From the NCBI GenBank assembly GCA_020629005.1, contig JAHDEE010000023.1:1-39126 (forward strand): 39,126 nt of DNA, read 5' to 3'. The notes beneath the pieces were generated by a model that was not told the DNA's origin, made no database searches, and saw nothing but the letters and a program-made list of their open reading frames with translations. Each line of letters opens with the position of its first letter. Within the stretch, counting starts at the first letter, position 1. The stretch comes from Chitinophagales bacterium. GTDB taxonomy: Bacteria > Bacteroidota > Bacteroidia > Chitinophagales > UBA2359. Below, in pieces: positions 1 through 39,126 of this stretch. The translations under genes were made by a program, and so were the position numbers.

Positions 1-1145
1 TATCAAAACCACGAAGAAATTTTTTGATCATGATATTCTCTTGTTTCTTGAGCTTACGCAATCGCTACAATTTTATGGCACTTCAACGGCATAGTAAGCA
101 TAATGAAAAATCCTTCCGGTTACAGTTTGAGAAGAGGTTTGACTATTTGGAATTCAACTTGTCTTTGCTATCAATAGCCTGCATGGATGAACCGTTGGTC
201 ATTGCTTTCGATCCGACCTACTTGCCGAAGAGCGGCACACATAGTCCTTGCATTGATCGCTTTTGGAGCGGTTGCTCTGGGCGAGCAATGCGTGGTCAAG
301 AGCCGGGAGGGCTGGCCGAAGTTAGCCTTGAGCACAATACTGCTTTTCATCTTGAGGCTGTGTTGACACCGGATTCTGATACATTGAAGCTTAAAGCCCA
401 AACACGTATAGATCACTATGCCCAGATAATCGTGGATAGGGCAGCACAACTGAACAAGTGTGGCCAGTACCTAGCTGTAGACGCCTACTTCAGCAAAGAA
501 AAGTTTGTCAGAACGGTTACTGAGAAAACAGACTTAGAAGTCATTGGTAAGCTTCGATGTGATGCCAACTTGAAATATTTGTACAAGGGCAAGCAGAGCA
601 GTGGCAGAGGCCGACCGAAGAAGTATGATGGGAAGATTGACATGAAGAAGATCGACAAAAGACGATTTAAAAAATGCTATCAAGATGATCAAACCACAAT
701 TTATGAGTTAGTGGTTTGGAGTGTACAACTCAAAAGAGAAATCAAAGTGGCCTATGTGGAATGGCACGGCAGCAACAATAAGAAGGTACGATATTGAGTC
801 TTCTTTTCGACCGACTTGACCTTATGCGGGAAAAGAATTTACGACATTTATAGATCCCGATTTCAAATAGAATTTTTGTATCGTGACGCAAAACAATTTG
901 TAGGGCTAACGCACTGCCAGGCAAGGAGTGAAAACAAGATTCATTTCCATTGCAATGCCTCTCTTACCACTGTGAATTTGGCTAAGAATATGCATCTTCA
1001 GAATCAAAGATCTGGACAGCAAAAACCGTTTTCTATGTCGGATTATAAGACCAAAGGCCAGAACCAACATATGATGAATTTATTTTTACAAAGTTTGGAA
1101 TCAACCCAAACCTTGAGAAAAATCAGCCACTTGTGGCTGAACTAG
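1..1145 (+). pseudogene. IS4-type (YREK) DDE transposase, 5' truncated by the window, internal stop
   Basis: The frame is open from the left window edge, so the true start lies outside. Three acidic landmarks of a DDE transposase are visible in order: AFDPTYLPKSG, LAVDAYFSK, and YRSRFQIEFLYRDAK. The last fits the IS4-family Y-(2)-R-(3)-E-(6)-K signature exactly, and is followed by GLTHCQARSENK. A TGA at 795-797 interrupts the frame between KKVRY and VFFSTDL, while the reading frame is the same on both sides, so this is a nonsense change and not a frameshift. The catalytic Glu lies after the stop, so no active enzyme is expected unless the stop is read through. The frame ends at the TAG at 1143-1145. 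The family call is firm; the exact IS group is not determined. Confidence 0.85.
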
Positions 1146-1190
1146 TAGAATACGGCCTAATTGCCGCATGATTTTTTACCGAACTATTGA

Positions 1191-1583
1191 GTAAGAGCTT
1201 ATCACATTTATCAGAATCGCAGGGCAATAGAAACTTTTTACAAAGAACTCAAGCAGCATCTACAACTAGGCAAATGTCAATCGCGTGACTTTGATGCTCA
1301 AATTGCCGACACGACTCAAGTCTTGATGACCTACAATTTCCTATCTGAAATCAAAGCGGTCAATCAACACGAATCAATCGTTGGTCTCTTCCGTGATGTC
1401 TCTAGCAATTGGATTAGCCCAACCGTCATGCAAAATTTTTGGAACCATGTCTTTGAACTAATGCAAATGATAGCACAAACATTCAAAATACCATTAATTG
1501 ATATCATCGATAGGGCTGAAAAAATGGATGAATTCTTTCAAAATTTCAGAGCGAATTTCTATGAATTAACTACCGAAACTTGA
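1191..1583 (+). pseudogene. C-terminal remnant of a second IS4-like transposase
   Basis: Translation from about 1191 gives an open frame with no start codon: YQNRRAIETFYKELK followed by QLGKCQSRDFDAQIA and GLFRDV. YQNRRAIETFYKELK again fits the Y-(2)-R-(3)-E-(6)-K spacing of IS4-type transposases. The following residues match the usual region after the catalytic Glu in a group different from the element to the left. The N-terminal two thirds, including both catalytic Asp residues, are missing, so it is dead. It begins about 45 bp after the stop of the first transposase. This fits one element inserted into, or deleted against, the other, but the second half of such a nest would lie outside the window. 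Confidence 0.75.
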
Positions 1584-1872
1584 GTAATTTACTAAAGTAG
1601 AGGTTTCAGTAATAGAACCAGCCCTCAGGTTGAAGTTTCAACTTTTACCGAAAAAGATCGATAACTGAAGAGTTCAGTAGACTTTGGGTTCAAAATCTCA
1701 ATGCAACTGCCGTTACTGATGTTGGAAATGACGAATTTTGTAGAATCCTCCGTTTTCTCAAACTTTCACAAAAAGTACGTAAAACTGGTATAATAAACCC
1801 CAAAAAAGTGTCAAGAAAAAGGTCTGCTATGCCAGTTAATTGTACTTTATCGTTAGATCTGTGTCGCTTTAA
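1584..1872. other. Gene-poor interval inside the insertion-sequence graveyard
   Basis: No gene is recognised here. A start-less open frame on the plus strand runs from about 1660 to 1921 (it contains SRLWVQNLNATAVTDVGNDE) and overlaps the resolvase relic on the other strand. I recognise no family in it. The segment CTACCGAAACTTGAGTAA near 1570-1587 resembles TTACCGAACTATTGAGTAA at 1176-1194 and may be an insertion-sequence end, which is an inference from two occurrences only. Confidence 0.3.
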
Positions 1873-1995
1873 TCAACTCCTTGTTTTCAATGGAACCTCC
1901 AAATATAGAAGGTATTTGTAAAATGTGCTGCGTGACACACCTACAGTTTTGCAGATTTCAGCAATGGGAGTATCTGCGTCATAGAGTCGCTTACA
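1873..1995 (-). pseudogene. Helix-turn-helix tail of a serine resolvase/invertase (relic)
   Basis: On the minus strand, codons from about 1995 down to the TGA at 1873-1875 read KRLYDADTPIAEICKTVGVS then RSTFYKYLLYLE. The pattern [AE]EI-C-x-x-x-GVSRST-[FL]-Y-[KR]-Y-L is the C-terminal DNA-binding helix-turn-helix of Tn3-type resolvases and Hin-like invertases. The N-terminal catalytic domain is absent; upstream codons are broken by stops and by a piece resembling the MITE end described at 2003. It is a fragment with no expected function. The homology call rests on about 30 residues. Confidence 0.6.
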
Positions 1996-2002
1996 GGATT
2001 TA

Positions 2003-2018
2003 GGGATAGAGAATCAAT
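2003..2018. repeat. Possible solo end of the MITE-like repeat
   Basis: GGGATAGAGAATCAAT preceded by TTA matches the outer end of the 156-bp element found at 8041, 19040 and 26122 (GGGATAGGGAATCAAT) with one difference. The match stops after about 16 bases, so this is either an old decayed end or coincidence. Confidence 0.35.
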
Positions 2019-2070
2019 CCTTTCGCCTTGAGTTTTTCGGCTTTTGAAAGTCCCTGTCACATATGCAAGA

Positions 2071-2104
2071 AAAAAGCCACGCATTGACAAGCAATGCATG
2101 GCTT
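2071..2104 (-). terminator. Intrinsic terminator of the small minus-strand ORF at 2130
   Basis: Read on the minus strand, AAGCCATGCATTG pairs with CAATGCGTGGCTT around a five-base loop. There is one A/C mismatch in a 13-bp stem, followed by a T run. It sits 26 bp past the stop of the ORF at 2130-2417 and is oriented to end it. Confidence 0.7.
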
Positions 2105-2129
2105 AGGATTCACCAACGATTCTTAATGC

Positions 2130-2417
2130 TTAGCAGGGATTCAAAGTGTGGGTGGCAATAATATGCGCTCCATTGTCCATATACTCATGACGGGAATGAA
2201 TGGATCCATTGCTGATATCTCTACGATTCCAATAGTCTGTAACCTGAGCCTGTTTGCTCTTACAGCTATTGCAATGATCGGTTTCCCATTTGAAGTTTGC
2301 TGAGGAACAGTTGTCATCAAGGAAATCGGCGTTGATCTCCACCTTTACGTTTCCACGTTCTCTGTCTTGTGTTCCATTTCTGTATCCACGTCCGATTGGC
2401 GGATGGGCGTACTTCAA
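2130..2417 (-). CDS. Small unrecognised protein, probably the tail of a truncated gene
   Basis: This 95-codon frame starts at a TTG (2415-2417) only two codons after an in-frame stop and ends just before a good terminator. The protein is hydrophilic and Cys-containing (DDNCSSANFKWETDHCNSCK, ending in THTLNPC), with no signal peptide or membrane segment. I do not recognise a family. Its 5' end abuts the degenerate repeat array that starts near 2440. With the terminator placed correctly at the 3' end, the simplest reading is that the repeat region removed the beginning of a longer gene and left its C-terminus. Whether it is translated is uncertain. Confidence 0.35.
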   Translation of the reverse strand: MKYAHPPIGRGYRNGTQDRERGNVKVEINADFLDDNCSSANFKWETDHCNSCKSKQAQVTDYWNRRDISNGSIHSRHEYMDNGAHIIATHTLNPC

Positions 2418-2439
2418 TAATAATCACGACGCTATCGTC

Positions 2440-2745
2440 GGGCTAAGGTCGCGCTCCGTGGTCCGCCAATAACGGGCCTTTCGACTCCGCTCAAGGACCG
2501 TCATTGGCTACTGCATTAGTATGAGCAAAGTCCTTTTTCTGGCAGGCGAAATAGTTTTTACTCACTCTGGCTCAGCGACCGTTGAAGACTCCAAATTGGG
2601 TTTATACTCACTCTGGCTCAAGGACCGTCATTGGCTACCTTATTAATATGAGCAAAGTCCTTTTTCAGTCGCAGGGCTAAGGTCGCGCTTCATGGTCCGC
2701 CCACTCCGGGCGCCTCGACTACGCTCGGCGACCGTCGTGGGCTCC
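2440..2745. repeat. Degenerate direct-repeat array
   Basis: Two nested direct repeats are visible. GGGCTAAGGTCGCGCT plus 12 further bases occurs at 2440-2467 and 2674-2701 with two differences. A 51-bp unit beginning GCTCAAGGACCGTCATTGGC occurs at 2489-2539 and 2616-2666 with four differences by eye. The phrase CGACTCCGCTC / CGACTACGCTC before GACCGTC recurs near 2481 and 2718. No coding frame is convincing. Confidence 0.8.
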
Positions 2746-2796
2746 GTAATCCCTAATCCGTTAACTCAAATCCCACCACGGCGGTGTGCACTTTCA

Positions 2797-2975
2797 AAAT
2801 AGCCGCGGGTGAAGCGGTATGGGCCGCCTGGATGCGCCAGTGACTGCCACTCCATGGCGGCTCGGAGCTTGCCGGAGAGACGACAGGGAGTGAGCAGGAA
2901 CAAGCAGGCAGGTGGCCCATAATAGCGGAACACGGGCAAGCCGCCGGCGCGTAGGACAATCGTTTCGCTCCAAAT
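2797..2975 (-). repeat. GC-rich interspersed repeat, copy 1
   Basis: About 179 bp, bounded by AAATAGCC at the left and CGCTCCAAAT at the right, the same borders as the copy at 27410-27587, which has nearly the same length. Internal shared words include GGCTCGGAGC, GGAGAGAC and GTTTCGCTCCAAAT-like ends. On the minus strand it is open and reads ...LPVFRYYGPPACLFL... then LSGKLRAA, similar in frame to the other two copies. It lies directly upstream of the PhoX-like gene. I treat it as a repeat and not as a gene. Confidence 0.75.
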
Positions 2976-3061
2976 CATTTATATTAGCTCCATGATATCA
3001 AGGAAGTTCCACTAACAGATTCATTTCTTTTCGATCTTTGATACTTAAAAATTCTTGCCTT

Positions 3062-5146
3062 ATGAACTGGAAGAGCTTTTTATTTCTTTTTTGCTGCATC
3101 GGCTTGCAGGGACAATCGATTGCAGATTTTGAATCGATCAAACCTATTGACCAAAACACCTTTTTTGTCTTTCCTGAATCACATACTTTTCAACGGATCG
3201 TGGGTGAAGGCGATAGTCTGACAGCCGGAGGAGTTATTCCGGGCAACTTCGATTTCACAGCTTATGTTCCCATCGAAGGAAGTAGTGAAAACGGCTACTT
3301 GAGTCTGAATTCAGAGTTGATTTTTGGCGAGGTGCATATGTTTGATGTTAGCTTTGATCCATCCGTGAAGCTTTGGGAAACAGGCTACTCGCAAGCTGTG
3401 GACTTTGAAGCATATGGCTTGGTCTCACGCCCTTGTTCAGGTGCGGTGACATCTTGGGGAACCGTGATCAGTTGTGAAGAAGCGACCGGGCAAGTGGACA
3501 CCAATGGCGATGGATATTATGATGTGGGTTGGTGTATGGAACTCGATCCGGTAAACAAGGTGATTATTGATAAGCTTTGGGCGATGGGCAACTTCAAACA
3601 CGAAAATGCCTGCATCCATGAGAATGACCGCACTTGTTATATGGGTGCTGATTCGAACCCTGGCTACTTGTACAAATTTGTTGCAGATACGGCGCAAAAC
3701 CTAAACAGCGGTCGGCTGTACGTGTACAAGGGTTCCAAATCCGGACCTGGGCAATGGTTGCAACTAGCCAATGAAACCAAAGAGGAACGAAACACGACTT
3801 TGGATCAGTGTGAAAGTTTGGAGGCAACTGTTTTTAATGGAATTGAGGATGTGGAAATCGGTCCTGATGGTTGGGTTTATCTTGCGGTGAAAGGGGAAAG
3901 CCGCGTTTATCGATTTGAGGATAGCGATCCAATTGATGGGGAAGAGGTAATACAGATGCGTACCCATGTCGGTAATAGAAGCTACGATATAACTCACGCT
4001 GAAGGCGTCACTACAGTTGACTGGGGATTGGGAAATGACAATATGGCCTTTGACGGTGAAGGAAATTTGTGGGTATTGCAGGATGGGCCAACAAAGTATA
4101 TTTGGCTTGTAGAAAACGGCCATACCCAAAGTGATCCCAAGGTCAAAATATTTGGCAATGCGCCGATTGGCTCAGAGCCGACCGGTATTACGTTTAGTCC
4201 TGACTATCGCTTTATGTTCATTTCTTTACAAAACCCAGCATTTAGTAATTCTACATCTACTCAGATAGATGCTGCAGGGGAGTTTGTAGATTTTGGGAAG
4301 GATGTGGCAATGGTCATTGCGCTTGATGAAGATTTGGGAGTCAACCAAGCAGATTGTTCCGGGCCAAATATAGTTGTAGAGCAGATATGCAATGATGATG
4401 ATACCACTGTCACTTTGAGCGGAGTGATTCTGGATGGTGAAGCTCCATTTACCTTGCAAGGTGACTTTCAGATTGATGCATTGGAACAAAATTTCTTTGA
4501 GCTTACGGCTTCCGTGAACCGAAATATTGCAGTGATCTTTGTTGGTGATGCCAATGGCTGTGTTGGGAGACTGGATTTTGAAATTCAATCTTGTGAGACA
4601 GTTGCTGTTGACTTGATTCGCTTTTCGGGTGAGGAGACAGAGCAAGGTCATTTGTTGTCTTGGTCTACTGCTAGTGAATTTGAAAGTGCTGGCTTTGAAT
4701 TGATGCACTCTATAGACGGTATTCACTTTGAGAAGATTGGGTTTGTGCCTTCTGCTGGATATAGTAGCACAGCTCAGCACTACGATTTCTTGTTTAAAGG
4801 CTTTAGTCAGGGTGAAAACTATTATCGACTGGAAGAATTGGAGGAAACTGGGACCAGAAATGCTTCCGAGATTATTTCGATTGTCAGTGAAAGAACGGAA
4901 GAATTCTTGCAAATAGCTCCAATACCAGCGGACGATATGATCGAGATACAATTTACTTCATCCGATCAATCAGATTCTCTCATCGAGATCTACGATCTGT
5001 TTGGCCGATTGATCATCGAAAGGAATATCTCTAAGAGTGTGGGCAGACAAGCGGTGCAACTTGATATTAGTTCACTGGATGCTGGTCTCTATCTTTTGAA
5101 AATGCAAGGGTATGGGAATGCGGTTTGGCTTCCGGTTACACCGTAA
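3062..5146 (+). CDS. Secreted PhoX-like (DUF839) protein with T9SS sorting domain
   Basis: The ATG at 3062 gives a 694-aa protein with signal peptide MNWKSFLFLFCCIGLQGQS; an upstream TTG at 3038 is in frame but would bury the signal. Residues about 125-400 match the PhoX/DUF839 fold: SGAVTSWGTVISCEE, the Asp-rich DTNGDGYYD, HENACIHEND, SNPGYLYKF, GIEDVEIGPDGWVYLA and NDNMAFDGEGNLWVLQDG. These correspond to the metal-binding beta-propeller of calcium/iron alkaline phosphatases. The last ~80 residues form a T9SS type A sorting domain (IYDLFGRLI, DISSLDAGLYLLKM), predicting secretion and surface attachment. A role in phosphate-ester hydrolysis is inferred from the family; activity is not shown. 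It is convergent with the VWA gene, 31 bp away. Confidence 0.85.
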   Translation: MNWKSFLFLFCCIGLQGQSIADFESIKPIDQNTFFVFPESHTFQRIVGEGDSLTAGGVIPGNFDFTAYVPIEGSSENGYLSLNSELIFGEVHMFDVSFDPSVKLWETGYSQAVDFEAYGLVSRPCSGAVTSWGTVISCEEATGQVDTNGDGYYDVGWCMELDPVNKVIIDKLWAMGNFKHENACIHENDRTCYMGADSNPGYLYKFVADTAQNLNSGRLYVYKGSKSGPGQWLQLANETKEERNTTLDQCESLEATVFNGIEDVEIGPDGWVYLAVKGESRVYRFEDSDPIDGEEVIQMRTHVGNRSYDITHAEGVTTVDWGLGNDNMAFDGEGNLWVLQDGPTKYIWLVENGHTQSDPKVKIFGNAPIGSEPTGITFSPDYRFMFISLQNPAFSNSTSTQIDAAGEFVDFGKDVAMVIALDEDLGVNQADCSGPNIVVEQICNDDDTTVTLSGVILDGEAPFTLQGDFQIDALEQNFFELTASVNRNIAVIFVGDANGCVGRLDFEIQSCETVAVDLIRFSGEETEQGHLLSWSTASEFESAGFELMHSIDGIHFEKIGFVPSAGYSSTAQHYDFLFKGFSQGENYYRLEELEETGTRNASEIISIVSERTEEFLQIAPIPADDMIEIQFTSSDQSDSLIEIYDLFGRLIIERNISKSVGRQAVQLDISSLDAGLYLLKMQGYGNAVWLPVTP

Positions 5147-5177
5147 GTTAGTCCCGCAAACCCTATAAGAGCCACGC

Positions 5178-7304
5178 TTATTTCAGTCGAATTGTCTCTT
5201 GCACCAGTTGGATAAACTCTTTCTTTTCTCCATCCGGGTCGACAGATATTGCGTTGGCTGCCAATCCATACACCTGTTGCAGTGTGGACACACCTGCGTA
5301 TTTTGATTTTCTAAGTATTTGCGCATAGGTGGCAACCGCTACGGCAAAGCGCATATTTTCGGATGCATCTTCGATCGCAGTACCTTTGCTGCTTAGAACA
5401 TCTTCGATTTTTATGCTCTTTCTTTGGCCTGGTTTCTTGTATCGCAGGCGGACCTTTACGGATTCGCCTGCGGCAAAACCTGTGTCTTTCGGCTTGTAGA
5501 CTTCGACCATATTGGCACTGGCAGTTTCGGCGGAGGATGGGATGATTTCATAGAAGGCCGTAACCTGTTGCTTTGCGCCAATCTCTCCTGCGTCTTTAGT
5601 GTCGTCGTCGAAGTCTTCATTCTTGAGGCGACGGTTTTCATAGCCTATCAGCCGGTAGGCGTGTACGGTTTTCGGATTAAACTCAATTTGCAGTTTCACA
5701 TCTTCCGCAACAGTGTACAGCGTGCCTGCCATCTCTCTCACCAGGATTTTTTCTGCCTCCTTTCTGTTAGAGATATAGGCATAGTTTCCATTTCCGTGAT
5801 TGGAGAGCTTTTCCATTTTCTGGTCCTGATAGTTTCCTGTTCCGAAGCCCAAAACTGACAAGTAAACTCCCGTTTTGCGCTTCTTCTCAATCAATTTGAC
5901 CAGACTTGCATCTGAGGATGCTCCTACATTGAAGTCTCCGTCGGTACAAAGGATTACCCGATTATTCCCACCGCTCACAAAATTTTCTTTGGCTACCCTG
6001 TAGGCCAGATGGATGCCCTCCCCTCCTGCTGTGGAGCCACCTGCAGAAAGATTATCCAGTGCTGACTTAATGATGTTGCCTTGCGATACGGGAGTTGAAG
6101 GCAATACCAAACCCGCAGCGCCGGCATATACGACAATGGCGATTCGATCATCAGGGCGCAAATTGTCAATCATCATCTTGAGCGATTCTGTCAACAAAGG
6201 CAGCTTATCGAAGTTGTTCATGGAGCCGGATACGTCGAGCAAAAACACGAGGTTATTGCTCGGCATCTGACTGACTGGAAAGTCTTCCGCCTGCAGTGCG
6301 ATCATCGCCAACTGGCTATTGCTATTCCAGGGACAATTGGTCAATTCACTGTGAATGGCAATGGGATGCTTTCCATTTGGCGCAGCGTAATCGTAGTTGA
6401 AGTAATTGATCATTTCCTCTATGCGAACTGCTGCAGGGTCGGGGAGCGTACCACTTTGAATCTGCCTTCTTACATTTGAATAAGCTGCCTTGTCGACATC
6501 AATGGAAAAGGTAGAGGTATTGTTTTCTGTGGTAGGGATAAATTCATTTTCTATAAAAGGGTCGTAATGAGTCGGATTGTGATCAGCACCTAAGCTTAAA
6601 TTTATGGTGTCGGCAAAGTACTTGTCTCGTCCAGGGATAGGAGCAGCCTTCAGTTCTTTGGCCATTTCAAGCTCCATTTCATCGGCTTCTTCCAGCATGA
6701 GTTCACCGGGAGCAATGGCATTCTTCCCCCAGGCCAAGTTGTTCTGGTCGATTGCCTGCTGTACACCCTTTGCCTCTGCCAAGGTAGCCGCTCCAGGAGA
6801 TTTGTTTGGAGCTATCGCGCCATCTGAATCGTAGTCCCGAGGTGGTGGCGGGGATACCTGCGCATTATTTCTGTGCGTAGATTTATTTATTGGAGCAGAG
6901 GCATTTCCATTGCGAGCTTCGGCCTTAAACAGTTTCTTTTTCCCGCTGCGTTTAGCTGCACTTGACTTTGCAGCTGAGGCTTGCTTGCTTACCGACTTTT
7001 CCGCACTTGTAGTGTTGCTACTTGCTACGTCACTAGTTGCCTCCCCAACAGGGACAGATCGGCTACTTAGAGCAGCGTCTCCCATTTGTGATTGTGTCCA
7101 AAGCCAGCCCACTCCTGCAAAGAGCAGGAGAAAGGCAGCGATAGAAGACCATCGGACCCAGGTCCGTCTAAATAGAGGGACGACTTTTTTGGTTTCCTGT
7201 TTGTGTTGTTTTAGCAGCTCTCCGAAGTCCTGATGCCTTTTGATTTGTTCATCTGAAGGATCAGCCTGGTTGTGTCTGAGATTATACTTAGTCATGTTGT
7301 TCAC
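5178..7304 (-). CDS. Membrane-anchored YfbK-type VWA domain protein
   Basis: 708 aa. Residues 1-50 are hydrophilic and probably cytoplasmic. Residues 52-70 (WSSIAAFLLLFAGVGWLWT) form one membrane segment. Residues 75-180 are a low-complexity Ser/Ala/Lys-rich linker. The rest is the YfbK arrangement: a VWF_A N-terminal region (TFSIDVDKAAYSNVRR), a VWA domain with the metal site DVSGSM at 357-362, and a C-terminal DUF3520-like region. It follows the ECF sigma gene by 42 bp in the same direction. The single-pass topology with a short cytoplasmic head resembles anti-sigma factors, so a partner or regulator role towards that sigma factor is plausible. This is inferred from position and topology; no zinc anti-sigma motif is visible. 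Confidence 0.85.
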   Translation of the reverse strand: MNNMTKYNLRHNQADPSDEQIKRHQDFGELLKQHKQETKKVVPLFRRTWVRWSSIAAFLLLFAGVGWLWTQSQMGDAALSSRSVPVGEATSDVASSNTTSAEKSVSKQASAAKSSAAKRSGKKKLFKAEARNGNASAPINKSTHRNNAQVSPPPPRDYDSDGAIAPNKSPGAATLAEAKGVQQAIDQNNLAWGKNAIAPGELMLEEADEMELEMAKELKAAPIPGRDKYFADTINLSLGADHNPTHYDPFIENEFIPTTENNTSTFSIDVDKAAYSNVRRQIQSGTLPDPAAVRIEEMINYFNYDYAAPNGKHPIAIHSELTNCPWNSNSQLAMIALQAEDFPVSQMPSNNLVFLLDVSGSMNNFDKLPLLTESLKMMIDNLRPDDRIAIVVYAGAAGLVLPSTPVSQGNIIKSALDNLSAGGSTAGGEGIHLAYRVAKENFVSGGNNRVILCTDGDFNVGASSDASLVKLIEKKRKTGVYLSVLGFGTGNYQDQKMEKLSNHGNGNYAYISNRKEAEKILVREMAGTLYTVAEDVKLQIEFNPKTVHAYRLIGYENRRLKNEDFDDDTKDAGEIGAKQQVTAFYEIIPSSAETASANMVEVYKPKDTGFAAGESVKVRLRYKKPGQRKSIKIEDVLSSKGTAIEDASENMRFAVAVATYAQILRKSKYAGVSTLQQVYGLAANAISVDPDGEKKEFIQLVQETIRLK

Positions 7305-7346
7305 TTAAATTTTGAAAGAATACCTAAGCGTGGCCGTATTCAGATT

Positions 7347-7931
7347 TTATTTATTTTCCATTAGTCCCCGAAGCTTCTTGAGCAGTCTGTAAGTGCGGGT
7401 TTTAGCACTTGCTTCGGTAATTTGCAAAAACTCCCCGATCTCTTTAAAGGCTCTTTTTTCGAAGAAGCGTAATTCTATCAGTTGTACTTGATCCAGTTCC
7501 AACTGCTGTAAGGCATGTTGGAGTTTTTCCAGCTTCTGCTCTATGTCACTCTGCTCGATTTCCTCAAACACCAGTTGCAAACCTGTATCGTTGGTGCTTA
7601 TCGTAGGCTTCCTCTTAGATTTTCGAAAATGCATATTAACCTCGTTCAAGGCAATGCGATAGAGCCAGGAAGAAAAAGGCAGGCCCCTGTGTTCGTATCG
7701 AGAAAGCGCCTTCAGTGCGGACAGAAAAGTCTGGGAGCTGATGTCAGCAGCAGTAGACTCGTCGGCAACCCGTCGATAGATAAATCTAAAGATCTGGGCA
7801 TAATACTTCTCGTATAGTGGAGCAAAGGCTGAAGCATCTCTCTTTGCGGCTTCTATTTGCTGTTCTTCCGGCTTGAGTGGCATGGATTGATCGTTAAACG
7901 GAACTGAAATCGCGTTACTCATAGACTTCAT
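7347..7931 (-). CDS. ECF (RpoE-type) RNA polymerase sigma factor
   Basis: 194 aa. Region 2 is seen in FAPLYEKYYAQIFRFIYRRV and DISSQTFLSALKALSRYE, with SWLYRIALNEVNMHFRKSKR at its end. Region 4 is seen in LELDQVQLIELRFFEKRAFK followed by EIGEFLQITEASAKTRTYRL, the promoter -35-recognising helix-turn-helix. The usual start may be the ATG three codons in (MSNAIS), since the first residues are poorly conserved in the family. It is the first gene of a pair with the YfbK-type VWA protein and probably redirects RNA polymerase to a small stress or envelope regulon; the target is unknown. Confidence 0.93.
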   Translation of the reverse strand: MKSMSNAISVPFNDQSMPLKPEEQQIEAAKRDASAFAPLYEKYYAQIFRFIYRRVADESTAADISSQTFLSALKALSRYEHRGLPFSSWLYRIALNEVNMHFRKSKRKPTISTNDTGLQLVFEEIEQSDIEQKLEKLQHALQQLELDQVQLIELRFFEKRAFKEIGEFLQITEASAKTRTYRLLKKLRGLMENK

Positions 7932-8040
7932 TTTCCCTTATAATGCTTGCGAGTGGAAAAGAAACAGCAAAGTGGAAAAAAATGAAGCTGGAGGCATTCT
8001 CATTCACAATTGTTTATCCCGATCCAAGATCATAACTTTA

Positions 8041-8196
8041 GGGACAGCGAATCAATAAATGTCCATTTTGACTTGCTGGAAATGATTTATCCATCGTTAT
8101 TTTTCTCCACCAGCCAACAAGGATGCTGTCAAAAAATGCCTCGTCTAAATCATTTCCATCGGCGTCAAAATCGGACAGTTATTGATTCCCTATCCC
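8041..8196. mobile_element. MITE-like palindromic element, copy A
   Basis: A 156-bp element with inverted ends of about 50 bp: the left end starts GGGACAGCGAATCAATAAAT and the right end, reversed, starts GGGATAGGGAATCAATAACT. Both arms continue through GTCC, ATTTTGAC and GGAAATGATTTA. The central ~56 bp is not palindromic. TTA at 8038-8040 and TTA at 8197-8199 form a 3-bp target duplication. It has no transposase. It lies 60 bp before the amidohydrolase start codon, and an open frame runs through it into that gene. Confidence 0.88.
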
Positions 8197-8255
8197 TTAG
8201 GCGCTCAGATCGTGGAATACCCTCTGGAATTGCCTTTCAACACAAAATACACATC

Positions 8256-9938
8256 TTGAAACATCTACTTACCTTATTGCTGTTGCTACTTGCTTTTGAA
8301 CTGTCAGCTCAGGAGCTGGACATGCTTTTGGTGAATGCCAATACTTACCTATCTGCAGATGCAGGTCATAGTGAGGCGGCGGTCGGAATTGCCGGGGACA
8401 AGATAGCCTTTGTAGGTGAAGCCCAGAAAGGAGCAAAGCTGCTCAAAGCTGACGGAAACATCATTGATCTAAAGGGAAAAATGTTGACAGCAGGCTTCAT
8501 TGAAAGTCATGGGCATCTGATCTATTTAGGTTATTATTTGATGAACCTACAGCTACATGAGGCAGAGGATTTCTCACAAATTCTCAAGATGGTGGAGCAG
8601 GCTGCAAAAGATAAGCAGCCAGGAGAATGGATTACTGGCAGAGGTTGGCATCAGGATAAGTGGGACAAGAAACCAGATGACGCCATCAAGGGAATGCCAA
8701 TCAATGAGCTATTGAATCAAATAGCGCCGGATAATCCAGTATACCTGGGGCATGCCAGTGGGCATATGGCTCTTGTAAATGATAAAGCTCTTCAGATAGC
8801 AGAAATTGAGGCATCCACGGAAGTTATAGGTGGTGAAATATCTCTTGACAATAATGGAGATCCTACTGGTCTGCTCATTGAAAATGCAATAGAACTCGTG
8901 CTGCCATTTACCCCTGCCTATTCCAATGAAGATTTGGATCAGGCGCTGAGAATAGGTCTGGAAGAATGCGTTAAGAACGGCATTACTACTTTTGTTGACG
9001 CTGGCTCCGATGCGGCGTATATGGACGTCATGGAAGATATGGCAAAGGCAAGAGAGCTACCTGTCAGGCTCTATGTTATGGTGAGTGGACTTCAGCAGTC
9101 GTTTGTAGATAAATGGATAAAGCGAGGCCCGGCAATTGATCTATATAACGGATTCTTTACAGTACGATCGATAAAGCTTTCAGCTGATGGTGCGCTTGGC
9201 AGCAGGGGGGCATGGTTGCTAGAAGAGTACCATGACCATCATGGACACTTTGGACACGAGACCATCCCGATGAAAAGGGTATTTGAAGTGTCAAAAATGG
9301 CCCTAGCCAACGGGTTCCAGGTATGTGTGCATGCCATTGGAGACAGAGCAAACCGGGAAGTATTGGATCAGTTTGAACAGGCCTTTAAGCTTTATCCTGA
9401 TGTTAAGGATCATCGGTTTAGGATTGAGCATGCCCAACATCTACATCCCGACGAGATTCCGAGGTTTGCCGAGCTAGATGTAATCGCATCAATGCAAGGC
9501 ATTCACATGTCTTCGGATCGTCCTTGGGCAATTGATCGCTTGGGGGAAAAGCGGATTAAAGAAGGAGCATACGTTTGGCAAAAGCTCTTTGAGTCTGGAG
9601 CGCTGGTAGTCAATGGTACTGATACACCTGTTGAGCCGATAAATCCGATTGCCTGTTATTATGCTTCCATAAGCAGAAAAACACTTGAAGGTACACCTGA
9701 AGAGGGTTATGAGGCAGATCAGCGAATGAGCAGAGAGCAGGCATTGCAAACCTACACTGAACTGGCTGCCAAAGGGATATTTATGGAGGACAAACTCGGA
9801 ACAATAAAAGTGGGGAATCTGGCCGATCTAACGGTATTTACAAAAGACTTGCAAAAGATTAAAGAATCGGAAATACTAAGCACCAAAGTAGCGATGACAA
9901 TTGTGGGAGGAAAGATTGCATATCAACTTCAAGAATAG
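8256..9938 (+). CDS. Secreted YtcJ-like amidohydrolase (Amidohydro_3)
   Basis: From the TTG at 8256 the product is 560 aa and opens with a clean signal peptide, MKHLLTLLLLLLAFELSAQ (TTG read as Met). The open frame extends further upstream, but only through the MITE copy at 8041-8196, so those residues are unlikely to be native; ATG 8082 inside the MITE is the alternative. Family landmarks: the ESHGHL metal motif near the start of the barrel, LSADGALGSRGAWL, VHAIGDRANREVL, FRIEHAQHLHPDEIPRF and NGTDTPVEPINP. These are typical of YtcJ-like metal-dependent hydrolases acting on amides or N-formyl compounds. The substrate is unknown; the location is periplasmic or extracellular. The stop overlaps the convergent kinase gene by 10 bp. 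Confidence 0.88.
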   Translation: MKHLLTLLLLLLAFELSAQELDMLLVNANTYLSADAGHSEAAVGIAGDKIAFVGEAQKGAKLLKADGNIIDLKGKMLTAGFIESHGHLIYLGYYLMNLQLHEAEDFSQILKMVEQAAKDKQPGEWITGRGWHQDKWDKKPDDAIKGMPINELLNQIAPDNPVYLGHASGHMALVNDKALQIAEIEASTEVIGGEISLDNNGDPTGLLIENAIELVLPFTPAYSNEDLDQALRIGLEECVKNGITTFVDAGSDAAYMDVMEDMAKARELPVRLYVMVSGLQQSFVDKWIKRGPAIDLYNGFFTVRSIKLSADGALGSRGAWLLEEYHDHHGHFGHETIPMKRVFEVSKMALANGFQVCVHAIGDRANREVLDQFEQAFKLYPDVKDHRFRIEHAQHLHPDEIPRFAELDVIASMQGIHMSSDRPWAIDRLGEKRIKEGAYVWQKLFESGALVVNGTDTPVEPINPIACYYASISRKTLEGTPEEGYEADQRMSREQALQTYTELAAKGIFMEDKLGTIKVGNLADLTVFTKDLQKIKESEILSTKVAMTIVGGKIAYQLQE

Positions 9939-11989
9939 GATTTGCTTTTCTTGATCCACTCCTTCATACGCAGAAGTTCCACTTCTGCGCGAATTATGGA
10001 TAATTCGATATTTTCATCGAGTGAGGCAAACTTATGTTGTAGTGCTGCACCTGAAATTTCAAGGCCGACCCGATGTTCAAATTCCTCAAGATTCTTCCAG
10101 AGTTTGGTAAAGCCTATCATCGAAAAGGCGGGCTTTATTTTGTGAATCTCACTTCTGGTTTTTTCCTCATTCTGGGCCTTAACTGCTTCGCGTATGGCTT
10201 TCAAACTTTCTGTGCCTTCTTCGAGAAACATTTCAAACATCTCTGAGGCGTATTCAATATCACCATCATAGAATGTTTGCAAATAAGCTTTATCAAAATG
10301 ATCCGAAAACACAAATTTCTGGCCTTTGAGCACTTCAGGAGTGACTAAAGGCAGAGATCGTCTTTCTCCATTTGTATATTTTGTGAGGTTCTCCAGTAAA
10401 CTTGCCGGAGTATAGGGCTTCGTAAGGAAACCGACCATTCCGTGCTCAGCCGCCTTCTTCTTTTCACTTGCCAGAGCCGAAGCAGTCAGCGCAATGATCG
10501 GTGTAGACCAATTAGGATTGGACTCCCTTAGAATTTCCCGAGTAGCTTCATAGCCGTTCATGACCGGCATTTGAAGGTCCATCAAAACAATGTCAAAGAT
10601 CTGCTCCTTGGATTTATTTACTGCCTCCAGACCATTAAGCGCTACTTCAAAAGTAACTTTCCATCCCTTGAGCAAATTACCCAGATACTGAATATTAATT
10701 CGGTTGTCCTCCACGACCAATACACGAAGTCCTTCAATGCTCTTTTCTAACTGGTCGGTGGCGTCGACTTTGGCATCTAAGGGTATGCCAGAATCCATAT
10801 ATGATAGGTATACACAAAACCTTGTACCAGTAATTTCATCGGTCTCTACCTCGATTGAGCCACCTTGTTGTTCTACTAGCTTCTTGATTATTGCCAATCC
10901 AATCCCAAGCCCTTCATACTTGCCGTTGTAGGAGTCAGCAGCAGTTCTGCTACTTTGAAAAATGCTTGCAATATCCTGATGAGGAATTCCGGAGCCGGTA
11001 TCCGTAATCTCGAATAGTAAATCGACGCGTCGACAGGCCCGGCTTATTTCCTGTACATTGATCTCTATGAGTCCTTCAGTAGTAAATTTCTCAGCTGTGC
11101 TCAGCAGATTGAGTAGAATCTGGTTTAACAATTTAGGATCGCCAAATAGTTGGTTTTCGATCTTCGTGTCTACCTTAAGCTTAAACTCAATGGGACGACC
11201 AGCGATTGAGGCTCTAAAGCTGCTTGCCTGTCGTTCCAAAAGGTCGAAAAGATTAAATGAATCAATCCGCACTGGCTGAGTTCCAGCATTGATATTTGAT
11301 ATATCGATTACGTCAGAAAGCAAACTGCGAAGCAGTTCAGCGGAATGCATCAAACTCTCCAGTAGCTCGTGCTGATGTTCTTGGGGACTTCGTTCGTTCA
11401 ACAAATGCGCCATGCCGAGGACGGCATTTACCGGTGTTCGTAGCTCGTGACTTAAGTTGGCGAGGAATTGAGTTTCTGCCTTTTGAGCTGCTACTGCCAA
11501 CTCCCGTGCGGTCTGCAACTCTTCCTGCAGCTTCTTAGACTCAGTTATGTCCAGATGCAGGCCGAGCGAACCAACAACCTTGCCTTGCTCATTCACAACC
11601 GGGGCACCGCTAATCATGACCCAAATGATAGTGCCATCTTTGCGCCTTATTTGACTTTCATAATTAGTGGCAAGCTTTTGTTCGCGAAACTTTTTTTGCT
11701 TCTTCACGCGTACGGCAGATGCAGGAGTGGCCAATACATCAACAGCACTTTTGCCCATCAAGTCCTCAATGCTGTAGCCGGTCAAACTACAGAAAGCGGG
11801 ACTAACCATTACCACCAAGCCGTCGTTATCAACCTCAACCAGGCCGACCTGCATTCGTTCGAATATATCCAGAAACCTTTTTTCCCGCCGCTGAATAACG
11901 AGCTGAGCGGTAGCTAACAAGCCCTCTGCAGCCTGTCTGGCAGCCCGTTCTTCTGCTAGTTGAATCTTCAGTTTGTCGAGTTCTGTCAT
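9929..11989 (-). CDS. Cytosolic PAS hybrid histidine kinase with REC and Hpt domains
   Basis: 686 aa with no membrane segment. Order: a coiled coil at 1-40; a PAS domain at about 38-150 with PAC tail (LGLHLDITESKK); HisKA with the phospho-accepting His181 (FLANLSHELRTPVNAVLGM); HATPase_c with DTGSGIP and GLGIGLAI; REC with phospho-acceptor Asp471 (DIVLMDLQMPVMNGYEAT); and a C-terminal Hpt domain with His616 (EIHKIKPAFSMIGF). The N box is unusual: LLNLLSTAEKFT has Thr298 where the second, magnesium-contacting Asn normally sits, and the F box reads IFQSSRTA. ATP binding may therefore be weak. It probably runs a complete phosphorelay in one polypeptide, but its output is not encoded nearby. It is convergent with the amidohydrolase. 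Confidence 0.92.
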   Translation of the reverse strand: MTELDKLKIQLAEERAARQAAEGLLATAQLVIQRREKRFLDIFERMQVGLVEVDNDGLVVMVSPAFCSLTGYSIEDLMGKSAVDVLATPASAVRVKKQKKFREQKLATNYESQIRRKDGTIIWVMISGAPVVNEQGKVVGSLGLHLDITESKKLQEELQTARELAVAAQKAETQFLANLSHELRTPVNAVLGMAHLLNERSPQEHQHELLESLMHSAELLRSLLSDVIDISNINAGTQPVRIDSFNLFDLLERQASSFRASIAGRPIEFKLKVDTKIENQLFGDPKLLNQILLNLLSTAEKFTTEGLIEINVQEISRACRRVDLLFEITDTGSGIPHQDIASIFQSSRTAADSYNGKYEGLGIGLAIIKKLVEQQGGSIEVETDEITGTRFCVYLSYMDSGIPLDAKVDATDQLEKSIEGLRVLVVEDNRINIQYLGNLLKGWKVTFEVALNGLEAVNKSKEQIFDIVLMDLQMPVMNGYEATREILRESNPNWSTPIIALTASALASEKKKAAEHGMVGFLTKPYTPASLLENLTKYTNGERRSLPLVTPEVLKGQKFVFSDHFDKAYLQTFYDGDIEYASEMFEMFLEEGTESLKAIREAVKAQNEEKTRSEIHKIKPAFSMIGFTKLWKNLEEFEHRVGLEISGAALQHKFASLDENIELSIIRAEVELLRMKEWIKKSKSYS

Positions 11990-12043
11990 GGTGTATTGAG
12001 TCTGTGCTCAAAGAGATGGCCGAATTGACAGAATCTACATTCC

Positions 12044-12922
12044 TTACTGCCTAAATATCCTCCATCTATACGCTTGGTCATTATCCTGGTACCTCAACTC
12101 AGCAATATATATGCCATGGCACAAATCCTGTACAGAAATCAAAACTGATTTATCCTCAACTGTATACTGTTTCTGCAAGCGGCCTGCGATGTCAAATATT
12201 GTTAGCCTTGCTGTAGTCTTTAAAGCCTCCAACTCGAGATGCAACACGCTGTCGAAAGGATTAGGATAGAGAGCTGCCATATGCTCCGACTCGTGCTGGC
12301 CCAGACTCAAGACAGACGAAATTGGAACACCATCAAGCAAAAGCCTGTAATAAGACAATCGAAATACTCCTTCATCCGTGAAGCTATAATGCTGATTTGC
12401 TCGGTTGTTACTCAATCGGGAGTGGATGGGCTCGAAAGTCAGTCCATCAAAAGACCGCTCCAGGGTAAACCTGTGCCAATCTGTTTCCTGCGCAGTTTAT
12501 GCTGCTTCACTGCCATCACTCCATTGATAGCGCTCACCTTCAATTCCTGCTTGCAATAATACTCCCTGGCCCTCACACAACTCAATGCTTTCCGGTAAGC
12601 CAGCGTCTAAGGACTCAGACTCTGTCACCTGAATACTGGCATTATTGGTGCAAGCACCCACCGAAACTTATACGCTGTAGGTTCCAGGACTATCCGCAAC
12701 GAAAATCGGCTCCGCACTTCCATCTTGCCATTCGTAGCTTCCGCCCTCAACTGTTGCATCGAGTGGTATCGTTCCTCCAGGGCACAAGCTGTAGGTGTCG
12801 GAAAGATTGAGTTCGATTGGCTCGCTAATTTCCACAAATACCGTATTCGCTTGCAATGCATTAATGCACAATATCAAAATGCCCGCAATACACAAAATCC
12901 TGACAACATTCAAGCTATCCAT
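12044..12922 (-). pseudogene. Decayed T9SS-secreted protein with two in-frame stops
   Basis: One reading frame runs through the whole interval and is broken by TAA at 12668-12670 and TAA at 12497-12499; the frame is the same on all three pieces. The first piece starts with ATG 12922 and a signal-peptide-like helix (VVRILCIAGILILCINALQA). It continues into Ig/PKD-like sequence (CPGGTIPLDATVEGGSYEWQ, then GTYSV, stop, VSVGACTNNASIQV). The last piece reads TAQETDWHRFTLERSFDG, YRLLLDG and a T9SS type A sorting domain (LYPNPFDSVLHLELEAL, ending YRWRIFRQ). The jump from a PKD-like strand straight into the TAQETD stretch that normally precedes the sorting domain also suggests an internal deletion. 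Confidence 0.8.
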
Positions 12923-12970
12923 CGATTTCCTTTTTGAAGATTAGCAAAATTTACCTTCAAGTTAGGAAAT

Positions 12971-13005
12971 AAAAAAAGGGAAGACCTAAAAAGTCCTCCC
13001 TTTTC
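12971..13005 (-). terminator. Intrinsic terminator of the DUF937 gene
   Basis: On the minus strand AAGGGAGGAC pairs with GTCTTCCCTT (one G-U pair) around a short T-rich loop, followed by a run of seven T. It lies 24 bp after the stop codon of the gene at 13029. Confidence 0.85.
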
Positions 13006-13028
13006 TACCTTCGCTTTGATTTTGCGAA

Positions 13029-13628
13029 TTACTTTTTAAATAGTCCGCCCAGGAGATCCTTACCGACGTTCAGCAGATCATCCTTAACATCACCATCGCC
13101 ATCTCTGTCTAGCAATTGCCCAAGCAAACCCATTTGCTTTGGCTGCGCCCGTTGTTGTTGTTGTTGGAACTGGTTCAACTGATCAGCTAGTCCGGAAGCA
13201 TCCAGACCCTGCTCACGCTTTTGCTTGCCTAGCGAGCCCATCAAAAGTGGAGCTAGCATCTCCATCAATTGAGCTGACTGCTGCGGCTGTAGTCCATGCT
13301 CCTGAGCAACTGCCTGCTCTACACGGCCACGGTTTCCACCAAGCACATGCTTCAGAATTCCCGCTCCAACATTGTTTGTTTGACCGCCACCAAGGAAACC
13401 TCCTATATCATCAAGGATCGATCCGTCGTGATCTCTGTCCAATGCATTTGCCAAAGCACTTGCACCCTGCTGATTTGAACTATTCTTTGCCATTGCACCA
13501 AGTAGCATCGGCAACATTGCACCAATGGCACCCTTTGCCGCGCCCTCTCCGAGGCCTACTTTCTGAGCAATGTTTCCTACAGCCTGATTTCCTAGCGATT
13601 GCATCACTATGTCTAATAATTGTGACAT
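13029..13628 (-). CDS. DUF937 (YidB-like) protein with calcium-loop-like segments
   Basis: 199 aa, no signal peptide. The N-terminus (MSQLLDIVMQSLGNQAVGNI) and the Gly/Ala/Leu-rich helices with MLPMLLGAMAKN and LMEMLAPLLMGSLGKQKREQ are typical of DUF937 proteins, a family of unknown function. Two Asp-rich loops, DRDHDGSILDDIGGFLGG and DRDGDGDVKDDLLNVGKDLL, look like EF-hand/dockerin calcium loops, each followed by a Gly-rich helix. A Gln-rich stretch (QFQQQQQRAQ) sits between the two halves. It appears to be a single-gene unit with its own terminator. Calcium binding is an inference from the loops. Confidence 0.85.
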   Translation of the reverse strand: MSQLLDIVMQSLGNQAVGNIAQKVGLGEGAAKGAIGAMLPMLLGAMAKNSSNQQGASALANALDRDHDGSILDDIGGFLGGGQTNNVGAGILKHVLGGNRGRVEQAVAQEHGLQPQQSAQLMEMLAPLLMGSLGKQKREQGLDASGLADQLNQFQQQQQRAQPKQMGLLGQLLDRDGDGDVKDDLLNVGKDLLGGLFKK

Positions 13629-13645
13629 CTAAATTGTGTTTTTGA

Positions 13646-13992
13646 TTATGTAAATACCTATCTTAATTAAGCAGGAAACATTTACTCAGGTTCAGTGCAT
13701 CTGGATAAATGGTTTTTAGTACCAAGTTTCAGTGACTTGCACTTTTCATTGCAATTCTGCCTACTGCCTTTTTCACCTTGTTAGACGATTCAAGATTTTG
13801 CGCCTACAACATTGATACGCAAGAAATTCCTGAAGCCACCATCACAATTCCAATTTTCAGGCCATAAACGATTACTTTGTGAGCGAAGATGTCGACTACT
13901 TCCAAGGATTAGATATAGCCATGGAGTGGAGTTAGAGAATGAGCTTGCTCAGTCTAAAAGACCACTGCAGCATCAATCATGTTTATAAGAAA
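13646..13992. other. Intergenic interval without a recognised gene
   Basis: No gene is supported. Codon-like fragments appear on the plus strand: TITIPIFR near 13838-13861, then, after a frame change, FQAINDYFVSEDVDYFQG and LDIAMEWS with a TAG at 13933-13935. They may be the relic of a gene, but I recognise no family. Confidence 0.3.
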
Positions 13993-15594
13993 CTAGAAGA
14001 GCTTTGTAACCAACGACTTTTCGATGGTTGCGGCCGTTAATATACCACTACTCATTCCCCCTACAACACCCAAACTGCCGACGTCTACACCTGTCATGTA
14101 GAAATTTTTGATGGGAGTCCTGGTGCGAAGTTTCGCACATTTATAACGCTGAGGGGTGGCAGAAAGGCCATAAATAGCTCCGCGATTGGCCTCGCAATAA
14201 AATAATGATGTCAATGGAGTAGAGAGCTCAAAGTAGTCCAGATGAGCCATTATCTCTGGTATTTGCTCTTGTAGTTGCGCCAAAATCCTCGACTCAATAT
14301 CCCGCTTGAATTCCAAATAGTCTTCCGGTCTGTCTTCCTCGTGCGTATCTTCCCATTGCTTTACGACATCCCAACTAATGAAGGTGACACATTCTCCAGT
14401 ATGCTTTTCCTGTGGCCCTGCTTTGTGATTCGGGTCTTTGAGCGAAGGAAATGAGATGTAGAGGATATGGGCACGTTCATCTGGATTATTCACATTCCAG
14501 TAATAGCGATCATTACCCCATTCATCCACCAGCCAAAGATTGGCCGCTGAGGCCCCTGCCAGCTTTATGTCGCCCTTAAAACCCAGATTAAGGCAGATAT
14601 AGGGCGGAGAATTTGGAATTGCATTGATTGCCTTAGCCCAATCGGTATTGGCATAAGAGGGAGGGCATAATTTATTTACTGTGTTCTTTGCTCCTGCGGC
14701 CGATATGATCTCTTTAGCTAAGAAAGTACCTCCGTCACTCATCAAAACGCCAACGGCCTTTTGTCCCTCCATCAATACCTGCTTCACACTAGCCTTGGTC
14801 AATACTTTTCCCCCATGATCAATCACGTTTCCCAGAAACTGGGCAGCAAACTCGCGAGAGCCATTTTTAGGATAATAGGCCCCATTGAAAAAATGAACAT
14901 GTGTCAGAGCATGCATGGCGAAGCTACAGTCCCGCGGTATGCTACCCATATAGCCCCAATGTATGCTAAGGATAGTTCGAAGTTTGCCTTTGATACCCAC
15001 TTCGTCAAATACTTGATCTACAGTCATTCCCCACCAATCTTTGCCAATCTTACCCCCAATGCCAGATCCTAGTTTATCCATCCATTCAGGAGCCATTTTT
15101 AAAGCAAAAAAGGCCTTAGCTGCATTAGCAGCAGCATAGACATAAGAAAAATACTTGTCGATCTCAGCAGTTTGCTGCGGATACTTTGCTTTCAATGCTG
15201 CGACAAACTCCCTCCTGGTATCTGGAAATGCAAAGCTATCTCCCTCCGGCAACCAAAATCGATCGTAAGGATTACCGAGACTCACCATTTCAATATTGCC
15301 ATTGCCCAGCCATTGTAGCCATTTATATGGCGGCTTTCCTGGCTTCATCTCTCCAATCGCATGTACTCCCGCATCCCATTGATACCCTTTCCTGGCGTAA
15401 GAATGTGTAAAGCCCCCAGGGATGTAGTGCTGTTCCAATACCAACACTCGCCTGCCTGTATGTGCCAAGGCAGAAGCACAACTCATACCTCCAATTCCAG
15501 AACCAATTACTATAGAATCCCAGTTCTGGGGTACTTGCTCAGTGCCATAATGTTGATAAACTCTTTCACCTTTGTACTTGGGAATTACGGACAT
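13993..15594 (-). CDS. CrtI/RetSat-like FAD-dependent oxidoreductase
   Basis: With the ATG at 15594 (MSVIPKYKGERVYQHYG) the product is 533 aa; an 18-codon upstream extension is open but unlike the family. An N-terminal Rossmann motif binds FAD (SIVIGSGIGGMSCASALAHT, then VLVLEQH), followed by GGFTHSYARKGYQWDAGVHA. The C-terminus FYMTGVDVGSLGVVGGMSSG is the second FAD contact typical of phytoene-desaturase-related enzymes (COG1233) and of retinol saturases. The reaction is probably desaturation or saturation of an isoprenoid or other polyene. No other carotenoid gene is nearby, so the substrate is unknown. It is transcribed in the same direction as the flavin reductase, 240 bp downstream of it. 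Confidence 0.85.
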   Translation of the reverse strand: MSVIPKYKGERVYQHYGTEQVPQNWDSIVIGSGIGGMSCASALAHTGRRVLVLEQHYIPGGFTHSYARKGYQWDAGVHAIGEMKPGKPPYKWLQWLGNGNIEMVSLGNPYDRFWLPEGDSFAFPDTRREFVAALKAKYPQQTAEIDKYFSYVYAAANAAKAFFALKMAPEWMDKLGSGIGGKIGKDWWGMTVDQVFDEVGIKGKLRTILSIHWGYMGSIPRDCSFAMHALTHVHFFNGAYYPKNGSREFAAQFLGNVIDHGGKVLTKASVKQVLMEGQKAVGVLMSDGGTFLAKEIISAAGAKNTVNKLCPPSYANTDWAKAINAIPNSPPYICLNLGFKGDIKLAGASAANLWLVDEWGNDRYYWNVNNPDERAHILYISFPSLKDPNHKAGPQEKHTGECVTFISWDVVKQWEDTHEEDRPEDYLEFKRDIESRILAQLQEQIPEIMAHLDYFELSTPLTSLFYCEANRGAIYGLSATPQRYKCAKLRTRTPIKNFYMTGVDVGSLGVVGGMSSGILTAATIEKSLVTKLF

Positions 15595-15834
15595 ATAGTA
15601 TTCTACTTTTTCTGCAAGATAATGAATTGCACAGGCTCGGAAAATCATTCTACAATTTACCGCAGGAAAATTGTAGAATCATAATACAATTGGGTCGAAA
15701 ACGCAAATCGACCAAGGTCGGATTTCGGACTACAGACTACGGATTTTGGATTTAGACTCGGCTGCCTGGCGTGACGTCCCCATCGCGCCGCTTGCCTGCT
15801 TGGTCGTGAGTACTTGTTTTGGGTTTTGGGTCCT

Positions 15835-16683
15835 TTACAAGAGCAAAGCCATGGCGACCTCCACTTTCCCAGCGGCAATCAGCTGCTTTGCCTGCTCGTG
15901 CTTACCATTCCCTTCTACCTTAGCAAGGCCAGAAAGCAGTTCCGCAATTCGCTGTGGGCCTGGTAAAGCAGGGAGAGCGGCCAGCTGTGCGAGATCATTT
16001 CCGGTCAGCACCTGACTTAGCCGAACAGATTCCGGCAATTGATCGAAACCGATTCCAAGCACAGTAACAGGTCTGTGTATCTTGTGAATTGCATCCCCTG
16101 ATGCACGGACATAAAAGGCTCTTCCCATCCTGCCCATCAAGTCGATTTTATGTGGATCGATTTTGGCTTCATCGTCCAAAACCTCTTCGTTGACATGCAG
16201 GCAAAGGACATCGCAGATAATTAGATTGCCAGCACCGGGGGATTTGGCCAACTCAATAATTTCACGAACCCGACATTCGATTTGGACTGGGGATTCTTTT
16301 ACTCGGAAGGGCTTTACTTCATCAGAAGCAATAGGCGTTAATCCGGTCTTTTCGAATTCGCTTACCTCTGAAGGATAGTTGACACTGCTTAAAGCCATCT
16401 GCTGGACTATTGCATGATTGACCATATTGATGACGACTTCGCCATTTGCCTGCACATTGTGCAATGTGTCTTTGGTGGTATTATCAGCCACTCTACGGTT
16501 GCTGGAAAACACAACTGTGGGCGGGTTAGAGCTAAATGCATTAAAGAAACTATAAGGTGCCAAGTTGGCTACGCCCGACTCAGAAATGGTACTTGCAAAA
16601 CAAATGGGTCGAGGGGAAACACTGCCCAGCAAATACTGATGTAATTCAGAAACAGAAACCTTGCCTGGTACGATCTTTAACAT
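15835..16683 (-). CDS. Flavin reductase-like FMN-binding protein
   Basis: 282 aa, cytoplasmic. The first ~200 residues are a flavin-reductase-like split-barrel: the SPRPICFAST and NLAPYSFFNAFSSNPPTVVF segments bind FMN, with NTTKDTLHN and GEVVINMVN following. The C-terminal ~70 residues form an extra helical tail (LSQVLTGNDLAQLAALPALP) not needed for the fold. It lies 57 bp downstream of fumarylacetoacetase on the same strand, a pairing I recall as common in Bacteroidota. A role linked to aromatic catabolism is likely, but the electron acceptor is unknown. Confidence 0.85.
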   Translation of the reverse strand: MLKIVPGKVSVSELHQYLLGSVSPRPICFASTISESGVANLAPYSFFNAFSSNPPTVVFSSNRRVADNTTKDTLHNVQANGEVVINMVNHAIVQQMALSSVNYPSEVSEFEKTGLTPIASDEVKPFRVKESPVQIECRVREIIELAKSPGAGNLIICDVLCLHVNEEVLDDEAKIDPHKIDLMGRMGRAFYVRASGDAIHKIHRPVTVLGIGFDQLPESVRLSQVLTGNDLAQLAALPALPGPQRIAELLSGLAKVEGNGKHEQAKQLIAAGKVEVAMALLL

Positions 16684-16740
16684 AGTGAGCGTATTATTGC
16701 AAATTTAGGAACAGGATAATTAGCAAGCAGTAGTGTTCGA

Positions 16741-18009
16741 TCAATGAGCTGGTAAGACCTTTCCGCTGACTTCCCCAAAACCAATGCGTAAACCATCCTT
16801 TTCCGCATAGCCGCGCAAAATGATGGTGTCGCCATCCTGAATGAATTTTCGTTCTGATCCGTCGGGCATTGACAGTGGCTTGCTGCCGCGCCAGGTAAGC
16901 TCTAGCATAGAGCCATAGGAATCTGGTGTGGTTCCGCTAATCGTTCCGCTGGCCAGCATATCTCCGGCTTTAAGATTACAACCGTTGACTGTATGGTGGG
17001 CTACCTGCTGATCAATGGACCAGTACATGTTCTTGTAGTTCGATTTGCTTATTGAAATAGGCTCAAAAGAATCGCTACCAAGCAAGACCTCCAGATTTAT
17101 ATCCATCGCCTTATCCCCTTTTGATTCCAGATAAGGAAGAATCGGCACTTCTCTTTCTTGAGGTGGAATTCTGAACGGCAATAAAGCATCCAGCGTAACA
17201 ATCCACGGGGAGATTGAACTAGCGAAACTCTTGCCTAGAAATGGCCCTAAAGGAACGTACTCCCACTTCTGTATATCTCTGGCAGACCAGTCATTAAAAA
17301 GCACGAAACCAAACACGTAATCGTCTGCTTCCTCAGTAGTAATTCTCTCGCCCAAGGCCTTCCCGGCACCCACAATACAGCCCATCTCCAATTCGAAATC
17401 AAGCAATCGGCAGGCTCCAAAAACAGGAGCGGCTTCCGGGTCAGGTCGCATTTGTCCTTTTGGTCGACGAATCTCGGTACCCGATACTACAATAGACGAT
17501 GCTCTGCCATGATAACCCACGGGCAAATGCAACCAATTTGGCATCAGTGCATTCTCCTTTGAGCGAAACATAGTTCCCACATTTGTTGCATGCTCTTTGC
17601 TTGCATAAAAATCGGTATAGTCACCAACGCGAACCGGCATCAACATCTCGACAGACTTTAGGGGATATACCACCAGCCTGGCGTCTTCCGAGTCACGAAG
17701 TTCTGGATTGTTCTCATTGAATAATTCAGAAAGGCGATCTCTAAGAGCTCGCCAATGGGCCTTGTTTAGTTCAAGCAATGGGTTGAGGGAATTGCTTTGC
17801 AAAAGCGAAGCATCGATACCATCAATTTGCAAATATGCTTTCGAGGCCAATTGGCCTAAGTCTATTACTGAGTCCCCAATTCGGGTTGCGACAGCTTCTC
17901 TGGAAGTATCAAAGCGTCCAATACCAAATGGTATATTTTGAATTGGAAAGTCAGAATTTTCAGGAACCTTGATCCAGCTCCTTAGCTTAGGATTATTTGC
18001 CTTTATCAT
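16741..18009 (-). CDS. fahA: Fumarylacetoacetase
   Basis: 422 aa, the usual length. The enzyme splits 4-fumarylacetoacetate into fumarate and acetoacetate, the last step of tyrosine and homogentisate degradation (EC 3.7.1.2). Visible family features: the N-terminal FAA domain (NIPFGIGRF), then DYTDFYASKEHA with metal ligand Asp130, LPVGYHGRASSIVVSGT, LLDFELEMG with Glu206 and Glu208, and FNDWSARDIQKWEYVPLGPF with the last Asp ligand. All ligands known from the mouse enzyme seem present. Homogentisate dioxygenase and HPPD are not in the window. It is the first gene of a pair with the flavin reductase. Confidence 0.96.
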   Translation of the reverse strand: MIKANNPKLRSWIKVPENSDFPIQNIPFGIGRFDTSREAVATRIGDSVIDLGQLASKAYLQIDGIDASLLQSNSLNPLLELNKAHWRALRDRLSELFNENNPELRDSEDARLVVYPLKSVEMLMPVRVGDYTDFYASKEHATNVGTMFRSKENALMPNWLHLPVGYHGRASSIVVSGTEIRRPKGQMRPDPEAAPVFGACRLLDFELEMGCIVGAGKALGERITTEEADDYVFGFVLFNDWSARDIQKWEYVPLGPFLGKSFASSISPWIVTLDALLPFRIPPQEREVPILPYLESKGDKAMDINLEVLLGSDSFEPISISKSNYKNMYWSIDQQVAHHTVNGCNLKAGDMLASGTISGTTPDSYGSMLELTWRGSKPLSMPDGSERKFIQDGDTIILRGYAEKDGLRIGFGEVSGKVLPAH

Positions 18010-18087
18010 CTCGAAATTTTTGCAAAGATAGCAGAAAGTTCAGGACAAGAAGGAATGGAGAATCTCAGGATGTGAAAGGACTATTGA

Positions 18088-18654
18088 TCAAACTTCGTCA
18101 AGGGAGGATCGCTTCTTTTCATCAAGCTTTTTGTAGCTGGTAACAGACATTCCTGTCACTGATCGAAATTGGTTGGACAAGTGCTGCACACTGCTGTAAC
18201 CCATTTGGGAAGCGATTTGGCTAAGCGTATTTTGTTCATAGCTGATCAGCTCTTTGACCCGCTCGATCTTTTGCAAGATGATGTACTTTTCGATGGTTGC
18301 ATTTTCATGCCGGGAAAATACTTTGCTCAGATGAGAATAAGCATAACCAAGTTTCTTCGAAAGATAAGTCGAATTCTTGACCAGCGGTTGCTGATCTGAA
18401 TAATGCACCATCTCAATGATAGTAGCCTTTATTTGCTCAATCAATCTGGTGTCTTTATCGACTAAAAGCTCAAATCCTCTCGCCTCCAACTTTTCGACCA
18501 ATGAATTTTGGTCAAAACTGTCTGGCACAGCTTCCGTTTCCACAGTACCTAATGCGATTTGCGTCACCTTAAGGCCCATAGATTCCATGATCTCCTGAAC
18601 TGCTTCTTTGCAGCGGGGACAAACCATGTTCTTTATTCGGAATTCTGTTGTCAT
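18088..18654 (-). CDS. HMA-domain AraC-family transcriptional regulator
   Basis: The ATG at 18654 gives 188 aa. Residues 1-70 are a heavy-metal-associated fold with the metal loop NMVCPRCKEAV (Cys12, Cys15). Residues ~85-185 carry an AraC-type double helix-turn-helix (STYLSKKLGYAYSHLSKVFS, IEKYIILQKIERVKELI, TLSQIASQMGYSSVQHLSNQ, FRSVTGMSVTSYKK). The gene is 42 bp downstream of a separate HMA protein whose CxxC lies at the same residues, 12 and 15. A 12-codon upstream extension from 18690 is open but spoils this alignment. Metal-responsive regulation is inferred; copper is the usual metal for such domains. No efflux ATPase is in the window. Confidence 0.85.
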   Translation of the reverse strand: MTTEFRIKNMVCPRCKEAVQEIMESMGLKVTQIALGTVETEAVPDSFDQNSLVEKLEARGFELLVDKDTRLIEQIKATIIEMVHYSDQQPLVKNSTYLSKKLGYAYSHLSKVFSRHENATIEKYIILQKIERVKELISYEQNTLSQIASQMGYSSVQHLSNQFRSVTGMSVTSYKKLDEKKRSSLDEV

Positions 18655-18696
18655 TCTGCGATACGGAATTGCTTTGTTCTTTTCTGACAAACCATT

Positions 18697-18915
18697 CTAA
18701 GGATTGATTGGTTCGACGAGTGTGAAGTTGCCGAAATCCGCCAGTAGTAAATTTAAGTCTTCTAAACGTACCTGATCTATGGTTTCCATAAAAACAGTCG
18801 CATCCTCGTAGGATACCTGTACTCGCTTCACCTTTGGATGTTCCTGCAAAGCATTCCTCACCAATCCGGTACATCTTTCGCAAGTCATTCCCGCTACCTG
18901 ATAACTTTTAGTCAT
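18697..18915 (-). CDS. Small heavy-metal-associated (CopZ-like) metallochaperone
   Basis: From the ATG at 18915 this is a 72-aa single HMA domain: MTKSYQVAGMTCERC carries the metal-binding Cys12-x-x-Cys15, followed by the usual helix (LVRNALQEHPKVKRVQVSYE) and strand pattern. Such proteins carry copper or a similar soft metal between partners in the cytoplasm. It heads a two-gene unit with the HMA-AraC regulator, which may receive metal from it or be a duplicated version of it. A longer frame from 18954 is open but its first 13 residues look non-native. Confidence 0.85.
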   Translation of the reverse strand: MTKSYQVAGMTCERCTGLVRNALQEHPKVKRVQVSYEDATVFMETIDQVRLEDLNLLLADFGNFTLVEPINP

Positions 18916-19039
18916 TAGCACAAATTTCTGTTTACGAAAATACAAAAGCCCCATTGACTTCGTTCGGGCAAGGATTGTTTCGTAGAAATTATGTTAAGCA
19001 TAAGCCAAATGGTGTAAATATTGAGCCATCAAGAGCTTA

Positions 19040-19194
19040 GGCATCGAGAATCAACAACTGTCCATTTGACTTGCTAGAAATGATTTATCCATCGTTATTT
19101 TTCTGCACCAGCCAGCAAGGATGCTGTCAAAAAATGCCTCGTCTAAATCTTTTCCAGCAGCGTCAAAATCAGACACTTATTGATTCACAATCCC
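19040..19194. mobile_element. MITE-like palindromic element, copy B (diverged)
   Basis: 155 bp, flanked by TTA at 19037-19039 and TTA at 19195-19197. By eye its arms differ from copies A and C at about a dozen positions (left end GGCATCGAGAATCAACAACT). The central ~56 bp differs at only two. It lies between the divergent HMA operon and the diheme peroxidase gene, with no transposase. Confidence 0.85.
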
Positions 19195-19311
19195 TTAGCA
19201 CAAAAATTGTTATCTTAGAGGCGTTGAAATCACTTCTAAAGGCAAGAGCCCCACTGTAGAGAAAGAGCTATTGCAAATATGAATGGCATCAACGAAAAAC
19301 TTTCTACCTAA

Positions 19312-19344
19312 GCACCCAGGCCAGGCATTGCTGAGCCTGGGTGC
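19312..19344. promoter_or_regulatory. Perfect 10-bp hairpin just upstream of the peroxidase start
   Basis: GCACCCAGGC and GCCTGGGTGC are exact inverted repeats around a 13-base loop. No T run follows on the plus strand, so an ordinary terminator is unlikely. It ends 17 bp before the chosen GTG start of the peroxidase gene and could act on its transcript. Confidence 0.5.
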
Positions 19345-19361
19345 GCTCGTTTAGCTTAACA

Positions 19362-20393
19362 GTGAAAGATAGAAGAAGGCATAGAAATAGTCCAGTGATC
19401 TACATCGGCACTGCCATGCTCTTATTGATCATGGCCTTAAACTCGTGCACAAAGGATGATTCCCCTGTTGCCGCCTATTATGAAGCTAATGGTCTGCTAA
19501 TACCGGCAGGATTTCCGATTCCTGCAATCCCGGAAGGTAATGAGATCACAAGAGAGCGGGTGGAACTTGGGAGACGCTTGTTTTTTGACAAAGCGCTCAG
19601 CAGAGACTTCAGCACCTCTTGCGCTTCCTGTCATCTACCGACACATGCTTTCAGTGATACGGTGGCGATAAGCCCAGGAGTTGAAGGACGTCTTGGCTTC
19701 CGGAATTCTCCCCCTCTGCTAAATGTGGCCTATTTCAGCTCATTTATGGAGGAAGGTGGTGTAGCAAGTTTGGAACAACAGGTGCTGGCTCCTATTCAAG
19801 ACCACAATGAGTTTGACTTCAACATCTTGCTGATTGCAGATCGTATGAAGCAAGACTCCAGTTACGTTAATAGCAGCCTTGCGGCATACGATCGGGAGCC
19901 AGATCCGTATGTGATCACCAGAGCCATCGCTTGCTATGAGCGAACTCTGATTGGTGGACAGTCGGATTATGATCGATACACAAGTCAGCAACAATTGAGC
20001 GCGATGAGCGACGCAGCTATTCGCGGTATGGAATTATTCAACAGTCGGGAATTAGCCTGCTCAAACTGTCACAGCGGATTTTTGTTTACAGATGAGAGCT
20101 TTAGGAATACTGGTTTGTATGAAGCCTACGCAGATAGTGGAAGAGCCAGACTGACATACCTGCCAAGCGACCGCGGATTATTTAAAGTTCCTTCTCTTCG
20201 AAACGTGACTCTTACAGCACCTTATATGCACAATGGAGGCTTCCCTAGTCTGGAATCAGTGATCGATCATTATGCTTCTGGTGGCTTCGAACACGAGAAC
20301 AAGGACCCACTTATACAGGGCTTTAGTCTGAGTGAATCCCAAAAGCAGGATCTACTTGCTTTTTTGGCTGCATTGGAACACCAAGAGCTTTAG
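19362..20393 (+). CDS. Diheme cytochrome c peroxidase / MauG-family lipoprotein
   Basis: The GTG at 19362 gives 343 aa with a positive n-region (KDRRRHR), a hydrophobic stretch and a lipobox LNSC (lipidated Cys29), so it should be anchored in the cell envelope. Two heme c sites are visible, CASCH (residues 87-91) and CSNCH (233-237), with MHNGGFPSLESVIDHY near the end, as in the CCP/MauG family. The family reduces hydrogen peroxide or oxidises protein or small substrates. An alternative GTG at 19341 lies inside a hairpin stem and adds seven residues. It is convergent with pgi; the two stop codons overlap by 4 bp. Confidence 0.9.
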   Translation: MKDRRRHRNSPVIYIGTAMLLLIMALNSCTKDDSPVAAYYEANGLLIPAGFPIPAIPEGNEITRERVELGRRLFFDKALSRDFSTSCASCHLPTHAFSDTVAISPGVEGRLGFRNSPPLLNVAYFSSFMEEGGVASLEQQVLAPIQDHNEFDFNILLIADRMKQDSSYVNSSLAAYDREPDPYVITRAIACYERTLIGGQSDYDRYTSQQQLSAMSDAAIRGMELFNSRELACSNCHSGFLFTDESFRNTGLYEAYADSGRARLTYLPSDRGLFKVPSLRNVTLTAPYMHNGGFPSLESVIDHYASGGFEHENKDPLIQGFSLSESQKQDLLAFLAALEHQEL

Positions 20394-21688
20394 ACCGGTT
20401 TGCCTAATAGACGGAACATGTTCCTCTTATAGTCCTCCACGCCTGGTTGATCAAAGGGATTGACTCCAAGCGTGTAGGCGCTAATTCCACATGCACGTTC
20501 GTAGAAATAGAACAGCTCACCTAAATTGAATTCGTCTGCTGTATCAATCTTTATCTGCAAAATTGGAACAGATCCACTCAAATGTGCTTCAATAGTTCCC
20601 CTGCAGGCTTGCTCGTTGACGTAGTGCATTCCCTTGCCAGATAGATAATTCAGACCATCCAGGTTTTGATCATCTGCGACAATAATTGGATCATGTACCG
20701 GCTTTTGCAACTGCACAAACGTTTCAAAAAGATGCCTTTTTCCATCCTGAATGTACTGACCCAGCGAGTGCAAATCCGCAGTAAAGTTTACTGAAGCCGG
20801 GAATATTCCTTTGCCCTGCTTTCCTTCTGATTCGCCATAGAGTTGTTTCCACCATTCTGCAATTGAACCCAGACAAGGCTCATAGCTAACAAAAACCTCA
20901 ATGAGGAAATTAGTCCTAAGGAGTGCATTCCTGCAGGCGGCATATTGCATTGCGGGATTTTGGTCATATGGCTGCTCGCAGGTGCTTCGCATTGATTGTG
21001 CTCCTTGCATCAAAGCTGTGATATCGAAACCAGCAGCGGCAATGGGAAGCAGCCCCACAGGTGTCAGAACCGAAAAGCGACCTCCGACATTATCTGGCAC
21101 AATGAAGCTTTCATATCCTTCCTGATCCGCAAGCGTTCGTAATGCACCTTTACTGCGGTCGGTTGTTGCATAAATTCTTTTTGCTGCCTCCTGCTTGCCG
21201 TATTTCTTCTCCATTAAACTGCGAAGAAACCGAAATGCGATGGCAGGTTCGGTGGTTGTGCCTGATTTGGAGATGACATTGATTGAAAAATCCCTGTCTT
21301 CGAGATAATGCAGAAGTGATTGTAGGTAAGTCCCTGATAGTTGGGTGCCAGCGAAAAGCACCAAGGGACCTTTGCGCTTGCTTTTGGATAAATTACAAAG
21401 AGGATCCTGCAAGAAATCGAGCGCCGCTTTGGCTCCAAGATAGGATCCCCCTATGCCAACTACTACGAGGACCTCAGACTGCTCGGCAATGAGACTGGCA
21501 GCCTGCTTGATGCGTTCGAATTCCGACTTGTCGAAATTGACCGGCAGGTCCATCCAGCCAAGAAATTCATTGCCCTTGCCAGAACCGTTTTTTAAGGATT
21601 CATCTGCTGTTTGTGTCTGTTGCCGAAGCATTTCTATAGCATCGTTCTTTAGAAAATCCGTAGCCTGACTGGAATCAAAAATGAGCAT
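20390..21688 (-). CDS. pgi: Glucose-6-phosphate isomerase
   Basis: 432 aa, the length of the shorter Bacillus-type enzymes. It interconverts glucose 6-phosphate and fructose 6-phosphate in the cytoplasm. Diagnostic segments: VVGIGGSYLGAKAALDFL, the phosphosugar-binding VISKSGTTTEPAIAFRFL, PDNVGGRFSVLTPVGLLPIA (PGI signature 1 region), and the C-terminal GISAYTLGVNPFDQPGVEDY. It is a single-gene unit divergent from the thioredoxin-T9SS gene. Confidence 0.97.
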   Translation of the reverse strand: MLIFDSSQATDFLKNDAIEMLRQQTQTADESLKNGSGKGNEFLGWMDLPVNFDKSEFERIKQAASLIAEQSEVLVVVGIGGSYLGAKAALDFLQDPLCNLSKSKRKGPLVLFAGTQLSGTYLQSLLHYLEDRDFSINVISKSGTTTEPAIAFRFLRSLMEKKYGKQEAAKRIYATTDRSKGALRTLADQEGYESFIVPDNVGGRFSVLTPVGLLPIAAAGFDITALMQGAQSMRSTCEQPYDQNPAMQYAACRNALLRTNFLIEVFVSYEPCLGSIAEWWKQLYGESEGKQGKGIFPASVNFTADLHSLGQYIQDGKRHLFETFVQLQKPVHDPIIVADDQNLDGLNYLSGKGMHYVNEQACRGTIEAHLSGSVPILQIKIDTADEFNLGELFYFYERACGISAYTLGVNPFDQPGVEDYKRNMFRLLGKPV

Positions 21689-21843
21689 TGAATCTGGTTT
21701 AGTTATCTATGAATAGTCGTATAAAGGACAGGCAAAGAAAAGAACTTGTACGGAAATGGACAAATCTCCATGCAACCCTCCAGAAACTCCGAAATGAGCA
21801 AAAAAGTCTTTAAGTTGTAGCTCACTCAAAAAAACAGTTAAAG

Positions 21844-22890
21844 ATGAAAAAACTCTTACCAGCTTTGTTGCTATTCCTGTTCATGAATTTCCTGGTTGTC
21901 GCTCAGGAAGCTCCTGATTTTGAAGGTACAGATACTCACGGGAATGTACACCAATTATATGCAGATTATTTGGACAATGGCATTACTGTCGTTCTGGATT
22001 TGTTCTTTGTTGACTGTCCACCTTGTAACGAATTGGCGCCTCAGATGCAGCCTTTGTACGAGATGTATGGATCGGGGAATGCTGATGTTCAGTTTTTAAG
22101 TATATCCTCTAATCCGGCAGACAATGACAGCTATATCAATGGCTTCGAAGATATGCATGGAACAACCTGGCCTTCGATTGGACCTGATGGAGGCGGAGCA
22201 GAAATCGAAGCGGTATATACCAACGGAGATTACGGTGAATTCTTCGGATATCCGACGTTGGTGGTGATTGCTCCTGATCGTTCTGTGACCTATGACGTCT
22301 GGGGTAGTTCAATTCCTGAAACTGTCGAGTTGCTAGATGCTGCAGTTGCTGATACAGGTGCTACAGGTGAAGTGGCGGTTGCCGCACCTACTGCGACTTA
22401 CGACTACGAAGTTATGGATGGAACAGTGACCTTCACCGATAGCTCTACGGATGCCGAATCATGGATGTGGGATTTCGGCAATGGAGAAACCTCTGATGAG
22501 CAAAACCCAACTGTGACCTTCATGGAGTCTGGAGATTACACTATTTGTCTAACGGTAACTAATGAAGGTGGCACAGATGAAATCTGCAATGAAATCAGCG
22601 TTGTTGTTGAAAACACTTCAGTTGGAAACCTAATTTCAGCTGGCATGGAAGTTTATCCTAATCCTGCTGATCAAGTGCTTAATCTCAACTTTGAGCTTGA
22701 CAAAACAGATCAACTGAGCATTGAGGTTACTGACCTTTCAGGAAAGGTCCTAAATCAAGTTGCCAATGGATTGTTTATTCAAGGTCAACACCAAATTGAA
22801 ATCCCGCTTGACAATCTTAGCAGCGGGTTGTATCTGGTAGAAATCGAGACGCCAAGTCTGAAAGGAACGGCCAAGTTCTTTGTGAAATAA
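21844..22890 (+). CDS. Secreted thioredoxin-fold protein with PKD and T9SS sorting domains
   Basis: 348 aa. The signal peptide MKKLLPALLLFLFMNFLVVA is followed by an AhpC/TlpA-like thioredoxin domain (about 22-165) with the redox pair CPPC at 58-61 in LFFVDCPPCNELAPQMQP and the cis-Pro region FGYPTLVVIAPD. A PKD domain follows (about 183-255: WMWDFGNGETSDEQNPTVTF). A T9SS type A sorting domain ends the protein (MEVYPNPADQVLNLNFELDK ... SSGLYLVEIET). It is predicted to be exported by T9SS and to act as a thiol oxidoreductase outside the cell; the target proteins are unknown. It is monocistronic, with a strong terminator 20 bp after the stop. Confidence 0.9.
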   Translation: MKKLLPALLLFLFMNFLVVAQEAPDFEGTDTHGNVHQLYADYLDNGITVVLDLFFVDCPPCNELAPQMQPLYEMYGSGNADVQFLSISSNPADNDSYINGFEDMHGTTWPSIGPDGGGAEIEAVYTNGDYGEFFGYPTLVVIAPDRSVTYDVWGSSIPETVELLDAAVADTGATGEVAVAAPTATYDYEVMDGTVTFTDSSTDAESWMWDFGNGETSDEQNPTVTFMESGDYTICLTVTNEGGTDEICNEISVVVENTSVGNLISAGMEVYPNPADQVLNLNFELDKTDQLSIEVTDLSGKVLNQVANGLFIQGQHQIEIPLDNLSSGLYLVEIETPSLKGTAKFFVK

Positions 22891-22910
22891 AAAGCGATTT
22901 TTCGCTCTTG

Positions 22911-22941
22911 AGCCGGACAGTGATACTGTCCGGCTTTTTTT
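22911..22941 (+). terminator. Intrinsic terminator of the thioredoxin-T9SS gene
   Basis: AGCCGGACAGT and ACTGTCCGGCT form a perfect 11-bp stem with a GAT loop, followed directly by TTTTTT. Confidence 0.95.
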
Positions 22942-22994
22942 GTGCCACTAACAAAGCTATTGTCATTTTCCTGGCATTCCCCTATCTTCGGTGA

Positions 22995-23594
22995 ATGCCA
23001 AACATTATTATCGAAGGTAAGAGCATACGTTTGCGCGATTGGATCATGTCAGATCTGGAAATTTACTCACACTGGAATACCGGTAGTCATCTTTGGATGG
23101 ATTACAATGGACCTTACTATCCGAAGATGGACGAAAAAGAACTTAAAGTTTCGCTTGCCAAGACCCGGCAAAGAATTGAGCAGAGCTTTTTCCCCGAACC
23201 GCGAACTGAACTGGTGGTTGCTGATAGGGAGACGGATAAGATGTTGGGAGCTGTGAGCTGGTATTGGCAAAGCAAGGAAACCAATTGGATGAGCCAGGGA
23301 ATTGTATTGTACGATGATGGCTTCTGGGGCAGGGGAATTGGTTTTGAAGCCTTGGGGTTGTGGTGTGAATATTTGTTGAAGCAATTCCCCGAACTGGCCA
23401 GACTTGACTTGAGAAGCTGGTCGGGCAATCACGGATTGATGCGTTTGGCGGAAAAATTGGGTTTCCGAAAGGAAGCCTGCTTCAGGAAGGCACGCATAGT
23501 AAAAGGCCAGTTTTATGATTCTGTTGGCTACGGATTGCTGCGAGAAGAGTGGCAAGAACGTTATCCACAAGGGTTCATAAAAAAAGAGACATAA
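22995..23594 (+). CDS. GNAT-family N-acetyltransferase (RimJ/RimL type)
   Basis: 199 aa, cytoplasmic. The fold begins with IEGKSIRLRDWIMSDLEIYS. The acetyl-CoA-binding motif A is GIVLYDDGFWGRGIGFEALG, and the later RLDLRSWSGNHGLMRLAEKL plus GFRKEACFRKARI is the usual RimJ/RimL ending. The acceptor is unknown; similar proteins acetylate ribosomal-protein N-termini or small molecules. Its last six codons overlap the terminator stem that serves the convergent gene. Confidence 0.88.
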   Translation: MPNIIIEGKSIRLRDWIMSDLEIYSHWNTGSHLWMDYNGPYYPKMDEKELKVSLAKTRQRIEQSFFPEPRTELVVADRETDKMLGAVSWYWQSKETNWMSQGIVLYDDGFWGRGIGFEALGLWCEYLLKQFPELARLDLRSWSGNHGLMRLAEKLGFRKEACFRKARIVKGQFYDSVGYGLLREEWQERYPQGFIKKET

Positions 23595-23614
23595 GGGTCA
23601 TCCCCTATGTCTCT
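23578..23614 (-). terminator. Terminator of the pheA operon, overlapping the acetyltransferase 3' end
   Basis: On the minus strand AGAGACATAGGGG pairs with CCCTTATGTCTCT around a short loop, followed by a run of seven T. It ends the gene at 23639. The stem itself encodes the last residues of the convergent acetyltransferase and could also serve it, although that side lacks a T run. Confidence 0.85.
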
Positions 23615-23638
23615 CTGTGCATTTAATTGCCACTAGAA

Positions 23639-24166
23639 CTAGGCTTCCATCAGATTCAGGTTGGCAGAAATTCTATCTAAGAGCGCCTGCTCTCCGTCGC
23701 TGACCAATGTGCCGCCGAAACCGAGAAAGCCACCTTCCTTTGCTGCCTCAGCAACTTTCACAGCGATTTCACGAAGCCACATTTTATACTCCGCTGCCAC
23801 TTCAGGACTCTCCTTTTCTGCCAGGATGTCATTGATCTTACACAGGTCGTCGATCATCAGATCGGCAAGTTGCTCAGAGCCTTTGACCTCATTTGCCTGA
23901 ATACGGCGAACGACCATATCCTTCTGATCCTTGGCCATTTTTTTTGCTGCATCAGCATCTTGCATTGAAGGAGAAATGGAGGCAACCAGGGCATTGTCGG
24001 GATAAGACTTAACGCCATCCATCAGGGCGCGGATACTGGCCATTGCCTCTTTTACTGATCCCAGGACACCACTGCTGCCAATCGATGTTACTGCTACACC
24101 CACAAGCTGGGGTGCGCACATGAGCAATTCTGTTTCTTCTTCTGTAAACTTTTGTAGGTAGGACAT
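23639..24166 (-). CDS. Small helical protein of unknown function, downstream of pheA
   Basis: The ATG at 24166 (MSYLQKFTEEETELLMCAPQ) gives 175 aa; a longer frame from 24202 overlaps the pheA stop. The sequence is predicted to be mostly helical, without signal peptide or membrane segment. It has a conserved-looking Gly-rich loop near the end (EGGFLGFGGTLVSDGEQALL) and a charged middle (MAKDQKDMVVRRIQANEVKG). I do not recognise a named domain. It starts 32 bp after pheA on the same strand and shares its terminator, so it is probably co-transcribed and under the same attenuator. No link to phenylalanine synthesis can be read from the sequence. Confidence 0.75.
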   Translation of the reverse strand: MSYLQKFTEEETELLMCAPQLVGVAVTSIGSSGVLGSVKEAMASIRALMDGVKSYPDNALVASISPSMQDADAAKKMAKDQKDMVVRRIQANEVKGSEQLADLMIDDLCKINDILAEKESPEVAAEYKMWLREIAVKVAEAAKEGGFLGFGGTLVSDGEQALLDRISANLNLMEA

Positions 24167-24198
24167 TCTAAAATTTGCTTTACAAAGGTTATTAAAAA

Positions 24199-25044
24199 TC
24201 ACATGAGCGAATCAACATTGGTTTTGACTGGCAGCTCTTCCCTGTCATAAACACCTAGTACCTTTAGCGCTTTACTTTGTACAGTTAGCTCGTCCAAAAT
24301 TCCGAACCATTGGCCTGGACCAGTAAAACTTAAGACCGCAATCATCCAATGATCTTGTTCCTGCTCATTCAATGGCCTTAACAACTCTAGTTCAACACCG
24401 GTTTGCTGCATATAGGTTTTTAGTTCTTGCATAGCCGTTGATTCCGGGTCCAATTGCAGTGCCACGGTTGCTCTTCGTCCCCATCCATCCCCTAGACCAG
24501 CCGCTCCGGAACGCAATAACAGAAAGTGTGTATTATTCGTGGGATCATCTGCAATGTTTTCTGCGAGAATCTCTAAACGGAAATGCCTGGCTGCCTGCCT
24601 GCTGGCTATGGCGGCGGTCTTACGCAAATTATCCTTGCGAATCATTTCGGCTGCAAAGGCAGTGCTTTCAGATTTGCCTTCTATCCAGGGAAACCTGCTG
24701 AGGAAATTTGCACATTGCAACAAGGCAAGCGGGTGTGATTTTATCTCTTCCAGATCTTCCAGTTTGACTCCGGGCAAGACCATCACATTATGATTCACTG
24801 GCAATACAACTTCCTTGACTACCTGGAGGTCATTATTAAGCAGATGGTGATAGTTGGACATGATCGGGCCGACCGTGCTGTTGGAGATTGCCATCAATCC
24901 TGTACAGGCTTCATTCTTTCTAATCTGCACAGCCAACTGCTCAAAGGTCTTGCAAAATTCTATGGGTGTATTCTCTTTTACGACTGCCAATGCAGCTTCT
25001 TCATGAAAGGTTCCAACTGAACCGAAGGTGATAAGTTTCTTCAT
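24199..25044 (-). CDS. pheA: Prephenate dehydratase
   Basis: From the ATG at 25044 (MKKLITFGSVGTFHEEAALA) the product is 281 aa, the size of monofunctional prephenate dehydratases, which convert prephenate to phenylpyruvate in phenylalanine synthesis. Family segments: GSVGTFHEEAA, GLMAISNSTVGPIMSNYHHL, HPLALLQCANFLSRFP, ESTAFAAEMI and DDPTNNTHFLLL. The last is the catalytic TRF motif, here T-H-F with His for Arg. The C-terminal ~90 residues form an ACT-like regulatory region (ATVALQLDPESTAMQELKTY) with no clear GAL/ESRP motifs. The open frame continues upstream without a stop, but that stretch holds an intrinsic terminator and an antiterminator arm, so it is leader RNA and not coding. No chorismate mutase domain is fused. 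Confidence 0.88.
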   Translation of the reverse strand: MKKLITFGSVGTFHEEAALAVVKENTPIEFCKTFEQLAVQIRKNEACTGLMAISNSTVGPIMSNYHHLLNNDLQVVKEVVLPVNHNVMVLPGVKLEDLEEIKSHPLALLQCANFLSRFPWIEGKSESTAFAAEMIRKDNLRKTAAIASRQAARHFRLEILAENIADDPTNNTHFLLLRSGAAGLGDGWGRRATVALQLDPESTAMQELKTYMQQTGVELELLRPLNEQEQDHWMIAVLSFTGPGQWFGILDELTVQSKALKVLGVYDREELPVKTNVDSLM

Positions 25045-25051
25045 ATGGAGC

Positions 25052-25126
25052 AAAAAAAATCCCGCTTTTCGTTGGAAAACCGGGAGACGTTCTGAAAAAT
25101 GCTTTTGACACACAAAGCCCGGTTCT
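25052..25126 (-). promoter_or_regulatory. Transcription attenuator of pheA (antiterminator plus terminator)
   Basis: On the minus strand the terminator TCCCGGTTTTC / GAAAAGCGGGA (25060-25085, one mismatch in 11 bp) is followed by eight T at 25052-25059, only 7 bp before the pheA ATG. Its 5' arm also pairs with AGAACCGGG (25118-25126): AACCGGG is exactly complementary to CCCGGTT at 25078-25084. That alternative arm starts at the base after the leader-peptide stop codon. A ribosome reaching the stop would cover it and allow termination. A ribosome stalled at the Phe codons would leave it free to form the antiterminator. Confidence 0.8.
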
Positions 25127-25186
25127 TTAGGTATTCCAAAAGATGCCAAAAAAGAAATAAGATCGATATGTGTCAGTAGCTTGCAT
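25127..25186 (-). CDS. pheA leader peptide (Tyr/Phe/Trp-rich attenuator peptide)
   Basis: A 19-codon frame, ATG 25186 to TAA 25127-25129, reads MQATDTYRSYFFFGIFWNT. It contains two Tyr, four Phe (three consecutive) and one Trp in ten codons. This is the classical signature of a translation-coupled attenuator for an aromatic amino acid gene, comparable in logic to the enterobacterial pheL peptide. GGAGG lies 8 bases before the ATG. It is followed at once by the antiterminator arm and then the terminator in front of pheA. Confidence 0.8.
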   Translation of the reverse strand: MQATDTYRSYFFFGIFWNT

Positions 25187-25209
25187 AAAAAAAGCCTCCA
25201 CAGGGAGGC
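25187..25209 (-). terminator. GCCTCC hairpin with T run directly before the pheA leader ATG
   Basis: On the minus strand GCCTCC-CTGT-GGAGGC is followed by seven T and then the leader ATG. It can terminate the LytTR gene that ends at 25336. It could also be part of the leader: its 3' arm contains GGAGG, a possible ribosome site for the leader peptide. A TATAAT-like hexamer lies just upstream (within 25215-25222), which would start the transcript near this hairpin. Which role applies cannot be told from sequence. Confidence 0.65.
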
Positions 25210-25335
25210 ATGTTCGATTATAGAAGCCTTCCCCTTTGTTTAGGATTCAAAACAAAAATAGAAGGAAGTAAATATTGCCTGGCGCTTAAGCATGGAATAA
25301 AGATGGGATTTTTTGTGAGATTCTGCAAATCTTTC

Positions 25336-26055
25336 TCAGAAACTTAGACGCTCCTTAAACTTCGAAGCCTGCCTACGTGAAATCTCGATTTCTTCACCGC
25401 CGTGCTTCAGGCTCAATTTGAACTTTCCATTGAACCAAGGATCAATTTTGTCTATGTATTCGAGATTGATAATCTGCTGCCGATTTGCCCTGAAAAACAA
25501 TTGTTCATCCAGTCTTGTCTCCAGGTAATTCAGAGAGCGGTAAATGAGTGGTTTGTTGTCCTGGAAGTGTATTCGAGTATAATTGCCGTTTACTTCCATT
25601 AACCTTACCTCTGCAAGTTTTACCATCCAGCATTGCTCACCATCTTTGACAAAGACCTGACTTTGCTTTCCGAGTGGTTGATCTTTTTTCTTTTCTGCAA
25701 GTTCTACAAACTTCTCTTTGGCCTTATGCACTGCTTTGGCCAATCGATCAGGGTGTACTGGTTTTAGCAGATAATCCAAGGCATTAAATTCAAAAGACTT
25801 GATAGCATATTCATCATAGGCGGTGGTGAAAATGACTATGGGTGCCTCTTCGAGCGCCTCCAGCATTTGGAAGCCGTCCATGCCAGGCATTTGAATATCC
25901 AGAAAAATGAGATCTGGTCGCTGCTCGCCGATCAGCTCCAGGCCTTCTTGTCCGTTGCTGGCTTCCCCGATCACCTCCATATCAGGAATGTCTTTTAGCA
26001 GGTTCTTTAGCTCCGTTCTTGCCAATCGGGAATCTTCAATTATTGCTACTTGCAT
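25336..26055 (-). CDS. LytTR-type response regulator
   Basis: The ATG at 26055 (MQVAIIEDSRLARTELKNLL) gives 239 aa. The receiver domain spans 1-120 with phospho-acceptor Asp53 (DLIFLDIQMPGMDGF) and the conserved TTAYDEYAIKSFEFNALDYL and KPV. The LytTR DNA-binding domain spans about 135-239 (VRLMEVNGNYTRIHF, LDEQLFFRANRQQIINLEYI, EIEISRRQASKFKERL). The open frame runs 40 codons further upstream, but that part lies partly in MITE copy C and is not native. It is paired with the LytS-like kinase upstream; the MITE sits between them. Confidence 0.93.
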   Translation of the reverse strand: MQVAIIEDSRLARTELKNLLKDIPDMEVIGEASNGQEGLELIGEQRPDLIFLDIQMPGMDGFQMLEALEEAPIVIFTTAYDEYAIKSFEFNALDYLLKPVHPDRLAKAVHKAKEKFVELAEKKKDQPLGKQSQVFVKDGEQCWMVKLAEVRLMEVNGNYTRIHFQDNKPLIYRSLNYLETRLDEQLFFRANRQQIINLEYIDKIDPWFNGKFKLSLKHGGEEIEISRRQASKFKERLSF

Positions 26056-26121
26056 GTTTGTTTTGTTTGAGAGTTGACTAATTTGTTCAATTCGTCGAGA
26101 AGCTGTCTTCAATCGAGCTAA

Positions 26122-26277
26122 GGGACAGCGAATCAATAACTGTCCATTTTGACTTGCTAGAAATGCTTTATCCATCGTTATTTTTCTCCACCAGCCAACA
26201 AGGATGCTGTCAAAAAATGCCTCGTCTAAATCATTTCCAGCGGCGTCAAAATCGGACAGTTATTGATTCCCTATCCC
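26122..26277. mobile_element. MITE-like palindromic element, copy C, between kinase and regulator genes
   Basis: 156 bp, flanked by TAA at 26119-26121 and TAA at 26278-26280. The left end is GGGACAGCGAATCAATAACT and the right end, reversed, is GGGATAGGGAATCAATAACT. Its central segment is identical to copy A. It occupies most of the 292-bp gap between the LytS-like kinase and the LytTR regulator, two genes normally adjacent in one operon. Confidence 0.88.
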
Positions 26278-26347
26278 TAAGCTCCATCGAGATGGCAGAG
26301 GTTCTCGCATCAGCTATGGGTTCCAGGTCTGCTTAAGGGCTTAAGAT

Positions 26348-27373
26348 CTAGCCGGGAAGTTTTATGGTGGCTATTACAAGACTGTCGACTTGAGACAAGT
26401 CAAAACTATACTTTTCCGAAAGCAACGATAGTCGATCTTTTAAGTTTTGCAATCCCAGACCTGATTTCCCAGTTGCAGGAATTCGATTGCTTACCAGACT
26501 GCCCGTATTGGAAACCTGCACGACCACGTCTTCATGTGCGCGAAATACCTTTACGCTTACCTCTCCTCCATCGGGAATCTGAGAAATGCCATGCTTGATT
26601 GCATTTTCTACCAGAAGTTGCACGATCATAGGCGGTACCATTATTTGCTCCAATCCTTCTTCTACATGAAGACGGTACTGTAGCTTTTCTTCGTACTGTA
26701 TTGCAATTAGCTCCATGTAGTTGTTGACAATCTCAATTTCGCTAGACAGAGGCACATTTGTCACTTTTGTGTGATTGATGGAATACCGAAGAATGTCTGA
26801 AAGATTTGTCAGCATCTTTCGGGCATTGCGCGGGTTTTCCAGGATCAAAGCGCGGATGTTATTGAGTGCATTGAACATGAAATGTGGATTGATCTGGGAT
26901 TTCAGGTTATTTAGCTCCGCTTCTTTGACAGCTGCTTCCAATTTCCATCTCCTGATTTCCGAATCCCGGTATCGTTCGAAGAAGCTGTAAGAAAAGTATC
27001 CGACCGTCCAAATGCACATAATCATGAAGGTGAGCATGAAATTGCTGAAAAAGACCTCAAACCCAAGCTCATTAAGTAATCCACTCAGGAAACCGAATAG
27101 TGGTAGAAAAGTGCCGACCAATACTAGCGTGACTATACCGCAGGCAATGATGCCGAGCGGTAACAACTGCAGTGGTGTCAGTAGTTTCCATGACCATTTA
27201 TGTATCAGCTGTCTGAACAGGCTGGTATATCCAATCGCCATCACAGCAAGTAGTAAGGTCCCGGTGATTATGCGGAAAGAAAACTCGGTAAAAATAGTCC
27301 TTACCAGCACATTGATCACAAAAACTGATCCCCAGAACAAGAATTGTATTAGGTAAAATCTCTTGTTATTCAT
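26348..27373 (-). CDS. LytS-like membrane sensor histidine kinase
   Basis: 341 aa. The first ~135 residues contain four probable membrane helices (for example FLFWGSVFVINVLV and TLLLAVMAIGYTSLF). They are followed by a short coiled coil and the His_kinase domain with His164 in LKSQINPHFMFNALNNIRAL, then HATPase_c with VPPMIVQLLVENAIKHGI (N box) and GKSGLGLQNLKDRL. This is the LytS/YehU type, phosphorylating a LytTR regulator. The cognate regulator lies 292 bp downstream on the same strand, separated by MITE copy C. The ligand is unknown. Confidence 0.92.
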   Translation of the reverse strand: MNNKRFYLIQFLFWGSVFVINVLVRTIFTEFSFRIITGTLLLAVMAIGYTSLFRQLIHKWSWKLLTPLQLLPLGIIACGIVTLVLVGTFLPLFGFLSGLLNELGFEVFFSNFMLTFMIMCIWTVGYFSYSFFERYRDSEIRRWKLEAAVKEAELNNLKSQINPHFMFNALNNIRALILENPRNARKMLTNLSDILRYSINHTKVTNVPLSSEIEIVNNYMELIAIQYEEKLQYRLHVEEGLEQIMVPPMIVQLLVENAIKHGISQIPDGGEVSVKVFRAHEDVVVQVSNTGSLVSNRIPATGKSGLGLQNLKDRLSLLSEKYSFDLSQVDSLVIATIKLPG

Positions 27374-27409
27374 TGTCTGAGGATTTGGTACGCGAGGGAG
27401 ATTGGTGCG

Positions 27410-27587
27410 AAATAGCCCCGGGCGCAGAGGAAATGAGTGCCCTGGATGCCGTGGCGAATGCTGGCCGATGGGGGCTCGGAGCCTGCGGAGAGACCACAGC
27501 GGCCATGCATGAGCAGGCAGACAGGGTGCGAATTGGAACGGAGCACGGGTAGCCCGTTTCTACGGGGCTGTCTGCTTCGCTCCAAAT
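27410..27587 (-). repeat. GC-rich interspersed repeat, copy 2
   Basis: 178 bp with the same borders as copy 1 (AAATAGCC ... CGCTCCAAAT) and shared internal words such as GGGCTCGGAGC, GGAGAGAC and GCACGGGTAGCCCG. Its minus strand is open and reads LPVLRSNSHPVCLLMHGR then CGLSAGSEPP, parallel to copy 1 (LPVFRYYGPPACLFLL). It fills the divergent region between the LytS-like kinase and the patatin gene. The remaining 27588-27843 holds no recognised feature apart from the upstream region of the patatin gene. Confidence 0.75.
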
Positions 27588-27843
27588 TTTCTTAATATTC
27601 TTGGTGATTCCAGTCATTGTTTCTCTTCAAGCAAATTTTCGAATCTGAGGCTGCCGGGTGCCAAATGTGCCGGGAAGAAGGTGGCAGCAAATTTGCGGCT
27701 GGCCTTGGATGATGACAGGACAAGTTTACTGCGTCTCAAGGAGAAAGGGAAGTAAAATAGTATAAGCGGTCGTGTGCGGAGTTGGGCGGCTGATGAAATG
27801 TGTGATAAATTGCTAATTTTAGGAGGTTTAGAGGTCTTGATAC

Positions 27844-28887
27844 ATGAAAAAGGTTAGAATATTGTCGATTGATGGCGGGGGAATCAGGGGTGTGATTCCG
27901 GCGAGAATTCTGTACTATCTGGAGGAGCGTCTGCAGGAAGTGGTGGGAGAAGGCGCCCGTATCAGCGATTATTTTGATTTGTTTGCCGGCACTAGTTCGG
28001 GGGGAATTTTGACTTGTACCTACCTGCTTCCAAATGAGCTTGGACGGCCTAAAATGACCGCATTGGAATCGCTCAATTTGTATAAGGAGCACGGCTTTGA
28101 GATTTTTGGCTCGACTCTGTTTGATCGATTTAAGCGTGGCTTTGGATATATCGATGAGCGCTACAGCAGTGAGGGACTTGAGCGGGTTTTGGAGTCTTAT
28201 TTTGGCGATTTGAAACTTAGTGAATTGATTCGGCCATGTATGGTCACGGCTTATAATTTGGTGAAGCGACGGGCTTTCTTTTTTGGCAGTTTTAAGGCTT
28301 CGAAAAATCGCAATAAGGACTTCTATGTTCGTGATGTGGCTCGGGCGACATCTGCTGCTCCTACCTATTTTGAACCTGCTTTGATTCACTCACAAACCGG
28401 GAAGCAGTTTGAGCTGATTGATGGTGGAGTATTTGCCAACAATCCCGCACTTTGTGCATATTCAGAAGCTGTACAAACGGATTTTTCGGAGATGATGAAA
28501 AATCCGGAGAAGCCTCGGTATCCAAATTCTGATGAGATATTGCTTGTGTCCTTAGGGACCGGAACCTCGATCAAGCCCTACTACCATGCGGATTTGAAGG
28601 ACAAGGGTTATGCTGGCTGGATGCGTCCCTTGATTGACATTTTGCGATCTAGTAATTCGGAGACCGTGGATTATCAATTGAAGCTGATCTTTAATTGTTT
28701 GAAGAAGCGCAGTGAAGACACCAATTATTATCGGCTTGAGCCTATGCTGCCCAGCAAGGTGCATTCGGAGATGGATAAGGCGAAGCCTTCTAATGTAGAA
28801 GCCCTGGAACAAGTGGCATTGGATTGCATCTATCAACAGAGTGAGATGCTGGATGAGATTGTGCAGAAGTTGGTAGATAATGAATAG
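27844..28887 (+). CDS. Patatin-like phospholipase
   Basis: 347 aa, no signal peptide, so probably cytoplasmic or membrane-peripheral. The oxyanion motif GGGIRG (11-16), the nucleophile elbow GTSSG with Ser51, and the catalytic Asp193 in DGGVFANNPAL form the Ser-Asp dyad of patatins. SLGTGTSIKPYY and a helical C-terminus follow. The enzyme should release fatty acids from glycerolipids. CBASS anti-phage systems use similar effectors, but no nucleotide cyclase or other defence gene adjoins it. It is a single gene flanked by a repeat and a decayed FG-GAP gene. Confidence 0.92.
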   Translation: MKKVRILSIDGGGIRGVIPARILYYLEERLQEVVGEGARISDYFDLFAGTSSGGILTCTYLLPNELGRPKMTALESLNLYKEHGFEIFGSTLFDRFKRGFGYIDERYSSEGLERVLESYFGDLKLSELIRPCMVTAYNLVKRRAFFFGSFKASKNRNKDFYVRDVARATSAAPTYFEPALIHSQTGKQFELIDGGVFANNPALCAYSEAVQTDFSEMMKNPEKPRYPNSDEILLVSLGTGTSIKPYYHADLKDKGYAGWMRPLIDILRSSNSETVDYQLKLIFNCLKKRSEDTNYYRLEPMLPSKVHSEMDKAKPSNVEALEQVALDCIYQQSEMLDEIVQKLVDNE

Positions 28888-28956
28888 CTGAGTCTGCGAA
28901 ATTCGATTGAAAGAAAACAGCTTTTACTCTGCGGCTATTTGGCTTATCTTGTAGGC

Positions 28957-30353
28957 ATGAGCTTTTGCCATCGATTGTTTTTCCCCTTCATTCTTGTGCT
29001 GCTGGCGAACCTGAGCTTACAGGCTCAATTTGCTGATCTCGTTGAATTGTCGGGCCTGGATATCCGTTCTCCGGAGGTGTTGGCGAGTGGAGATTTGGAC
29101 GGCGATAATGATGTTGATCTTGTGCTGAGTTATGATGAAGGCAGGTCTGGGATTTTGTGGAATGAGGCTGGGGAGTTTTCGGGCGAGATTGCTCCTTTTG
29201 ACAGCAGCTATCTGCTGGAGTGGGTGCAGGTTGGAGATATGGATGGAGATGGTGATCTGGATTTATTCCCTCGGTTTCTTAATTTTTCCGCTAATGCATG
29301 GCTACGAAATTTGGGTAAATCTGGGCATGTATGATTTCAGTGATCCTGATACTTTGCTAGTGCTTAGTGATTTGTCTTCCGATGCCATTTTGGAGCTTCA
29401 GCTGCATGATTTAGATGAGGACGGACTGCAGGACCTACTGTTTTATGATAAAAACGGGAGCGGCGATCTGAGCTATTTGAAGCATAATGGCGGACTTGAT
29501 TTTTCAGATACCATGGTCATTAGTCCGCATCCCAGATGGCATAAGATAAGCGAGATTGGAGATATAGACCAAGATGGAATTGGGGACCTGGCGGTTGCCT
29601 ATCCCCATCTCAATGCCTTGTCGCTGCTCACTCAAACGGAAGGATACCAGCTGGCGGAGCAGCCGATTTTTGAGGCAAGGTTAGAGGAGCCTAATTCCGT
29701 TTGTGTTTACGATTTTTCTGGAGATGGCATTCCTGATTTGCTGTATGGATCGAGTACAGCCAATGCTATTTTCATTCGTCGAGGATTGGGTGACAAATCT
29801 TTTGGACCGCCGCAGGTCTTTGCTGATTATGTATTGGGGGTGCATGAACTGACAATATTCGAGGGTGCGCCAGAGGATGATCCGGTGTTGCTGGTGACAC
29901 AGCTTCTTGAATCTGGATATGAATACGAGCTTCTGGTAGCAGAGTGGGATGCCAGTTCACTCGAGATTGGCAATACCTTTCCGATTTGTAATTCCTGGCA
30001 TCAGACAAAGAGCCTGCATTTCGAAGATGTGAATCGGGATGGACTTGAAGAAAGAAGTGCCGGAAAGCAAGATCGGCTATATTGAAAACCTTGCTAATCA
30101 AAGTACAGATCTAACTGAGCACGAATCTGCTGATGACCTTGAGCTAAGACTGCAACCCAATCCTGCCAGGGATATGCTTCGCATCGGCGAGCAAGACGGA
30201 GCAATAAAAATCTATGATCTACTTGGGCGTCTTCAGCTGGAATGCCCGGCTAATGCGGCTGCTACTGGAATCGTAGATATTTCCACTTTGCAAGCTGGCA
30301 TGCATCTGATTTGCGATGCCTCGAAATGTAAATTGCTATCTGTAATTCGCTAG
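28957..30353 (+). pseudogene. FG-GAP/VCBS secreted protein with T9SS tail, broken by two frameshifts
   Basis: A signal peptide (MSFCHRLFFPFILVLLANLS) starts at the ATG at 28957. Calcium-loop repeats of the FG-GAP/VCBS type follow: DLDGDNDVDLV and DMDGDGDLDLF in the first frame, DLDEDGLQDLL, DIDQDGIGDLA and DFSGDGIPDLL in the second. The third frame carries a T9SS sorting domain (LQPNPARDMLRI ... ISTLQAGMHLICD). The frame shifts by +1 near 29320 (NLGK to LGMYDFSD) and again by +1 between about 30045 and 30065 (DVNRDGL to KKEVPESKIG). Both changes could be real decay or assembly errors. If repaired, the product would be a surface beta-propeller protein of about 465 aa. Confidence 0.85.
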
Positions 30354-30360
30354 CAGCTTG

Positions 30361-32139
30361 CTATGTACTACGGACCGGCTTATACTTCTTCAATTTGTTA
30401 TAGAGATCAACTGGATCGAAGGGTTTGCTCAGGTAATCATTCATGCCAGCTTGTGTGCTGCTTTCTTGCACATGAATTTGTGCGGAGGCCGTTAGTGCAA
30501 TGATCGGAATATGCTTGTATCGATCTTCTTCCAAGGCGCGAATCGCACGACTAGCTGAGTATCCATCCATCTTGGGCATCTGCAGGTCCATCAAGATCAA
30601 GTCATAATCATCTTGCTGTACAGATTCCAGTGCCTCCTCTCCATTCTTGGCAAGAGACATTTCAACATTCCACTTTCGAAGCAGCTGACGGAGCACCATC
30701 ACATTCATCTTGTTATCCTCTGCCACTAGAATCTTGAGACCATCCAAGCCCATAAAGGAAGGTTGCAATTGTACAAATTCACATTGCTGCGCATCCAGGC
30801 GATTGCTGACTCCAAAGGAAAGTTCGAAAAAGAAGCTCGTTCCCTTGCCATATCGACTGTATACCTCTAGTTCGCTACCCTGCAGTTCCAACAGCTTCTT
30901 GCAAATAGTAAGTCCAAGACCTGTCCCTCCATACTTTCGCGTAGTATGAATTTCGGCTTGAGTAAAGCTATCGAAAATAGTCGCAAGCTTTTCTTCAGGA
31001 ATGCCTATGCCGGTGTCTTTGACCTCAAACCTTAAGGTAATTCCGGAGCCAGACTCCTCCACTACCTCAATGTCTATCACAATGGAGCCCTTAGCCGTAA
31101 ACTTGATAGCATTACTCATCAAATTGCTCAGAACCTGCGAGAGACGCGTACTATCGCCCACAAGCACACGAGGCAAACTCTCATCCAATTTTACGACCCA
31201 CCGTAGGCCCTTTTCCTTTGCATGATGCGAAAAAGTACTGCTCAGTCCCCTAATCAGCGCATGCGGACTGAAGTCAGACTGTTCAAATTCAATCTTGCCC
31301 GATTCAATTTTGTTGAAGTCGAGGATATCATTGATCACACTCAGCAGGTGTTTGGAGCTAAAACTCAAGGCATTCAGATTTTCTATCTGATCCTCTCTCG
31401 GCCCACTCATCTGAAGCAGATTCGTCAATCCAATCACGGCATTCAGAGGAGTACGAATCTCATGCGACATGGTGGACAAAAACTCATTCTTAGCTTGGTT
31501 GGCCTTCTTTTCGTCCTCTCGGGATTTAATCAGCGCAAACTCGGTTTCCTTGATGCTAGTGATATCTATGATGCTTCCAATAGTACCATCGGGGTTTCCT
31601 TGTTCATCCTGGGTGACCCTTAGGTCCAGATCCAGCCATTTTATTTCCCCACTAGGGCGCACCACCTTTACCACCTCCCGATACTCGGATATTTCATGAG
31701 CCAGGGCTAGCTCAATGAAGTTCTCAGGTGGATTTTCCACATTCACCAGAAACTTGCTGTAGTGCTGACCTAGCGCTTCTTCAATCGTAAAGGGTGTCAC
31801 CTCTTCCCAGGCGGAATTCAAAAAAGTCCAATTGCCCTCCAAATCCGTTTGAAAGATCACTTCCCGAACATTATTCACCACCCTTTCCAAAGTCCGATTT
31901 GCAATCTGCAAATCGCGGCTCTTTTGCTGGATGTCCTCTTTCAACAACTGATTAGCCTTAAAGAGCTCCTGCGAACTGCGCTCCAACACATTCTCTAGAT
32001 TCTCCATATCAATATCAAAGCTTCTGTAAGCTTCGTCAATCACAGATAATAGAGGGGCGATCTCCTCGCGAGTCTTTTCACTCAGTCCGGCCTTTCGAAT
32101 CTGGCGACGCAAGAGGCGATGAAAATCTACAGTACTCAT
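30361..32139 (-). CDS. Cytosolic PAS hybrid histidine kinase with receiver domain, FIST partner
   Basis: 592 aa, no membrane segment. A coiled coil (about 45-90) leads into a PAS domain with PAC (90-198: VREVIFQTDLEGNWTFLNSA, IDITSIKETE). HisKA follows with His226 (FLSTMSHEIRTPLNAVIGL), then HATPase_c with intact N box (SNLMSNAIKFT), DTGIGIP and GGTGLGLTICKKLLELQG, and REC with Asp518 (DLILMDLQMPKMDGYSAS). Its ATG overlaps the stop of the FIST gene by the sequence ATGA, implying translational coupling. The FIST protein probably supplies the ligand-sensing part. The output target is unknown. Confidence 0.95.
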   Translation of the reverse strand: MSTVDFHRLLRRQIRKAGLSEKTREEIAPLLSVIDEAYRSFDIDMENLENVLERSSQELFKANQLLKEDIQQKSRDLQIANRTLERVVNNVREVIFQTDLEGNWTFLNSAWEEVTPFTIEEALGQHYSKFLVNVENPPENFIELALAHEISEYREVVKVVRPSGEIKWLDLDLRVTQDEQGNPDGTIGSIIDITSIKETEFALIKSREDEKKANQAKNEFLSTMSHEIRTPLNAVIGLTNLLQMSGPREDQIENLNALSFSSKHLLSVINDILDFNKIESGKIEFEQSDFSPHALIRGLSSTFSHHAKEKGLRWVVKLDESLPRVLVGDSTRLSQVLSNLMSNAIKFTAKGSIVIDIEVVEESGSGITLRFEVKDTGIGIPEEKLATIFDSFTQAEIHTTRKYGGTGLGLTICKKLLELQGSELEVYSRYGKGTSFFFELSFGVSNRLDAQQCEFVQLQPSFMGLDGLKILVAEDNKMNVMVLRQLLRKWNVEMSLAKNGEEALESVQQDDYDLILMDLQMPKMDGYSASRAIRALEEDRYKHIPIIALTASAQIHVQESSTQAGMNDYLSKPFDPVDLYNKLKKYKPVRST

Positions 32140-33260
32140 TCTGAAATCGTTGTAATTGTCATAGTTTGATTATGCAATTGGCAGGCGGTAAACTCGCCAA
32201 AAGGGGCTATCTCTCCATAGGAGTAAAACCCGGTGAATGCCGGCTTAGGGCCTAGCACTTCCCGTACCGCTTCGATCTCCTCTTCCACCAATTGCTTCAA
32301 GACCAATCTTCTACCTACACAACTGATCAAGATCACCAGCTCGGCCTCTTCTTTAAGTATATCATTGGAAATCTCTGCCGATTGCTCGGCTCCCTTAATC
32401 AATCGATCCACATTGGCTTTCATCAATCGCACATAGGAACCCGTTGGAATATCTCCAGCAAAAGTCAAACTCTGCGCCTCTTCATCAATTCCCAAAATGG
32501 TGCGTACCACAGGCAAAGCATCTTTACCATCTCGCATGCTCAAAGGAAACAGCAATCCCGAACCAGGAAGATCCTTGGCCTTTTCCCCTAGAAAGTTCTT
32601 ATACACTTCCAATGCAGGCACATCATCCAACTCATACAGCACATTGTCAATTGATTTGGTCACCTTACGCTCCATACCAAAACTATCCCAGCCTCCTTTT
32701 GAACCAAAACCAACCTTAAGTGCAGAACCATACAGTCCAACTCCAACTATCTTATTGTCAGTCGGCTTATCCCGCTCAATCACAAAGGTGTTTTTAAAAT
32801 CCGGACCATCCGCAGCCAATCCGCCTGTCAAACTAACCGCCGGAGGTAAATTACTTTTTAGCCCCTCTACCAATCGGGCGCCATTCACATGTAGCCCATC
32901 ACTGAAGACCAACACATGCCTAAGCCCATCCTGCTGCAACTTTGCAGACAGTTGTGCGCCAGCTTCGTATGAATCTGAACTATTTTGTACGGGCACACTA
33001 CACATCTGCACTTGAGTTTTGGCAAACTCGACCGCAGTTAGAGACACACTGTTATCATTTACCTGCTCTCCATCGATCTCCCCAGCCGTTGAACAACCTG
33101 TCACCTTAGCATTCGGGCATTGTTGTCGCACCGCCTCTAGCAATTCTGTCGTATGTTCAAAACCTGGAGCCACAAACATGAGCACCAATTGTGCATTGGC
33201 ATTGAGCTCCAATTCATTAATCTGCTGCAGCCCACTCAGGCTCTTTTGCTGTACTTTCAT
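32136..33260 (-). CDS. FIST domain sensory protein
   Basis: From the ATG at 33260 (MKVQQKSLSGLQQINELELN) the product is 374 aa; 27 upstream codons are open but non-conserved in appearance. The FIST_N region contains TGCSTAGEI, VLVFSDGLHVNG and LTGGLAADG; the FIST_C region contains FPLSMRDG, SCVGRRLVL and FTGFYSYGEIAPFG. FIST domains are thought to bind small ligands, possibly amino acids, and are usually joined or paired to signalling outputs. Here the ATGA overlap with the hybrid kinase makes a two-protein sensor likely. The hydrophilic sequence has no signal peptide, so sensing is intracellular. Confidence 0.92.
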   Translation of the reverse strand: MKVQQKSLSGLQQINELELNANAQLVLMFVAPGFEHTTELLEAVRQQCPNAKVTGCSTAGEIDGEQVNDNSVSLTAVEFAKTQVQMCSVPVQNSSDSYEAGAQLSAKLQQDGLRHVLVFSDGLHVNGARLVEGLKSNLPPAVSLTGGLAADGPDFKNTFVIERDKPTDNKIVGVGLYGSALKVGFGSKGGWDSFGMERKVTKSIDNVLYELDDVPALEVYKNFLGEKAKDLPGSGLLFPLSMRDGKDALPVVRTILGIDEEAQSLTFAGDIPTGSYVRLMKANVDRLIKGAEQSAEISNDILKEEAELVILISCVGRRLVLKQLVEEEIEAVREVLGPKPAFTGFYSYGEIAPFGEFTACQLHNQTMTITTISE

Positions 33261-33400
33261 CACTTGGTTATTTGCCAAGAAAAAATCATAAACTGAGCCA
33301 ATTGTGCAGATATCAACACCTAAAAAAGGGCAAAGGCGCAACTTTCTCCATCTCTTGAGTCGTAAGTGCAGCGGCGTTTGATCAATTAATCAAGGCAAGC

Positions 33401-34138
33401 ATGAAATCACTCTTACTTCTCCTCCTGTTTTCATTGTCCGGAAGCCTCTTTCAACTCCAGGCGCAAAATCTCTTTGAAGAATTACTCTACCCGGACCCTG
33501 AAAGTGTCATTTACTCCTTTAAAGGCAAGCATGAAATCCACATCGGCTTAGGCATGCCCAATCTCATAGGAGCCGGCATCGCTACCTTTGACGCCATTCC
33601 TTCCGAAATCACGGGTACATTCATAGAAGAAGACGGAAGCAGCAGTCCTCAATTCAGCTTTAGCTACGACTATGGTGTCACCGAAACGGTAAGCCTGGGT
33701 CCTTACATCGGCTACTGTACGGCAAGTACACCGAGCTTCAGATGGAGCTCACCTGCCATCGATCCCATTCCATTCATCTTACCTGAGGGACTCGCTGCAA
33801 GAGACGGTGTCTATTCCTATGATATATCCGTTTTATCTCTAGGGGCCCGAGCAGTCATTCACAAAGCCCTTTCAGAACAATTCGATCTCTACGGCGTCTT
33901 TTTTTACGGACTCAACAAAGTAAATGTGACTGAGAAAGGTGGTCTGCCAGACGAAGACAGCCTAATCGATCAGTTGGGAACCTTAGCCGGAATCGGAATC
34001 GTGGATGTGCCCGTTCCCGAGGTATCCTACTCCGCCCAATTGGGTGCCCAATATTTCTTCAAGGACAAATTTGGAATCTATGCCGAAGCGGGCTTTGGCG
34101 TGACCATCGTGAACTTCGGTCTGGCATTTAAATTCTAG
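33401..34138 (+). CDS. Probable outer-membrane beta-barrel protein of unknown function
   Basis: 245 aa. The signal peptide is MKSLLLLLLFSLSGSLFQLQ with cleavage near AQA/QNLF. The mature protein shows alternating aromatic strands (HEIHIGLGMPNLIGAGI, SVLSLGARAVIHKAL, FDLYGVFFYGLNKVNV, YSAQLGAQYFFKDKFGIYAE). It ends in Phe (FGLAFKF), as outer-membrane barrels usually do. No named family is recognised. It is divergent from the FIST operon and followed by a GC-rich repeat. A 17-base word, AAGGCAAGCATGAAATC, occurs both across its start codon and again near 33522, probably by chance. Confidence 0.75.
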   Translation: MKSLLLLLLFSLSGSLFQLQAQNLFEELLYPDPESVIYSFKGKHEIHIGLGMPNLIGAGIATFDAIPSEITGTFIEEDGSSSPQFSFSYDYGVTETVSLGPYIGYCTASTPSFRWSSPAIDPIPFILPEGLAARDGVYSYDISVLSLGARAVIHKALSEQFDLYGVFFYGLNKVNVTEKGGLPDEDSLIDQLGTLAGIGIVDVPVPEVSYSAQLGAQYFFKDKFGIYAEAGFGVTIVNFGLAFKF

Positions 34139-34165
34139 ATGGATTCGTAAAGTGCTAATCTTTTT

Positions 34166-34400
34166 TTGGGCAGCTGCCACTACGCACTGCGCCTACCCAC
34201 ACCCAACTTTAAGGGCCAGTCCTGGCAGTGCTTCGTGTCACCGGGCTATCCGCTAATACTCACCTTGTGGATAGCGGCTCGGCTTATGCTGTCTGTGGTC
34301 TCTTCGGCAAGCTCAGAGCCCCCATACAGCATGCCTCACTCGCTATCCCCGGCGGCTCGTTCCGCTTCTATCCCTGCTGCGGTCGAAAATTGACAGGGGA
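34166..34400 (+). repeat. GC-rich interspersed repeat, copy 3 (inverted and diverged)
   Basis: In the orientation opposite to copies 1 and 2. Shared words with the reverse complement of copy 1 include CGGCAAGCTC followed by GAGCC, ATCC before GGCGGC, and CCGCTTC. At protein level LFGKLRAPIQHASLAIPGGS parallels LSGKLRAAMEWQSLAHPGGP of copy 1. The region 34139-34454 holds no other recognisable gene. The edges of the copy are approximate. Confidence 0.65.
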
Positions 34401-34454
34401 TTCAAATACTCAGCATAAGCGCCTGCCAATCAATCAGGTGGGACGCAAGTTTGG

Positions 34455-37400
34455 CTACATCTGCGCCGAAGGAACCGCCAACCCATCGAAATTTCCCTTA
34501 TACAAATTAAAGTCATCCACTGTGGTAAATCCATCAAAATTGCAGTCGCTTTGCACGTACTCCAACAGCGAAGAAGAAGTGTTCATGTAGGCGTTAAAGT
34601 CCTGGAAATTGAATACCCCATTGGCTTCAAAATCTCCGGCAAGCATGCCGAATCGAGCAGCACCCAGATTCGTCATGGTCGTCGAACCAGCGGTAATGTT
34701 TGCAGCCAGAGTAAAGTCATGTGCCGCGTTATTGTTGACCGTCACGGCTTGAGCACTAAGGATGTCCATATGATTTCGGTGTCGAATCAGCACAAAATAT
34801 TCCGCATTTGGGTCAAGATTCGGCAGCCGGGCACCCAAAGAACCGTCAGTATGAATCAGCTGGCCATCACTGCGCAAAAAGCAAACCGCTTGCGAACGAA
34901 CCTGACCAGGATCGTCAGCAGCTCTGGCTTCTAACAAAAGCCAGTCGACAACATCGGGGGGAAAAGCAATGACTGATGAAGCTGGAAAACTCCAGGGCAA
35001 ATCACTGTAAGGATGCTGTAGAGGCAAAAGGCCGGTATCCAGGAGATGAGTACTCATCTCTTGCTGGCCAGCCAGCATTGGGCCTTCGAGCCAGACTTTT
35101 GCCTGCAACACCACCTCCTCCGCTGCAATGCCGTTCACGGCAATATTATCAAGGTAAAAATTATTACCCCAACCGTTAACAGCAACGAAGCGGACATTCA
35201 CCACCTGACCGCTATAAGCGTCAAGATCCAGTTGTACATTCTGCCAGTCTGCGCAACTTGGTGTAAACTCCTCCGATTGATCGGCTACGGTTGCCAGATC
35301 TGTCCCAGCTTGATCGAACAGAATATCCCAATTATCTCCACAATCAACGGAAACCTCCACTCTGAAACCATCTTCATAACCATCTCCATATCGCGCATAA
35401 CTGTAATCAAACGACAAAGCAATTGAAGTTTGATCACTAAGATCATATGAGTTACTAATCAGGTAGAATTCTGCTCCTACATTATTAGTATTAAAATGAT
35501 CCACCCACATTGCCGTAGAAGGGTTGCAGTCAGCCCCATCTGCAAGGCTGTTGCTTTGCCAAACCGCAGCATTGTTTTCGCTGGTATTAATCCATTCTGA
35601 GAAGTCGGCAGCCTCAAAGTCTTGCAAGGCTGGAAGGTCTTCCGTTTGATCTGTATAGTTAATCAAGCCCACCTTTGTTTCTGTACTGGTGCCATGCATA
35701 TCAGTCACCGTGAGACTTACATCATAGCTACCCGCTGTTGAATAGGTGACAACCGGATTGCGGTCTGTGGATGTAGAAGGAGTCCCTCCAGGAAACTGCC
35801 ACAACCATTGGGCACCTTGCAAAGAAAGCGCTGAGTGATCCACGAATTGTACAGCACTGTCAAAGCAATTTAACTTGAGCTTATCCGCGGAGATTTTGGC
35901 CTGCGGCATGCTGGCTTCGTAGAAATCGCATTCATAGGCTGATCGATTGCTGCCATTGCGGATTTTTTCTGCTCCATAAAAAGGCAGCAATTGCGTCGAG
36001 AAAGTAGCCAAAGGAAGATTGTTATTAAACAGGGCCCACTCTGACATGCTGTTGTTTTTGTAATAAACTGCGCGACGAGTTCCGATATATACACCGCCGT
36101 CAGTTCCCCGTTGATGTACAATATTACTTGGGTATTCTCCATCCAAAGAAGCGCTGGTGACATTGGTCCAGCTGACACCACCATCAGTGGACTGAAAAAC
36201 CATCGCTCCATTTGTCGCTGGATCTCCGGTGGTATGTCGAACACGTAGCGCCCAAAGTGTATTGTCGTCATCGCCGCTGACTGCAATATCCCAGGGATAC
36301 CAGTTAGAAGGAAGGCTTGTCGGTGTTATCTCTGTCCAGGTGGCTCCCGCATCTTGTGTTCGCCATATCTTCTTGTTGGTATCCCAGAAGCTTCCCCAGG
36401 TACATACATACATAATGTCTGGATTATTCCAGGCTACTTCTATCGAAGTCACTCGATCACCAAAGTCATGAACCATTCTACCCCCAGATCCTGAGTTATC
36501 CGTGATCCATAGCTGCGATTCTACACCAGTGTAGATGATATTATAGCAATTTGGGTGAAATCGCATGTCGCTGGATTCCCCCTGTACATAGGAAGCATTT
36601 GGCAGTTTGGCAAATGCAGTCACTTCAAGTTCTTGTGTTCGGTTGCCCGACAGCTTGACCGTACCTTGATCGTGATAGCAGATCGATCGGTCTCCGTAAT
36701 TGGCATAGCCACGAATATTATCCCCTCCGGCCGTACTCAACCAACCATCTAAGTAAACATCTCCATCTTTGAGCAAGGTCCCATTGTGGTAAGTTCCGCC
36801 GACCATCACAGCCCCATCCTGAAAGCCCACGCCAAAACCCCAAAAGTCTGTGCCCTGAATACCATTCATTTGCACGGCATAGTTACTGCCGCCATCATCC
36901 GAATAAAATATTCCACCATCACAGGCAAGCCATATGTCGGAGCCGTAGAATCGTATATCGTGAATGTCTGCATGCACATAGTTTGGTTTTTCGGAGTGGC
37001 TCCACTTAGCAGGACAATCGAAAGTGGCACCACCATCCTTGGAGACCCAAAGGTTCACACCACCTACTAAAATATGATCAGCATCGTTTGGATCCACCGC
37101 TAATGCAAGATCATAGTAATACTGGCCACCATCATCAGTACCATCATCCGCCCAACCCATCAGGTTCTGATTGCTTACAGAAGGCACTCCCGCCTCCTGC
37201 GATCCGCAGCAAGTGCGCGTCCAGCTGTCACCCTGATCAGCAGATTTGTACACGCCATACAGTCCCGATCCTCCATTTGCAGATCCTGAAGCCAGGGCAA
37301 AAACTGCGTCAGGCTCGTCGGCACTGACAGCGATTTCGGTTCTTTTCTGTTCATCACCCCCAGCAGGATCTGGCCAGCCAGCGCCCACTATGCTAAATGT

Positions 37401-38324
37401 GGCTCCATTATCGTGTGATCGCCAAAACTTTGTTTCATTGCCAGAGCGTTCAACTGCATATATGATGTCATTGTTTGTTGGGTGAAACTCCAGTTCCAGA
37501 AAGGAACCTGAAACAATACAATTGAAGCTCTGTCCCGCATCTGTGGATCTGTACAGACAATCATCAGAACAGAGAAAGATGTGATCGGCGTTTCCCGGCT
37601 CAGCAACTATGTCCTTGATCGAATGGCCAACTGCATTCCAGGCAGCCGATCCAATGATGGACCAGTTTACTCCGCCATCATCAGTTCTATAGAGGCTGCC
37701 GCCGGACTCAAAGAATACGATATCTTCATCTGTAGGATCTATTTCCAGCGCCACCACCTCGGTCAAAAGCTCGTCTGCTGTGAGCAGTTGCCAATTGGCT
37801 CCACGATCATCGCTGCGCCAAAGGCCTCCAGTCGCCGTTCCCGCATAGAAAACATCCGGATTTGAGGGAGCTTGTTCGACTGTATATACATGAGCTGCAC
37901 CCGCTGCATAGCTGGAACTAGCTGCAAGCTTATCAAAAGTATAAGGGCCCAGGCTTTCCCATGCGGAATTGGGGCCGCGTTCCTGCCTTAGAGCAAGGCT
38001 CCTTTGCTTGTATTGATCTTGTTCTAGTTTTACACTGGCTCGATCTTGCTTGCCATAAAGACTGCCATCCATATCGCGATTGATCTTTCTTGTCCAGCGT
38101 TTGAAGTACTGAGTGTAGGTATTTTTAACAAAAGGGTGGCTTTCATAGTAACGATCCTTTGCCCTTCGCACTGCATCAAAATCGGCATCTTCCTGATACA
38201 TCATGTTAACCCATTCAGGCAATTGCTGCCCTTGATTATAGGATTCTTCGAAGACGTTTGGAGATGGATGTTGCTGCTGCAGCGAAAGAAGAAACAGCAG
38301 GCAAAGAGTGAGTGGCGTTTTCAT
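34455..38324 (-). CDS. Large secreted BNR/sortilin-like protein with PKD and dockerin-like tail
   Basis: 1289 aa. The signal peptide (MKTPLTLCLLFLLSLQQQ) is followed by about nine BNR/Asp-box motifs of the S-x-D-x-G-x-x-W type between residues ~165 and 800 (WRSDDRGANW, YRTDDGGVNW, YKSADQGDSW, WRTQDAGATW, FQSTDGGVSW). These predict one or two beta-propellers like those in sortilins and exo-glycosidases. A PKD domain follows (LWQFPGGTPSTSTDRNPVVT), then a MAM/jelly-roll-like domain (LSFDYSYARYGDGYEDGFRV). The last ~80 residues hold two Asp/Asn loops (GDFEANGVFNFQDFNAYMN, CNFDGFTTVDDFNLYKGNFD) like a dockerin pair, with no type A sorting motif. Function is unknown; a surface or secreted binding protein is likely. 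Confidence 0.88.
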   Translation of the reverse strand: MKTPLTLCLLFLLSLQQQHPSPNVFEESYNQGQQLPEWVNMMYQEDADFDAVRRAKDRYYESHPFVKNTYTQYFKRWTRKINRDMDGSLYGKQDRASVKLEQDQYKQRSLALRQERGPNSAWESLGPYTFDKLAASSSYAAGAAHVYTVEQAPSNPDVFYAGTATGGLWRSDDRGANWQLLTADELLTEVVALEIDPTDEDIVFFESGGSLYRTDDGGVNWSIIGSAAWNAVGHSIKDIVAEPGNADHIFLCSDDCLYRSTDAGQSFNCIVSGSFLELEFHPTNNDIIYAVERSGNETKFWRSHDNGATFSIVGAGWPDPAGGDEQKRTEIAVSADEPDAVFALASGSANGGSGLYGVYKSADQGDSWTRTCCGSQEAGVPSVSNQNLMGWADDGTDDGGQYYYDLALAVDPNDADHILVGGVNLWVSKDGGATFDCPAKWSHSEKPNYVHADIHDIRFYGSDIWLACDGGIFYSDDGGSNYAVQMNGIQGTDFWGFGVGFQDGAVMVGGTYHNGTLLKDGDVYLDGWLSTAGGDNIRGYANYGDRSICYHDQGTVKLSGNRTQELEVTAFAKLPNASYVQGESSDMRFHPNCYNIIYTGVESQLWITDNSGSGGRMVHDFGDRVTSIEVAWNNPDIMYVCTWGSFWDTNKKIWRTQDAGATWTEITPTSLPSNWYPWDIAVSGDDDNTLWALRVRHTTGDPATNGAMVFQSTDGGVSWTNVTSASLDGEYPSNIVHQRGTDGGVYIGTRRAVYYKNNSMSEWALFNNNLPLATFSTQLLPFYGAEKIRNGSNRSAYECDFYEASMPQAKISADKLKLNCFDSAVQFVDHSALSLQGAQWLWQFPGGTPSTSTDRNPVVTYSTAGSYDVSLTVTDMHGTSTETKVGLINYTDQTEDLPALQDFEAADFSEWINTSENNAAVWQSNSLADGADCNPSTAMWVDHFNTNNVGAEFYLISNSYDLSDQTSIALSFDYSYARYGDGYEDGFRVEVSVDCGDNWDILFDQAGTDLATVADQSEEFTPSCADWQNVQLDLDAYSGQVVNVRFVAVNGWGNNFYLDNIAVNGIAAEEVVLQAKVWLEGPMLAGQQEMSTHLLDTGLLPLQHPYSDLPWSFPASSVIAFPPDVVDWLLLEARAADDPGQVRSQAVCFLRSDGQLIHTDGSLGARLPNLDPNAEYFVLIRHRNHMDILSAQAVTVNNNAAHDFTLAANITAGSTTMTNLGAARFGMLAGDFEANGVFNFQDFNAYMNTSSSLLEYVQSDCNFDGFTTVDDFNLYKGNFDGLAVPSAQM

Positions 38325-38552
38325 GCTGGATTGTTAGTTGCGAGCAATGAAGATTGCCAAATAATTCAAGATTGGCTTCATTTTTCGCTGCCAAATTGCT
38401 GCTTTGTATCGCGCTGCACAAAAGCAAGGTTTGAGGGACTCACTGTAGCGACAATTACCGGATTACGCTGAGGACAATTCTTTCAAAAATATCCCATCAA
38501 TACTGCAAAAGGCGATATCTTGCGACTGCACTACAATGAAATACTGTCTGCT

Positions 38553-39126
38553 ATGTTCAAGAATGCCCTAACTACCCTTATTCTATCTTGCTGCTCCCTG
38601 CTGCTTTTGGGACAAATGATTCTTCTTAGTCCTGAAGAAAGAGAATCTGAGGCGACAATCATTGTCCAGGGGCAGATAACAGGGAAAAATTGTGTGCAAA
38701 GCTCCCTTGGAATCTTGACGGAGTACGTGTTGACGGTCGATCTGGTTACCAAAGGCAGTGCAGATAAGCAGCTTAGTTTCTATTTGCGCGGCGGCACAAT
38801 TGATAATCGAACGGAATCGTATTTTCCGTCTACTCATATAGAGGTGGGTGAAGGAGGCACCTTCTTTCTACGCAGACTGGATGCAGCAATCGCAGACGGA
38901 TATTGCTTAGTGGCCGATGGGCAGGGTTTTGAAAGCGATTGTCAGCATCAGCCAAAGCTAAGCCTGTGCAACCACAAAAACGCTCGCAAAAACCAGGTGA
39001 TACAAATCGAGCAGATCTCTCAACTACAAGTTGCGGCTGGAGTGCGAGACACTTTAGTGCTCACGGGCAGCGGCTTTGGCGACTATGAATTGGGAGTCAG
39101 CCGGGTGGCTTTTCACGACCCTGAAT
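38553..39126 (+). CDS. Secreted protein with an IPT/TIG-like domain, cut by the window end
   Basis: From the ATG at 38553 the frame is open for 191 codons to the right edge. The signal peptide is MFKNALTTLILSCCSLLLLG. The next ~150 residues are unfamiliar and Cys-containing (VQGQITGKNCVQSS, DGYCLVADGQG, LSLCNHKNARKNQ). The end (DTLVLTGSGFGDYELGVSRV, then AFHDPE) looks like the start of an IPT/TIG immunoglobulin-like domain. In Bacteroidota such N-termini often belong to large T9SS-secreted proteins, including metalloproteases, but nothing catalytic is visible before the window stops. It is divergent from the BNR protein, 228 bp away. Confidence 0.8.
   Translation, partial: MFKNALTTLILSCCSLLLLGQMILLSPEERESEATIIVQGQITGKNCVQSSLGILTEYVLTVDLVTKGSADKQLSFYLRGGTIDNRTESYFPSTHIEVGEGGTFFLRRLDAAIADGYCLVADGQGFESDCQHQPKLSLCNHKNARKNQVIQIEQISQLQVAAGVRDTLVLTGSGFGDYELGVSRVAFHDPE

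Follow-up and report, generated by a model that had tools for sequence, protein, structure and literature searches.

Two serial Phe/Tyr leader modules, probable transcription attenuators, upstream of pheA in a Chitinophagales bacterium

The pheA locus and its two leader modules

The DNA analysed here, referred to as the window, is a stretch of 39,126 nucleotides from a draft assembly of a Chitinophagales bacterium, and all of the attenuator parts described below lie on its minus strand together with pheA (25044-24199). The product of pheA, the presumed target of control, matches the Pfam family PDT (PF00800, E 2.1e-45), which bears out its initial annotation as a prephenate dehydratase, and it is the sole PDT protein encoded genome-wide. 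Upstream, a response regulator gene ends at 25336. Downstream lies a gene without an assigned function (23639-24166, minus strand; MSYLQKFTEEE...), followed by a hairpin of 15 pairs with a T-run (23583-23616, minus strand) that is probably the terminator at the end of the unit. The protein of this gene has no match in Pfam or NCBIfam and is 64% identical to its counterpart in the only congener found (G001, loci L003/L030), which is also a draft assembly, a MAG named Chitinophagales bacterium, and whose PheA is 73% identical to that of the window. Members of this protein family are present in 10 of 100 relatives, and the gene adjoins pheA in the window genus only. That it belongs to the regulated unit, as had been suggested, is plausible within the genus, where it is probably the last gene of the unit and the congener has it 3' of pheA in identical order and strand, but elsewhere the relatives with both genes carry its homologue and pheA on separate contigs.

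Next to pheA lies the attenuator that was first noted, here called module 2. Its leader ORF (25127-25186) runs from an ATG at 25186 to a TAA at 25127 and encodes MQATDTYRSYFFFGIFWNT; the corresponding peptide of the congener, MPAQQSYYCSFSFFCFFEQ, likewise has 19 codons. The antiterminator arm AGAACCGGG (25118-25126) begins one base past the stop codon and pairs with CCCGGTTTT of the terminator T2 (25052-25085), AACCGGG being perfectly complementary to CCCGGTT of the T2 5' arm. T2 comprises TCCCGGTTTTC-CAAC-GAAAAGCGGGA (25085-25060) and a run of eight T (25059-25052) that ends 7 nt upstream of the pheA ATG (25044), and it is conserved with changes in the congener. The 19-codon leader, the arm with its exact complementarity and the terminator with its eight T all stand as the initial annotation had described them, except that the stem, given there as 11 bp, folds as RNA into 10 pairs and one G.G mismatch. 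The pairing of arm 2 with T2 was matched by two of 200 shuffles in the window and by none of 200 in the congener. Another possible arm (25106-25115) would pair with the leader 2 codons CUGACACAUA (25176-25167) in a classic 1:2 hairpin, which is visible in the MFE folds of the window and weakly supported, 15 of 200 shuffles equalling it; as a general feature such a protector hairpin is not supported, reaching p<=0.05 in 22 of 115 modules. An ORF as aromatic as leader 2 preceded T2 in 190 of 20000 dinucleotide shuffles (about 1%). Taken alone this is modest support, and a single sequence can only be suggestive because T-rich DNA yields Phe codons cheaply.

Module 2 is confirmed, yet it makes up only half of the arrangement. 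A complete second module, module 1 (25293-25187), lies directly upstream of it, so that the attenuator claimed before pheA, while strongly supported by the relatives, had been described incompletely: there are two in series, with the promoter upstream of the first. Leader ORF 1 (25240-25293), from an ATG at 25293 to a TAA at 25240, encodes MLKRQAIFTSFYFCFES with four Phe and one Tyr towards its 3' end, making it the least aromatic leader in the set (5 of 10), and the congener has MQEQTVNFGNFYFYRLF at the equivalent place. Right after the stop codon, antiterminator arm 1 occupies the AGGGGAAGGC(U) region (25225-25236, ends approximate) and pairs, with a 2-nt bulge, with the 5' arm of the terminator T1; the duplex has an energy of -13.2 kcal/mol, equalled by five of 200 shuffles in the window and two of 200 in the congener. 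T1 (25187-25209) is a GCCTCC-CTGT-GGAGGC stem-loop (25209-25194) followed by seven T (25193-25187), the last of which is one base before the leader 2 ATG; stem and T-run are identical in the congener and the loop differs. Modules were detected as an intrinsic terminator of -7 kcal/mol or lower with an ORF of 6-45 codons, containing at least five aromatic residues in ten, that ends no more than 95 nt upstream of the terminator. Applied to both strands of the 39-kb window, this detector returned exactly two modules, 1 and 2, and it returned no module when the module 1 region of the window or of the congener was shuffled (0 of 3000).

Conservation and distribution among relatives

In the congener the same series is found, MQEQTVNFGNFYFYRLF, the GCCTCC hairpin with its seven T, MPAQQSYYCSFSFFCFFEQ, a terminator, pheA and a gene of the 23639 type, and the order common to both genomes is histidine kinase, response regulator, leader 1, T1, leader 2, T2, pheA and the 23639-type gene. 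Alignment of the two loci shows that the promoter block, the two arms each of T1 and T2 and the two leader frames have been kept; the leader frames are free of gaps and retain their Phe and Tyr codons, and the loops and non-aromatic codons drift. We sampled pheA upstream regions from 114 genomes of the window's order and found at least one Phe/Tyr leader and terminator module in 94 of them, with two in tandem in 21 (two loci of family f1, that is the window genus, nine of f18 and ten of f21). About seven further tandem cases are visible that were missed through stricter early settings or spacing. On the antisense strand of these upstream regions (77 kb) there were no modules, compared with 115 on the sense strand. 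It is this comparison that decides whether module 2 is real and, on sequence grounds, conservation in the congener and the 94 of 114 relatives settle the matter.

Outside the order but in the same class, 20 of 25 genomes had one module and none had two, and elsewhere in the phylum one module was seen in three of 45 genomes. Within the window's own family, four loci (L006, L007, L009 and L017) have pheA without a module near it. At two loci of family f1 (L013 and L014) pheA and the Phe/Tyr attenuator upstream of it are separated by about 700 nt that apparently include another gene, which the unit may have gained. At two others, of family f18 (L092 and L098), the distance to pheA is about 275-340 nt, short CCCACG...CGTGGG-type inverted repeats having displaced the attenuator upstream.

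Every one of the 90 leaders of the first pass contains both Phe and Tyr, against a summed expectation of 0.08 from shuffles, and 18 contain Trp. The mixture of Tyr, Phe and Trp codons that had been remarked upon in module 2 is therefore present as far as Phe and Tyr are concerned, but it is the rule in the group and not a peculiarity of this locus. In the tandem loci of f21, FFWYQ closes the first leader, which is conserved, and the second is without Trp, which hints at unequal signals. A sensor of both Phe and Tyr would be sensible because pheA neighbours an aminotransferase gene, found 3' of it in relatives (identified by eye from translations), and in several relatives (G007, G008, G014 and G020) tyrA is on the pheA contig as well. 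Prephenate dehydrogenase TyrA (PF02153) was not detected in the drafts of the window genome or the congener, a provisional result. The window genome does have an aromatic amino acid hydroxylase (PF00351), none being seen in the congener draft, and this enzyme could convert Phe to Tyr, in which case a Tyr response of pheA would still make sense. HisG (PF01634), searched for in the draft window genome, was not found there. On another contig of the window genome (C352, locus L119) a leader, MIVLVNNSWWRFDDSVFGMMRSCYVVN, with Trp-Trp is followed by a GC-rich hairpin and a T-run before trpE; this is probably a trp attenuator, and the same kind of control would then be used elsewhere in that genome.

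The switch itself was examined by taking the RNA from the last clustered aromatic codon to the terminator and finding its best duplex with the terminator 5' arm. These duplexes average -15.6 kcal/mol compared with -8.2 for shuffled sequence, with p<=0.05 in 96 of 115 modules, and in 112 of 115 modules the arm prefers its own terminator to those taken from other loci (Wilcoxon p 3e-20). An earlier form of the test, in which the region examined began near the stop codon, gave p<=0.05 in 36 of 115 modules only; it was weak because in many relatives the arm sits within the last leader codons. The median end of the arm in relatives is 3 nt before the end of the stop codon and arm 2 of the window starts directly after it, and in either placement a ribosome finishing the leader would cover the arm. 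The initial annotation held that the two folds exclude each other and that a ribosome sitting on the stop codon would mask the arm, and it proposed that related pheA upstream regions be searched for a leader ORF and co-varying arms. The former agrees with the own-partner preference and with the abutment of arm 2 on its stop codon; the latter have been found, and we take the own-partner preference of the arms to be that co-variation.

Promoter position and proposed mechanism

Upstream of leader 1, window and congener share the arrangement TTTG-N20-CATCTTTA-N4-ATG. In the window the putative -33 element TTTG lies at 25326-25329, in an ATTTGCA block that is kept in the congener, and the putative -7 box CATCTTTA (25298-25305; consensus TAnnTTTG) is 4 nt upstream of the leader 1 ATG. 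Conservation is the main support for this promoter because the box is imperfect and its score, 8 of 10, is reached at 24 of 268 random positions. Searching up to 40 nt from the leader ATG, we found promoters of the -33 TTTG/-7 TAnnTTTG type scoring 9-10 of 10 before 53 of the 73 leaders at single loci; at tandem loci they precede 16 of 21 first leaders but only one of 21 second leaders (Fisher 3e-6, first against second), and they occur at one of 268 random positions. Since strong promoters are nearly absent before second leaders, these would depend on read-through of T1 from the first promoter, and both modules are probably on one RNA, as the position of the promoter suggests. Two candidates for a promoter just before leader 2, TATTTTTG (25260-25253) and TATAATCG (25222-25215), were rejected, as neither has a matching -33 element; TATTTTTG is also absent from the congener, and second leaders in tandem loci are generally without a promoter.

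The TAnnTTTG -7 box has been placed at -12 to -5 (PMC9723704). Transcription in the window would accordingly begin at or beside the A of the leader 1 ATG, leaving this leader leaderless. At single loci the ATG is most commonly exactly 7 nt past the -7 box (18 of 53), a gap that would give a 5' UTR of about 3 nt, with a gap of 4 nt giving none. Bacteroidota seldom use Shine-Dalgarno sequences, and the near-leaderless first leaders may be relevant to Shine-Dalgarno-free initiation in this phylum. The leader 2 ATG touches the U-run of T1, and the sole Shine-Dalgarno-like sequence available to it is the GGAGG within the 3' arm of T1, 8 nt upstream. It is possible that antiterminator pairing with the T1 5' arm frees this GGAGG, so that antitermination at T1 and the loading of ribosomes on leader 2 would be coupled; the 12-39 nt found in other tandem loci at the position of this 8-nt gap count against the idea, as does the rarity of Shine-Dalgarno use in the phylum.

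It might be argued that only module 2 attenuates, that T1 simply terminates transcription of the histidine kinase-response regulator operon upstream and that the aromatic ORF before it is accidental. T1 does lie downstream of the response regulator gene, with synteny conserved, and it is without a G.C-perfect antiterminator. Against this reading, no better terminator is found nearer the response regulator gene, the congener keeps leader 1 in frame with its Phe and Tyr codons, module 1 did not arise in the 3000 shuffles, and the two-module layout recurs at 19 other loci with different upstream genes. Leader 2, whose ATG abuts the T1 T-run, also shows no promoter of its own between it and T1. 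We therefore regard such an explanation as improbable. Very probably, pheA is under two serial ribosome-mediated transcription attenuators on one RNA.

Each module combines a short ORF with many codons for the product amino acids, a terminator between leader and gene (T1 or T2) and a maskable antiterminator that excludes the terminator fold; there are thus two leader ORFs with alternative structures, their single transcript being suggested by promoter position. From what is directly observed, namely the sequence anatomy, its conservation in the congener, the own-partner pairing of the arms and the distribution in relatives, we infer leader translation, stalling, termination and a multiplicative response as follows. 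Transcription would start at or beside the leader 1 ATG. With Phe- or Tyr-tRNA scarce, a ribosome would stall at the Phe and Tyr codons of leader 1, leaving arm 1 free to pair with the T1 5' arm, so that T1 would be blocked and the polymerase would continue. With ample charged tRNA, the ribosome would reach the leader 1 stop and cover the arm, T1 would fold and transcription would stop. Leader 2 and T2 would repeat the decision, pheA being read only after both gates have been passed, and overall read-through would approximate the product of the fractions at T1 and T2.

The leaders might instead work mainly on pheA translation or RNA stability, with the hairpins as processing or sRNA-forming signals, and T2, ending 7 nt from the pheA ATG, could have a fold that influences translation. 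Such a role is very unlikely, as T-runs abut the stems in nearly all modules, the arms are mutually exclusive, and the spacing from terminator to gene varies from 6 to more than 100 nt across relatives, which favours transcription termination. Protein- or metabolite-binding hairpins of the T-box or riboswitch kind, with the ORFs as by-products of T-rich sequence, would fit the ease with which such DNA gives a score like that of leader 2, but they can be dismissed almost entirely, since an Rfam scan found no leader, T-box or riboswitch family at gathering score and Phe with Tyr is universal among the 90 leaders. For the serial attenuators we lean towards the view that homotypic tandem attenuators form a two-step product gate which sharpens control of pheA by Phe/Tyr supply, originated or persisted in three families of Bacteroidota, and has a first leader that is leaderless or nearly so.

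Relation to known attenuators

Most documented cases of ribosome-mediated attenuation come from Proteobacteria and Actinobacteria. In the enterobacterial pheL-pheA system a Phe-rich leader and an overlapping antiterminator and terminator precede the prephenate dehydratase gene. The window resembles it in target, leader and overlapping structures, and the match proposed by the initial annotation holds for the logic but does not extend to the Rfam model of that leader (Phe_leader, RF01859), for which the score is 21.6 bits and the cut-off 55. The window differs from it in having Phe and Tyr codons, two modules, a probably leaderless first leader and a different phylum. Leaderless leader peptides are found in actinobacterial and alphaproteobacterial attenuators, for example Sinorhizobium trpL and those of Corynebacterium; translation from the RNA 5' end is a putative feature in common, whereas the window case is in Bacteroidota and has a TAnnTTTG promoter.

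Within the phylum, the transcriptome of Flavobacterium psychrophilum gave strong clues for leader-peptide attenuation before amino acid operons, and a structured element without an Rfam match, conserved in Flavobacteriaceae, was reported upstream of pheA (PMC9723704), so that single pheA leader elements have already been suggested in that species. Gene, phylum and the lack of an Rfam match are shared with the window; the main text of that report differs in describing no pheA leader, mechanism or tandem layout. The present data point to pheA attenuation as a class-wide rule in Bacteroidota for which Rfam has no model, and the doubled form offers a natural experiment on the reason for two identical serial sensors. 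If two stalling decisions multiply, basal expression should be lower and the response steeper than with a single module.

Same-signal tandem attenuators on an amino acid biosynthetic gene were not reported in the literature searched, which consisted of the main texts of open papers. The mgtCBR leader of Salmonella, described as a singular example, has tandem attenuators whose signals differ (ATP and proline) and act additively (PMC3641672). The window shares with mgtCBR two short ORFs per leader RNA and stalling codons for an amino acid, which in mgtCBR are in one ORF. It differs in that both leaders are Phe/Tyr-rich by codon content, so that the differing signals of the mgtCBR type are not found, and in that each has its own intrinsic terminator. 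The tandem pheA device would be a variant of ribosome-mediated attenuation, and apparently a new one.
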